DNA of 48,570 nt, from contig NZ_JAQWOO010000076.1 in assembly GCF_029245835.1 (NCBI RefSeq), forward strand, positions 1 through 48,570. Direction: 5' to 3'. The stretch's first letter is position 1, and each line of letters starts with the position of its first letter. Position numbers and translations under genes: made by a program. Of the stretch, positions 1 through 48,570 are shown piece by piece. A model generated the notes under the pieces. It saw only the letters and a list, made by a program, of their open reading frames with translations. It ran no database searches and was not told the origin of the DNA. This DNA comes from Algibacter sp. (GTDB lineage: Bacteria > Bacteroidota > Bacteroidia > Flavobacteriales > Flavobacteriaceae).

Positions 1-1
1 A

Positions 2-118
2 ATTAAAGGAAAATATCTCCAATTATACTTAAATGAATTCGTCTATAAACTAAATCGTAGATATTTTGGAGACCAACTCTTCGATAGGCTTGTTATTGCT
101 AATATCACAGGATTATGA
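2..118 (+). mobile_element. IS1595/ISXO2-like transposase, C-terminal fragment
   Basis: The window opens inside a reading frame of 38 codons that ends at TGA 116-118. The translation contains LQLYLNEFVYKLNRR followed by LFDRLVIANITG. This matches the end of the ISXO2-like DDE transposase domain of IS1595-family elements, where a 'YLNEF..K.NRR' segment is followed by 'LFDRL'. Only the C-terminus is present because the window starts within the gene, so I cannot say whether the element is intact outside. I could not identify its terminal inverted repeat in the bases after the stop. Confidence 0.72.
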
Positions 119-154
119 CTTATAACGGATATTCAAAAAAATTTTGTTGCTAGT

Positions 155-253
155 GCGTTAAGGATTGAGGCATTTGTTGAAGCTCTTTTTGTGTTGTTGC
201 ACCTATGCAACACAAAAAAGCGACTGCCGAAAGCCTGACCCTTGTGGTAACGC
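155..253. repeat. Structured flavobacterial intergenic repeat (possible RNA motif)
   Basis: GCGTTA (155-160) is perfectly complementary to TAACGC (248-253) and closes the element. Inside is a long hairpin: CTTTTTGTGTTG (about 184-195) pairs with CAACACAAAAAAG (about 208-220), with one extra A. The 3' part contains GCCTGACCCTTGTGG. I recall this combination of 'GCGTTAAGGATTGA', a variable hairpin and 'AAGCCTGACCC...GGTAACGCC' as a recurring intergenic element in flavobacterial genomes; it may correspond to a catalogued Flavobacteria RNA motif such as Flavo-1. That identity is from memory and is not proven here. It lies between the transposase end and the 3' end of the UbiA gene. Confidence 0.5.
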
Positions 254-262
254 CAAAATGAA

Positions 263-1165
263 TTAAATACGATTTAAAATAACACTTACATCTATTAAAA
301 GTATACTAAATACACCTGCGAGAATGATGAATTTTAGAATATTGTGCAATATTAAATACTGTATTTTAGTTTTGGACATCCATAGTAATAATAGGAATAC
401 AACGAGTAGTAATAAACTTAAATAGAAGAAGAAATACATATAACCTATTTGGAAATTAAATAAAAGCAAGTAGGTTGGTATTAAAGTTAAAGCTGCCAAA
501 ATAGTCAACATTATTTTAGAGGTTTTTTCTCCGTAAGCTACTGGAATTGTGACATAATTTTGTGCGATATCGCCTTTTATATTTTCTAAATCTTTTGTGA
601 TTTCCCGCATAGAAAGCACTAAAAACAAAAAAACTGCATGTACAAAAATTACGGTTTCAAAATTTTTGTAATACATGAAAATGGCAAAAAAAGGTGTAAT
701 GGTTAAAATTGCGGAGGTTAGATTACCAATAAAAGGCATTTTTTTTAGCTTATGTGAATAAAACCAAATACCAAAAATATAGATTGAAAAAAATATGACC
801 GCTTTAAATGAGACATAACTTGCCATGACTGCCGCTATGAAATTAAGTACAAAATAAAAAGAGAGCTTTGTGTTTTGGCTTACTAGCCTGTCTAACTTAG
901 ATTTTAGGGGTCGATTTATTAAATCTTTCTCTGAATCATAGAAACTATTGATGATATAGCCTCCTGCAATGGTTGCAGCAGATGCCAAAACTAACATCAA
1001 TAAATTTAAATCGAATATAACACGCTTAAGAGGCTTATCATGTGCCAAAATATAAACTGCTGTAAGGTATTGGGCAATAACAACAACTAAAATATTGTAG
1101 CCTCTAACTACAGAAAACATACTAAAAAATTTAAGTATAATATGTTTCTGTCTGCGACTTAACAT
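263..1165 (-). CDS. UbiA-family prenyltransferase (geranylgeranylglycerol-phosphate geranylgeranyltransferase-like)
   Basis: This is a 300-residue polytopic membrane protein. UbiA enzymes move a prenyl group from a prenyl diphosphate to an aromatic or lipid acceptor inside the membrane. The first Asp-rich motif is at residues 73-81 (NSFYDSEKD), followed by the usual INRP; the second is around 184-198 (REITKDLENIKGD). The rest is mostly hydrophobic helices. It starts at ATG 1165. Next to it, in the same direction, are mevalonate kinase and diphosphomevalonate decarboxylase, so it probably uses the isoprenoid made by that pathway. In Flavobacteria, homologues in this setting are commonly annotated as GGGP geranylgeranyltransferase-like. 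The exact acceptor cannot be read from the sequence; a quinone or heme-O role is less likely because no such genes are nearby. Confidence 0.82.
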   Translation of the reverse strand: MLSRRQKHIILKFFSMFSVVRGYNILVVVIAQYLTAVYILAHDKPLKRVIFDLNLLMLVLASAATIAGGYIINSFYDSEKDLINRPLKSKLDRLVSQNTKLSFYFVLNFIAAVMASYVSFKAVIFFSIYIFGIWFYSHKLKKMPFIGNLTSAILTITPFFAIFMYYKNFETVIFVHAVFLFLVLSMREITKDLENIKGDIAQNYVTIPVAYGEKTSKIMLTILAALTLIPTYLLLFNFQIGYMYFFFYLSLLLLVVFLLLLWMSKTKIQYLILHNILKFIILAGVFSILLIDVSVILNRI

Positions 1166-1217
1166 TTTGAAAGTATTTAGGTAAGACCCATTGACTGCGC
1201 TCTGGGTGAGAAAAAAT

Positions 1218-2147
1218 TTAGAAGTTGTAAACGACCTCTAAATTATAATCAGACAATGATTGTTTTGCTTTTTGAATATCTTCAGTAAAACCAAGAATAT
1301 AACCGCCACCACCAGAACCACAAAGCTTTAAGTAGTAGTCATTTGTATCTAAACCTTTTTTCCAAAGCTCATGAAATTGGTGAGGAATCATAGGTTTAAA
1401 GTTATTTAAAACAATTTTAGAAAGCTTTTTTGTGTTACTGAATAGCGACTTTACATCGCCTTTTAAGAAATCATCTACACAAGCATCGGTATGTTTTATA
1501 AACTGGTTTTTAAGCATTTTTCTAAAACCTTCTTGCTTCATACTTTCCATGAACAAGGTTACCATTGGTGCAGTTTCACCAATAATTCCGCTATCTAATA
1601 AAAAAACAGCACCTTTCCCATTACTTTGTTGTGCAGGAATACCAGTAGCTTCAATATTATCTTTAGAATTTATTAGTATTGGAATACTTAGATAACTATT
1701 TAAAGGATCTAAACCTGAAGATTTTCCATGGAAAAAAGATTCCATTGCAGAAAAAATAGATTTTAATTTTAAAAGTTTCTCTCGGGTTAAATTTTCAAGA
1801 ACCGTAATTTTATCAAAAGCATATTTATCATAAAGGGCAGCAACTAATGCACCGCTACTACCTACACCATATCCTTGTGGAATTGACGAATCAAAATACA
1901 TTCCTGAATTTACATCTTCTTGTAATCGCTCATTATCAAAACGCACAATAGTAACATCTATACTTTGAATATGGTTAGCAAATTGCTTTAAACTTTCGTT
2001 CGATTTAATAGCTTCAACTGAGGGGTTTTCGTCTTTCTTTAGCGCCCCATTATAAAAATTATAAGGGATTGATAAACCTTTAGAATCCTTGATGATTCCG
2101 TACTCTCCGAAGAGTAAAATTTTTGAATAAAAGAGCGGTCCTTTCAT
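1218..2147 (-). CDS. Mevalonate kinase (GHMP kinase family)
   Basis: GHMP-fold kinase of 309 residues that should phosphorylate mevalonate to 5-phosphomevalonate in the cytoplasm. Near the N-terminus KILLFGEYGII is the first GHMP motif. PQGYGVGSSGALVAALYD is the glycine/serine-rich ATP-binding loop, and LKLCGSGGGGYILGF near the C-terminus is the third motif. The longest frame begins with TTG at 2153; I prefer the ATG at 2147, two codons in, which leaves 28 bp after the decarboxylase stop. Phosphomevalonate kinase is a related fold and cannot be excluded. Its place between a prenyltransferase and MvaD makes a mevalonate-pathway role very likely. Confidence 0.8.
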   Translation of the reverse strand: MKGPLFYSKILLFGEYGIIKDSKGLSIPYNFYNGALKKDENPSVEAIKSNESLKQFANHIQSIDVTIVRFDNERLQEDVNSGMYFDSSIPQGYGVGSSGALVAALYDKYAFDKITVLENLTREKLLKLKSIFSAMESFFHGKSSGLDPLNSYLSIPILINSKDNIEATGIPAQQSNGKGAVFLLDSGIIGETAPMVTLFMESMKQEGFRKMLKNQFIKHTDACVDDFLKGDVKSLFSNTKKLSKIVLNNFKPMIPHQFHELWKKGLDTNDYYLKLCGSGGGGYILGFTEDIQKAKQSLSDYNLEVVYNF

Positions 2148-2175
2148 AAGCAATTTGTGACTTGGTTAAGCAAAA

Positions 2176-3255
2176 TTACAACAGTTTTGCTCCAAAACCA
2201 ATTTTATCGTTAATATACTGTCCTTTTTGACAAAATGCAACTAATTCATTTTTAATGAACTCTAAAACTTGAAACGCCTCATTTTCAGGATATAAAACAT
2301 GAACATTTGCTCCAGCATCTAGGGTAAAACATACTTTAGAGCCCGATGATTGTCTGTATGCCCATATTTTATTTATGATTTCCAGCGTATTTGGTTTCAT
2401 TAAAATAAAATATGGCATGCTTGTCATCATCATTGCATGAAGCGTTAAGGCTTCGCTTTCAACTAGTGCAATAAATTTATCTAAATCACCATCCTTCAAA
2501 ATTGAAATCATATCTGAAAGATTTTTATTTGCTTGCTTAAAACGCTCTTTAGCAAATGGATGTCCATGCATTAAGTTATGACCAACAGTACTACTTACTT
2601 GCTTTTCGCCTTTATCTACCAATAAGATAGTGTCTTGATAATTTTTGAAATTTTGATGAACTTCATAAGGGTATTTTACACCGAATACGTCTGAACTTCC
2701 ATCAATTTTATTATGCTTTCCCCAAACTACTAAATCGCCCTCTAAACTTCTACATGCACTTCCTGACCCTAAACGTGCTAAGAATGATGCTTTCTGGATG
2801 AAATTTTCTTGGGATATATGTTCACCTAAACTCTTGTCAATACTCATTAAACATAAAGCCAAAGCACTCATCCCTGATGCGGATGATGCAATACCTGAAC
2901 TATGCGGAAATGTGTTTGATGTTTCTATTTTGAAATGATAATCTTTTAAAAAGGGTAAATAAGCTTCAACACGTTTAAAAAAGGTTTCAATTTTTGGTTT
3001 GAAATCGTCTTTTTTCTCACCATCTAAAAATACTTCAAAAGAAAAACTATCACTATTTTCCTTTTTTGAAAAACTCAAAGTTGTTGTTGTTTTACAATTA
3101 TCTAATGTGAAACTAATAGATGGATTTTCTGGAATTTGATGTTCTTTTTTTCCCCAGTATTTGACTAAAGCAATATTACTTGGAGATGACCATGTAAAAC
3201 TTCCGCTTTCGATGGAATTTGAATACGATTTAGGAATAAATTCTTTTTCTATCAT
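2176..3255 (-). CDS. mvaD: Diphosphomevalonate decarboxylase
   Basis: This 359-residue enzyme catalyses ATP-dependent decarboxylation of mevalonate 5-diphosphate to isopentenyl diphosphate, the last step of the classical mevalonate pathway. Family marks visible are SNIALVKYWGKK near residue 27, NPSISFTLDNCKTTTT, the phosphate-binding loop SSGIASSASGMSALAL, and the SGSACRSLEGDLVVWG segment that carries active-site Ser and Arg residues. Length is normal for the bacterial family. It starts at ATG 3255. A TATCTTTG element (minus strand of 3274-3281) sits 19 bp upstream and fits the Bacteroidota -7 promoter consensus, so the isoprenoid block may start transcription here. Confidence 0.93.
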   Translation of the reverse strand: MIEKEFIPKSYSNSIESGSFTWSSPSNIALVKYWGKKEHQIPENPSISFTLDNCKTTTTLSFSKKENSDSFSFEVFLDGEKKDDFKPKIETFFKRVEAYLPFLKDYHFKIETSNTFPHSSGIASSASGMSALALCLMSIDKSLGEHISQENFIQKASFLARLGSGSACRSLEGDLVVWGKHNKIDGSSDVFGVKYPYEVHQNFKNYQDTILLVDKGEKQVSSTVGHNLMHGHPFAKERFKQANKNLSDMISILKDGDLDKFIALVESEALTLHAMMMTSMPYFILMKPNTLEIINKIWAYRQSSGSKVCFTLDAGANVHVLYPENEAFQVLEFIKNELVAFCQKGQYINDKIGFGAKLL

Positions 3256-3264
3256 CTTTCTTTT

Positions 3265-3795
3265 TTAACTTGACAAAGATAATAACTTTACCATTGTATT
3301 ATAATTTCTTGCCGTAGCAGTGACTTTTAATTTTCGTTCGAAGAAATTATTACTAAATTTTGCTTTTCCGTACCCTATTGAATAATAGAAATAAACACAG
3401 TTATCAGTAATTTTAAAAACTTCATTTGGATACGTTAGTTTTGATATTTTATCAACTAAACCAATATCTGCAACTGAATACAGCATTATAAAATAACTAT
3501 TTATTTTTTGCTCTTCAGGAAACGGACAATCATTAAATATTTGTTGCAATTCCATTGGAGATTTTACTAGAACTGGCACATCAAATCCGAAATAAGATTT
3601 AATAGCTTTATGAATTTTGGTTTCTAATATTTCTTTTTTCTTTTCTAAAGATTGAAAAACCACATTTCCGCTTTGAATGTATGTTTGGACGTTTTCTAGC
3701 TTCTCCTTTGAAAGTAAATCTCCAAGATCGGCCATAGGTATTTTCTTTTGCCCACTAACGTTTACACCTCTTAGAAGCGCGATGTATGGGTGCAT
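3265..3795 (-). CDS. DUF1697 family protein
   Basis: This 176-residue cytoplasmic protein has the hallmark DUF1697 N-terminus, IALLRGVNVSGQKKIPMADL, followed by YIQSGNVVF. No signal peptide or membrane segment is visible. The family is widespread in bacteria and has no firmly assigned biochemical role. It starts at ATG 3795, directly abutting the toxin stop codon at 3796, and ends 10 bp before mvaD. It could therefore be co-transcribed with the toxin-antitoxin pair, but nothing in the sequence links it to them functionally. Confidence 0.85.
   Translation of the reverse strand: MHPYIALLRGVNVSGQKKIPMADLGDLLSKEKLENVQTYIQSGNVVFQSLEKKKEILETKIHKAIKSYFGFDVPVLVKSPMELQQIFNDCPFPEEQKINSYFIMLYSVADIGLVDKISKLTYPNEVFKITDNCVYFYYSIGYGKAKFSNNFFERKLKVTATARNYNTMVKLLSLSS
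3274..3281 (-). promoter_or_regulatory. Candidate Bacteroidota -7 element before mvaD
   Basis: The minus strand reads TATCTTTG, an exact match to TAnnTTTG, 19 bp upstream of the mvaD ATG and inside the last codons of the DUF1697 gene. I see no convincing -33 TTTG at the expected distance, so this is a weak call. Confidence 0.35.
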
Positions 3796-4068
3796 TTAAA
3801 AATTTTGTTTTTGATTGAGGAAATGATAGATTAGTAAGCCTTTGGGCTTAATAACATAATGAATAGAATAATTGAATTTTTCTAAAGGAATAATTCTAAC
3901 ATTTCGATATCGTACTTGAAATGCTTCTGGAAAACCGGCTACCATTTTTAGTTGTCTTTCTAAATCTTGCCAGAATTCATCTATTTTTCCATTGAAATCC
4001 ATAAAGCACTTAATTTTATGAAATTCAATTCGTGCCTCTTCAGTAAACTCAATATGATTATTTACCAT
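3796..4068 (-). CDS. RelE/ParE-family toxin
   Basis: A basic protein of 90 residues with the pattern of the RelE/ParE superfamily: an N-terminal 'FTEEARIEF' strand-helix, a central aromatic helix (FWQDLERQL), and a C-terminal beta-hairpin with RNVRIIPLEKFNYSIHYVI. RelE-like members cleave mRNA at the ribosome and ParE-like members poison gyrase; the sequence does not separate these. Its start overlaps the end of the upstream antitoxin gene by 11 bp, the usual coupling for type II toxin-antitoxin operons with the antitoxin first. It looks intact. Confidence 0.8.
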   Translation of the reverse strand: MVNNHIEFTEEARIEFHKIKCFMDFNGKIDEFWQDLERQLKMVAGFPEAFQVRYRNVRIIPLEKFNYSIHYVIKPKGLLIYHFLNQKQNF

Positions 4069-4303
4069 ATTTAGCTTTAATATCTTCCCATGAATGTGTT
4101 TTCAAAACACCGTTCTCATCCCGTTCAATCATATCATCCATCATAGCTTTATATGCTTCTGAAGGTTCACTAAACCGAATGGCTTGCTCTTCCAAAGTAT
4201 ACTCAATGTAGTTTTTTAAAGAGCGTTTTTGAAGTTTTGCTTGTTTTTCTAGGATCTCAATAGCTTTATCGTCTAATTCAATAAGTTTTTTTGTTTTGCT
4301 CAT
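4058..4303 (-). CDS. Type II antitoxin
   Basis: A protein of 81 residues with many charged residues. The N-terminal half (KKLIELDDKAIEILEKQAKLQKRSLKNYIEYTLEEQA) fits a ribbon-helix-helix-like DNA-binding segment: a short strand, then two helices. The C-terminal half, ending SWEDIKAKYGK, would wrap the toxin. The gene overlaps the RelE/ParE toxin by 11 bp and precedes it. A 9-bp palindrome lies 11 bp upstream of the ATG and is the likely autoregulatory operator. Confidence 0.78.
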   Translation of the reverse strand: MSKTKKLIELDDKAIEILEKQAKLQKRSLKNYIEYTLEEQAIRFSEPSEAYKAMMDDMIERDENGVLKTHSWEDIKAKYGK

Positions 4304-4313
4304 TGTATATATA

Positions 4314-4336
4314 TTTTATATATCAAATATATAAAA
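4314..4336. promoter_or_regulatory. Palindromic operator candidate upstream of the antitoxin
   Basis: TTTTATATA (4314-4322) and TATATAAAA (4328-4336) form a perfect 9-bp inverted repeat around TCAAA, starting 11 bp upstream of the antitoxin ATG. Type II antitoxins normally bind such palindromes to repress their own operon. The sequence is very AT-rich, so some symmetry is expected by chance. Confidence 0.5.
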
Positions 4337-4373
4337 ATAATATTTAATTGTAAATTCCTGAATTTCATTTTCG

Positions 4374-5585
4374 CTATTTCGCAATAGATTTTGCTGCAAT
4401 ATAAGCTCCAGTCCAAGCATTTTGAAAGTTAAAACCGCCTGTAACAGCATCAACATTAATGACTTCTCCTGCTAAATATAAATTTTTGATTCGCTTACTT
4501 TCAAAGGTTTTAAAATTCACCTCTTTAAGATTAACGCCACCAGCAGTAACAAACTCTTCCTTAAAAGTACTTTTTCCATCAACATTAAAAACAGCTTGAG
4601 TAAGCTGACTCGCCAACGCTTCTAATTGTGATTTATTTAAATCTGCCCATCGTGTTTCTATATCCATATTGGATGCTAAAACCAGTTTATGCCAAAGGCG
4701 TTTTGGCAAATCAAATTGTGTTGATTTAAAAACCGTCTTTTTAGCTAAATCTTGCTTTAATGTTTTTAAAATATCCAAACAATCCTCAAAAGATTGTTTT
4801 ATAAAATTCAATTCTATTTTAAATTTATAATTTCGTTTCGCTAACTCTAAAGCTCCAAAAGCAGATAACTTCAAAATAGATGGTGCGCTCAAGCCCCAAT
4901 GCGTAATTAACAAAGGGCCTTCGTTCCATAAATCGGTTCCTAAAACTTTTACTTCTACATTTTGTGCTACAACTCCTGGAATATCATGTATGCGTTCATC
5001 TTTTATATTAAAAGTAAATAACGAAGGTACAGGTTGCAAAATGGTATGTCCAAGGTTTTCTAAAAGATTCCAGATTTTTGGGTTACTCCCTGTAGCTATT
5101 AAAACTTTTTCAGAAGAAAAGTTACCTTGAGATGTTTCGATGTTGAATAATTCACCATGCTTTTCTATTGATTTTACAGAATGATTATATAAAATGGTAA
5201 CCTGGTGCTTTTCAGCTTCATTTAAAAAACAATCGATTATAGTTTGTGATGAATTGGAAACAGGAAACATGCGCCCATCGTCTTCAATTTTTAATTCAAC
5301 GCCTCTTTTTTCGAACCATTCTATGGTATCACCCGTCATAAATTGATGAAAAGGACCTAATAATTCCTTTTCCCCTCTTGGGTAATTTAGCACTAATTCT
5401 TGAGGAATAAATTCGGCATGTGTTACATTACAACGTCCGCCACCAGAAACTTTCACTTTAGATAAACCTGCTGAACTTCGCTCTAGAATAATTACTTTTA
5501 AGTTTGGATTTTGTTCTGCAATATTTATAGCAGCAAAGAACCCTGCTGCCCCACCACCAATTACGACAACATCTTGTGATGTCAT
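4374..5585 (-). CDS. BaiN/HI0933-like NAD(P)/FAD-dependent oxidoreductase
   Basis: This 403-residue flavoprotein begins with a Rossmann dinucleotide-binding motif, VVVIGGGAAGFFAAINIA, followed by SGGGRCNVTHAE near residue 48, which is diagnostic for the HI0933/BaiN family. The C-terminus has LYLAGEVINVDAVTGG and FNFQNAWTGAYIAA, the second FAD-contacting segment. No signal peptide, so it is cytoplasmic. The name comes from the BaiN family of bile-acid reductases, but in a free-living flavobacterium that substrate is improbable and the true substrate is unknown. Its ATG overlaps the stop of the phosphodiesterase gene by 4 bp (ATGA), implying translational coupling. Confidence 0.85.
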   Translation of the reverse strand: MTSQDVVVIGGGAAGFFAAINIAEQNPNLKVIILERSSAGLSKVKVSGGGRCNVTHAEFIPQELVLNYPRGEKELLGPFHQFMTGDTIEWFEKRGVELKIEDDGRMFPVSNSSQTIIDCFLNEAEKHQVTILYNHSVKSIEKHGELFNIETSQGNFSSEKVLIATGSNPKIWNLLENLGHTILQPVPSLFTFNIKDERIHDIPGVVAQNVEVKVLGTDLWNEGPLLITHWGLSAPSILKLSAFGALELAKRNYKFKIELNFIKQSFEDCLDILKTLKQDLAKKTVFKSTQFDLPKRLWHKLVLASNMDIETRWADLNKSQLEALASQLTQAVFNVDGKSTFKEEFVTAGGVNLKEVNFKTFESKRIKNLYLAGEVINVDAVTGGFNFQNAWTGAYIAAKSIAK

Positions 5586-6268
5586 ATTCTATCTGGATAA
5601 TCTGATATTATACCATCAACGCCATAAGATTTTATACGCGCTAAAGGATTTAGATTATTTACAGTAAACGCAAAAACTTTAAAATCTGCCTTTAGCTCTG
5701 TAACAATTTCTTCAGTTAACATGGTATAATCTACGTGAATACCAACTGCTTTTATTGTTTTAGCAAAAGCAACAGCTCTATTTAAATTTCTATCTGTAAG
5801 CACACCTAAAGGGATTTTATCGTTTAGCTTATAAACAGTTTCTAATAATTCTTCTTGAAAGCTAGACACTAAAATATTATCGTATTCCCAACCTTTTTTA
5901 TCAACATAAAAAGAAATAATTCTAGCTGCTTCTTTTGCAGTATCTTGACCTTTAAGTTCTATGTTTAATAAGCACTTATTATCAACAAAAGCTAAAACCT
6001 CTGCTAGAGATGGAATTTGGTAGGTGCCTTTTGTTTTAAGTTTTTTTAACGCATTAAGTGTGTGTTTACAAACCTCTCCTGTGCCATTTGTAATTCTATC
6101 GACTGTGAAATCATGAAACACAACTAATTGACCCGATGCACATCTATGGACATCTATCTCGATACCGCCAACTTTTAAGCTTAAAGCTTTTTTAATAGAT
6201 TCTAAAGTATTTTCGGTTAAGTGCCCTTTGGCACCTCTATGTCCAATTTTTAAAATTTTACTTTCCAT
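5582..6268 (-). CDS. Glycerophosphodiester phosphodiesterase
   Basis: Cytoplasmic GDPD-family enzyme of 228 residues that hydrolyses glycerophosphodiesters from phospholipid turnover to glycerol-3-phosphate and an alcohol. Catalytic and metal residues are visible: H10-R11 (IGHRGAKG), E19-N20-T21, E37 and D39 (GIEIDVH) and H52 (FHDFTVD). There is no signal peptide, so it resembles the UgpQ type more than the periplasmic GlpQ type. It overlaps TesB upstream by 11 bp and the flavoprotein downstream by 4 bp, so the three genes form one operon. Confidence 0.88.
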   Translation of the reverse strand: MESKILKIGHRGAKGHLTENTLESIKKALSLKVGGIEIDVHRCASGQLVVFHDFTVDRITNGTGEVCKHTLNALKKLKTKGTYQIPSLAEVLAFVDNKCLLNIELKGQDTAKEAARIISFYVDKKGWEYDNILVSSFQEELLETVYKLNDKIPLGVLTDRNLNRAVAFAKTIKAVGIHVDYTMLTEEIVTELKADFKVFAFTVNNLNPLARIKSYGVDGIISDYPDRI

Positions 6269-7130
6269 TTTTAATAGGTCTTATTAATCCTTCTTGAGCC
6301 ACAGTGGCTATTAATTTTCCGTTTCTAGTAAAAATATTTCCTTTTGCGAACCCTCTAGCACCAAAAGCACTTGGAGATTCCATTGCATAGAGTAACCAAT
6401 CTGAAAAATCGAAATCTCTAAAAAACCACATCGAGTGGTCTAAACTTGCTGTTATTGTATTTTCCCAATGCGCTTTACTGGCATGAGGATTTAATGTTGA
6501 TGTTAAAATATTATAATCTGATATATAAGTTAAAATTTGTTGTTTAGTTCCCAAATCTAAATCTTTCACATCGCCTTTCAACCTAAACCATACATCGTAA
6601 TTTGGTGATAAATCTTTTTTATCCATAGGATTTACAAATGTAGTTGGTTTAAATTCTATGGGGCGCTCAATAGCTAAAAAAGATTTTAGCCCTTTAGGTA
6701 AAAACCCACCATAATCTTTATATATATCTGTCCAGCTCAACAACGCTTCTGGCTGTTTTACATTTGAATTCATCTGAATTTGATGATCATAGCCTTCTTC
6801 TTTTTTATGAAAAGAAGCAGATAAGATAAAAATAGTTGTTTCTTTTTGATGTGCTGTAACTCGTCTTACAGAAAAACTACCACCATCTCTAACCACACTA
6901 ACATTGTAGGTTATTGGCAACTCTAAATCTCCTGCTTCTAAAAAGTAAGCATGCATAGAATGTAATACCCTGTGATTGGTAATCGTTCTACTAGCAGCAT
7001 TTAATGCTTGTGCCAATACTTGACCACCAAAAACTATAGGACTTCCTACAGTTTTGCTAACACCATTAAATTCGTTATCACTTATTTGCTCTAGAACTAG
7101 AAGTTTTAATAAGTCGTTAACTGTGGTCAT
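6258..7130 (-). CDS. tesB: Acyl-CoA thioesterase II
   Basis: This is a 290-residue double hot-dog thioesterase that hydrolyses acyl-CoA to free fatty acid and CoA in the cytoplasm. The first hot-dog repeat carries VFGGQVLAQALNAASRT and HSMHAYFLEAGD; the second carries ASLDHSMWFFRDFDFSDWLLY and GRGFAKGNIF-like residues near the C-terminus, as in TesB. Length matches the family. It starts at ATG 7130 and leads a three-gene operon with the phosphodiesterase and the flavoprotein. The promoter may be the symmetrical element at 7234-7253, about 110 bp upstream. Confidence 0.9.
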   Translation of the reverse strand: MTTVNDLLKLLVLEQISDNEFNGVSKTVGSPIVFGGQVLAQALNAASRTITNHRVLHSMHAYFLEAGDLELPITYNVSVVRDGGSFSVRRVTAHQKETTIFILSASFHKKEEGYDHQIQMNSNVKQPEALLSWTDIYKDYGGFLPKGLKSFLAIERPIEFKPTTFVNPMDKKDLSPNYDVWFRLKGDVKDLDLGTKQQILTYISDYNILTSTLNPHASKAHWENTITASLDHSMWFFRDFDFSDWLLYAMESPSAFGARGFAKGNIFTRNGKLIATVAQEGLIRPIKNGK

Positions 7131-7233
7131 AAATTTTTTCCTGATATAAAACTACTAAATTATATAGCTTTTTTTTTAATTTTATAAATACTTTAAGAAT
7201 TCCCGTTTTTATTTCTTGTAGAACATTCCTATA

Positions 7234-7253
7234 TTATCTTTAGGCAAAGATAA
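7234..7253. promoter_or_regulatory. Symmetrical divergent promoter candidate
   Basis: TTATCTTT (7234-7241) and AAAGATAA (7246-7253) form a perfect 8-bp inverted repeat around AGGC. Read on the minus strand it contains TATCTTTG (exact TAnnTTTG) pointing to tesB. Read on the plus strand it contains TATCTTTA (one mismatch) ending 22 bp before the lipoprotein ATG at 7265. One palindrome could thus serve both divergent genes. Confidence 0.4.
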
Positions 7254-7264
7254 AAATACAATTT

Positions 7265-8068
7265 ATGACTTTTACTTTAAAATCCGTATTACTTTTTACA
7301 TTCCTCTTATTATCCTGTAACTCAGGCAAGCTTGATATTATTGCTGATTTACCAAATAGTCTAAAAGAAGCCTCTGCAATAGAAACTGTCTCTGACTCTG
7401 ATTTATTATGGACTATTGAAGATTCTGGAAACAAAAATAACATTTATGGATTAGACTTAAAAGGAAATATCATCAAAGACATTGATATTACAAACTCTAG
7501 TAATATTGATTGGGAAGATTTAACCTCTGACAAACAAGGTAATCTCTATATAGGTGATTTTGGAAATAACAGTAAAAACCGTGATGATTTTACGATTTAT
7601 AAAGTATCTAATTTAAAAGCTGATAAAACTACTGCAGAACGCATCAATTTTATATTACCAAAAAAAGTGAAACCGAAAGATTTTGAGGCATTTTTTCTTT
7701 CGGAGAGCTACTTTTACCTGTTTAGTAAGGAAAACAAATCAAGCATGCTGTTTAAGGTTCCTAATAAAATGGGATTACATACTGCCAAATTAATTAAGAC
7801 ATTTAATTTAGATGGCAAGAATCACAGAATTACCTCGGCTGCCATTAGCGAAAATGGAAAAACTATAGTACTCTTAAATCATAACAAACTTTGGAAGATT
7901 ACGAACTTCAAAGGTGATAATTTCTTGGATGGTACAATAAAAGAATTAAAGTTTGAACATGATTCACAAAAAGAAGGTATCTGTTTTAAAGATAATACAA
8001 GCGTTTATATTACTGACGAAAAAAATAAAAGTGAAGGTGGCAACCTCTATACTTTTAAAATAAATTAA
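7265..8068 (+). CDS. Uncharacterised lipoprotein, beta-propeller-like
   Basis: 267 residues. The N-terminus is a lipoprotein signal with lipobox LLLSC (Cys18). The mature part is made of short beta-strand repeats such as 'DLLWTIEDSGNKNNIYGLDLKGN', 'NLYIGDFGNN' and 'KEGICFKDNTSVYITDE', reminiscent of SdiA-regulated or NHL/six-bladed propeller proteins that sit in the envelope. I cannot assign a ligand or enzymatic role. It is one of two complete plus-strand genes; its stop overlaps by 4 bp the stop of the convergent phosphoesterase-barrel gene. Confidence 0.7.
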   Translation: MTFTLKSVLLFTFLLLSCNSGKLDIIADLPNSLKEASAIETVSDSDLLWTIEDSGNKNNIYGLDLKGNIIKDIDITNSSNIDWEDLTSDKQGNLYIGDFGNNSKNRDDFTIYKVSNLKADKTTAERINFILPKKVKPKDFEAFFLSESYFYLFSKENKSSMLFKVPNKMGLHTAKLIKTFNLDGKNHRITSAAISENGKTIVLLNHNKLWKITNFKGDNFLDGTIKELKFEHDSQKEGICFKDNTSVYITDEKNKSEGGNLYTFKIN

Positions 8069-11000
8069 AATCCAAACCCAACCCTAAACGCTAAACGCAA
8101 CCCGTCGTCGCTATTAAAAGCAGATAGATTTAACGTTAAAATATCAGCTGCATTAGCAAATATTCCACCGCCAATTGAGGTATTCCAGTTATTTGAATTA
8201 TTGTTTGGGTTTCCGTCTAAAATTAATGCGTCTTCAAGCCAGACTTTTCCGTAATCAAAACCTCCATAAACTCCAATATTTAAGGGTAAAAGCCCTGTTC
8301 TTACTTTACGTAAATTTAAGCGTAAATCGGAACTTTGATAAAATGAATTTTTACCAGAAAAGCGCTCATTTCTATACCCACGCAGTCCATTATTTGCTCC
8401 CAAATTTGCTGATTGATAAAACTCGAAATCATCACCAAAAATAAAATGTGCTTTGGCATGTGTTGCAAAAACAAGCTGCCCACTAGCCACTAACTTATAA
8501 TCGAAACCAAGTTCTGGTATAAAGTAGGCAAAGCCTTTTGACTCCTCTAAATTAGACTTATAACCAATTTGCAAACTGGTTTGCATACCTAAAGTAGGAA
8601 ATGCATCGTTATCTTTATTTTGATAGGTATAAATCGCGTCTGCACCTACAAAATCTTTTTGATTTTCTATGCCGTTTGCAACATAAAAGGTGTTTATAAA
8701 TCGATCGTTAGTTTCTTCAACTTCAATAGACTCATAACTTAAACCTAATTTAAAATGCGCTCCTAACTCGCCTCTCCAATTTAATGAAGGTGCAAATTTT
8801 ATTATACTTAATTTTACACGATTATAATCTAAATCATAAATATCCTCATTATCACTGTTTAAGTTGGGTGTACTATTCCCAAAACCAAAGAAATTAATAG
8901 CATAATTTGGACTTGTATATTTAGCATTTAAGCCCAAATTCCATGACCCTAAAACATTGGCAAACTCTCCGTTATATTGAAAATCGAATCCACTAGTTGC
9001 AAAATAATAAGCTCCAGAAAAAGTATGTTGAGAACTAAACGGATTGCGCTCAAAACCATAATTGGTAAGTGTATTTACAAAACCTATTTTAAAACCATCA
9101 TCTGGATTTGCCCCTAAAACCGGCATAAATTGGTTGGCGCTGTTTTTAGGCTTTGCATAGTCATAAATATTAGTTTCATAATCGTCTGTCAAGTTTTTAC
9201 TGCCTTTATTGGTAGTAAACTCATTTTTCTTAGACTTGTAATCATATATTTTAACTTTATTACCGTTTTCAATAGTGTATGTATCATTATTTTGCCCTCC
9301 AATAAGCCTTATTTTTATTAAATCATCACCATCTCCTGCTACTTTAAAAACGTCGTCATCGTCAAGACCATAGATCCAAATTTCTTTTGTATCCACTTTA
9401 TTGTATGTCTTTTGATGTAAAGTGATTCCTTTTTTACCATCTTTAATGCGATATGCTGTTAGTTTGGTATTGCCATTAGGCATTCGCTCAATTTCAAACA
9501 AATCGTCTTTATCGGTCCCTCTTATTAAAGGTGTTCTATTTAGTGCTTTATAATATTGGTTCGCTATTTCTGGTAGGTTTTTAAGTCGTGATTTAAGCAC
9601 TCGCTTAATCTCTGAAATAGTTTCGTCTTGAACTTCTTTTGGAAACGCTTTAAAGGCATTATCCATAACAACATCGGTCAAGTTTTTTTGAATGAACGCC
9701 ACTTGTTCTTCCCATTGCTTTTTTGTGGTTTCATTAAGCAACATCATATCTAATGAAAACGGACTAGAGTTAAACCCTTTTACATTTCTAATAGCATCAT
9801 TAAACCCTTCCATTAGCTTTAAAGGTGGCACAATACGAGATGCTAAATTCATTAAAGCACCATCGCCCATTATCGAAAAGGCCTGATCTCTATCTCTAGG
9901 AATTGGTCTATAAACCACTTTATCAGATTCCTTAAACTCTGCCCAACGCCATTGGTCTGTATGTCTATCCCAATCTCCAATTGCCATATCAAATAATCGA
10001 GCTCTTAAAAACATAACATCATCAACTACATATTTTTCATCTTTACGAAGCTTCTTCATCAAATCGCCTGTACTTTCAATTTTATTTGAGTTCCCAAAGC
10101 TTTTTAGGTTTCCATGACCATCAGACACGTGCTCTTCAATCATATATAATTCATCTCCAAAATCTGTATTAAAAGCCGCTAAAGCATTTTGTTTTGGTAC
10201 AAAATATAATACCGGATTGGTATGATATAAATTAACAGCATCAGATAAATCTCCGGTTACAAACGGCGCATACGGGTGTGATCCTGTATAAAAATCTTGT
10301 AATAAACTTTCGGTAGCCGTTCCATCAAACTGACCTTCGATATACTGGTCTTTAAAAGCCATGGCCTGTAAATATATCGTAGCACTTTTTCTGATGGCGC
10401 GCATCACATAGCGCTTGCCTTCTTTATTTACCAATTGGAGTGACTTTGATTGATGTCCACCACCCTTTCTAGTTGGCGTTAACCCACCAAACAGTGTGTC
10501 TAAATGGACTGTTGGCACATTTACTTTTGTTCCATAATAAGCTCTGTAACGCTCTCCCCAAATGTATTTATGGAAACCACTTTTTGCAACTTCTTCTTCG
10601 GAATATACGGATGCTGATTTATGATCTGGAAACAAATTATCATAATTAGAAATAACTTCTTTTTTATCTTCTGAAAACACTTCTGTTTGAAAAATGACTT
10701 TATCATTTTTTGCTGAATAAAACCGAACAATTGATGCCCCATCTGTAAATACATCTAACCTTGCGTATCCATTATCACTTGAAGAAAACACATCATTTAC
10801 ATTTCGTGTTGCCGTAGCTTTTGATCCCGAACCACTTACTATTTGGGGTAAATTATCTTTTACTAAATACTGCAAACTATGCTCATGTCCAGACACAAAA
10901 AGAGTTTTACCGTTTTCCTGAGCTAAGGTTACAACACGTTTTTTAAAGGCATTATACTTTTTATTTTGTAAATCAGCAGGAGATACGCCGGTCGTTTTTC

Positions 11001-11763
11001 GCAGTACATTTTTTAAGGTTCCTAAAACAGGAATAGGTTTTAAATGAGACGCAAAATCATATTGCCCGCCATGAGGCCCATTGGTAAACATAGGATGATG
11101 CATAGCAATTATAGTTGTTTTACCTCGCGCTTTTTTTATTAAACCTTCTAATTCTTCAAAAAACTTAAATCGGGTTTTAATTTCGCAATCATCATTTATA
11201 GTTGGGTGTTTATCCCAGTTTGTTAAATACCATTCCGTATCAACAACTATCATAACGATATCGTCTGATATATCTACTTTTTCAATTGGGCAACCATTTT
11301 CTGGTAAAAATGTATTTTTACCAAGAGCATCTTCAATGTATTTCTCTTGTCGTTTTAGGCCTTTTAGACCATTACTGTACCAATCATGATTTCCAGGAAT
11401 AAAAATAGTTTCGCCTTTAAAATCTTTAACCGCATCTATCTGAGCATTTAACTGATTTTCGGCAGAAGCACGTCCTTTCTCTCCTTTTTTTGGCAAACCT
11501 TTTGGATAAATATTATCCCCTAGAAAAATCACTGTGCTATTTTTAGATGCTTCCGAAAGTTCCTTTTTAAACGCGCTTATAGCCTTTGAAGACTCTGGAA
11601 CCCCTGAAATACCTGCATCACCAATTAAATAAAAGGAATGTGCTATTTCTTTATCTGGAAAAGCAGAATATTTAAAATCGTCCTTATACTGGGCTTTATA
11701 AGTCGCACAAGCATTTAAGATAATTACAACTATAAATAGAGATGCGATTTTTTGAAACTTCAT
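8065..11763 (-). CDS. Calcineurin-like phosphoesterase fused to an outer-membrane beta-barrel (lipoprotein)
   Basis: 1232 residues. The signal peptide ends with lipobox LNAC (Cys19). Residues ~44-350 form a metallophosphoesterase: D49 (IGDAG), GDN at 82-84, GNHDWY at 124-129, HHPMFTNGPHGG, and GHEHSLQ, all metal-binding motifs. A middle segment (~400-760) has GGLTPTRKGGGHQSKSL and RPIPRDRDQAFS, conserved-looking but unknown to me. The final ~350 residues are alternating strands ending RLAFRVGFGF, with the terminal aromatic residue expected of a BamA/Omp85-like barrel. The protein therefore probably displays a phosphatase at the outer membrane. Substrate unknown. The gene stands alone, convergent with the small lipoprotein. 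Confidence 0.8.
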   Translation of the reverse strand: MKFQKIASLFIVVIILNACATYKAQYKDDFKYSAFPDKEIAHSFYLIGDAGISGVPESSKAISAFKKELSEASKNSTVIFLGDNIYPKGLPKKGEKGRASAENQLNAQIDAVKDFKGETIFIPGNHDWYSNGLKGLKRQEKYIEDALGKNTFLPENGCPIEKVDISDDIVMIVVDTEWYLTNWDKHPTINDDCEIKTRFKFFEELEGLIKKARGKTTIIAMHHPMFTNGPHGGQYDFASHLKPIPVLGTLKNVLRKTTGVSPADLQNKKYNAFKKRVVTLAQENGKTLFVSGHEHSLQYLVKDNLPQIVSGSGSKATATRNVNDVFSSSDNGYARLDVFTDGASIVRFYSAKNDKVIFQTEVFSEDKKEVISNYDNLFPDHKSASVYSEEEVAKSGFHKYIWGERYRAYYGTKVNVPTVHLDTLFGGLTPTRKGGGHQSKSLQLVNKEGKRYVMRAIRKSATIYLQAMAFKDQYIEGQFDGTATESLLQDFYTGSHPYAPFVTGDLSDAVNLYHTNPVLYFVPKQNALAAFNTDFGDELYMIEEHVSDGHGNLKSFGNSNKIESTGDLMKKLRKDEKYVVDDVMFLRARLFDMAIGDWDRHTDQWRWAEFKESDKVVYRPIPRDRDQAFSIMGDGALMNLASRIVPPLKLMEGFNDAIRNVKGFNSSPFSLDMMLLNETTKKQWEEQVAFIQKNLTDVVMDNAFKAFPKEVQDETISEIKRVLKSRLKNLPEIANQYYKALNRTPLIRGTDKDDLFEIERMPNGNTKLTAYRIKDGKKGITLHQKTYNKVDTKEIWIYGLDDDDVFKVAGDGDDLIKIRLIGGQNNDTYTIENGNKVKIYDYKSKKNEFTTNKGSKNLTDDYETNIYDYAKPKNSANQFMPVLGANPDDGFKIGFVNTLTNYGFERNPFSSQHTFSGAYYFATSGFDFQYNGEFANVLGSWNLGLNAKYTSPNYAINFFGFGNSTPNLNSDNEDIYDLDYNRVKLSIIKFAPSLNWRGELGAHFKLGLSYESIEVEETNDRFINTFYVANGIENQKDFVGADAIYTYQNKDNDAFPTLGMQTSLQIGYKSNLEESKGFAYFIPELGFDYKLVASGQLVFATHAKAHFIFGDDFEFYQSANLGANNGLRGYRNERFSGKNSFYQSSDLRLNLRKVRTGLLPLNIGVYGGFDYGKVWLEDALILDGNPNNNSNNWNTSIGGGIFANAADILTLNLSAFNSDDGLRLAFRVGFGF

Positions 11764-11808
11764 ATTAGGTTCGGATTAATTTTTTAAAGATAATAATTAC
11801 AATGTTAT

Positions 11809-12774
11809 TTAGTTCCAACTTAAAGCGCTTCGCTCCTTCCAATAGGCTTCTGGAACTACTTTTAATGTTTCAAACAATTTTAATTCTTCAATCGTAAAGT
11901 TAAAATTTAAAGCTTTTAGGTTTTGTGTTAATTGCCTTTTATTTGAAGCACCGCTTAACACATAGGTAGGCTCTAAACGATCCATCACAAAGCGTAAAGC
12001 AATAGCATCAAAACCTACTTCATACTTTTTTGATAATTGATTTAAGATTTTATATGCTTCAGAGTAATGCTGAAATTTTTCGTTTTGAAAAACGCGCCCA
12101 TTTGCCAAAGCTTCCTTAATAATCACTTTTTTCCCTTGTTTTAAAACGTCTTTTAAAATTGAAAAAGGAGATTGTTCGAAAATATTATAAGTCACCTGAA
12201 AACTTTCAAATAACGGCTCATTATTTACTTTTACTTTCAAAGCTGCTTCAATAACTTCTTTTTGATTGGCACCACTCGTTGTCATTCCAATATGCAATCC
12301 TGTCTCTTTTTTTATTAGTTGCAATTGATTTAAAACCGCTTCATTTTCTAAAATACCACTCTCAAAAGTAGCCGAATGCACTTGATAGTATTTTAGTTTT
12401 GGAAGCATGTATTTTGAAACTTGCCATTGTTGTAACAACTTTTTTAAAGAATGTTCTTTTACTTCATGTTTTCCTTCAAAACCCAACTCCCAATTAGCCA
12501 CATAAGTATACCCCCATTTTGTACCTAAAACGACATCAGAATGACTATTTTTATCATGCCACTCTTTTAAAAAAGCCTCGCCTTTTCCGTACGATGGTGC
12601 GGTATCAAAATAGCGGATTCCTAATTTATAGGCTTTATCTAAAACTGAAAACGTATTACTTTTAAAAGCTTCTTCAGATTTATCAATCGAATTATCCGTT
12701 CTAATATTTATATATTCTGGCCTACCAAGAGCGGCTAATCCTAATCCTATTTTAGTTTTTGATTTTTTTTTCAT
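11809..12774 (-). CDS. Aldo/keto reductase
   Basis: This 321-residue (beta/alpha)8 oxidoreductase is expected to reduce aldehydes or ketones with NADPH. Catalytic-tetrad candidates are visible: Asp and Tyr in FDTAPSYGKGEAF, Lys in LGTKWGY, and His in YYQVHSATFE. The longest frame starts with TTG at 12777; the ATG at 12774 is preferable because it gives a TGATG overlap with the OsmC stop. The coupling to OsmC, hydrolase and Msr genes suggests a role in detoxifying reactive carbonyls. The substrate is not readable from sequence. Confidence 0.85.
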   Translation of the reverse strand: MKKKSKTKIGLGLAALGRPEYINIRTDNSIDKSEEAFKSNTFSVLDKAYKLGIRYFDTAPSYGKGEAFLKEWHDKNSHSDVVLGTKWGYTYVANWELGFEGKHEVKEHSLKKLLQQWQVSKYMLPKLKYYQVHSATFESGILENEAVLNQLQLIKKETGLHIGMTTSGANQKEVIEAALKVKVNNEPLFESFQVTYNIFEQSPFSILKDVLKQGKKVIIKEALANGRVFQNEKFQHYSEAYKILNQLSKKYEVGFDAIALRFVMDRLEPTYVLSGASNKRQLTQNLKALNFNFTIEELKLFETLKVVPEAYWKERSALSWN

Positions 12775-13283
12775 CAATCAATAAGTTCTGTTTCAATTAT
12801 TACTTCACTTTGTAACGTTTTATGCACTGGACACTTCGATGCTATTTCTTTTAATCTTGTTTTTTGTTTTCCATCTAAATTCCCAACAAATTTTAATCGT
12901 TTTTGCAGATGATCTATTTTTGTTGGCTTATCAATATCCAACATTAAATCGTCGCTATGCTTTTTAGAATACGTGATATAAGCATAAACTTCTTGTAAGT
13001 CCCACTTTTTACGTTGGGCATACAATTTTAGAGTCATTACGGTACAAGCAGCTAATCCTGCGCTTAAATAATCGTAAGGTGAAGGTCCAAAATCATCACC
13101 TCCTATACTCTCAGGTTCATCTGCTATAAAATTATGTTTTTTAGTTTGAATATCCGTGGTAAAATTATCTTCAGTTAGATTTAAATGCGCCACGAGTTGC
13201 TCGCCTTTAGTTTCTAACATCTTATTATCTTTTTGCTCAAAATAACGTTGTACCCATGTGCCAATCATATTACCTACATACAT
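12774..13283 (-). CDS. OsmC-family domain, 3' part of a split hydrolase-OsmC gene
   Basis: 169 residues as an open frame. OsmC/Ohr proteins reduce organic hydroperoxides with two cysteines; both are visible, in [15 protein letters not shown] and SKCPVHKTL. Residues before about 20 ([15 protein letters not shown]) are not a normal OsmC start. They continue the C-terminal helix of the upstream alpha/beta hydrolase, as in the fused 'alpha/beta hydrolase/OsmC' proteins of about 400 residues found in Flavobacteria. The two frames are offset by a TATG x3 repeat at 13277-13288; removing one 4-bp unit joins them. It could be translated alone from 13283 or from an internal ATG such as MLETKGEQL. Confidence 0.82.
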
Positions 13284-13998
13284 ACATACTATCTTTTGGG
13301 TTAGTTAGTAAATGATCTGCATCGTCTAAACTCACAAAACTCTTAGGATGATGGGCGTCATGATATAATTTATGAGCATTATCAATACCTACAATACCAT
13401 CAAATGGCGCATGCATGATGAGTAATGGTTTTCTTAAATTCTTCGTGATTTCGGGCAAATTCGTCTTTCCAAAATCTTCAACAAATTCTTCATTAATTTT
13501 GAATGGTCTGCCTCCAATATTCACTTCAACTTCACCTTTCTCCTTAATGGCATCAATACCATGTGAGAATAAATGCGTCACATGACTTACCGTTGCAGGT
13601 GCGCCAACCGTGGCAACTGCTTTTATGTTTTCTAATTTTGATGCTGCGACAATTACCGCCGCACCTCCTAACGAATGCCCAACTAATAAACTTGGTACAC
13701 CATAATTTACAGCTAAATAATCGTTTACAGCAATTAAATCATCCACATTTGCAGAAAAATAACTTTCCGTAAATTCGCCTTCACTTCTTCCTAAACCTGT
13801 AAAATCAAAACGCACCACTCCAAATCCATGACTGGTTAAAGATCTACTTATATTTTTCACAGCACCTAAAGCACTGCTGCAAGTAAAACAATGCGCAAAA
13901 ACGGCATAATATTGTGGTTTTTGATCTGCAGGCTGCTCTAAAAACGCCTGTAACTTATGTCCCTTTTTATTTAGAATATTCAGCTTGATACTACTCAT
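13270..13998 (-). CDS. Alpha/beta hydrolase, 5' part of a split hydrolase-OsmC gene
   Basis: A serine hydrolase fold of 242 residues: oxyanion region [21 protein letters not shown], nucleophile elbow [11 protein letters not shown] (Ser), APFDGIVG (acid) and DADHLL (His). The frame ends KDSMYVCR-stop immediately after a TATG tandem repeat, while the -1/+2 frame continues as [10 protein letters not shown] into OsmC. This reads as a fused bifunctional gene interrupted by a 4-bp expansion. The hydrolase catalytic triad is complete before the break, so this half may still work. It overlaps the MsrA gene upstream by 8 bp. Confidence 0.85.
13277..13288 (-). repeat. TATG x3 tetranucleotide repeat at a frameshift
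   Basis: The plus strand reads CATACATACATA. On the coding (minus) strand the three TATG units lie exactly where the hydrolase frame leaves the OsmC frame. Deleting one unit gives [11 protein letters not shown] in frame from hydrolase to OsmC. Confidence 0.8.
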
Positions 13999-14512
13999 TT
14001 TTTAGATGTTTCAATTTATTTTGATTAGTGTAATTTGAAAATTGTTTTAATAATATTTCCAATTTTGGATTAATAAAACGTTCACAAAAAGGTTTTTCTG
14101 GATTACTGAAATAGTAATTTTGAATCTGTTCTCGCGAGATTTTAAACCTATCAAACGAAAACACTTGAGTTATTAATTCCTTTTGAAATTTATTTTGAAA
14201 CGATTTCAGGATTTCTTCTGACTCCAATTTTTGTTCTTCTGAAAATGCATATACTGCCGAACGATACTTGGTTCGCATAGAATGATTTGATGTACTTTTG
14301 TGGGTATTCAAATGAATTTCAATAATTGTTTTAAGTGAAATTTCTTCAGCATTAAAATGAACTATAATCGCTTCGGAAAACGTATTGTTTTTTCCAATTG
14401 AAGCCACAAAACCTTGTTCTACCTCTGAAACACCAAGCAAAGACTGAAAAATAGCCTCGGCACACCAGTGGCATCCGCCGCCTAAAGCAATTTTATTTAG
14501 TGCTTGTAACAT
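13991..14512 (-). CDS. Divergent MsrA-like peptide methionine sulfoxide reductase
   Basis: A 173-residue MsrA-fold protein, reducing the S-epimer of methionine sulfoxide. The active-site loop is GGGCHWCAEAIF, so the catalytic Cys is kept but Phe is replaced by His. The canonical 'HNPTTxNRQGxDxGxQYRS' segment is changed to HLNTHKSTSNHSMRTKYRS, retaining only the YRS end. YYFSNPEKPFCERFI resembles the C-terminal region of MsrA. These changes point to altered substrate or reductant use, though the core looks functional. The stop overlaps the hydrolase start by 8 bp, tying this gene to the hydrolase/OsmC/aldo-keto reductase set. Confidence 0.8.
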   Translation of the reverse strand: MLQALNKIALGGGCHWCAEAIFQSLLGVSEVEQGFVASIGKNNTFSEAIIVHFNAEEISLKTIIEIHLNTHKSTSNHSMRTKYRSAVYAFSEEQKLESEEILKSFQNKFQKELITQVFSFDRFKISREQIQNYYFSNPEKPFCERFINPKLEILLKQFSNYTNQNKLKHLKNE

Positions 14513-14547
14513 GTTTATTATTCTAAATTAAAGATTCCTTTTTTAAA

Positions 14548-15042
14548 TTATATAAAAGACTCTTCAAATCTTTCGAAATGACACGTGTAACCATTAGGGA
14601 TTCTTACTAAATAATCTTGGTGCTCTGGCTCTGCTTTCCAAAAGGGTGAATAGGGCTCTAAAGTTGTTACAACATCTCCGTCCCATTTACCAGAATCGTT
14701 AACAATTTTAATAATATCTTGGGCATCTTTTTTTTCTTCTTCATTCTGAAAAAATATAGCTGATCTATAACTCGAGCCTCTATCGTTTCCCTGTCTATCT
14801 ATTGTTGTAGGGTTATGAATTCTGAAGAAATAATCTAATATTTCTCTGAATGAGGTTTCGTTTGGATCATAAGTTAGTTCGATCCCTTCTGCATGACCAG
14901 GATGATTTTTATACGTCGGATTGTCGTTTTCACCACCTTGGTATCCTACTTCTGTATCTATAATCCCTAGGCGCGTTCTGAATAAATCTTCCATTCCCCA
15001 GAAACAGCCTCCTGCTATATATGCTTTTTTATAATTGCTCAT
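14548..15042 (-). CDS. msrA: Peptide-methionine (S)-S-oxide reductase MsrA (GCFWG type)
   Basis: This 164-residue MsrA is cytoplasmic, with no signal peptide. The active site is [12 protein letters not shown]: the catalytic Cys is present, the second Cys of the GCFWC form is replaced by Gly, so recycling must use another Cys or an external thiol directly. Conserved [44 protein letters not shown] and AEPEHQDYL are all present. Intact length. It lies alone between the divergent MsrA and SelO genes with about 60-bp gaps on SelO's side. Confidence 0.92.
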
Positions 15043-15102
15043 TTTTTAATTTTTATATTTTTTATTTTTTTTCGAATTAATTTATATTTTAAAAGTAACC
15101 TG

Positions 15103-16665
15103 TTACGAACTACAGGACAACATAGAGCATCCTACTTTATTCCTTGCCCAATCGGGACGTTTTGCAAACCATTTTTCATATTCTGGTTGCTCATCATAAG
15201 GGTTTTTTAGCATTTTAAAAAACTCATCTATTAATTTATAATCCCCTTTATCTGCATCATCAATGGCTAATTGTGCCATATAATTTCGTAATACATATTT
15301 AGGGTTAATAGTACTCATTTCTGTTTTTCTTTCTTCATCTGAACCTGATTCTTGTTTTAATCTAATGGCATATTTATCAAACCAATCGTTCCATCGTTTT
15401 TCAATATTTCCAACAACATTCTCTGGTTTATAAAATGCATCTTGAATTATTCCTAGTCCCTTTGAAGCTTCATCTTTTTCAAAATCGCCTAAATTCCTAA
15501 AGAATATTGTCATATCTGTTTCCGTTGAATGCAAAATATCTTCCAATTCTAGAACAAGCCTCTGATCATTTTCAGCTTCAACTTTTAATCCTAACTTGGA
15601 ACGCATCATATTCAACAAACGTGTTTCAAAATCAGTTTTATATTGATTCAATATCGTTTCAAGAGGTTCAGCATCTTCAACTAATGGATAAATGGCATTT
15701 GCTAATTGCAGTAAATTCCACAACCCAATATTAGGTTGATTGCCGTAACGGTAACGTTTATGTTGGCTATCCGTAGTGTTTGGCGTCCAACCATACTCAT
15801 AACCTTCCAACCAGCCATAAGGCCCATAATCTATAGTTAAACCAAGAATTGACATATTATCTGTATTCATCACGCCATGAACAAAACCAACACGCTGCCA
15901 ATGGATAATCATGTCTAATGTTCGGTTTGAAACGTCTTTAAAAAATTGAATATAAGTATCTTTTGATGGCTCACCTAAGTGCGAAAAATGATGTTTTATG
16001 GTATAATCTACCAAGGCATTAAGTGTCTCATTATCTTGTTTTGCTGCAAAAATTTGATAATTTCCGAAGCGCAAAAAAGACTCAGCTGTTCTACAAACAA
16101 TCGCTCCCTTTTCATATGCTGAATTGCCGTCATACATAACATCTCTCAACACTTTGTCTCCTGATAATGCCAAAGACAACGCTCGAGTTGTGGGTACGCC
16201 TAAATGAAACATAGCTTCACTACACAAATACTCCCGAATAGAAGACCGCAATACCGCTAAACCATCAGCAGTTCTTGAATATGGTGTTTCGCCAGCGCCT
16301 TTTAATTGTAATTGCCAACTTTTATTATTATGTTCAACTTCGCACAAATTTATAGCACGACCATCACCTAGTTGGCCCGCCCAATTTCCAAACTGATGTC
16401 CACCATAACACATCGCATAAGGAGTTGTTTTTTCCAATACCGCATTTCCTGTAAAGACTTTTAGAAAGTGGTCGCTTTTAGCATCAGCATCAGAAAGCCC
16501 AATATTTTCAAGCATTTCTGGTGATACATGTAATACTTCTGGTTTTGCAGTTTCTTTTGGCAAAACATAAGAAAAACAAGCTTTTGACACTTGTCGTCTT
16601 GTGTTTTCCAAAATGGGGTCTGCAGGTAATACTTTATTGAATTTATCTTTTATGTTTAACTTCAT
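15103..16665 (-). CDS. selO: SelO/YdiU protein adenylyltransferase (AMPylase)
   Basis: A pseudokinase of the SelO family, 520 residues from the ATG at 16665. The family transfers AMP from ATP, bound in flipped orientation, to Ser/Thr/Tyr residues of target proteins. Visible marks are YGGHQFGNWAGQLGDGRA, the ATP-binding LQLKGAGETPYSRTADG (Lys near residue 122), LRSSIREYLCSEA, HGVMNTDNMSI and LTIDYGPYGW with metal-binding Asp/Asn. The C-terminus ends GCSMLSCSS, with Cys where eukaryotic SelO has selenocysteine. The longer frame would start at 16683, but 16665 gives an ATGA overlap with the glutaredoxin-like stop. In E. coli, SelO targets include glutaredoxin GrxA, so that coupling is meaningful. 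Confidence 0.92.
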   Translation of the reverse strand: MKLNIKDKFNKVLPADPILENTRRQVSKACFSYVLPKETAKPEVLHVSPEMLENIGLSDADAKSDHFLKVFTGNAVLEKTTPYAMCYGGHQFGNWAGQLGDGRAINLCEVEHNNKSWQLQLKGAGETPYSRTADGLAVLRSSIREYLCSEAMFHLGVPTTRALSLALSGDKVLRDVMYDGNSAYEKGAIVCRTAESFLRFGNYQIFAAKQDNETLNALVDYTIKHHFSHLGEPSKDTYIQFFKDVSNRTLDMIIHWQRVGFVHGVMNTDNMSILGLTIDYGPYGWLEGYEYGWTPNTTDSQHKRYRYGNQPNIGLWNLLQLANAIYPLVEDAEPLETILNQYKTDFETRLLNMMRSKLGLKVEAENDQRLVLELEDILHSTETDMTIFFRNLGDFEKDEASKGLGIIQDAFYKPENVVGNIEKRWNDWFDKYAIRLKQESGSDEERKTEMSTINPKYVLRNYMAQLAIDDADKGDYKLIDEFFKMLKNPYDEQPEYEKWFAKRPDWARNKVGCSMLSCSS

Positions 16666-16904
16666 ATTAATGTTCCAATCCATTTTTTTAAATCTTTATT
16701 CGTCGGGTTTCTTAGTTTCTTTTCTCCAATAGTAACCGTTGGGAAATTAAGCTTTCTGTTTTCGTATAAGCTTCTCAAAGCCAATGCATTGGCTTCATTC
16801 AATTCAACATCCAAGAACTCATATTCTAAACTCAAATCCTCTAAATACTTTTTATAATACTGAGTTTTATGACACCTTTTGGTGCCATAAAGTTTAATTT
16901 TCAT
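16662..16904 (-). CDS. Glutaredoxin-like protein
   Basis: An 80-residue thioredoxin-fold protein: MKIKLYGTKRCHKTQYYKK has the first strand followed by C11-H-K-T, a monothiol version of the CxxC site, and NFPTVTIG supplies the cis-Pro 'TVP'-like loop. It should act in glutathione- or bacillithiol-like thiol exchange, or in reducing Msr enzymes. It begins at ATG 16904, sharing one base with the MsrA stop, and overlaps the SelO start by 4 bp (ATGA). This strongly suggests MsrA-Grx-SelO is one translationally coupled unit. NrdH-like or arsenate-reductase-like roles are less likely. Confidence 0.8.
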   Translation of the reverse strand: MKIKLYGTKRCHKTQYYKKYLEDLSLEYEFLDVELNEANALALRSLYENRKLNFPTVTIGEKKLRNPTNKDLKKWIGTLI

Positions 16905-17449
16905 TAATTCTGTTTTAACTTATATTTATGTAATTCCCTAAGCTTCGCCAATTTTGGTGCAATTACAAAACTGCAATACCTTTGTGTTTGATTATTTTTA
17001 TAATAATCTTGATGCTCTTTTTCGGCTTCATAAAAAACAGATAATAAGCCTATTTCTGTTACAATGGGGTCTTCGTAATATGGCGTAACTTCTTTTACCA
17101 CAATTTCAGCAATTTCTTTTTGAGCTTCGTTGAGACAATAAATCACTGAACGGTATTGCGTGCCTTTGTCTGCGCCTTGCCTGTTTAAAGTTGTAGGATT
17201 GTGGGTCGTCATGAAAATGATTAAAATGTCTTTATATGAAACTACATTCGCATCAAATGTTACTTGCACCACTTCGGCGTGACCTGTTAAACCTGAACAT
17301 ATTTCGCGATATGTTGGATGTCCAGGAACAGTTCCGCCAGAATATCCAGACATTACTTTTTCAACACCTTTTACTTCTTGAAACACGGCTTCTGTACACC
17401 AAAAGCAGCCACCACCAATTATGGCCAATTGCATGTTTTTTACTGTCAT
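16904..17449 (-). CDS. msrA: Peptide-methionine (S)-S-oxide reductase MsrA (GCFWC type)
   Basis: This 181-residue canonical MsrA has GGGCFWCTEAVFQEVKGV with both cysteines, SGYSGGTVPGHPTYREIC, HAEVVQVTFD, HNPTTLNRQGADKGTQYRS and AEKEHQDYY. It repairs methionine-S-sulfoxide in proteins and free methionine. It starts at ATG 17449, though an ATG five codons in is also possible. MsrB lies 88 bp upstream, and downstream it is coupled to the glutaredoxin-like gene by a one-base overlap. Confidence 0.94.
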   Translation of the reverse strand: MTVKNMQLAIIGGGCFWCTEAVFQEVKGVEKVMSGYSGGTVPGHPTYREICSGLTGHAEVVQVTFDANVVSYKDILIIFMTTHNPTTLNRQGADKGTQYRSVIYCLNEAQKEIAEIVVKEVTPYYEDPIVTEIGLLSVFYEAEKEHQDYYKNNQTQRYCSFVIAPKLAKLRELHKYKLKQN

Positions 17450-17465
17450 TTCTCACCCTTGAGTC

Positions 17466-17522
17466 TTTCAATTCTTAATGAATTGAAATCCACCTTCCCA
17501 TAAAAAAGGGAAGGCGTTTTTT
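17466..17522. repeat. Two hairpins between msrB and msrA
   Basis: TTTCAATTC (17466-17474) and GAATTGAAA (17480-17488) form a perfect 9-bp stem with loop TTAAT. CCTTCCC (17493-17499) and GGGAAGG (17508-17514) form a 7-bp stem followed on the plus strand by CGTTTTTT (17515-17522). The T-run is on the plus strand, away from the direction of the surrounding genes, so this is not a normal terminator for msrB. It might stop antisense transcription or modulate the msrB-msrA transcript. Confidence 0.45.
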
Positions 17523-17536
17523 AAAATTAGTAATTA

Positions 17537-17983
17537 TTACTCTGTCTCTAATTGCATCGATTCGGAATTAATACAATAACGCAAACCGCTAGGTTCTGGC
17601 CCATCTGGAAACACATGCCCTAAATGCGCATCGCAAGTATTGCACATAACCTCAACACGCACCATTCCGAAGGCTGTATCACGCTCGTACTTAATGGCAT
17701 TTTCTTTTATGGGTTGTGTAAAACTAGGCCACCCTGTACCCGACTCAAACTTAATTGTAGAATCAAATAACGGCGTATCACAACACACGCAACTGTATTT
17801 TCCTGACTCATGAATACTACAAAGTGCTCCACTATGCGGGCGTTCTGTTCCTTTAAGTCTGGTGATTCTAAATTGTTCTGGGGTTAATTGTGCCTTCCAA
17901 TCGGCTTCTGATTTTTCAACTCTTTTATCTGGAGTTGGATTTCCTTTTACGGAGAAGTTAATGACTTCTTTCCAAGTTAGCAT
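17537..17983 (-). CDS. msrB: Peptide-methionine (R)-S-oxide reductase MsrB
   Basis: 148 residues, cytoplasmic. Zinc ligands are visible as CVCC near residue 70 and CNTC near residue 117. The family block FESGTGWPSFTQPI and the catalytic LRYCINSESM are complete. MsrB reduces the R-epimer of methionine sulfoxide, complementing the MsrA enzymes. It starts at ATG 17983 and is the first gene of the minus-strand Msr-Grx-SelO set. Upstream is a divergent intergenic region facing the HD-PycTM gene. Confidence 0.94.
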   Translation of the reverse strand: MLTWKEVINFSVKGNPTPDKRVEKSEADWKAQLTPEQFRITRLKGTERPHSGALCSIHESGKYSCVCCDTPLFDSTIKFESGTGWPSFTQPIKENAIKYERDTAFGMVRVEVMCNTCDAHLGHVFPDGPEPSGLRYCINSESMQLETE

Positions 17984-18149
17984 ATGTTTTTTCCTTTCTT
18001 TGTTAAATTAATATACGCTTTCAAGATATAGTAAGTCGAAATTAGATTCAAAAACTTACAACACTATTCTTTTGTAAATAATTTGAAAGCATTAATGAAA
18101 TTTACGACAAAATATGACGTTATTAGTACTTTATTTTAAGTTCTTAAAG

Positions 18150-18167
18150 TTTAGTATTTTTACTAAA
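18150..18167. promoter_or_regulatory. Hairpin upstream of the HD-PycTM gene
   Basis: TTTAGTA (18150-18156) and TACTAAA (18161-18167) are perfectly complementary around TTTT, ending 16 bp before the ATG at 18184. It could be an operator or a 5' leader hairpin. It is AT-rich and short, so its significance is uncertain. Confidence 0.3.
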
Positions 18168-18183
18168 TAAACGATTTACATTT

Positions 18184-19389
18184 ATGAATACCATTGTTGA
18201 AGCAACCGAAAAATTTGTAATTAGTTATTTAAATGAAAATTTAGACACTTCATTTGTATATCATAATTTAACACATACCCAACGTGTTGTTGAAAACGCA
18301 AAAAAACTAGCAGAACTTTCTAACCTTAGTGAGGATCAAAAACAACTTCTCATAACTGCCGCTTGGTTACATGATACAGGTTATACAAAAACTATTAAAA
18401 ATCATGAAGATGAGAGTGTTGTAATAGCTAAAGATTTTTTAAAACAACAAAAGGTTTCTGAAACCGATATTAAAGCTGTTTGTGATTTGATTTTGGCTAC
18501 CAAAATGGCGTATGACAAACCAAAAAATCAATTAGAAAAAATTATAAGAGATGCTGATTGTGCTCATATTGGTAGCAAAAACTATATTGAAATATCTGAA
18601 TTACTGAGAAAAGAGTGGGAACTTAATTGCGACAAAACATTAACAGAAAGCAAATGGCTTGATGAAAATATTAATTTTCTATCGACCAAACATCGTTTTT
18701 ATACAGATGAAGCTTCTGCTAATTGGGATAAAAGAAAAGGTAAAAACCTATCGCTTTTATTACTTGCAAAAAAGAAATTAGATCTAAACAACACCAAGCT
18801 AAAACAAAAAAAAGCTGAACTAAGTTTTAAAAAAAATAAGATAGAATTACCTGAGCGTGGAATTGAAACCATGTTTAGAGTAACTTTAAAAAATCATATT
18901 ACACTTAGTAATATTGCTGATACTAAAGCCAATATTTTGCTTTCGGTAAATGCGATTATAGTGTCTTTAGTTTTATCTAATTTAGTTTCAAAATTGGATA
19001 ATCCTTCTAATAGTTATTTAGTTATACCCACAGTTATTTTTGTATTGTTTACTGTAGCATCTATTGTATTATCCATTTTAGCAACGCGACCAAATGTAAC
19101 CAGTGGCAAATTCACTAAAGATGATGTTGCCAATAAAAAAGTAAACCTTTTATTCTTTGGAAATTTTCATAAAATGAGCCTGAATGATTTTGAATGGGCC
19201 ATGGGAGAAATGATGGAAGACAGAGATTACTTGTACTCCTCGATGAAAAAAGATTTATACTTTCTTGGTTTGGTTTTAGACAAAAAATACAAAATACTTC
19301 GAATTACCTATTCTGTCTTTATGGTAGGAATTATAGTAAGTGTTATTTCTTTCGCTATTGCTTTTAAATATTTTGGCGGAATAGCTTAA
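18184..19389 (+). CDS. HD-domain protein with C-terminal Pycsar-effector-like membrane domain
   Basis: 401 residues. Residues ~10-180 are an HD metal-dependent phosphohydrolase: H31 (LTHT), H63-D64 (WLHDTG), H74 and D123 (IRDADCAHIG). A Lys-rich linker (~195-220) leads to a domain that begins GIETMFRVTLKNHITLSNIAD. It carries membrane segments at about 250-268, 278-300 and 373-396 and the cytosolic motif LLFFGNFHKM, the pattern of the PycTM domain named after membrane effectors of Pycsar anti-phage systems. In Flavobacteria this HD-PycTM fusion is common. No pyrimidine cyclase is adjacent, so a defence role is only possible. The HD domain might hydrolyse a nucleotide signal. Confidence 0.8.
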   Translation: MNTIVEATEKFVISYLNENLDTSFVYHNLTHTQRVVENAKKLAELSNLSEDQKQLLITAAWLHDTGYTKTIKNHEDESVVIAKDFLKQQKVSETDIKAVCDLILATKMAYDKPKNQLEKIIRDADCAHIGSKNYIEISELLRKEWELNCDKTLTESKWLDENINFLSTKHRFYTDEASANWDKRKGKNLSLLLLAKKKLDLNNTKLKQKKAELSFKKNKIELPERGIETMFRVTLKNHITLSNIADTKANILLSVNAIIVSLVLSNLVSKLDNPSNSYLVIPTVIFVLFTVASIVLSILATRPNVTSGKFTKDDVANKKVNLLFFGNFHKMSLNDFEWAMGEMMEDRDYLYSSMKKDLYFLGLVLDKKYKILRITYSVFMVGIIVSVISFAIAFKYFGGIA

Positions 19390-21758
19390 GCCTTAATTTC
19401 CTTCATTAAATCATTATAAGTATAGAAAGATTTATCTTCTTCATTTTTATGATAGAGTACACTTACACGTATAGCCTTAAGCCCCGTTACAGCTTGTAAA
19501 TCTTGAAGTTCAACTATTTCAACATCGCTATCTAAATAATTCTTAGACTGCAAAAACTTAATATATCTTAAATACTCGCGTTCGTCTTGTTTTTGAGAAT
19601 AGATAATTGTTATTTTACCTTTTTGGGTAACACGCTCTTTAGTCCCTTTTATAAAGGCTTTATCGACTCTTTTCTTAACAATCTCGTAGCGAGCGTTATA
19701 AGTACCATCTACATCAAACTGTTTTTCATCCATTCTAAAACTAATAGACAATGGCTGATTAAACACTAAAATCATGGATGCCACATCCAGGGCTACCGGG
19801 AATTCAGATTGCATTTGGTAGTATGTGTTTTCCATTTCGCACATGACTTGCAACTGCCATAATCTTAAATTGTAAAGATAAATAGGGTTAAATGAATCTT
19901 CTTTAGTAATGGATTCGCCTATATACATATTGTGTTCTACACCATCTGTTTTAAAACGCTCAAAATAATGGGGATACATTTGCTGTGCTTCAACTTGTTT
20001 TTTATCTAAAAGCGACGCCATTTCTTTATTAATCTTGGCAATGGTATTATCGTAATCCTTCCTATGATTATAAAGGACATTTACCTTCTCATCTATACTA
20101 TCAAAATAGCCATCAATATGAACTTTTAAATCATCTATTGTATAAATATGCTTAAGTGCTGGCTCTATTTCTTCTTTAAAAAACTCAGAAATTTGTTGTT
20201 CGCTATCCACTTGAAAATGTGTATTCAATCCTTCCAGATATTCATCTATCTGATAGATGAACTGCTCATAAATTGGCAGGGATTCAATTTTGGTGACCTT
20301 TTCAAAAATACTTTTAACAGCATTAAGTTGAAGAGTTAAATCTAATCTAGTTGCATTATTTCTAGCTTCAGACGAGCCTTTAATATCTATTTGACCGTAA
20401 AGTGGGTAAACATTCTCAAAAGCTATCTTTTTGAAAGTCGTTTGCTCACCATTCATTTCTGCTTTAATAAAGTTTTTAGCTTCCTTTTTAAATAGCCAAT
20501 GTACGCTGGGGTGAATTGAGGTACATTCTTTTTGAATAATGGCTTCAATTAAGTTTTCTTCGTCGTTCTTAGAGCGCTCGACAGCCGACACTATAAAAGG
20601 CATGACATCTGTTAACTTATTAGCGTTAATACTATTAAGTGTTTGAGGTGTGCTAGAAACAATTTCTATAATCCCCATTAACCCATCTTCATTAGCAATA
20701 GGCGCAAAAATAGCACTCTTAATACCTTGCTTTTTTAAATTAGAAATGTGGGGTGCCTTACCTTTTGATTTTTCGAAATTGCGGTCTACATCAGAAACAG
20801 AGAAATAATCCTTCTCTTTTAGTAATTTATTATAAGACCAACTGCATAAGGAGTCTGAACACTTTTTGTTTTCCGCATCACCTAGCAAGTAACTATGCAT
20901 TCCAACACCATAAACACGCTCGAAAATATCTTCTTCCTCGTTATAAATTGAAAATCCAACTTTAATATCGTTAATACCTAAAAGTGATCTAAATATCTCA
21001 TGAAAGCCATCAATAAAGCCCTCTGTTTTTCTTTTATCGTCTCCAATTAAACTCGATTTTATGTTAGAAATAGATTGATCTTCAGTAACATCAAAAATAT
21101 TCGAAATCACAAAGCCCTTGAAGATATAACTATCAGGCGGGAATTTTTCTTTCCAAAGTGCAAGGTTATCAAAATTATCTAAAAGCTGATTGTAATCCTC
21201 TCGAGTAATATTTACAGCCTTTTCTGTTGGCAATATTTCGCAAAAATCAGCATTGTAAAGAATTTTATAATGTCTAAGAACTCCATTAATATCAGGAATT
21301 TCATAATAAAACGGACGTTTAAAATTTAGATTGTATCCGTAGCAGTAATTCAATACAATAGTACATGCAATAATGTACCTATGATCATCAGGCATATTTT
21401 TTATATTCAATTCAAACCCTTCACCGGCTATCTCTATAATATTCTTAAAACGTTCAGAAGAGTTAAAAATTAAATCATGAAAAGGAACAGACGCCGTTTT
21501 TATTTCATTTCTAGTTAAAACTGGCGCAAAAGAATCTTGTAAAATAAGACTAATCTCCTTTTCTCTATCTTTTAATACTTTAGTATCACTAAAACCCAAT
21601 CTTAACTCTGGATAGGGTTCAGCAGATTTCAAGACACGCTTTGCTTTAGCTGATAAAAACTCATCGTCACTTTTAGCCAATTTTTCATAATGCTCAAGTA
21701 GTTTATTAAACCCGACTTTAAGCATCATGGGCGTTTCTACATTGTCATTAATATCCAT
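19386..21758 (-). CDS. Large GAF-domain protein
   Basis: 790 residues from the ATG at 21758; the longer frame starts with TTG at 21782. No signal peptide or membrane segments. A GAF-like domain (roughly residues 250-390) shows 'FGVGMHSYLLGD', 'KKQGIKSAIFAPIANEDGLMGIIEIVSS', typical of ligand-sensing GAF folds. The N-terminal ~230 and C-terminal ~390 residues are helical and charged, without an output domain that I recognise (no histidine kinase, GGDEF or HTH). The gene converges on the HD-PycTM gene and their stop codons overlap by 4 bp. It may be a cytoplasmic sensor or scaffold; function unknown. Confidence 0.7.
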   Translation of the reverse strand: MDINDNVETPMMLKVGFNKLLEHYEKLAKSDDEFLSAKAKRVLKSAEPYPELRLGFSDTKVLKDREKEISLILQDSFAPVLTRNEIKTASVPFHDLIFNSSERFKNIIEIAGEGFELNIKNMPDDHRYIIACTIVLNYCYGYNLNFKRPFYYEIPDINGVLRHYKILYNADFCEILPTEKAVNITREDYNQLLDNFDNLALWKEKFPPDSYIFKGFVISNIFDVTEDQSISNIKSSLIGDDKRKTEGFIDGFHEIFRSLLGINDIKVGFSIYNEEEDIFERVYGVGMHSYLLGDAENKKCSDSLCSWSYNKLLKEKDYFSVSDVDRNFEKSKGKAPHISNLKKQGIKSAIFAPIANEDGLMGIIEIVSSTPQTLNSINANKLTDVMPFIVSAVERSKNDEENLIEAIIQKECTSIHPSVHWLFKKEAKNFIKAEMNGEQTTFKKIAFENVYPLYGQIDIKGSSEARNNATRLDLTLQLNAVKSIFEKVTKIESLPIYEQFIYQIDEYLEGLNTHFQVDSEQQISEFFKEEIEPALKHIYTIDDLKVHIDGYFDSIDEKVNVLYNHRKDYDNTIAKINKEMASLLDKKQVEAQQMYPHYFERFKTDGVEHNMYIGESITKEDSFNPIYLYNLRLWQLQVMCEMENTYYQMQSEFPVALDVASMILVFNQPLSISFRMDEKQFDVDGTYNARYEIVKKRVDKAFIKGTKERVTQKGKITIIYSQKQDEREYLRYIKFLQSKNYLDSDVEIVELQDLQAVTGLKAIRVSVLYHKNEEDKSFYTYNDLMKEIKA

Positions 21759-21946
21759 ATCTAGAAAATTTTTATATAACAAAATTACGAATTATTAGGT
21801 TAGTCGATATTAACTAGACTTCCTAACTGCAAATTTGTTACTTAAAAGATAGGATTCTTATGGCTTTTCAAGTAGAGAAATATGCTGTTTTCAATTTCTA
21901 AATTACTGTAAGCTTTTAAAAACCTAACAGGTCGTAAATAGATTTA

Positions 21947-23767
21947 CTAAATTTTTAATATGAAAGATTCTAATGGATTTAAATCTATTCTGATAACGCC
22001 GTTACCGTTTTCAATTTTTAAAACAGGACTGTATTGATGGTATAATTGATCTTTAGTTTGATGATTCCCATCTGTAAACTCCCAAATAGAAATAATATAA
22101 TCAGGAATTTTTAATTCAAAACCATAAGTGTTTTCAGCATTAAAATTTGATACAATTATAAGTTTTTCATCGTTACTCCATCGCACAAACGACAACACCT
22201 TATCGTTATACCATTCTGTATTCTGTATATTATGAATGTGTATGTCTTGATAATACCCAGCTAAAGCAGAACTGTTTATTGAAAAATTTAATAATCTTTT
22301 ATAAAAATCTCTTAACTCTTTTTCTTCATCGGTTAATTGACCACCATCAAACTTTTTGTTATTTACCCAACGCTGATGGGCAGGCACACCTATATAATCA
22401 AAAATTGAGGTTCTTGTAGGCGAACCAAATCCTGCATGTTCAGAACCATCTTCTCCTACTTCCTGTCCAAAATAAATCATAGTTGGCGCTGTTGAAGATG
22501 TTGTAGAAACCACCATAGCAGGCTTACCTTTTTCAGCTTTACCCGCAAAATCCGGACTCGCTAAACGCTGTTCATCATGATTTTCAAGAAAGTGTAACAT
22601 ATGGTGTTCAATATCTTTTAACTCATCAAGAATTGGCGGAATATAATCTGTTTTACCGTGCCCTTGCATCACGCTTTTTATAGTATCATAGAGTTGCACT
22701 TTATCATAGAGATAATCCATTTTTCCTTTCTTGATATAGTCGCTATACAGTGATGGATTATACACCTCTGCCAATAAAAAGGCATCAGGATTTTTCATTT
22801 TGATAGAGGAATTCATAAAACTCCAAAATTCTACAGGTACCATTTCTGCCATATCATACCGAAAACCGTCAACACCCATATCTAACCAGTACAGCGCAAT
22901 ATCTCTAAACTTTATCCATGAATTTGGAACTATTTTATCTTTCCAAAAATCAAAATGTTTTTGATAATCTTCATTTTCAAAGCCTTCAGGAAGTTCGTCA
23001 AAATCCTTTTTCCCTTCTGGTGAAACACCATAGTTAACTTTTACGGTTTCATACCAATCATTCATATGAGGTTGCGATAATCTAGATCCGTTCCCAGTCC
23101 ATTTTGCTGGTTTTTCTATAAACCTTCCTTCTTTAAGTGGATTTTCGCTATTTCCTAATGGGGTGTAATTATGCTGCCATACAGGCACTTTAAAGGATTC
23201 TTCTGGGTTATAATAAAAATTATTATTTTCGTGATAAACAACCGTTTTATCATCATCTTCACCAAAATCTCTTATGCCTTCCGGCTTTGTAATACTTTTA
23301 TAATTTCGAGCTACATGATTAGGAACGATATCAATAATCACTTTCAAATCAGCATCATGTGTGCGTTTTATTAATGCCTGAAACTCTTCTAATCTATTTT
23401 CAACATTTACTGCTAAATCTGGATTTACATTATAATAATCCTTAACGGCATACGGTGAGCCTGCTCGTCCTTTAACTATGTCTGGATGATCGTTTGAAAT
23501 ACCATACTCTTGATAATCTCTAATAACGCCATGGTGCGGGACACCAGTATACCAAATATGAGTTACACCTAAATCTTTAATTTCTTTTAAGGCTTTTGAA
23601 GTAAAATCATTGAATTTACCAACACCATTTTCCTCAACAGTGCCCCATGGTTTATTGGTCGTGTTTGTGTTACCAAATAATCTTGTAAATACATGATAAA
23701 CGACTTCCTTTTTTTTATCACTCTTAAAGGTCTTTATCGTTTTCTTATCTACTTTCTTCTTTTGCAT
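21947..23767 (-). CDS. GH13 alpha-amylase-family enzyme, cytoplasmic
   Basis: A 606-residue GH13 enzyme cutting alpha-glucans. Conserved regions: DIVPNH (146-151), GFRYDMAE with nucleophile D305, LLAEVYNP with acid/base E334, and LENHDEQR with D398. A C-terminal beta domain follows. The N-terminus (MQKKKVDKKTIKTF) is basic and has no hydrophobic core, so the enzyme should stay in the cytoplasm, unlike SusG-type surface amylases. It follows the second GH13 gene after a gap of 156 bp with no clear promoter. It likely hydrolyses imported maltodextrin, feeding GH65. Confidence 0.88.
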   Translation of the reverse strand: MQKKKVDKKTIKTFKSDKKKEVVYHVFTRLFGNTNTTNKPWGTVEENGVGKFNDFTSKALKEIKDLGVTHIWYTGVPHHGVIRDYQEYGISNDHPDIVKGRAGSPYAVKDYYNVNPDLAVNVENRLEEFQALIKRTHDADLKVIIDIVPNHVARNYKSITKPEGIRDFGEDDDKTVVYHENNNFYYNPEESFKVPVWQHNYTPLGNSENPLKEGRFIEKPAKWTGNGSRLSQPHMNDWYETVKVNYGVSPEGKKDFDELPEGFENEDYQKHFDFWKDKIVPNSWIKFRDIALYWLDMGVDGFRYDMAEMVPVEFWSFMNSSIKMKNPDAFLLAEVYNPSLYSDYIKKGKMDYLYDKVQLYDTIKSVMQGHGKTDYIPPILDELKDIEHHMLHFLENHDEQRLASPDFAGKAEKGKPAMVVSTTSSTAPTMIYFGQEVGEDGSEHAGFGSPTRTSIFDYIGVPAHQRWVNNKKFDGGQLTDEEKELRDFYKRLLNFSINSSALAGYYQDIHIHNIQNTEWYNDKVLSFVRWSNDEKLIIVSNFNAENTYGFELKIPDYIISIWEFTDGNHQTKDQLYHQYSPVLKIENGNGVIRIDLNPLESFILKI

Positions 23768-23923
23768 ACTACTTAATCTTAAATATTACTGAATACTTTT
23801 ATGATTTCCTTATTATGGATTTTATACTATAACACTTTAAAATTATTATTTATAAAAGGTTTAGCTCTAACAACCATTTGAAAAATATTTTTTCGATAAT
23901 ACATTTACTTTTCATTGCAGATA

Positions 23924-25780
23924 TTATAATTTGGTAGTTAAGATGGTGGTTCCTTTTTCTTTTAGAATATAATTATCTTGCCATAAAAATTGTTGATTTG
24001 TAATAATATTTTCAACTGTTTTTCCGTTTAAACCAATCTCTTCAAACCTTTTTAAATCTAATTCAAAAGGAGATTCGTTTTTATTAATAACATGAATCAC
24101 AATTTCGTCTTTATACATTCTAAACAATGCATAAACTCCATTTTCAGGAGCAAAATGAACCGTTTTCCCTTCATGAATAGCTTTACTATCCTTTCTATAA
24201 TTCAAAACCTTTTTAATGAAAGATTGCATGTCTTTTTGATAGTCATTTAAACCCTCGCCAGTAAAGGCACTAACAGTATCACCCTGCCAACCTCCGGGAA
24301 AATCTGTACGCACTAAACCATGATCTCCGGGGTTATCAAAATCGTGCATTAAAATTTCCGTGCCATAATATATTTGTGGAATTCTTGGTATAGTCAACAC
24401 GTAACTAATTGCCATTTTTGTATTGGCAATATCTCCCTTAAGCTGGGTAAATATGCGACTCATATCATGGTTGTCTGGAAACACCATAATGTCTTTTGGC
24501 TGTACATAAGTAAAATCGTTGGCTAGTCCTTTATAGATTTCAATTAAACCTGAATTCCAAGTATCTTCATCAATAAGACCGTTTACAATCGTTTCTTGCA
24601 TAGCAAAATCCATTGGCGATTTAAGGTTGGAATTATAGCCATCTTTATTAAGGTTCCCCCTTTGCCAATAAGCAATTAACAATGGGTTATTAGTCCACTC
24701 TTCACCTACAATACTAAAATTCGGATATTCATTCATAATTTCACCAGCCCAACGGCTCATAAAATGTTTATCAGGATAAGAATATGTGTCTTGACGGATT
24801 CCTCCTAAATTGGCAGTTTCAATCCACCAAATACTATTTTGAATCGTGTATTTAGCAATAAATGGATTGCGCTGATTTAAATCTGGCATTGCTGGAACAA
24901 ACCAGCCTTCACTCATACTGGTTTTATCTATTTCTGAAGCATAGTCATCTTGATTAGTGGTTCGTCTATGATTGGTTATAATACTTTTACTATTATCCCA
25001 ATTTTTATAATTATCCACGTAATTATTTTGATGATTTATCCAATCTTTAAACGGCAAATCTTTCATCCACCAATGTTGTAAACCGCAGTGATTAGTCACT
25101 TGATCCATGATTAACTTCATGCCTTTTCCAGCCATTTTGTAGGACAGCATTTTATAGTCGTCCAAAGTTCCAAAGCGAGGATCAATCTCATAAAAATCTG
25201 TTATAGCATAACCATGATAAGAGCCTTGTGGCATATCATTGGTTAATAACGGACATGGCCAAACGGCCGTAAAGCCTAAATCTTCAATATAGTCTAAATG
25301 CTTAGTTATGCCCTGAATATCACCACCATGTCTAGCATAATCATCATATCTATCGATGGTTTTCTCAAGAAGGGTTTCTACGATATCATTTTCAGGATTT
25401 CCGTTAGCAAATCTATCTGGCGTAATCAAATAAATAGCATCACTACTATTAAAACCAACATAATCTTCCGAAGATTTTACTCTTGATTTCAACTCATAGG
25501 TATGAATTAAATCCTCTTTATTTTCTTGTTTAAAAAGGATATTGAATCGTCCTGCTTTTGTGATTTCAGAAATATTTAAGTCGATGAAGAGGTAATTAGG
25601 ACTATCTGCATGATGCACTTTTTCTATAGAAACACCTTGATATGAAATTTCAGGAACTCTTTCAGATATGTTAGGATGATGCACTAAAAGTTGTAATGCA
25701 TTATTTTTAAAACCCACCCACCAATTTAAAGGCTCAACACGGTTAATATCATATTTTCCATCACGTTCACCTACAGCCAT
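23924..25780 (-). CDS. GH13 neopullulanase/cyclomaltodextrinase-like enzyme without signal peptide
   Basis: 618 residues. An N-terminal beta domain (~15-100, starting RVEPLNWWVGFKN) typical of cyclomaltodextrinase/SusA-like enzymes precedes the GH13 barrel: YHGYAITDFYEIDPRFG, DQVTNH, GGIRQDTYSYP with nucleophile D331, FSIVGEEW with acid/base E360, and FPDNHDMSRIF. The family usually cuts cyclodextrins, pullulan or maltodextrins. Relatives in Bacteroidota generally carry a signal peptide just before the 'RVEP.NWWVGF' segment. Here an in-frame TAA lies three codons before the ATG at 25780, so no signal peptide can be added. The protein should therefore be cytoplasmic. It follows GH65 by 36 bp. 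Confidence 0.88.
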   Translation of the reverse strand: MAVGERDGKYDINRVEPLNWWVGFKNNALQLLVHHPNISERVPEISYQGVSIEKVHHADSPNYLFIDLNISEITKAGRFNILFKQENKEDLIHTYELKSRVKSSEDYVGFNSSDAIYLITPDRFANGNPENDIVETLLEKTIDRYDDYARHGGDIQGITKHLDYIEDLGFTAVWPCPLLTNDMPQGSYHGYAITDFYEIDPRFGTLDDYKMLSYKMAGKGMKLIMDQVTNHCGLQHWWMKDLPFKDWINHQNNYVDNYKNWDNSKSIITNHRRTTNQDDYASEIDKTSMSEGWFVPAMPDLNQRNPFIAKYTIQNSIWWIETANLGGIRQDTYSYPDKHFMSRWAGEIMNEYPNFSIVGEEWTNNPLLIAYWQRGNLNKDGYNSNLKSPMDFAMQETIVNGLIDEDTWNSGLIEIYKGLANDFTYVQPKDIMVFPDNHDMSRIFTQLKGDIANTKMAISYVLTIPRIPQIYYGTEILMHDFDNPGDHGLVRTDFPGGWQGDTVSAFTGEGLNDYQKDMQSFIKKVLNYRKDSKAIHEGKTVHFAPENGVYALFRMYKDEIVIHVINKNESPFELDLKRFEEIGLNGKTVENIITNQQFLWQDNYILKEKGTTILTTKL

Positions 25781-25816
25781 ATCACTTTATTTTTCACAAG
25801 ATAAACTTAAAGTAAA

Positions 25817-28126
25817 TTAACTAACAGATTGCAGCTCTTTATTTTTAAGTAATAAGGGCTTAGTATTTGCTAAAATTTCTAAATCTTCACCATAAACCAA
25901 TTCAAAATTGGTTTGCTTTTGTGTAATCTGAATTTTTATAATATGATTTCTAAAATTCACTTTAAATGAATAACCGTCCCATTGTTTAGGGATTTTTGGC
26001 ATGAATGACAATTTATTATCTATTATTCTCATACCACCAAAACCTTCAACTATACTCATCCAAGTTCCTGCCATGGACGTAATGTGTAAGCCTTCGTGCA
26101 CTTCGTGATTATAGTCATCTAAGTCTAGTCTTGAGGTTTGTAAATAGAACGTATACGCTTGTTCCATCCTACCTAATTTAGCAGCTTGAATACTATGAAC
26201 ACAAGGTGAGAGAGAACTTTCATGAACTGTAAATGGTTCGTAAAAATCAAAATGACGCTCTAATTCGGCATCAGAAAATTGATCTTCAAAAAAGTAAAAC
26301 CCTTGTAAAGTATCGGCTTGTTTGATGTATGGTGAACGCAAAATCCTGTCCCAGCTCCATTTCTGATTGATAGGTCTTTCTGATTTCGGTAAATCTTCAA
26401 CCGAAATCAATTCTTTATCTAAAAACCCATCTTGTTGTAAATACACTTGATGCTTCTCTGAATATGGGAAATACATATTATCTGCAACCGCTTTCCATAG
26501 CTCTAATTCATCTTTAGAAAGCTTTACTTTATTAGTAATTCTTGAAAAATCCGAAGTATATTCTTGCTCTATTTTTTCAATTTGCTCCAGCGTAAAATCA
26601 ATACACCATTTAGCCAAATAGTTAGTATACCAATTGTTATTAACATTATTTTCATATTCGTTTGGCCCAGTAACTCCTAAAATAACATATTGATTTTTAT
26701 CTGAAGAAAATGTAGCACGCTGTTGCCAAAAACGAGCGATTGCTATTAAAACCTCTAATCCTTTTTCAGGAATATAACTGTAATCTCCTGTATAACGGTA
26801 ATAGTTATAAATAGCGAATGCAATGGCCCCGTTTCTATGAATTTCTTCAAAGGTTATTTCCCATTCGTTATGGCATTCTTCACCATTCATCGTAACCATA
26901 GGATATAAAGCTGCTCCGTTTTTAAACCCTAATTTTTCAGCATTTTCAATAGCTTTATCTAAATGGTAGTAGCGATATTCTAATAAGGTTCTCGCTACTT
27001 TTTGATCTTTAGTAGCCATATAAAAGGGGATACAATACGCTTCGGTATCCCAATACGTGCTTCCGCCATATTTTTCGCCTGTAAAACCTTTTGGACCAAT
27101 ATTTAATTTTGAATCTTTACCTAAATACGTTTGATTTAATTGAAAAATATTAAAACGAATACCTTGTTGCGCTTTTGTATCGCCTTCAATAGTAATATCA
27201 GCCATATCCCAGATAGTTGCCCAAGCTTGTTTTTGATCTTCAAGTAATAGGCTATATCCTTTTTCGGTAGCTGTTTTTAAAACTTGTTTTGCAACTTCAA
27301 CTAATTGTGATTTATTGTGATTTCTATCAACGATGTAACCTCCGAATTTTTGAATACTATACGTTTCTCCTTTTTTTACTAGCGAAGCATAACTGAAAGA
27401 CACTAGGTTTGAATCCATTTTTGTAACACACTTCACAGAAGCTGGTTTCCCCGAAATAAAAAATTTAGATTCCATAAATGTACAGGTATGGAAATCGGTT
27501 TTCATTGTTTTTGCCTCAATAAAAGCTTGATGATTTAAATGACTTATATCTGTTGTGTCCCAAAATTTATCATCCCAATTAGTATCTTCATTTGTAATAC
27601 CAGAATCCAAATACGGTTGAAATATAATTTCAGCATCCATATTTAAAGGTTTTACTTCGTAGTTTATTACACCAATTTCATCTAAATCTAAACTTAAAAA
27701 ACGTTTAGCAGAGACTTCAATTTCAACACCATTTGGCAAGGTGGCTTTAAATGCTCTAGACAACCAGCCTTCTTTCATATTAAGTTCGCGCTTAAAATTA
27801 TAAATAGATTTACAGGTGTTTAAATCCAATGGCTCACCATTTACTATGACGTTAATTCCAATCCAATTTGGTGCATTTAATACTTTAGCGAAATATTCTG
27901 GATAACCATTTTTCCACCAACCCACACGGGTTTTATCTGGGTAATATACCCCTGCAATATAGCTTCCTTGAAAGGTTTCGCCTGAATAGTGTTCTTCAAA
28001 ATTAGCGCGTTGCCCCATGGCACCGTTACCAATACTAAATAAACTTTCTGAGGATTTAATACGATTGGCATCAAAACCTTCTTCTATGATAGACCAATTA
28101 TCTGGTTTTATGTAATCTTGATTCAT
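25817..28126 (-). CDS. GH65 disaccharide phosphorylase (probably maltose phosphorylase)
   Basis: A 769-residue inverting phosphorylase. N-terminal beta-sandwich (~1-270), then an (alpha/alpha)6 barrel with GGSTYWDTEAYCIPF (355-369), the catalytic acid E490 in VTGPNEYENN, and HEGLHITSMAGTW with phosphate-binding residues near the C-terminus. The family splits alpha-linked disaccharides with phosphate to give glucose and beta-D-glucose-1-phosphate. Adjacent beta-phosphoglucomutase and GH13 genes favour maltose as substrate; trehalose or kojibiose phosphorylases share the fold. No signal peptide, as expected for a cytoplasmic enzyme. Confidence 0.88.
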   Translation of the reverse strand: MNQDYIKPDNWSIIEEGFDANRIKSSESLFSIGNGAMGQRANFEEHYSGETFQGSYIAGVYYPDKTRVGWWKNGYPEYFAKVLNAPNWIGINVIVNGEPLDLNTCKSIYNFKRELNMKEGWLSRAFKATLPNGVEIEVSAKRFLSLDLDEIGVINYEVKPLNMDAEIIFQPYLDSGITNEDTNWDDKFWDTTDISHLNHQAFIEAKTMKTDFHTCTFMESKFFISGKPASVKCVTKMDSNLVSFSYASLVKKGETYSIQKFGGYIVDRNHNKSQLVEVAKQVLKTATEKGYSLLLEDQKQAWATIWDMADITIEGDTKAQQGIRFNIFQLNQTYLGKDSKLNIGPKGFTGEKYGGSTYWDTEAYCIPFYMATKDQKVARTLLEYRYYHLDKAIENAEKLGFKNGAALYPMVTMNGEECHNEWEITFEEIHRNGAIAFAIYNYYRYTGDYSYIPEKGLEVLIAIARFWQQRATFSSDKNQYVILGVTGPNEYENNVNNNWYTNYLAKWCIDFTLEQIEKIEQEYTSDFSRITNKVKLSKDELELWKAVADNMYFPYSEKHQVYLQQDGFLDKELISVEDLPKSERPINQKWSWDRILRSPYIKQADTLQGFYFFEDQFSDAELERHFDFYEPFTVHESSLSPCVHSIQAAKLGRMEQAYTFYLQTSRLDLDDYNHEVHEGLHITSMAGTWMSIVEGFGGMRIIDNKLSFMPKIPKQWDGYSFKVNFRNHIIKIQITQKQTNFELVYGEDLEILANTKPLLLKNKELQSVS

Positions 28127-28213
28127 TTTTCTAAGATGATAACACTTAGACTTTAAACTGTTTAGTTTTTAAACTCAACAAACTAAAATTCTATGTCTTG
28201 ATTATTATTTATA

Positions 28214-28882
28214 CTATATCGCCTTTGTTTTATCCATCAATTCTTTGATGAAATTATCAGGTATTTCGGTTAAATTTTTAAAATTAAAATTGGCTTTATG
28301 GAGTGTTTTTTCATCTCCAATGCCTATGGATATCATATTTGCAGCATTAGCAGCTTCTATACCAGCAATAGCATCTTCAAAAACAACACATTGCTCTGGT
28401 TTTAAATGTAATTTTTCAGCTCCAATTAAAAATACTTCTGGATCTGGTTTTGCTTTTGAAACACTATTCCCATCAACAATACCAACAAATCTCTCATACA
28501 AGTTAACTTGCTTTAAAATTAATGGTGCGTTTTTACTTGCTGAACCTAAAACATATTGAATTCCTAACGCATCTAATGCATCCAAAAGTTCATTGACTCC
28601 TGGTAGAATTTCTTCAGCACCCATTTTGGTGATATACTTTAAGTAATGTTCATTTTTACTGATTAAAAATTCTTGTTTTTTTTCTTCAGAAAGCTCAACC
28701 TTTCCAATATCTAAAAGGATTTCTAATGATCTTACACGACTAACACCTTTTAAAAGTTCGTTATGTGCTTCGGTAAACTCAAACCCTAAATGGTCTGCAA
28801 GGTCTTTCCAAGCTAAAAAATGATATTTTGCAGTATCAACTATAACACCGTCTAAATCAAATATGACTCCTATTTTATTCAT
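28214..28882 (-). CDS. pgmB: Beta-phosphoglucomutase
   Basis: HAD-superfamily phosphomutase of 222 residues converting beta-glucose-1-phosphate to glucose-6-phosphate. The catalytic GVIFDLDGVIVDTAKYHFLAWK has nucleophile and acid/base Asp residues. The cap carries LLKGVSRVRSLEILL, and GSASKNAP and VFEDAIAGIEAANAA form the remaining HAD motifs. The longest frame starts with TTG at 28903; the ATG at 28882 puts the catalytic motif right after the start, as in homologues. It is first in the pgmB-GH65-GH13-GH13 operon, 87 bp ahead of GH65. Confidence 0.93.
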   Translation of the reverse strand: MNKIGVIFDLDGVIVDTAKYHFLAWKDLADHLGFEFTEAHNELLKGVSRVRSLEILLDIGKVELSEEKKQEFLISKNEHYLKYITKMGAEEILPGVNELLDALDALGIQYVLGSASKNAPLILKQVNLYERFVGIVDGNSVSKAKPDPEVFLIGAEKLHLKPEQCVVFEDAIAGIEAANAANMISIGIGDEKTLHKANFNFKNLTEIPDNFIKELMDKTKAI

Positions 28883-28974
28883 TATCTTTTTAAACCGCTT
28901 CAAAAGAGCGGGACTATTTATTGTTTATTAATTCTATAAGCTACACCCTCTTTTTTTTGAGAAATTAAAGGTCT

Positions 28975-29003
28975 GGTTGTTAAAACTTAATCCTTTAACA
29001 ACC
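28975..29003. promoter_or_regulatory. Inverted repeat, operator candidate for the maltodextrin operon
   Basis: GGTTGTTAAA (28975-28984) and TTTAACAACC (28994-29003) are perfect 10-bp inverted repeats around ACTTAATCC. It lies directly downstream of the minus-strand TATATTTG at 29015-29008, where transcription would begin. That is the position of a repressor operator. It has no U-tract, so a terminator is unlikely. No regulator gene is nearby. Confidence 0.5.
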
Positions 29004-29007
29004 AACA

Positions 29008-29015
29008 CAAATATA
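29008..29015 (-). promoter_or_regulatory. Candidate -7 promoter element for pgmB-GH65-GH13
   Basis: The minus strand reads TATATTTG, matching TAnnTTTG exactly, about 126 bp upstream of the pgmB ATG. No clear -33 TTTG was seen at the expected distance. The adjoining inverted repeat at the predicted start of transcription raises its plausibility. Confidence 0.4.
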
Positions 29016-29202
29016 ACATGATTACTAAAAATATCATTAACTAATGACACGTAATTAAAGACATTGAATAATTTATAGAATTAGGACATAAAAAATGAAA
29101 AACATATAAATAAATATCTATTTTTTTAGGAAAGATTTATTCTTTTGAATCATATTACATATTCTAAATCAATGAAAAGTTACTGAAAATCAGCATAAAA
29201 CA

Positions 29203-29241
29203 AAAAGCTTCTCAATCCGATTTACTGGAAGAGAAGCTTTT
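29203..29241 (-). terminator. Rho-independent terminator after transaldolase
   Basis: On the minus strand AAAAGCTTCTC pairs with GAGAAGCTTTT (plus-strand arms 29203-29213 and 29231-29241), a perfect 11-bp stem with a 17-base loop, followed by TTGTTTTA. It starts 25 bp after the transaldolase stop and closes the tkt-fsa operon. Confidence 0.8.
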
Positions 29242-29265
29242 GTTTATTCTAAAAAAGTCTTTTAA

Positions 29266-29922
29266 TTAACTATTACCCTTTTTATAATCTGCTAAAAATT
29301 TAGCTAAACCGATATCCGTTAAAGGATGCTTTAATAAGCCTTTGATAGATGACAAAGGCCCTGTCATAACATCAGAACCTAATTTAGCACAGTCAATAAC
29401 ATGCATCGTATGACGTACAGATGCTGCTAAAATTTGAGTTTCAAAACCGTAGTTATCATAAATCTGTCTGATTTCAGCAATTAGATTTAATCCATCCGTA
29501 GAAATATCATCTAATCTTCCAATAAAAGGAGACACATAAGTAGCTCCTGCTTTAGCAGCTAAAAGTGCTTGACCAGCAGAAAAAACTAAAGTAACATTGG
29601 TTTTAATACCTTTATCAGAAAAGTATTTACACGCTTTGATTCCATCTGCAATTAAAGGTAACTTAACAACAATTTGAGGATGTAAACTGGCCAGCATTTC
29701 ACCTTCATCAACCATTCCTTCAAAATCTGTTGAAATCACTTCTGCACTTACATCTCCGTCAACTAAATCACAAATTTTTTGGTAATGCGCTAAAATATTA
29801 TCAGCACCAGTAATACCTTCTTTAGCCATTAAAGATGGGTTTGTTGTTACGCCATCTAACACCCCTAAAGCTTGTGCTTCTGCAATATCATCAAGGTTTG
29901 CTGTATCTATAAAAAATTTCAT
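29266..29922 (-). CDS. fsa: Transaldolase / fructose-6-phosphate aldolase (Fsa/TalC type)
   Basis: Small transaldolase-fold enzyme of 218 residues, the length of the Fsa/MipB/TalC subgroup. [28 protein letters not shown], the Schiff-base lysine in [25 protein letters not shown] and [11 protein letters not shown] are all present. It either transfers dihydroxyacetone units in the pentose phosphate pathway or cleaves fructose-6-phosphate; adjacency to transketolase, 10 bp upstream, argues for transaldolase activity. Confidence 0.92.
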
Positions 29923-29932
29923 TTGATTGTTT

Positions 29933-31981
29933 TTATTTTATTAAAACGTTTGCATTTAAATATTCCATTACATTTTGGCTTACTTGTTCTCCTGTAAAGC
30001 CAAATTTTTCATCTAATACGCTTGCTGGCGCTGAATAACCAAAATGATCTACACCAAAAACTTTTCCATTATCACCTACAAGGCCTTCTAAGTTTACAGG
30101 TAAACCTGCTGTTAAACCATATAAAGGTTTGTTTTTTGGAATGATACTTTCTTGATAGGCTTTAGATTGTAATCTAAATACACCCTCTGAAATTATAGAA
30201 GCAATATTCACTTTTAAGTTTTCTCGCTCTTCAAGTATTTGAGCAGCCTCAATTAATGTTGAAACTTCAGATCCATTGGCCACTAAAACCACATCAGGGT
30301 TTTCAACTTCTTTAACTAAATACCCTCCTTTTTGAGCAGCTAAAGCCTCCTTATATCTTGATTCACCTTGTGCTGGAACATCTTTAATCCCTTGTCTAGA
30401 AAGGATTAAACCAGATGGTGTGTTTGTGTTTTCTAAAGCCATTTTCCAAGCCACACTAGTTTCAGCTGAATCTGCTGGACGCATTGCTAAGAAACTGTTT
30501 TTACCACTATGATTTTTCAGCTTTTCTAATAAGCGTATTTGCGCTTCTTGCTCAATGGGTTGGTGTGTTGGTCCATCTTCACCAACTCTAAAAGCATCAT
30601 GAGTCCAAACGTATTTCACACCTAATTCTTGAATACCACTTAAACGAATAGCTGGTTTCATGTAATCTGAAAACACAAAGAATGTGGCTACAACAGGAAT
30701 AATTCCTCCGTGTAATGCGATACCATTTGCAATACAAGCCATAGTTAATTCTGCTACACCAGCTTGTAAAAATGACCCGCTAAAATCGCCTTTTTGTAAT
30801 GCTGAAGATTTTTTTAAGAATCCATCCGTTTTATCACTATTAGATAAATCTGCTGAAGACACAATCATATTTTCAACATGTTCAGCCAAATATCCTAATA
30901 CATTTGAAGACGCAACTCGTGTTGCTAATCCTGCTTTATGTTCTATAGATTCAAAATCTAACTCTGGAAGTTCACCAGATAAGAAGAAATCTAACTTACT
31001 AGCTAAGGCACCGTTATCTTTTCTCCAAGCATTTATAACCGCTTTCTTTTTAGCTGCCTGAGCTGTTTTTTCAGAAATTAAATTTTTATAAAAATCATTA
31101 ACATCATCAAAAATATCAAATGGGTTTTCAACACTTGCTCCTAAATTCAGTAATGTTTTTTCGTAATCTGCTCCGGTTGCTCCAATGGGCTGACCGTGTA
31201 ATTCACAGTATCCTTCAAACATACTTCCATCAGCAGTTACACAACCTTTACCCATTATTGTTTTCCCAATAATTAAGGTTGGTTTTTCTGTTTCGTTGTT
31301 AGCATCAGTTAGTGCTTGTCTTATTTCATCGTGATTGTGACCATCAATAGTTACTACTTTCCATCCCCAAGCTTCATATTTAGCCGCTGTATCTTCACTT
31401 GTAACCTCATCTGTAGAGGTTGATAATTGAATATCATTTGAATCAAAGAACATGATAAAGTTATTCAGTCCTAAATGGCCAGCAATTCTACCTGCTCCTT
31501 GAGAGATTTCCTCTTGAATACCTCCATCAGAAATAAACCCGTAAACTTTATGATTCATCCAATCTCCAAAACGTGCCTGAAGAAATTTAGCAGCAATTGC
31601 AGCTCCAATACCCATAGTATGTCCTTGACCTAATGGTCCAGATGTATTTTCGACACCTCTAGCTACATCAACCTCTGGATGACCTGGTGTAATTGAACCC
31701 CACTGTCTGAAATTTGCAATATCATCTTTAGCGTAGTTTCCTAAAAGGTAATACTGTGCATACATTAAGGTAGACAAGTGACCCGCATCCATAAAAAAAC
31801 GATCCCTAAAAGCCCAAGTCATATCTGAAGGATCATAATTAAAAAATTCAGAATAAAGGATGTGCATAAAATCTGCACCTCCCATAGGACCACCTGGGTG
31901 ACCTGATTTTGCTTTTTCTACCATAGCTACAGCTAATGCTCTAATATTATCTGCTGCTTGTAAATTAATGTCTTTGTTCAT
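29933..31981 (-). CDS. tkt: Transketolase
   Basis: 682 residues, full length with all three domains. Visible: [24 protein letters not shown], the [16 protein letters not shown] loop, the TPP-binding [12 protein letters not shown], and in the pyrimidine domain [18 protein letters not shown] with the catalytic Glu/His. Transfers two-carbon ketol units in the non-oxidative pentose phosphate pathway, TPP-dependent. It starts at ATG 31981 and is followed 10 bp later by fsa. Confidence 0.96.
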
Positions 31982-32314
31982 TTTTTTAATTATGATTTAT
32001 ATTTAATGGCTTTAAAACATGCGATTTGAGCGTTAATAAAACTTTCAAAAAACACATATTTTGCAAATATATAATCTTTAAGTTGTTAGAGATTACTAAA
32101 TGTCAAATTAATTTAATAACAGGTGTTAACATCTCGATAGTAGAACTGTTTATCGGAAGAAAATTATGGAAATTAAAAAAACCAACTTTAAGAAAGTGTG
32201 TTTATCCTTTAAAGTGCAATAGCATTTAAAAGCTGACACTTTATTTGAATTATTAATAACCGATTTTGAATTTTCGATAATTACGGGAAGAGATAGAAAA
32301 AAGAAAAAAAAAGA
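31982..32314. other. Intergenic region upstream of transketolase
   Basis: 333 bp, strongly AT-rich. It must contain the end of the PUL transcript (after the GH3 stop at 32315) and the tkt promoter. A TATATTTG element is present on the minus strand at 32071-32064, about 83 bp before the tkt ATG; I saw no matching -33 box. No convincing terminator hairpin with a U-tract is visible after GH3. A 67-codon plus-strand frame here starts with TTG and looks non-coding. Confidence 0.5.
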
Positions 32315-34144
32315 CTAATAATGCAGTCCATATCCAAATTCAAATAATGGTGTTATGGAAGTATCCCAGAAATTTGGACCATATTTTGATTTGAAATCTT
32401 CTTCAGATTTAGGCCAAGAATGAGGAAGTTTGCCTGTAAAATTATAATCTCCAAACAACACCTCAGCAATCCCATCACCCTCAGATCCAGGCAACCATGC
32501 TGCAATAAAAGCATCGGACTTATCTATTTGATCTGTTACAACTAGTGGACGTCCAGAAACTAAAACAACAATGGTTTTAATGCCCATGTCTGCATAGGTA
32601 TTTATATATTTCTGATGGATCTTACTTAAGGTTAATTTATGCGTTCCATTCCCATCACCTATATCTCCAAATAGTTCCGCATAAGGTGTTTCTCCCACGA
32701 CTATAATGGCGATATCAGCATCGGCATGTTTTTCGGTGGCACTTTCGTCATATACCACTAACCCTTCTGATGTGCCTTGAATACCTTCTAATATTGTTGT
32801 AGCTCCCTTATAATTTTCTTGGGTCCCCTGCCACCATATAGTCCACCCTCCAGATTGAAGACCTGAGCTATTAGCGTGCTCTCCAACAACAACAATTTTT
32901 TTTGTTTTTTTATCAATAGGCAAACTATTGTTTTCGTTTTTAAGCAAAACTAAAGACTCTCGAACAGCTTGTCTTGCCTTGTCTCTATGATCCTGACATC
33001 CTATTTTATCAATTAGATTAGGATCTGGAAATGGATTTTCAAATAATCCCAATCTAAACTTTTGTCTTAAAATCCTTTTAACAGCATCATCAATACGTTG
33101 TTGAGAAACTTCCTTACTAACAATACCTGCTTTTAATCCTTTTTGAAAAACATCGAGATCTCCATCAACAGCCATTACCATATCCACTCCAGCGTTTATA
33201 ATAGCATTAGCACCAAATCTTGAATAGCCTTTCCAATCTGTAACTACTATCCCATCAAATCCCATCCCAATTTTAAGTGTGTCTGTAACCAATTCTTTAT
33301 GAGCATGCATGGAAAGCTCTGAAATGGAATTAAAAGATACCATAACTGAGCCTACCCCTTCTGCCACAGCATCATGATATGGTGGAAGCAGGTACTTGCT
33401 TACTTCATTCATAGTTAACGTAGTATTACCACCTTCTACTCCAAAGTCAGTTGAACCATCTCCAATAAAGTGTTTAGCCGTAGCCATGACTGTTTTTTTA
33501 TCTGACAAATTGCCTTGATGCCCTCTAACAGATGCTTTAGCTAGTTGGCTTGTTAGCGCTGTACTCTCGGAAAAGGCCTCATAAACGCGTCCCCATTTTT
33601 CATTATAAGGTATCGCAATACAAGGAGAGAAAGTCCAATTAAATCCTGTAGCCTGAGTTTCTATTGCTGTAATTGCAGCAGCCTCTTCAACCAATTTAGA
33701 GTTATAAGTTGCTCCAAGACCTATATTATGAGGAAATATGGTGGCGCCTTCAAACGTGTTTTGTCCGTGAACAGCGTCCACCGCGAATAATAAAGGAATA
33801 CCTAATCTTGTAGCTAATGCTTTATTTTGTAATGTTACAAATCTGGCTTGCCAATCGGCTGCATCTTTACCGGGAGTAGGTCCTTGAGTGTGTATTACTG
33901 ACCCAATATATTTGGAACTGATATCATCATCTATAATATCATCAAAATGTCTGACTTGCGACATTTGACCAATTTTTTCATCCCATGTCATTAACGATAA
34001 CAAGGAATCTACCTTTTGTTCGATTAAAACATCATTATCTATTTTTTTTGAAATAGCTTTTTTACATCCACTTAAAGCATAAAAACATAAAGCAACTATT
34101 AATAATCCATTGATAAATTTTAAATTTTTATAACTATTTTTCAT
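32315..34144 (-). CDS. GH3 beta-glucosidase, lipoprotein
   Basis: 609 residues from the ATG at 34144; the frame extends to a TTG at 34177. Signal peptide with lipobox ALSGC (Cys27). GH3 barrel: WDEKIGQMSQV, FAVDAVHGQN, WTFSPCIAIPYNEKWGR, ATAKHFIGDG, and nucleophile Asp ~303 in GFDGIVVTDWKGYS. The second domain has LVLLKNENNSLPI and GWTIWWQG, and the acid/base Glu would be in the VVGETPYAELFGD area. It releases glucose from beta-gluco-oligosaccharides in the periplasm or at a membrane surface. Last gene of the beta-glucan locus, 33 bp after the MFS permease. Confidence 0.92.
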   Translation of the reverse strand: MKNSYKNLKFINGLLIVALCFYALSGCKKAISKKIDNDVLIEQKVDSLLSLMTWDEKIGQMSQVRHFDDIIDDDISSKYIGSVIHTQGPTPGKDAADWQARFVTLQNKALATRLGIPLLFAVDAVHGQNTFEGATIFPHNIGLGATYNSKLVEEAAAITAIETQATGFNWTFSPCIAIPYNEKWGRVYEAFSESTALTSQLAKASVRGHQGNLSDKKTVMATAKHFIGDGSTDFGVEGGNTTLTMNEVSKYLLPPYHDAVAEGVGSVMVSFNSISELSMHAHKELVTDTLKIGMGFDGIVVTDWKGYSRFGANAIINAGVDMVMAVDGDLDVFQKGLKAGIVSKEVSQQRIDDAVKRILRQKFRLGLFENPFPDPNLIDKIGCQDHRDKARQAVRESLVLLKNENNSLPIDKKTKKIVVVGEHANSSGLQSGGWTIWWQGTQENYKGATTILEGIQGTSEGLVVYDESATEKHADADIAIIVVGETPYAELFGDIGDGNGTHKLTLSKIHQKYINTYADMGIKTIVVLVSGRPLVVTDQIDKSDAFIAAWLPGSEGDGIAEVLFGDYNFTGKLPHSWPKSEEDFKSKYGPNFWDTSITPLFEFGYGLHY

Positions 34145-34177
34145 CTTAAATCTATTCAAACGGTATCTCGTTTGCAA

Positions 34178-35692
34178 CTATTTTCTAATTAATAATTCTT
34201 CCACTTCTTCTAAACTCTTACCTTTTGTTTCAATTACGAATTTCATCACAAACAACAAGGATAAAATGGCCATTCCAGCATAAATTGCGAACGTTATTGT
34301 AGGTCCTAAATTTGTGAGTTCCCAAGGAAAAAATTGAGTTACTGTATAACTCACTAACGAATTAAAAAACCCGACTACTGATATGGCGATACCTTTTATA
34401 TTTCCCGGGAAAATTTCTGATAATAAGGTCCACATTACAGGGCCTAATGAAATGGCAAATGCCGCTACATACAAAAGAATTGCAATTAACACCAAGTTGG
34501 CGTTGATAGATATAAAATTTTTCACTTCATTACGTTTAAACTCATATAACTGATTTTCATTTAATATGGGTTCTAGATTAGCAAACAATTCATCCTGAGA
34601 TTTAAACGACATACCTTTAAGTGCTGTCATAGCTGTTTTTATTTTAGTATTTCCAACTTTATCAATAGACACATCATTTAAATCGTAAGTTGCATTATTA
34701 AACGCAAGGGTTGCCATAGACAATGCAACTGCCATAGTTGCCGTACCAATTATTAAAAGTGGTTTTCTCCCTAATCGATCTATAAGCCTAATGGCTACAA
34801 GTGTAAATACTAAATTTGTAAGACCTACTACAATGGCTTGTAAAAATGAAGAATCCGTGCTTCCGCCCGCCTGTTCAAAAATGGTTGGTGCATAGTAAAA
34901 AATAGCGTTAATGCCTGTTATTTGTTGAAAAAATGCCATCCCAAATGCGATAATAATAATGGTTCGCATTCGGCTACTAAACAATTCAGAAATTGTTCCT
35001 CGTTTTTCTTTTTTTGCAACGCCTCTTTGAATTTCTTCTATGGTTGATAACGCATAGTCTTTACCTCCAATTTTGATTAAAATCTTTTCGGCAATTTCAA
35101 CAAGATTTAATTTTTGTATTAACCACCTTGGGCTTCTTGGAACCGTAAATAGTGCTAAAAAGTAGAGAAATGCAGGTATAGCCTCAACCCCCAGCATCCA
35201 TCTCCAACTCTCGCCTTCTAAATCTTTCAAAAAGTAATTAGAAAAGTAAGCTACCGATATCCCTAAAACGATATTAAGCTGATTTAGAGATACTAAACTC
35301 CCTCTTAATTTTGGTGGCGCCACTTCTGCTATGTAGATTGGTGCAATTAATATAGCGCCTCCAATACCAATACCGCCGATAATTCTAGCAATAATAAATT
35401 CGGTATAACCTGTTGCTAAAGCCGACCATGTTGCGGAAACGGTAAATAATATTGCTGTTAAAATTAGTATTTTTTTTCGACCAAATTTATCACTTAATGG
35501 GCCTGCTGTAATATTTCCAGCCATCGCACCAAAAACAACACAGCCTACTGAAAACCCAAGCTCCCAATCAGACATATCAAAATACACTGTTATTCCGCCT
35601 ACAGCTCCTGAAATTACAGCACTGTCAAATCCTAAAAGAAAACCTCCTAATGCAACTATAAAGCTTATAAAAATAGTATATGTCTTGTTCAT
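34178..35692 (-). CDS. Sugar-porter family MFS transporter
   Basis: A 504-residue inner-membrane permease with 12 predicted helices. Sugar-porter marks: DKFGRKK after helix 2, VPRSPRWL before the central loop, DRLGRKPLL, and ETKGKSLEEVEELL at the C-terminus. It should import glucose or a small beta-glucoside by proton symport. A long hydrophilic insertion (about residues 335-395) sits between late helices, probably on the periplasmic side, and is much longer than in classic sugar porters, though similar loops occur in Bacteroidota homologues. Encoded between the GH30 and GH3 enzymes, so it probably takes up their products. Confidence 0.9.
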   Translation of the reverse strand: MNKTYTIFISFIVALGGFLLGFDSAVISGAVGGITVYFDMSDWELGFSVGCVVFGAMAGNITAGPLSDKFGRKKILILTAILFTVSATWSALATGYTEFIIARIIGGIGIGGAILIAPIYIAEVAPPKLRGSLVSLNQLNIVLGISVAYFSNYFLKDLEGESWRWMLGVEAIPAFLYFLALFTVPRSPRWLIQKLNLVEIAEKILIKIGGKDYALSTIEEIQRGVAKKEKRGTISELFSSRMRTIIIIAFGMAFFQQITGINAIFYYAPTIFEQAGGSTDSSFLQAIVVGLTNLVFTLVAIRLIDRLGRKPLLIIGTATMAVALSMATLAFNNATYDLNDVSIDKVGNTKIKTAMTALKGMSFKSQDELFANLEPILNENQLYEFKRNEVKNFISINANLVLIAILLYVAAFAISLGPVMWTLLSEIFPGNIKGIAISVVGFFNSLVSYTVTQFFPWELTNLGPTITFAIYAGMAILSLLFVMKFVIETKGKSLEEVEELLIRK

Positions 35693-35719
35693 AATGTGTT
35701 GGTTTTATAAGCTTAAATA

Positions 35720-37198
35720 TTAATATATTAAGGATTGCATAGCACGTGGTTCAATTTCTAAAAGCACCTCACTATTACCTACAATAAGTTTATAAGCTAT
35801 TGGATTATCTGTTTTATTCATTACTACAGTTATAATATTACCATCTTTATTTTTAAACGACGTACTTTCTATAGTACTTCTACTTGTGGTTGTACTTACT
35901 CGTTTAGCTCCTGAGTTAATGAATTTAGAAAAGTGACCAATATAGTAATAAGTGGGGGTATATATCAGTTCTCCTGTTTTTGTATTGGCGTGAACCGGTG
36001 CAAAACAGAAGTTTTCAACATGGTTTGGACCTCCACGTTCATCTAATAGAATATTCCAATCTGTCCAACCTACAACACCACTATTAAAATCATTTATCAT
36101 TGAATTTCCGTAGCGTTCTGCATTTGGCCAATAATGCAATTTTTCTGTATCAAAACCTTCTTGACAACCTTCCGTGAATAAAAGATTTTTAGAAGGAAAA
36201 GACTCATTAATATTTTTTAGGTTATCGTATTTTGGCAATCCTCCTGTCCACGTTTCGTACCAATGAAAACCAATACCCCAAGCATATTTTGACGCTTCTG
36301 GGTCTTCAAAAATTATATTTGCTCGGTCTGTAATTAAATCTCTATTATGATCCCAAACCACAATATTTTTATCACCTAAGCCTTCTTTTTCTAATGTTGG
36401 GCCTAAGTAATTTTTTAAAAAGTCGCGTTCCTCTTCAGCAGTATAAATACAAGATTCCCATCTTTGGACCGCCATAGGTTCATTTTGTATGGTTAACCCC
36501 CAAACTGGAACACCCTCTTCTTCATAAGCTTTAATAAATTTTACGTAATAATTAGCCCATGCTTGACGAAACTCAGGCAATAATTTTCCGCCTTGCAACA
36601 TATTATTATTACTTTTCATGAAAGCAGGAGGACTCCAAGGACTGGCATAAAAAACCAAATCGTCTTCAATTAAATTGATGGCTCTTTTTATGAATGGCAG
36701 TCTTTTTTCTTTATCTTTTTCGATAGAAAACGTCTTCAATTCAGCATCTCCTTCTTCGATATAGGTATGGCTACCTAGACCAAAATCACTACTATGAATA
36801 CTCGTTCTAATGATGTTATACCCAATACCATCTTTTCCGTATAATGCTTGTAAAAGTTTATCTTGTTGCACATCATTCAACTTAGAAAACACTTCGGATG
36901 ATGCATCTGTTATAGCCCCACCTACTCCTAAATATTCCTGAAATGTTTTTTTTGGATTTACAAAAACAGCAACATCCACCTCTAAAGGTTGTACTTTATT
37001 TTTAAACCTTTGCTCACCAGTTTTGGTTAATCTGAGTTCTGTATCCTTGGCAGTTGTATATACTTGAAGTGTTTTATTATTGTAATTTTCTACTGATGAA
37101 ATAGTCATCGCTTCAGTTTTAGACACTTCTTGAACTTTAACATCGGAACAAGAGCATAATAACACTAGTATTCCAATGATTTTATAATTTTTAGTCAT
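35720..37198 (-). CDS. GH30 glucanase, lipoprotein (probable beta-1,6-glucanase/glucosidase)
   Basis: 492 residues. Signal peptide with lipobox LLCSC (~Cys15-17). The GH30 barrel has QEYLGVGGAITDAS, the acid/base E240 in WGLTIQNEPMA and the nucleophile E343 in LLFTEGCQEG, and a C-terminal beta domain ending EPRAMQSL. GH30 members of laminarin loci remove beta-1,6-linked glucose branches. That fits a laminarin system here but cannot be proved from sequence, since GH30 also includes glucosylceramidases and xylanases. Surface or periplasmic lipoprotein, 17 bp before the GH16 stop side neighbour. Confidence 0.88.
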   Translation of the reverse strand: MTKNYKIIGILVLLCSCSDVKVQEVSKTEAMTISSVENYNNKTLQVYTTAKDTELRLTKTGEQRFKNKVQPLEVDVAVFVNPKKTFQEYLGVGGAITDASSEVFSKLNDVQQDKLLQALYGKDGIGYNIIRTSIHSSDFGLGSHTYIEEGDAELKTFSIEKDKEKRLPFIKRAINLIEDDLVFYASPWSPPAFMKSNNNMLQGGKLLPEFRQAWANYYVKFIKAYEEEGVPVWGLTIQNEPMAVQRWESCIYTAEEERDFLKNYLGPTLEKEGLGDKNIVVWDHNRDLITDRANIIFEDPEASKYAWGIGFHWYETWTGGLPKYDNLKNINESFPSKNLLFTEGCQEGFDTEKLHYWPNAERYGNSMINDFNSGVVGWTDWNILLDERGGPNHVENFCFAPVHANTKTGELIYTPTYYYIGHFSKFINSGAKRVSTTTSRSTIESTSFKNKDGNIITVVMNKTDNPIAYKLIVGNSEVLLEIEPRAMQSLIY

Positions 37199-37214
37199 TA
37201 TATGATATTAAAGA

Positions 37215-38084
37215 TTATTGTCGATACTCATGCTTTACCCAGTCTACTTCCATGACCCACTCTTTACTTGTCATTGGCGAATCAGTAATTTTGGCAAAAT
37301 TTAAAATGGCAAACATAGGCTCAGGATAATTATCACCTTCTCCAACATTACGATATACCTCTTTATCATCAACACGGTAAACAAGATCACTCCCTTCCCA
37401 TTCTACTGAGTAATCATGGTAATCATTTAAGGTGGCATCAAAACCTTTGCGATAACTCCACCAGTCTCCTTTATCACATTCTCCAAGACTTTTTATAGCA
37501 CCGGTTGTAAAATGATCTTTTTGGTGATCCCCATGATGTTCAAAGATATCAATTTCACCAGACCCGGTTAAAGGCCAGCAGATATTTTCATCAGCTTCCT
37601 GCACTGGAGGTTCGTTATTTTGAGCACCTAATAGCCACCAAGCAGGGAACATACTAGGTTCTCCGTTGCTCCATAATTTCAATCTCGCGGTCCATTTACC
37701 TTTTATGAACTCTTTTCTGTTTTTAGAGGCTATTCGGCCTGCAACATATTCTGTATCGGGATGTTGATTACCGTGCTTATCTAAATTATCACAGCTTTGT
37801 TTTTCATCAATCTTAACGACCTTTAATTTTATTGTACCATCACTCACTTCTCTAGTGCCGTACTCATTATCTGGCACATAACAGTGAGTTTCGTTGTTTA
37901 CCCATATGCGCTGGTCTTGCCAATTGTCTGGATTAAAGGTATCGAATTCATCCAAGAAATCTACTTTCCAGACTTCAGCTATTTCCGTTTCATTTGAATT
38001 CTCTTTATTTTTTGTTTTACATGATAGCAGAGTTGTTCCTACTAAAATAACACTTAACAAATAGAAGTAATGTGCTTTTTTCAT
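37215..38084 (-). CDS. GH16 beta-glucanase, lipoprotein (laminarinase-like)
   Basis: 289 residues. Lipobox LLSC with Cys22. Jelly-roll GH16 domain covers the remainder: FLDEFDTFNPDNW, then MFPAWWLLG, and the catalytic GSGEIDIFEHHG with E177 (nucleophile), D179 and E182 (acid/base). This is the beta-bulge form 'EIDIxE' typical of laminarinases. It should cut the beta-1,3-glucan backbone internally. The aromatic 'YHDYSVEW' and C-terminal 'MEVDWVKH' strands are complete. It is a single-domain enzyme, in contrast to the large GH16-GH5 protein upstream. Confidence 0.9.
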   Translation of the reverse strand: MKKAHYFYLLSVILVGTTLLSCKTKNKENSNETEIAEVWKVDFLDEFDTFNPDNWQDQRIWVNNETHCYVPDNEYGTREVSDGTIKLKVVKIDEKQSCDNLDKHGNQHPDTEYVAGRIASKNRKEFIKGKWTARLKLWSNGEPSMFPAWWLLGAQNNEPPVQEADENICWPLTGSGEIDIFEHHGDHQKDHFTTGAIKSLGECDKGDWWSYRKGFDATLNDYHDYSVEWEGSDLVYRVDDKEVYRNVGEGDNYPEPMFAILNFAKITDSPMTSKEWVMEVDWVKHEYRQ

Positions 38085-38112
38085 AATTAGTTATTTTTAT
38101 AAAGTTTGGTTT

Positions 38113-38322
38113 TTACTTTTCTACATATGCAGATTCAATAGCTATATATAACTCAGTATCATCTATAAGTCTTAGAACCAATGTTTTTCTCAATGAATCC
38201 ATACTTGATAAATCATCATTTAACTCTTCTAAAACCTTTAAATTCTCTGCGACTTCTTCATCTCCATAATCTGGTCGTTGTGCTTCCAAATAGTCTCTCA
38301 CTTGTTCTTTAAGTGTTTTCAT
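38113..38322 (-). CDS. Small acidic protein of unknown function
   Basis: 69 residues from the ATG at 38322; an in-frame GTG at 38346 would add eight. Highly charged, probably helical, with TLKEQVRDYLEAQRPDYGDEE followed by a Leu-rich stretch and 'LVLRLIDDTELYIAIESAY'. No signal peptide and no cysteine, so cytoplasmic. It sits in the PUL between a GH16 lipoprotein and a FN3-like lipoprotein, in the same direction. I do not recognise it. Confidence 0.55.
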   Translation of the reverse strand: MKTLKEQVRDYLEAQRPDYGDEEVAENLKVLEELNDDLSSMDSLRKTLVLRLIDDTELYIAIESAYVEK

Positions 38323-38382
38323 TGTATTCTTCGCATTGAATTGCACTAGCTGTTTTTATTTATAGCCTACCATTAGCACTAT

Positions 38383-39081
38383 TTAATTTACTCTAAATTG
38401 AAATACCGGCGAGTGCGATGCATTTCCAATTTCATCTGTTGTTATAACTTTCCAATAATATACTTGTCCGGAAGTTACTGTTACATTTAAACTATTAACA
38501 CTTGAATTTCCAGCTTCTGTAACTGGTTGATTCGTTGTATCTAGTAAAACGGTATAGGATGCGATATCATTATCAACATCAGTGGTTTCCCATTGTAACG
38601 TGATGGCACCTTCGTCTACACTTGAACCTATTTTTGGACTTACAGCATCCGCAGGAAATGGTGGATGGCTTTCTTCTGGAAGACCTGCGTTATAAAATTT
38701 CCAAGTGTCGCTATCGGCGGTCTCATTACCAATACCCTTAGATTTTACTACCCAAGAATATGGTGTACCTCTTAAAATGCGAATCAAGACTTTATTCGAA
38801 ATGGTTTTAATCTCTCTGGATGTGCCTGCATTCAAATTCGTAATGGTTAAAACATACGAACTTGCATTTGTTGCTTCTTGCCATTCAAATAAAACATCCG
38901 TTTCGGTCTCTGAAACTACTATCCCTTCATTACACTCCGTATTATTATTGGGAAATACAAGATTTGCAGCAGCTGGTATCACTGCATTAACCACAGCTCC
39001 TTGCTCATCATCACTACTACATGATATCCCAATAAATAGGATTAATAAGCATATTGGAATTATTTTTATGAACCTATTCAT
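38383..39081 (-). CDS. Lipoprotein with two fibronectin-III-like domains
   Basis: 232 residues. Lipobox IGISC (Cys21) followed by the acidic SSDDE that favours surface export in Bacteroidota. Two Ig/FN3-like beta-sandwiches: about 38-125 ('VLFEWQEATNASSYVLTI', 'GTPYSWVVKS') and 138-232 ('ITLQWETTDVDNDIASYTVLL', 'GQVYYWKVITTD'). No catalytic motif. It probably helps hold glycan or other PUL proteins at the cell surface. Its ATG overlaps the stop of the GH16-GH5 gene by one base. Confidence 0.75.
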   Translation of the reverse strand: MNRFIKIIPICLLILFIGISCSSDDEQGAVVNAVIPAAANLVFPNNNTECNEGIVVSETETDVLFEWQEATNASSYVLTITNLNAGTSREIKTISNKVLIRILRGTPYSWVVKSKGIGNETADSDTWKFYNAGLPEESHPPFPADAVSPKIGSSVDEGAITLQWETTDVDNDIASYTVLLDTTNQPVTEAGNSSVNSLNVTVTSGQVYYWKVITTDEIGNASHSPVFQFRVN

Positions 39082-42000
39082 TATTTTATAATTTTATAGT
39101 TAAATGTATTTTCTTTTGATGCTACTTTCAATACGTAAATCCCCTTAGGCATGCTAGACACATCAATTTTTAATTGATTTGTAGCAGGCTGATATGTTTT
39201 AGAAAACAATAATTTTCCTGTTAAATCATAAATTTCAACAGGTATTTCGTTTTCATAAAAATCAACCGAATTAACATGTATCGTATTATTTTTTATAGGA
39301 TTGGGAAACACAACAGGTTGACTATTAAACATTATAGTTTCGTTGTATACCCCTTGGCAATCTTTATTGGTTTTAACACTTAAATTATTTACACCTTGTG
39401 ATAGTTCCAACTCAATTTCACTTTCACTAGTAATAGTGACTTTATTATTTAAGGTTACGTAGTATGAATCGCCTCCTGCTAAGGATACGGTTATCTTTTC
39501 TGAACTACTACTTTTACCTGCTTTGGTGCCACTACTCCTACCTGATGTAGATACAGTTAATTCATCTGGCTCAACCACAACAACCGTAAAACATTGTTCA
39601 TAGTTAGAATTGCCATCAATCGTTATACAAAGCGTGTATGTTCCTGCAGATAAATCATCAAATTCAACTTCTGACGTAAATGATTTTGTTTCTGAAAAAC
39701 CATCGCCAGTTAGTGTTACTGAATAATCATAATTTTCTGAAGCCGATAAAATAATACTTCCATTATTTTGAGACCTACAGGTTTCACTTGATACGGTTAA
39801 TAAATAATTATCTGCAGCTAAAGAAAATAACTCACAACCTGTAACATCCACAATGGTATTTGCTGGCGTATTTGGACACAAATCATTATTATCTAAAATG
39901 CCATCTTTATCACTGTCGGGATAATCAAACTCCATCCAATTAAAATTGAATCCACCTGATAAAATGCGCATTCGTAATTTATGAATACCTTCTTCAATAA
40001 ATAAATTATCAGAAACGGTTTCCCAGGTTTGCCATCCGTTAGTAATTACTGTTGAAACAACTACTAATTCAGTTTCAACGTCGTTTTCATCTACTGAATA
40101 CAGCCCTATACGTCCTTCACTAAATCCTGCAACTCTAAATTTTATACCATAATCTGCCGATTCAGGAACATAAATGGAATAGTCAGCATAGTCTCCAGGA
40201 TCTGTAAATCCGAAGTTTTTACCCTCGCCTTCATCCGACGAATCTTCAATTCCCATTCCAATCATGTAATCATAGTCTTCTACTTCTATTAAGTTAGGAA
40301 TTACAACACGATCTGGAGATTCATTATTAATGGGTAAATCTGTAAATGCATTCAGTATTTTAGCTGACTGAGATTGAATTGTCGTGCCCGAGTAGCTTAC
40401 TGTAATATCATCGCTTTTAATCAAATATTTATCTAAAGTGAGGACGAAAGTTCTATTCTCTAAAGGATTTTTATCAACCGATGTTATAACTCGTTCTTCA
40501 CCATTTACATTAACTGTAAACTGACCTAAAGTCCCGTCTAAAGATGCTGCCAATAACGTTTCACTAATGGCAATTTCAATAGACTTTTCATTTTCTCCTG
40601 TGTTACCGTTTAATGCATTTAGTTCGAGTGCATCAACAGCGCCTGTTTTTTCAAATTCAATACTACTTATATTAAATGGGATATCATTACTAAAGTGCAA
40701 TTTTAGGCCATGTTTACCTTCTTCAAGTATTATATCTGAAACTTCAATGGTGCTAAATGTAGACCAACCTCCTGTTGAACTTACGGTTTGTATCGTGGTA
40801 ACTTCCTGGTTATCCAATGAAAGATAAAATTCCCCTCCATTTTCCTGTGTAGCTACCCTTACATTTGCTTTGTAAACTGCCGTTTCATCAACTTGTACTG
40901 TATATTTAATCCATTCGCCTTTATTTACAAAGCCTACGTGAAAGCCATTACTATTGATATCATCGGAATTCTTTTCAATATCAACACCATCGTTTCGGTA
41001 CGACCAACCACTGTTCCAAGCTGTAAAGTTTCCAGTTGATAGGTTGTAGTCTGCAACAACAGTATCAAAGTATGCAAAATTATTTTTCCCTAAGTCATAA
41101 TCTGCCATGTGCACAACTCCAGGGATTGCGGATGGCGTTCCATGATAAGGTATGGTTTCATCGGTTTGTACTTGTCTGACGCATGCATCTGGGACATCTT
41201 TTCTATAACTGCTATTTTCAACCAATAAATTTTCGCAAAGTTGCATCATTCCATCAAAGGTTTCTTGCGATGTTGGTCTAGGACCTTCTCCTTTCCAGTA
41301 ATCTAGTATTTTTTGATAACCCGGATTAATATCAACAGCATAAGGACTATCTATATCGCCTATTTTACGCATGGTCCACCAGGCCCATCCTATGTTATTA
41401 TTTTCAAAAAGAGATATCGCATCTGTAAACCATGTATTCGAGTTTTCGCCGGATTCTCCCATCCATAAAGGCACATTGTGTTCTTCTCGTAAGTCTAACA
41501 CCCATTGAATTGAAGCAATATCATTATAACTCCAATATTTATGAAAACTATACACTATATTATCATCCCATGCAGGTGTTAACCCACTGAAATCATTTGC
41601 GTACCAGTTACCTTCAATAAATAAAATATGATTATCTCCAACATCTCTAATACCGTCAGTAATATCTTCGTAGATCTCTCTTAAAAGCGTATTCTGAGGT
41701 CCCAAATCCCAATGGGTTTCATTTATGAGATCATAACCACCAATCCATTCATTATCTTTGTATCTATCTGCTATTCTTGTCCATAAAGCAACTAGTTTAT
41801 CTCGGTTTTCCTGACTTTCCCACAACGAAGGCTTATCAGGATCGTAATCGTTTATCTCTGAACCTCGACCTTGACCACCTGGTGTAGCATGCATATCTAA
41901 AATAACATAGATATTATGTGGTGCAGACCACTCAAGCACATCATCAATTAACTCAAAACCTGTTTCTATCCAGGTGTTTTCACCTGCAATAGGTTCGTCT

Positions 42001-44459
42001 TCAATAGGAAGCGTAAACAAATTATAATGCATAGGAATACGAATACTGTTATATCCCCAAGCAGCTAAAGAATCGACATCGCGCTTGGTAAAGTGGTTTT
42101 CTCTCCATTTGCTAAAAAAAGTCTCAGTATTTGCTTCTCCCATTAAGTCAATTAACTTTTCTTTAATCTCATGTTGAGCCCCTGCAACTCCGGAAGTGTT
42201 CATCATATAGCCTTCCATAACTTGCCAACCTCCAGGGCCTACTCCTCGCAAGAGTACTTCTTCTCCATTTGAGTTGATTATCTTTTTACCTTCGGTTTTA
42301 AGTCCTTGACCTAAGGGAGCTTGTATAGATTCATTACTTATTTCAAACCAGTTAAGATTGAATTCATTCGTGAGAGACTTAATTTTAATACGTTGGACTC
42401 CAGCCGTTAGATTAAATCCTTCTGAAACTATTGTACGCCAAGTTTGCCATCCTCCAGTTATGGGGGTTTCAACAGTAACCAGAACCTCTTCATTTTCATT
42501 TATCAACTCAAAATTGCCTTCATTCAATTGAGATGCTGCCCTTGTAAACAAATAATAAGTGCCATCATTTGGAACATTTATGAAGTATTCTAAAAAATCG
42601 CCATCATCTATGTAAGCCATATTGAGTCCGCCTCCTTGGTCAGTACAGGTTTCAATCTCCATTCCTTCCATATAAATAAAATTCTCTGCTTCAATTTTAC
42701 CTGGAATAGTAATAGGTTGAACATCTTCAGTAGTTACTACTATACTAACTTGGTCGGAATAATTTCCCCCAAAATCTTTAGCTTGAATGCTAAAGTTATA
42801 TGCTGTTGACGGATCTAGATTTTTTGGAATATACTGTAATGTTGATGTCGAGTCAATTAAGTTTTCATTTTTAAAAATATAATATTTATCTATAAACTCA
42901 TTATCGACTGATTTGTTCCAAGAAAGTTGAACATTTACGCCATCTACTTCAGCTTGCAAATTAGTTGGATTTGAAGGTGCTATTATATCGCCCTGACCAA
43001 AATTAAAATCATAGATTCTTACATAATCAACCATCATTTGTTGTGGCCAAACTCCATTGTGGTCTATCACTCCACCTAAACCTCCACCTATAGCTACATT
43101 AAGAAGTAGGTGATGAGGAACATCAAAAGGCCACTCTGCAAAGGTTTTATATTCATTGTTAAATGTAAATATAAGTTCATCATCATAATACCAATCCAAA
43201 TGATCGGGGTACCATTCTAAAGCATAGGTGTGATATGTATTAACAACATCATTAAAAACCTTACCTCCACTTTGTTGCGTGTCTTCAATATGGTTATATG
43301 CGCCAGTATGAATTGTACCAAAAACATAATTTAAATGATTCCCCCTGTGCTCCATAATATCAATTTCACCGGCATCTGGCCAATTACCATAAACCCATTC
43401 GGTAGGTAATGTCCAGATTGCTGGCCAAGTTCCCCCAGTACTTGGCAATTTGGCCTTTACTTCAATTCTACCATATAAAAAATCACCTTTGCCAGATGTA
43501 TTCATACGAGACGACGTATAATTATTACTTCCAACAGTTTCTTGTCTAGCTTCAATTATTAGGTTGCCGTTTGCAACACGAGAGTTTGCTCCATCTGTGT
43601 AATATTGAGCTTCACCATTTCCCCAACCATCACCACCGACTTGGAAATTCCATTTACTTTGATCGACCTCTGTTCCTTCAAACTCATCTGACCATACTAA
43701 TTCTCGTTTTGTTGTGGTGGTAAATACAACTAACTGATTTGAAAGAGATTGATTACCTGCCAAATCGCAGGCATGTATTTCGAAAATATACTCGGTCTCA
43801 GGAAGAAGATTATTTAGTTTAATACTATTATCGCTTGTAAATGCTATAAAATTACCGTTGTTGTATATTTTATAACCTGTAACTAATGTTGTAGCGTCGC
43901 TACTACTATTCCAGTATAACGATACTGAACGTTCATTTGAATAATTATTTACAATAGTTGGGGTTGTAGGCAAATCATTGTCAACTGGATTTGATAACTT
44001 AATTTCAAACCAGTTTAAATTAAATCCACCCGTTGTAGCCAGCAATCTAATTCTTTGTGTTCCCTCTACCAAAGTAATTTCGTCTCCTTCAATTGTTTCC
44101 CAGTTTTGCCATCCTCCTGTTGCTGAAATATTTATGCTACCTATTAAATTATCATTATTTATAACACTTAAAACACCACCACCTTCTAGACTAGAGGCAC
44201 GAACACTAATAATATAATTACCTGCTACGGGTATATTAATATCATATTCCATCCAATCTTCATTATCTATAAAGCCTACGTTTAATCCTCTATCATAGTC
44301 TATACAGTTTTCAGTTTGAACACCATTCATTTCAACAAAATCTTCGGCCTGATTGAAAATTTGACAATATGCCGGTAACTGCACAAAACTTAACAATCCC
44401 AATAATAGTAATACTTTTAAGCAACCTTGTGTTTCTTTGACGTGTAAATCCATTGTCAT
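39081..44459 (-). CDS. Secreted GH16-GH5 multidomain beta-glucanase with CBM6-like modules and T9SS tail
   Basis: 1792 residues. Order: signal peptide (1-32); CBM6-like (36-155); FN3 (165-250); GH16 (252-485; EIDIME with E365, D367, E370); FN3 (495-578); CBM6-like (585-710); GH5 (~718-1060; acid/base E914 in LINETHW, nucleophile E1002 in WMGESGE); CBM6-like (1118-1272); a beta-sandwich linker (~1280-1380); CBM6-like (1387-1512); thrombospondin-3 calcium repeat (DSDKDGILDNNDLCPN, 1514-1530); a PKD/SprB-like stretch; C-terminal type A sorting domain (~1717-1792: VVFPNPIKNN, VEIYDLTGKLL, GIYVLKV). Released by type IX secretion, it should bind and cut laminarin-type glucans. An ATG two codons in is an alternative start. 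Confidence 0.93.
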   Translation of the reverse strand: MTMDLHVKETQGCLKVLLLLGLLSFVQLPAYCQIFNQAEDFVEMNGVQTENCIDYDRGLNVGFIDNEDWMEYDINIPVAGNYIISVRASSLEGGGVLSVINNDNLIGSINISATGGWQNWETIEGDEITLVEGTQRIRLLATTGGFNLNWFEIKLSNPVDNDLPTTPTIVNNYSNERSVSLYWNSSSDATTLVTGYKIYNNGNFIAFTSDNSIKLNNLLPETEYIFEIHACDLAGNQSLSNQLVVFTTTTKRELVWSDEFEGTEVDQSKWNFQVGGDGWGNGEAQYYTDGANSRVANGNLIIEARQETVGSNNYTSSRMNTSGKGDFLYGRIEVKAKLPSTGGTWPAIWTLPTEWVYGNWPDAGEIDIMEHRGNHLNYVFGTIHTGAYNHIEDTQQSGGKVFNDVVNTYHTYALEWYPDHLDWYYDDELIFTFNNEYKTFAEWPFDVPHHLLLNVAIGGGLGGVIDHNGVWPQQMMVDYVRIYDFNFGQGDIIAPSNPTNLQAEVDGVNVQLSWNKSVDNEFIDKYYIFKNENLIDSTSTLQYIPKNLDPSTAYNFSIQAKDFGGNYSDQVSIVVTTEDVQPITIPGKIEAENFIYMEGMEIETCTDQGGGLNMAYIDDGDFLEYFINVPNDGTYYLFTRAASQLNEGNFELINENEEVLVTVETPITGGWQTWRTIVSEGFNLTAGVQRIKIKSLTNEFNLNWFEISNESIQAPLGQGLKTEGKKIINSNGEEVLLRGVGPGGWQVMEGYMMNTSGVAGAQHEIKEKLIDLMGEANTETFFSKWRENHFTKRDVDSLAAWGYNSIRIPMHYNLFTLPIEDEPIAGENTWIETGFELIDDVLEWSAPHNIYVILDMHATPGGQGRGSEINDYDPDKPSLWESQENRDKLVALWTRIADRYKDNEWIGGYDLINETHWDLGPQNTLLREIYEDITDGIRDVGDNHILFIEGNWYANDFSGLTPAWDDNIVYSFHKYWSYNDIASIQWVLDLREEHNVPLWMGESGENSNTWFTDAISLFENNNIGWAWWTMRKIGDIDSPYAVDINPGYQKILDYWKGEGPRPTSQETFDGMMQLCENLLVENSSYRKDVPDACVRQVQTDETIPYHGTPSAIPGVVHMADYDLGKNNFAYFDTVVADYNLSTGNFTAWNSGWSYRNDGVDIEKNSDDINSNGFHVGFVNKGEWIKYTVQVDETAVYKANVRVATQENGGEFYLSLDNQEVTTIQTVSSTGGWSTFSTIEVSDIILEEGKHGLKLHFSNDIPFNISSIEFEKTGAVDALELNALNGNTGENEKSIEIAISETLLAASLDGTLGQFTVNVNGEERVITSVDKNPLENRTFVLTLDKYLIKSDDITVSYSGTTIQSQSAKILNAFTDLPINNESPDRVVIPNLIEVEDYDYMIGMGIEDSSDEGEGKNFGFTDPGDYADYSIYVPESADYGIKFRVAGFSEGRIGLYSVDENDVETELVVVSTVITNGWQTWETVSDNLFIEEGIHKLRMRILSGGFNFNWMEFDYPDSDKDGILDNNDLCPNTPANTIVDVTGCELFSLAADNYLLTVSSETCRSQNNGSIILSASENYDYSVTLTGDGFSETKSFTSEVEFDDLSAGTYTLCITIDGNSNYEQCFTVVVVEPDELTVSTSGRSSGTKAGKSSSSEKITVSLAGGDSYYVTLNNKVTITSESEIELELSQGVNNLSVKTNKDCQGVYNETIMFNSQPVVFPNPIKNNTIHVNSVDFYENEIPVEIYDLTGKLLFSKTYQPATNQLKIDVSSMPKGIYVLKVASKENTFNYKIIK

Positions 44460-44893
44460 TTATTTATTTAATCGTAAAGAATTCATCAAATACGATTTTA
44501 TTTGTAATTATGATTTGTTTTTAACTAACTATCTATTTTTCATTCGCTTTTAAACGCTAGGTTCAGTCAATTTGATTTGGATGTTAGGCCGGTAAAAAAT
44601 ATGCATTTTTCATCCATTTGTTTTTTTATTTTATATGTACAGATCTAGGCGTCGTCTGGAATATTATTTAGATATAACACCTAAATAAATCTGTATAACA
44701 GCTTTATTATAGCAGGATTTAAAAAGATGCGTATTGTTATACCATAGCTAAAAAGTAACTGGGCAAAATTGCCTTAAAGTGTTTTACTAGTATTACCAGT
44801 AAAACACGATAAAGACAAAAAAACAACTCTAACTAAATAAACTACAAAATAAGACTATCTACGCCTTTTTAATTAACAACTAGTTCCCGTTAA
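44460..44893. other. Intergenic region between PKD lipoprotein and GH16-GH5 genes
   Basis: 434 bp without a gene, AT-rich. It holds two hairpins (44762-44773 and 44779-44807, listed). I find no exact TAnnTTTG on the minus strand, so the promoter for the downstream glycosidase genes, if there is one, is not visible. The gap could instead be a long untranslated part of one PUL transcript. Confidence 0.6.
44762..44807 (-). terminator. Hairpins downstream of the PKD lipoprotein gene
   Basis: GTGTTTTACT (44779-44788) pairs with AGTAAAACAC (44798-44807) in a perfect 10-bp stem with a 9-base loop, 87 bp after the stop of the PKD gene. On the minus strand it is followed by TTTAAGGCAATTTTGCC, the second part being a small stem at 44762-44773. 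It lacks a run of U's, so it may be an attenuator or RNA-stabilising 3' structure separating the transporter genes from the glycosidases. Confidence 0.45.
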
Positions 44894-46498
44894 TTATAAT
44901 TTTGTTAAAGACCAATTATCTAGAACAATACCATCAGCACCCCATTGAGCACCCCCTGTTCTAAATAACAGATAGTATGTCCCAGCTGCTGCAATTTCAA
45001 ATTCACCAGGGTTAGCCTCTGGATCGCAACCACCAGCAACTGCCGAACCAGAATAGGTTTTTAAATTACCACAGTCCCAAGCGTTATAAGCTCTCAATAC
45101 TTGTTGGTCTCCATTGTAATCTTGACCAGCATTATCTACAGGTTGAGCAGCGCCGATATAGACTTCGCCCCAAACATCATTGATATTGGTATAAGTCATA
45201 TCCATATCAAATTGATAGGTTCCTGCCTCTAAAGTTACGGCAGTATAGACCGCCCAATGTTTCCATGGGTCCGTAGGCGTTTCTGATTCTGTAAATTTCA
45301 CTACTCCGTTTGCAATAGCCACAGCCCCTTTTCCATTATCAGTTGCATCTATGTTAATAATGGTCCAACCACTTGCATCACTAAACGTTCCATTCTGAAT
45401 AAGATTAAGAGAAGTTCCAATGGTTACATCTTTTAAAAATTCATCAGAACCATCACCATTAGTAACCGTTAATTTAACGGTATATGTACCTTCTTCAGCA
45501 TAAGTATATGTTGGGTTTTCATCAGTAGAAGTCCCTACATTATCTCCAAAGTCCCACAAATAAGATTCCCCAAGAAGAGATTGATTTGTAAAAGTTACTG
45601 TGAAATCAGATTTTGAAATTGCAAAATCTGCGATAGGAGGGAATGAAGGAGGGGTTATTTCGATACCAGGCACCAATGGCGTCATAGTAACATTATCCAA
45701 AGATAGGCCATCGTTATAGCTACTTCCACCACCTCTAATAACAAAATATACTGTACCTGTAGTCTCGAATTCAACCAATCCACCACCTTCACCAACACAA
45801 CTAATATCAATAAGTGAGCCATCGAAAGGTTCACTACCACATCCAGCCCAAGTATTCAGCCCCATACGGATGCCTCCATCAACATAATCTTGACCTGGTA
45901 CTGGAATTTCTGCCCCAATATATACCTCATACCAAGAATCTGACAATCCGTTTCCTGACACTTTCATATCAATTTGATAAGGGACACCTGCTTCAACATG
46001 CACCGGTTGATAGATGCCTTCTTGTCCCCAGCTTCCGCCAGTCCAAACGGCTTTATCTCCGGTAAAGTTTACTTCAACCCCACCTGAAATAGGTAAAATA
46101 GTCCAATTCTCACCACCATTAAATTCGCCATTTAATAAAATATTAGGTCCTTGAAAATCTTCGTTAATGACTATGGTTTGAATAGATTCAGCCTCACCTC
46201 CATCCGTAAAAATTTTAAATCTTACATCGTAATCACCCTTTCTTAAAAAAGTTTTATTAGCCTCCATACCTTCTGCAGAAGAATTATCGCCAAAATCCCA
46301 ATGTGTATACCAGGTTTCTACGTCTGTATTCGCAGTGAATATGACTTTATTTGGGTTTTCTTGATCAAATGTAAATGAAAATGCTGCGTCCTCACTTGTA
46401 GGAACATACGCTGTAAATTTATCATCATCAGCACAGCCAGTAGAAATTAAAATAATTCCCAGCATTAATAATCTGCTTAAAAATTGTATTGTTTTCAT
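44894..46498 (-). CDS. PKD-domain glycan-binding lipoprotein (SusE/F-like position)
   Basis: 534 residues. Lipobox ISTGC (Cys22) then ADDD, a surface-export-like acidic signal. PKD domain 1 (~38-112, THWDFGDNSSAEG); a carbohydrate-binding-like beta-sandwich (~115-282, LLNGEFNGGENWTI ... SLDNVTMTPL); PKD domain 2 (~290-362, YLWDFGDNVGTS); a second sandwich (~365-534, LIQNGTFSDASGWTI ... VLDNWSLTKL). The repeat unit PKD-CBM occurs twice, so it arose by tandem duplication. No catalytic residues. Just after susD, it most likely captures laminarin for the SusCD complex. Confidence 0.85.
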   Translation of the reverse strand: MKTIQFLSRLLMLGIILISTGCADDDKFTAYVPTSEDAAFSFTFDQENPNKVIFTANTDVETWYTHWDFGDNSSAEGMEANKTFLRKGDYDVRFKIFTDGGEAESIQTIVINEDFQGPNILLNGEFNGGENWTILPISGGVEVNFTGDKAVWTGGSWGQEGIYQPVHVEAGVPYQIDMKVSGNGLSDSWYEVYIGAEIPVPGQDYVDGGIRMGLNTWAGCGSEPFDGSLIDISCVGEGGGLVEFETTGTVYFVIRGGGSSYNDGLSLDNVTMTPLVPGIEITPPSFPPIADFAISKSDFTVTFTNQSLLGESYLWDFGDNVGTSTDENPTYTYAEEGTYTVKLTVTNGDGSDEFLKDVTIGTSLNLIQNGTFSDASGWTIINIDATDNGKGAVAIANGVVKFTESETPTDPWKHWAVYTAVTLEAGTYQFDMDMTYTNINDVWGEVYIGAAQPVDNAGQDYNGDQQVLRAYNAWDCGNLKTYSGSAVAGGCDPEANPGEFEIAAAGTYYLLFRTGGAQWGADGIVLDNWSLTKL

Positions 46499-46520
46499 GT
46501 CTTTTTTTTTAAATTATTGT

Positions 46521-48296
46521 TTAATCGTATAAAGGATTCTCAATCAACTTAGTGTTATTATTTATTCTTCCTTGACCAATTGGCATGTAATAATGACGCT
46601 CATCAAAATTCATTGGTAAAGCTTCGGCATCAAAAGTTTCATAAGTAAATGTTTCGTTCCCGAATCCATCAATAGACCTCAAAGTTCTAACGCCTTCAAC
46701 TTGAATACTTAAAGCCTCTGTAGCTATTCGCCATCTTCTTACATCCCAGTATCTTTGATCTTCAAAAGCTAATTCTAACTTTCTTTCATGTCTTATTCTA
46801 TCTCTTAACTCAATTCCTGACTGTGCTTGTAAACGCAGGTTTTGTTGTAAACCAGCTCTCGTTCTAATAGGTTCAATATAATCTCTTGCAGCATCCTCTA
46901 ATCCTAGTTCAAAAGCTGCTTCTGCGGCGTTTAGATATATTTCACCTAATCTAAATAAGATACAATCTTGACCAGAGTAATATTGTTTTATAAATAGAGG
47001 AGCGCCTCCATCTTGAAGATATTTTCTAACATAAAACCCTGTTTTGGTAGCATCAGGATGAACTCCTATACCATCTTTACCAATACCTGTTCCGCTCTCT
47101 GTATCTATACCATCTCCTCTATCGGTACCGTACCAAATCTCTACTCGAGATCCTTGGAACGGATCTGCATTGGTTAGTATGGTGCCTTTTAAACGCGGGT
47201 CTCTATTTTCCCATGGATTATTTTCATCATATCCAGATCCTGGTTCGCTTGGTAATAACCCTGTACTTAAAACTTCGTAACTATCTACGAGTTGCTTAGT
47301 AGGCGACATACTTGCACCCCAATCCACTCTGTAGCTGTAAGGTACATTACGTAAATCATAAGAATGTCCTTTTTCAAAAGGCAACCAAATTTTTCTAAAA
47401 ATAGTTTCATCCTCAGTTTCATCAACAAATAGATTTGCATAGTTATCTGATTTGTTCGGATACCTATCAAACAAGGTATATCCCCCTTCTGAAAGTATTT
47501 TGTTTGATGCATTTAGCGATACTTGGTAGTAGCTATCAGCATCTGAAGCAGGCACACCAACTAACCCGTTTAACTGAACCGTACTATACTTAGCGATACT
47601 AGCCGCATATAAAGCCGATCTTGATTCTAAAGATTTAGCTGCCCATCGGTCTGCTCTACCCTTTTGGTCGGTCCATCTATTAGGTAATAAATCAAAAGCC
47701 AATTGCGTATCTGAAAGAACCTGATCGTACACTTCTTTCTCTGTATTTCTTGGAGGAAAAAGTTCAGCTTCTGGTGTCGTATCAGGGTCTTGTGCTTCCA
47801 AAATAATTGGAACACCTCCATAACGCTTAGCCATCTCAAAATAACTAAAAGCTCTTAAAAAATGAAGCTCGCCTAATCTATTATTTCGTTCTTCATCAGT
47901 AAACACATCACTGCCAGCACTCTCAATGTTTTCAATGGCATAATTTATTTTCCATAAATTACCATAACCCCACCAATCCATGGGCCAAGAATTGTTTGCT
48001 GTACCCCAGATACCTGGTCTAAATTGATTGGTTGCTGGCGTCCAAGAATAGGTGCTCATAGCTAAATCTGATAACACATCACGATGTGCACCACCTCCAG
48101 CGCCCCCACCAAAATCTTTTAAATAATCCCAAGGCATGTTCTCATAAATTTGAAAGAGATAAGCATCTGTTAAAGCCTTATCACTCCATACATCGGCATC
48201 TGTTATTCTGTCTAATGGTGGTTCATTCAAAAAATCGTCACCACAGCTAAATAGTGTAAGCGTTATAAGCGCTAATATTAAATTTATATGTTTCAT
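46521..48296 (-). CDS. susD: SusD/RagB outer-membrane nutrient-binding lipoprotein
   Basis: 591 residues from the ATG at 48296; an ATG three codons earlier (48305) is also possible. Signal peptide with lipobox LFSC (Cys18), then GDDFLNEPP, as in SusD. The helical TPR core includes RNNRLGELHFLRAFSYFEMAKRYGGVPII, FRLGEIYLNAAEAAFELG and the RagB C-terminal HERKLELAFEDQRYWDVRRW. SusD caps the SusC barrel and hands oligosaccharide to it. It starts 13 bp after the susC stop. SusD itself is intact although its partner gene is broken. Confidence 0.95.
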   Translation of the reverse strand: MKHINLILALITLTLFSCGDDFLNEPPLDRITDADVWSDKALTDAYLFQIYENMPWDYLKDFGGGAGGGAHRDVLSDLAMSTYSWTPATNQFRPGIWGTANNSWPMDWWGYGNLWKINYAIENIESAGSDVFTDEERNNRLGELHFLRAFSYFEMAKRYGGVPIILEAQDPDTTPEAELFPPRNTEKEVYDQVLSDTQLAFDLLPNRWTDQKGRADRWAAKSLESRSALYAASIAKYSTVQLNGLVGVPASDADSYYQVSLNASNKILSEGGYTLFDRYPNKSDNYANLFVDETEDETIFRKIWLPFEKGHSYDLRNVPYSYRVDWGASMSPTKQLVDSYEVLSTGLLPSEPGSGYDENNPWENRDPRLKGTILTNADPFQGSRVEIWYGTDRGDGIDTESGTGIGKDGIGVHPDATKTGFYVRKYLQDGGAPLFIKQYYSGQDCILFRLGEIYLNAAEAAFELGLEDAARDYIEPIRTRAGLQQNLRLQAQSGIELRDRIRHERKLELAFEDQRYWDVRRWRIATEALSIQVEGVRTLRSIDGFGNETFTYETFDAEALPMNFDERHYYMPIGQGRINNNTKLIENPLYD

Positions 48297-48309
48297 AGTA
48301 AGCATTTTT

Positions 48310-48444
48310 TTAAAGTGTTACGTTAATACCAAAGGTTATCGATTTTGTTTGTGGGTATACCCAACCTTGATCTGAACCCTGAATTTGTGGGTCAAAATCT
48401 TCGTCAAAGTTTTTAATTACAAATAAATTATCACTAGTGTCCAC
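48310..48444 (-). pseudogene. susC: susC (TonB-dependent transporter), 3' fragment truncated by an insertion sequence
   Basis: On the minus strand this reads SDNLFVIKNFDEDFD, then QGSDQGWVYPQTKSITFGINVTL and a TAA at 48312-48310. This is the characteristic end of SusC-type barrels ('NLF...DP...YP..K...FGIN..L'). Instead of continuing into the rest of the roughly 1000-residue barrel, the frame runs into a stop codon (48447-48445) that ends a transposase. Only about 42-44 codons remain here. The rest may lie beyond the element, outside the window. A SusC without its last strands should not insert properly. Confidence 0.82.
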
Positions 48445-48570
48445 TTAAAACAAGTTGAAAACCAGTTGATTAGTATTTAGTTCTTTGACATTATTGTAAT
48501 CTGATTTCATAAGTAATTCATTTACAGGTGTTTTATCAAGTAATGATGCTGATAAAATTTGTATGATTTC
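48445..48570 (-). mobile_element. IS4-like transposase, C-terminal fragment
   Basis: The minus strand encodes 41 residues before TAA, including EIIQILSASLLDKTPVNELL and VKELNTNQLVFNLF, which I recognise as the C-terminal tail of IS4-family transposases of Flavobacteria ('LDKTP..EL...N.LF'). The window ends inside the gene. The end of the element should be the few bases right after the stop (GTGGACACT region, about 48436-48444), where the susC sequence resumes. Confidence 0.7.

Follow-up and report, generated by a model that had tools for sequence, protein, structure and literature searches.

An IS4-family element interrupts susC in a probable laminarin utilisation locus of Algibacter sp.

Inactivation of accessory genes by insertion sequences (IS) is known in bacteria. 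For the laminarin utilisation loci (PULs) of Formosa, the available part of the description (PMC6246565) names a TonB receptor, SusD, a PKD protein, GH16, GH3, GH30 and an MFS transporter. In Table 1 of PMC2266710, as far as that source is available, elements of the IS4Sa subgroup are 1,150-1,750 bp long, have 5'-CA ends with T at position 9, and produce target duplications of 8-10 bp.

The window, that is, the whole stretch of DNA analysed here, is an entire contig (C54, 48,570 bp) of a draft genome of Algibacter sp. (3.36 Mb, 100 contigs, 97% complete), and its end lies inside an IS. We found in it the gene types listed in the available text on the Formosa PULs (Table 1), with a susC-susD pair accompanied by GH16, GH30 and GH3 enzymes as in a laminarin PUL, the susC being interrupted. 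Tested as the truncated 997-aa frame, this SusC passes TIGR04056 (869.8 bits, cut-off 368.25) and has the plug and CarbopepD_reg-like domain of SusC/RagA proteins. Its gene content points to a beta-glucan utilisation locus, with laminarin as the probable substrate. Likened by gene types to the three Formosa PULs as a set, within what is available of PMC6246565, the locus differs in the interruption of susC and in its GH5 protein, which is extended at the N-terminus by a part with CBM6 and GH16. A Formosa MAG possesses an orthologous locus with SusC identity of about 70%. We also observed that the best tblastn stretch of the 1,792-aa enzyme starts only at residue 716-718 in 9/9 orthologous loci, and the GH16 part at its N-terminus may have been added in this lineage.

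Table 1. Features at the susC end of the window and in the adjoining locus (window positions).
Feature	Positions	Strand	Remarks
IS right end, 139 bp	48432..48570	-	no mismatch to complete copy C75:36222-37521; contig ends inside
Terminal inverted repeat CACTAGTGTCCACT	48432..48445		identical at both IS ends
IS transposase, last 41 codons and stop	48445..48570	-	387 aa in complete copy
9-bp target-site duplication, ATAATTTAT on minus strand	48423..48431		identical copy C94:88971-88979
susC 3' end, own stop codon	48310..48431	-	37 residues absent from the C94 part, plus duplicated target bases; resembles C-termini of 9/9 spanning orthologues
susD	46521..48305	-	PF07980; 4 bp after susC stop
PKD-domain protein	44894..46498	-	PF18911; 22 bp after susD
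1,792-aa protein: CBM6 (4 stretches), GH16, fn3, GH5, T9SS sorting tail	39081..44459	-	
232-aa protein, locus-conserved, no Pfam family	38383..39081	-	
GH16 enzyme	37215..38084	-	PF00722
GH30 enzyme	35720..37198	-	PF02055
MFS sugar transporter	34178..35692	-	PF00083
GH3 enzyme	32315..34177	-	PF00933

The first-pass annotation had read the end of the window as the 3' end of susC beside the C-terminus of a transposase on the minus strand, and both were indeed found there. It had placed the junction at 48436-48447; the actual susC/IS junction is 48431/48432 on the minus strand, and since the inverted repeat occupies 48432-48445, the first codons of the 44-aa ORF listed as the end of susC belong to the IS. 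The shared reading frame with a stop codon between the two genes, to which it had drawn attention, is present but carries little weight, as one frame in three would give it. Because the finding sits at a contig end, the missing sequence was sought on other contigs. The rest of susC, which the annotation had noted as absent from the window, is present at G000:C94:86009-88979, where C94 ends 139 bases into the left end of the same IS, and the check that the annotation had proposed, a remainder of susC beyond the element with a target-site duplication, was answered by 9 bp identical on both sides. On C94, 990 SusC codons are followed by seven codons (SLVSTKN, all but one base IS-derived) and a stop. 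The two susC pieces with one copy of the 9 bp restore a frame of 1,027 codons without a stop, in which the insertion falls at codon 991, and neither piece has any other break. The target is AT-rich, as are the targets of the other IS copies.

The sole complete copy of the IS among the search matches in the assembly lies on C75 and is 1,300 bp long, with 14-bp perfect inverted repeats and one transposase frame. Inside this copy, and at the ends of C29, C55, C56 and C57, the final 139 bases of the window are repeated with no mismatch. In the transposase we found PF01609 and PF14294; it scores 271.6 bits against NF033592 'IS4 family transposase' (cut-off 115) and carries the IS4 family DDE signature Y-(2)-R-(3)-E-(6)-K as YKQRWQVELFFKWIK at residues 288-302. 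Compared with the roughly 10-bp target duplication of the IS4 family, 9 bp were found in 5/5 paired copies, a sixth right end being unpaired. Relative to IS4Sa as given in the available part of PMC2266710, the element agrees in size, in its CA------T ends (CACTAGTGT), in its 9-bp duplication, in YREK and in its single transposase frame, and differs in that the transposase also has PF14294; a literature search on DUF4372 with IS4 found no paper. We place the element in the IS4 family; its size, ends and duplication are features of the IS4Sa subgroup. Among 299 genomes of the family, its own included, the best full-length match elsewhere is 70% identical (G062). The 9-bp pairing, NF033592, YREK and TIGR04056 together agree with the original reading of a beta-glucan PUL susC interrupted by an IS4-like element.

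Left ends of the IS form the termini of C94, C19, C37 and C38 and lie in the interior of C75 (n = 5), and right ends form the termini of C54, C29, C55, C56 and C57 and again lie within C75 (n = 6). When all left and right flanks were paired (n = 30), exactly 9 bp were shared by C94/C54, C19/C56, C38/C55, C37/C57 and the two sides of the complete C75 copy, and 0-2 bp by the other 25 pairings. With such a separation between the five cognate pairings and the rest, chance is no serious account of the result. Only the right end on C29 (1/6) has no left partner in the assembly. The C94-IS-C54 link is drawn from duplication, frame and gene order; no sequence spans the IS, and the interior of the susC copy is unseen.

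Other insertions of the same IS were observed. A GAPDH-like frame is cut between G000:C57:142-1392 (L020) and C37:137-340 (L018), whose flanks have a 9-bp duplication in common. With its 417 codons, the piece on C57 has matches to PF00044 and to PF02800, the second of which breaks off at position 110 of 158, and the 68-codon piece on C37, without a Pfam match of its own, was read by eye as the GAPDH-like remainder. This gene is one of three, the others (C82, C75) matching PF02800 in full or nearly. The IS also appears, by eye, to split a small lipoprotein-like frame of 111 + 33 open codons (L021, C55:1-2500; L017, C38:1-1600). On C29 (L019, C29:26000-28910), its right end lies one base after the stop codon of a 700-aa TonB-dependent receptor with PF00593 and PF07715 (669-2771).

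Scanning the genome collection returned 62 loci, 10 with SusC 67-74% identical and 52 at 29-36%, and the 10 were taken as the comparison set. In one of them, a Flaviramulus MAG (L066), the contig ends before the insertion site and is uninformative there, which leaves nine spanning loci; as the SusCs of L060-L063 are 97-99.9% identical to one another, these nine represent about six distinct lineages. The insertion site was uninterrupted in 9/9 (C-termini such as FVTGYNLFVIKDYKEEFDPQ), and susD came next in 9/9, followed in every case by the PKD protein, a counterpart of the 1,792-aa enzyme (from residue ~717 on, the best stretch in L061 reaching only to 1310), the 232-aa protein and GH16. Within the DNA compared, 7/9 had a match to GH30. 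On the other side, susC is immediately preceded on C94 by the gene of a 449-aa protein, and 8/10 loci have a counterpart of its C-terminal part in the same place. Gene order thus links C94 to C54 independently. No SusC orthologue was found in nine other genomes of the genus (best 37%), so that the locus is accessory and the comparison rests on other genera. Further upstream on C94, a 287-aa peptidase C39/ABC-type frame (L014:9428-10291) and the 969-aa regulator at L014:1159-4068 have their last 35 residues in common (105 identical bp), which suggests a duplication or rearrangement upstream of susC.

The SusC barrel has 22 strands, and outer-membrane barrels need the final strand for assembly. 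The solved structure 8aa4 was tried for placing the cut and set aside, as the match ended before it, and the Polaribacter irgensii orthologue was modelled instead (29 others as alignment; mean pLDDT 77.3, pTM 0.73). In this model the cut falls after residue 991, within strand 981-995, and the last strand is 1016-1026. The truncated protein, 990 native residues plus the seven from the IS with 37 C-terminal residues severed, is thus predicted to have no end of the penultimate strand and no last strand, and so no complete barrel. With the last strand gone, assembly in the outer membrane would fail, and this SusC has very likely lost its function; the annotation's own conclusion in this respect was well founded.

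Whether another SusC might take over was considered among the eight SusD matches and the SusCs of the genome. A second complete SusC as the true partner of susD, which had been offered as an alternative, was rejected, as the C94 piece fits exactly. The other SusCs nearest by score (C17, C4) are 35-36% identical over their length, and N-terminal pieces of further ones (C37, C59, C46) reach 40-42% over 250-360 residues. Eight SusD matches include that of the window. Neighbourhoods were looked at for C17, C4 and one of the two SusCs on C26. The C17 SusC adjoins raffinose-synthase-like and rhamnose-isomerase-like genes (the latter below the curated cut-off), and that on C4 a Glyco_hydro_cc enzyme, a hybrid regulator and a sulfatase. 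At G000:C42:20000-51438 (L146, L139) lies a second beta-1,3-glucan cluster, rich in GH17 and with GH30, GH16 and a GH149 phosphorylase. Four of its five GH17 matches exceed the cut-off, and an MFS-GH17 fusion is among the five; a transporter-GH17 fusion together with the same enzyme families is reported for Formosa in the available part of PMC6246565. No SusC or SusD match was found on that contig at E up to 0.001, so loss of the SusC in the window could matter. Another laminarin importer elsewhere, of the SusC or another TonB receptor kind, is possible.

Taken together, we are highly confident in the following reading: a 1,300-bp cut-and-paste IS4-family element transposed into codon 991 of the beta-glucan-locus susC and duplicated 9 bp of target, the truncated SusC would fail to assemble in the outer membrane, and the insertion would lower expression of susD and the PKD gene, perhaps also that of the enzymes, because susD begins 4 bp after susC. 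The annotation had left susD and all enzymes intact; their reading frames are whole, but with such short gaps and no outward promoter seen, expression of susD and the PKD gene is doubtful, and their transcription is likely reduced. For the enzymes reduced expression is possible. The gap before the GH16-GH5 gene, the first enzyme, is 434 bp and that before the second GH16 gene 298 bp, and within 250 nt before either gene we found no pair of TTG/TTTG and TAnnTTTG, which we took as the promoter consensus; the first enzyme may have its own promoter, or there may be internal promoters of a different type. We saw no terminator-like site in the IS, and some read-through is therefore possible. That the IS instead rewires the locus, an outward promoter at its end driving susD and the enzymes independently of the regulator, we regard as extremely unlikely. 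The repeat does contain an outward TGGACA, and both outward ends of the C75 copy are spanned by sigma-70-like matches (11/12 left, 10/12 right), but the 13 found in all differ little from chance (mean 10.2, sd 2.8), no such site was found at the susC junction (1.6 expected), and the TTG/TTTG and TAnnTTTG pair is absent from the IS and its right flank.

An assembly artefact, with the contig ends produced by false joins at a repeat and susC in truth unbroken, is barely credible. The contigs concerned do end 135-139 bases inside the repeated element, the usual break point of short-read assemblies, but a break at a repeat differs from a false join, and here each end is a unique flank beside a precise IS terminus, 5/5 left ends pair by identical 9-mers against at most 2 bp in the 25 non-cognate pairings, and an empty susC site is absent from the assembly (no copy at up to three mismatches). 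Later recombination between IS copies is likewise disfavoured by the identity of the duplications on the two sides. The absence of an empty site also bears on the reversible switch raised by the annotation, in which frequent entry and exit of the IS would alternately stop and restore laminarin uptake across the population. A perfect 9-bp duplication in a gene otherwise unbroken means that precise loss of the IS would restore the frame; however, nothing beyond this intact duplication points to such a switch, a perfect duplication is expected of any recent insertion, cut-and-paste elements seldom leave precisely, and this target is AT-rich, as the others are, so that we consider it very unlikely. 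The assembly could stand for only part of a mixed population; a transposed IS remains the preferred reading, and its ends without mismatch over the 135-139 terminal bases compared, the duplications perfect in 5/5 and the otherwise unbroken susC suggest that the insertion is probably recent.

Compared with the known inactivation of accessory genes by insertion sequences, this is the same simple insertion into a coding frame with target duplication; it is real but ordinary in kind, the target being a glycan importer. A search of titles and abstract starts for an IS-interrupted susC or laminarin PUL found none among the papers listed, and absence from print is not claimed. Matching target duplications can link gene fragments at contig ends across collapsed IS copies. 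It is highly unlikely that movement of the IS switches selfish laminarin uptake off and on at a low rate; if it did, cells carrying the insertion would save the cost of the importer and feed on sugars set free by their neighbours, and the importer would return once the IS was precisely lost. Gene content alone overstates function here, as the genome keeps the laminarin enzymes, SusD and most of SusC, yet perhaps imports no laminarin through this locus.
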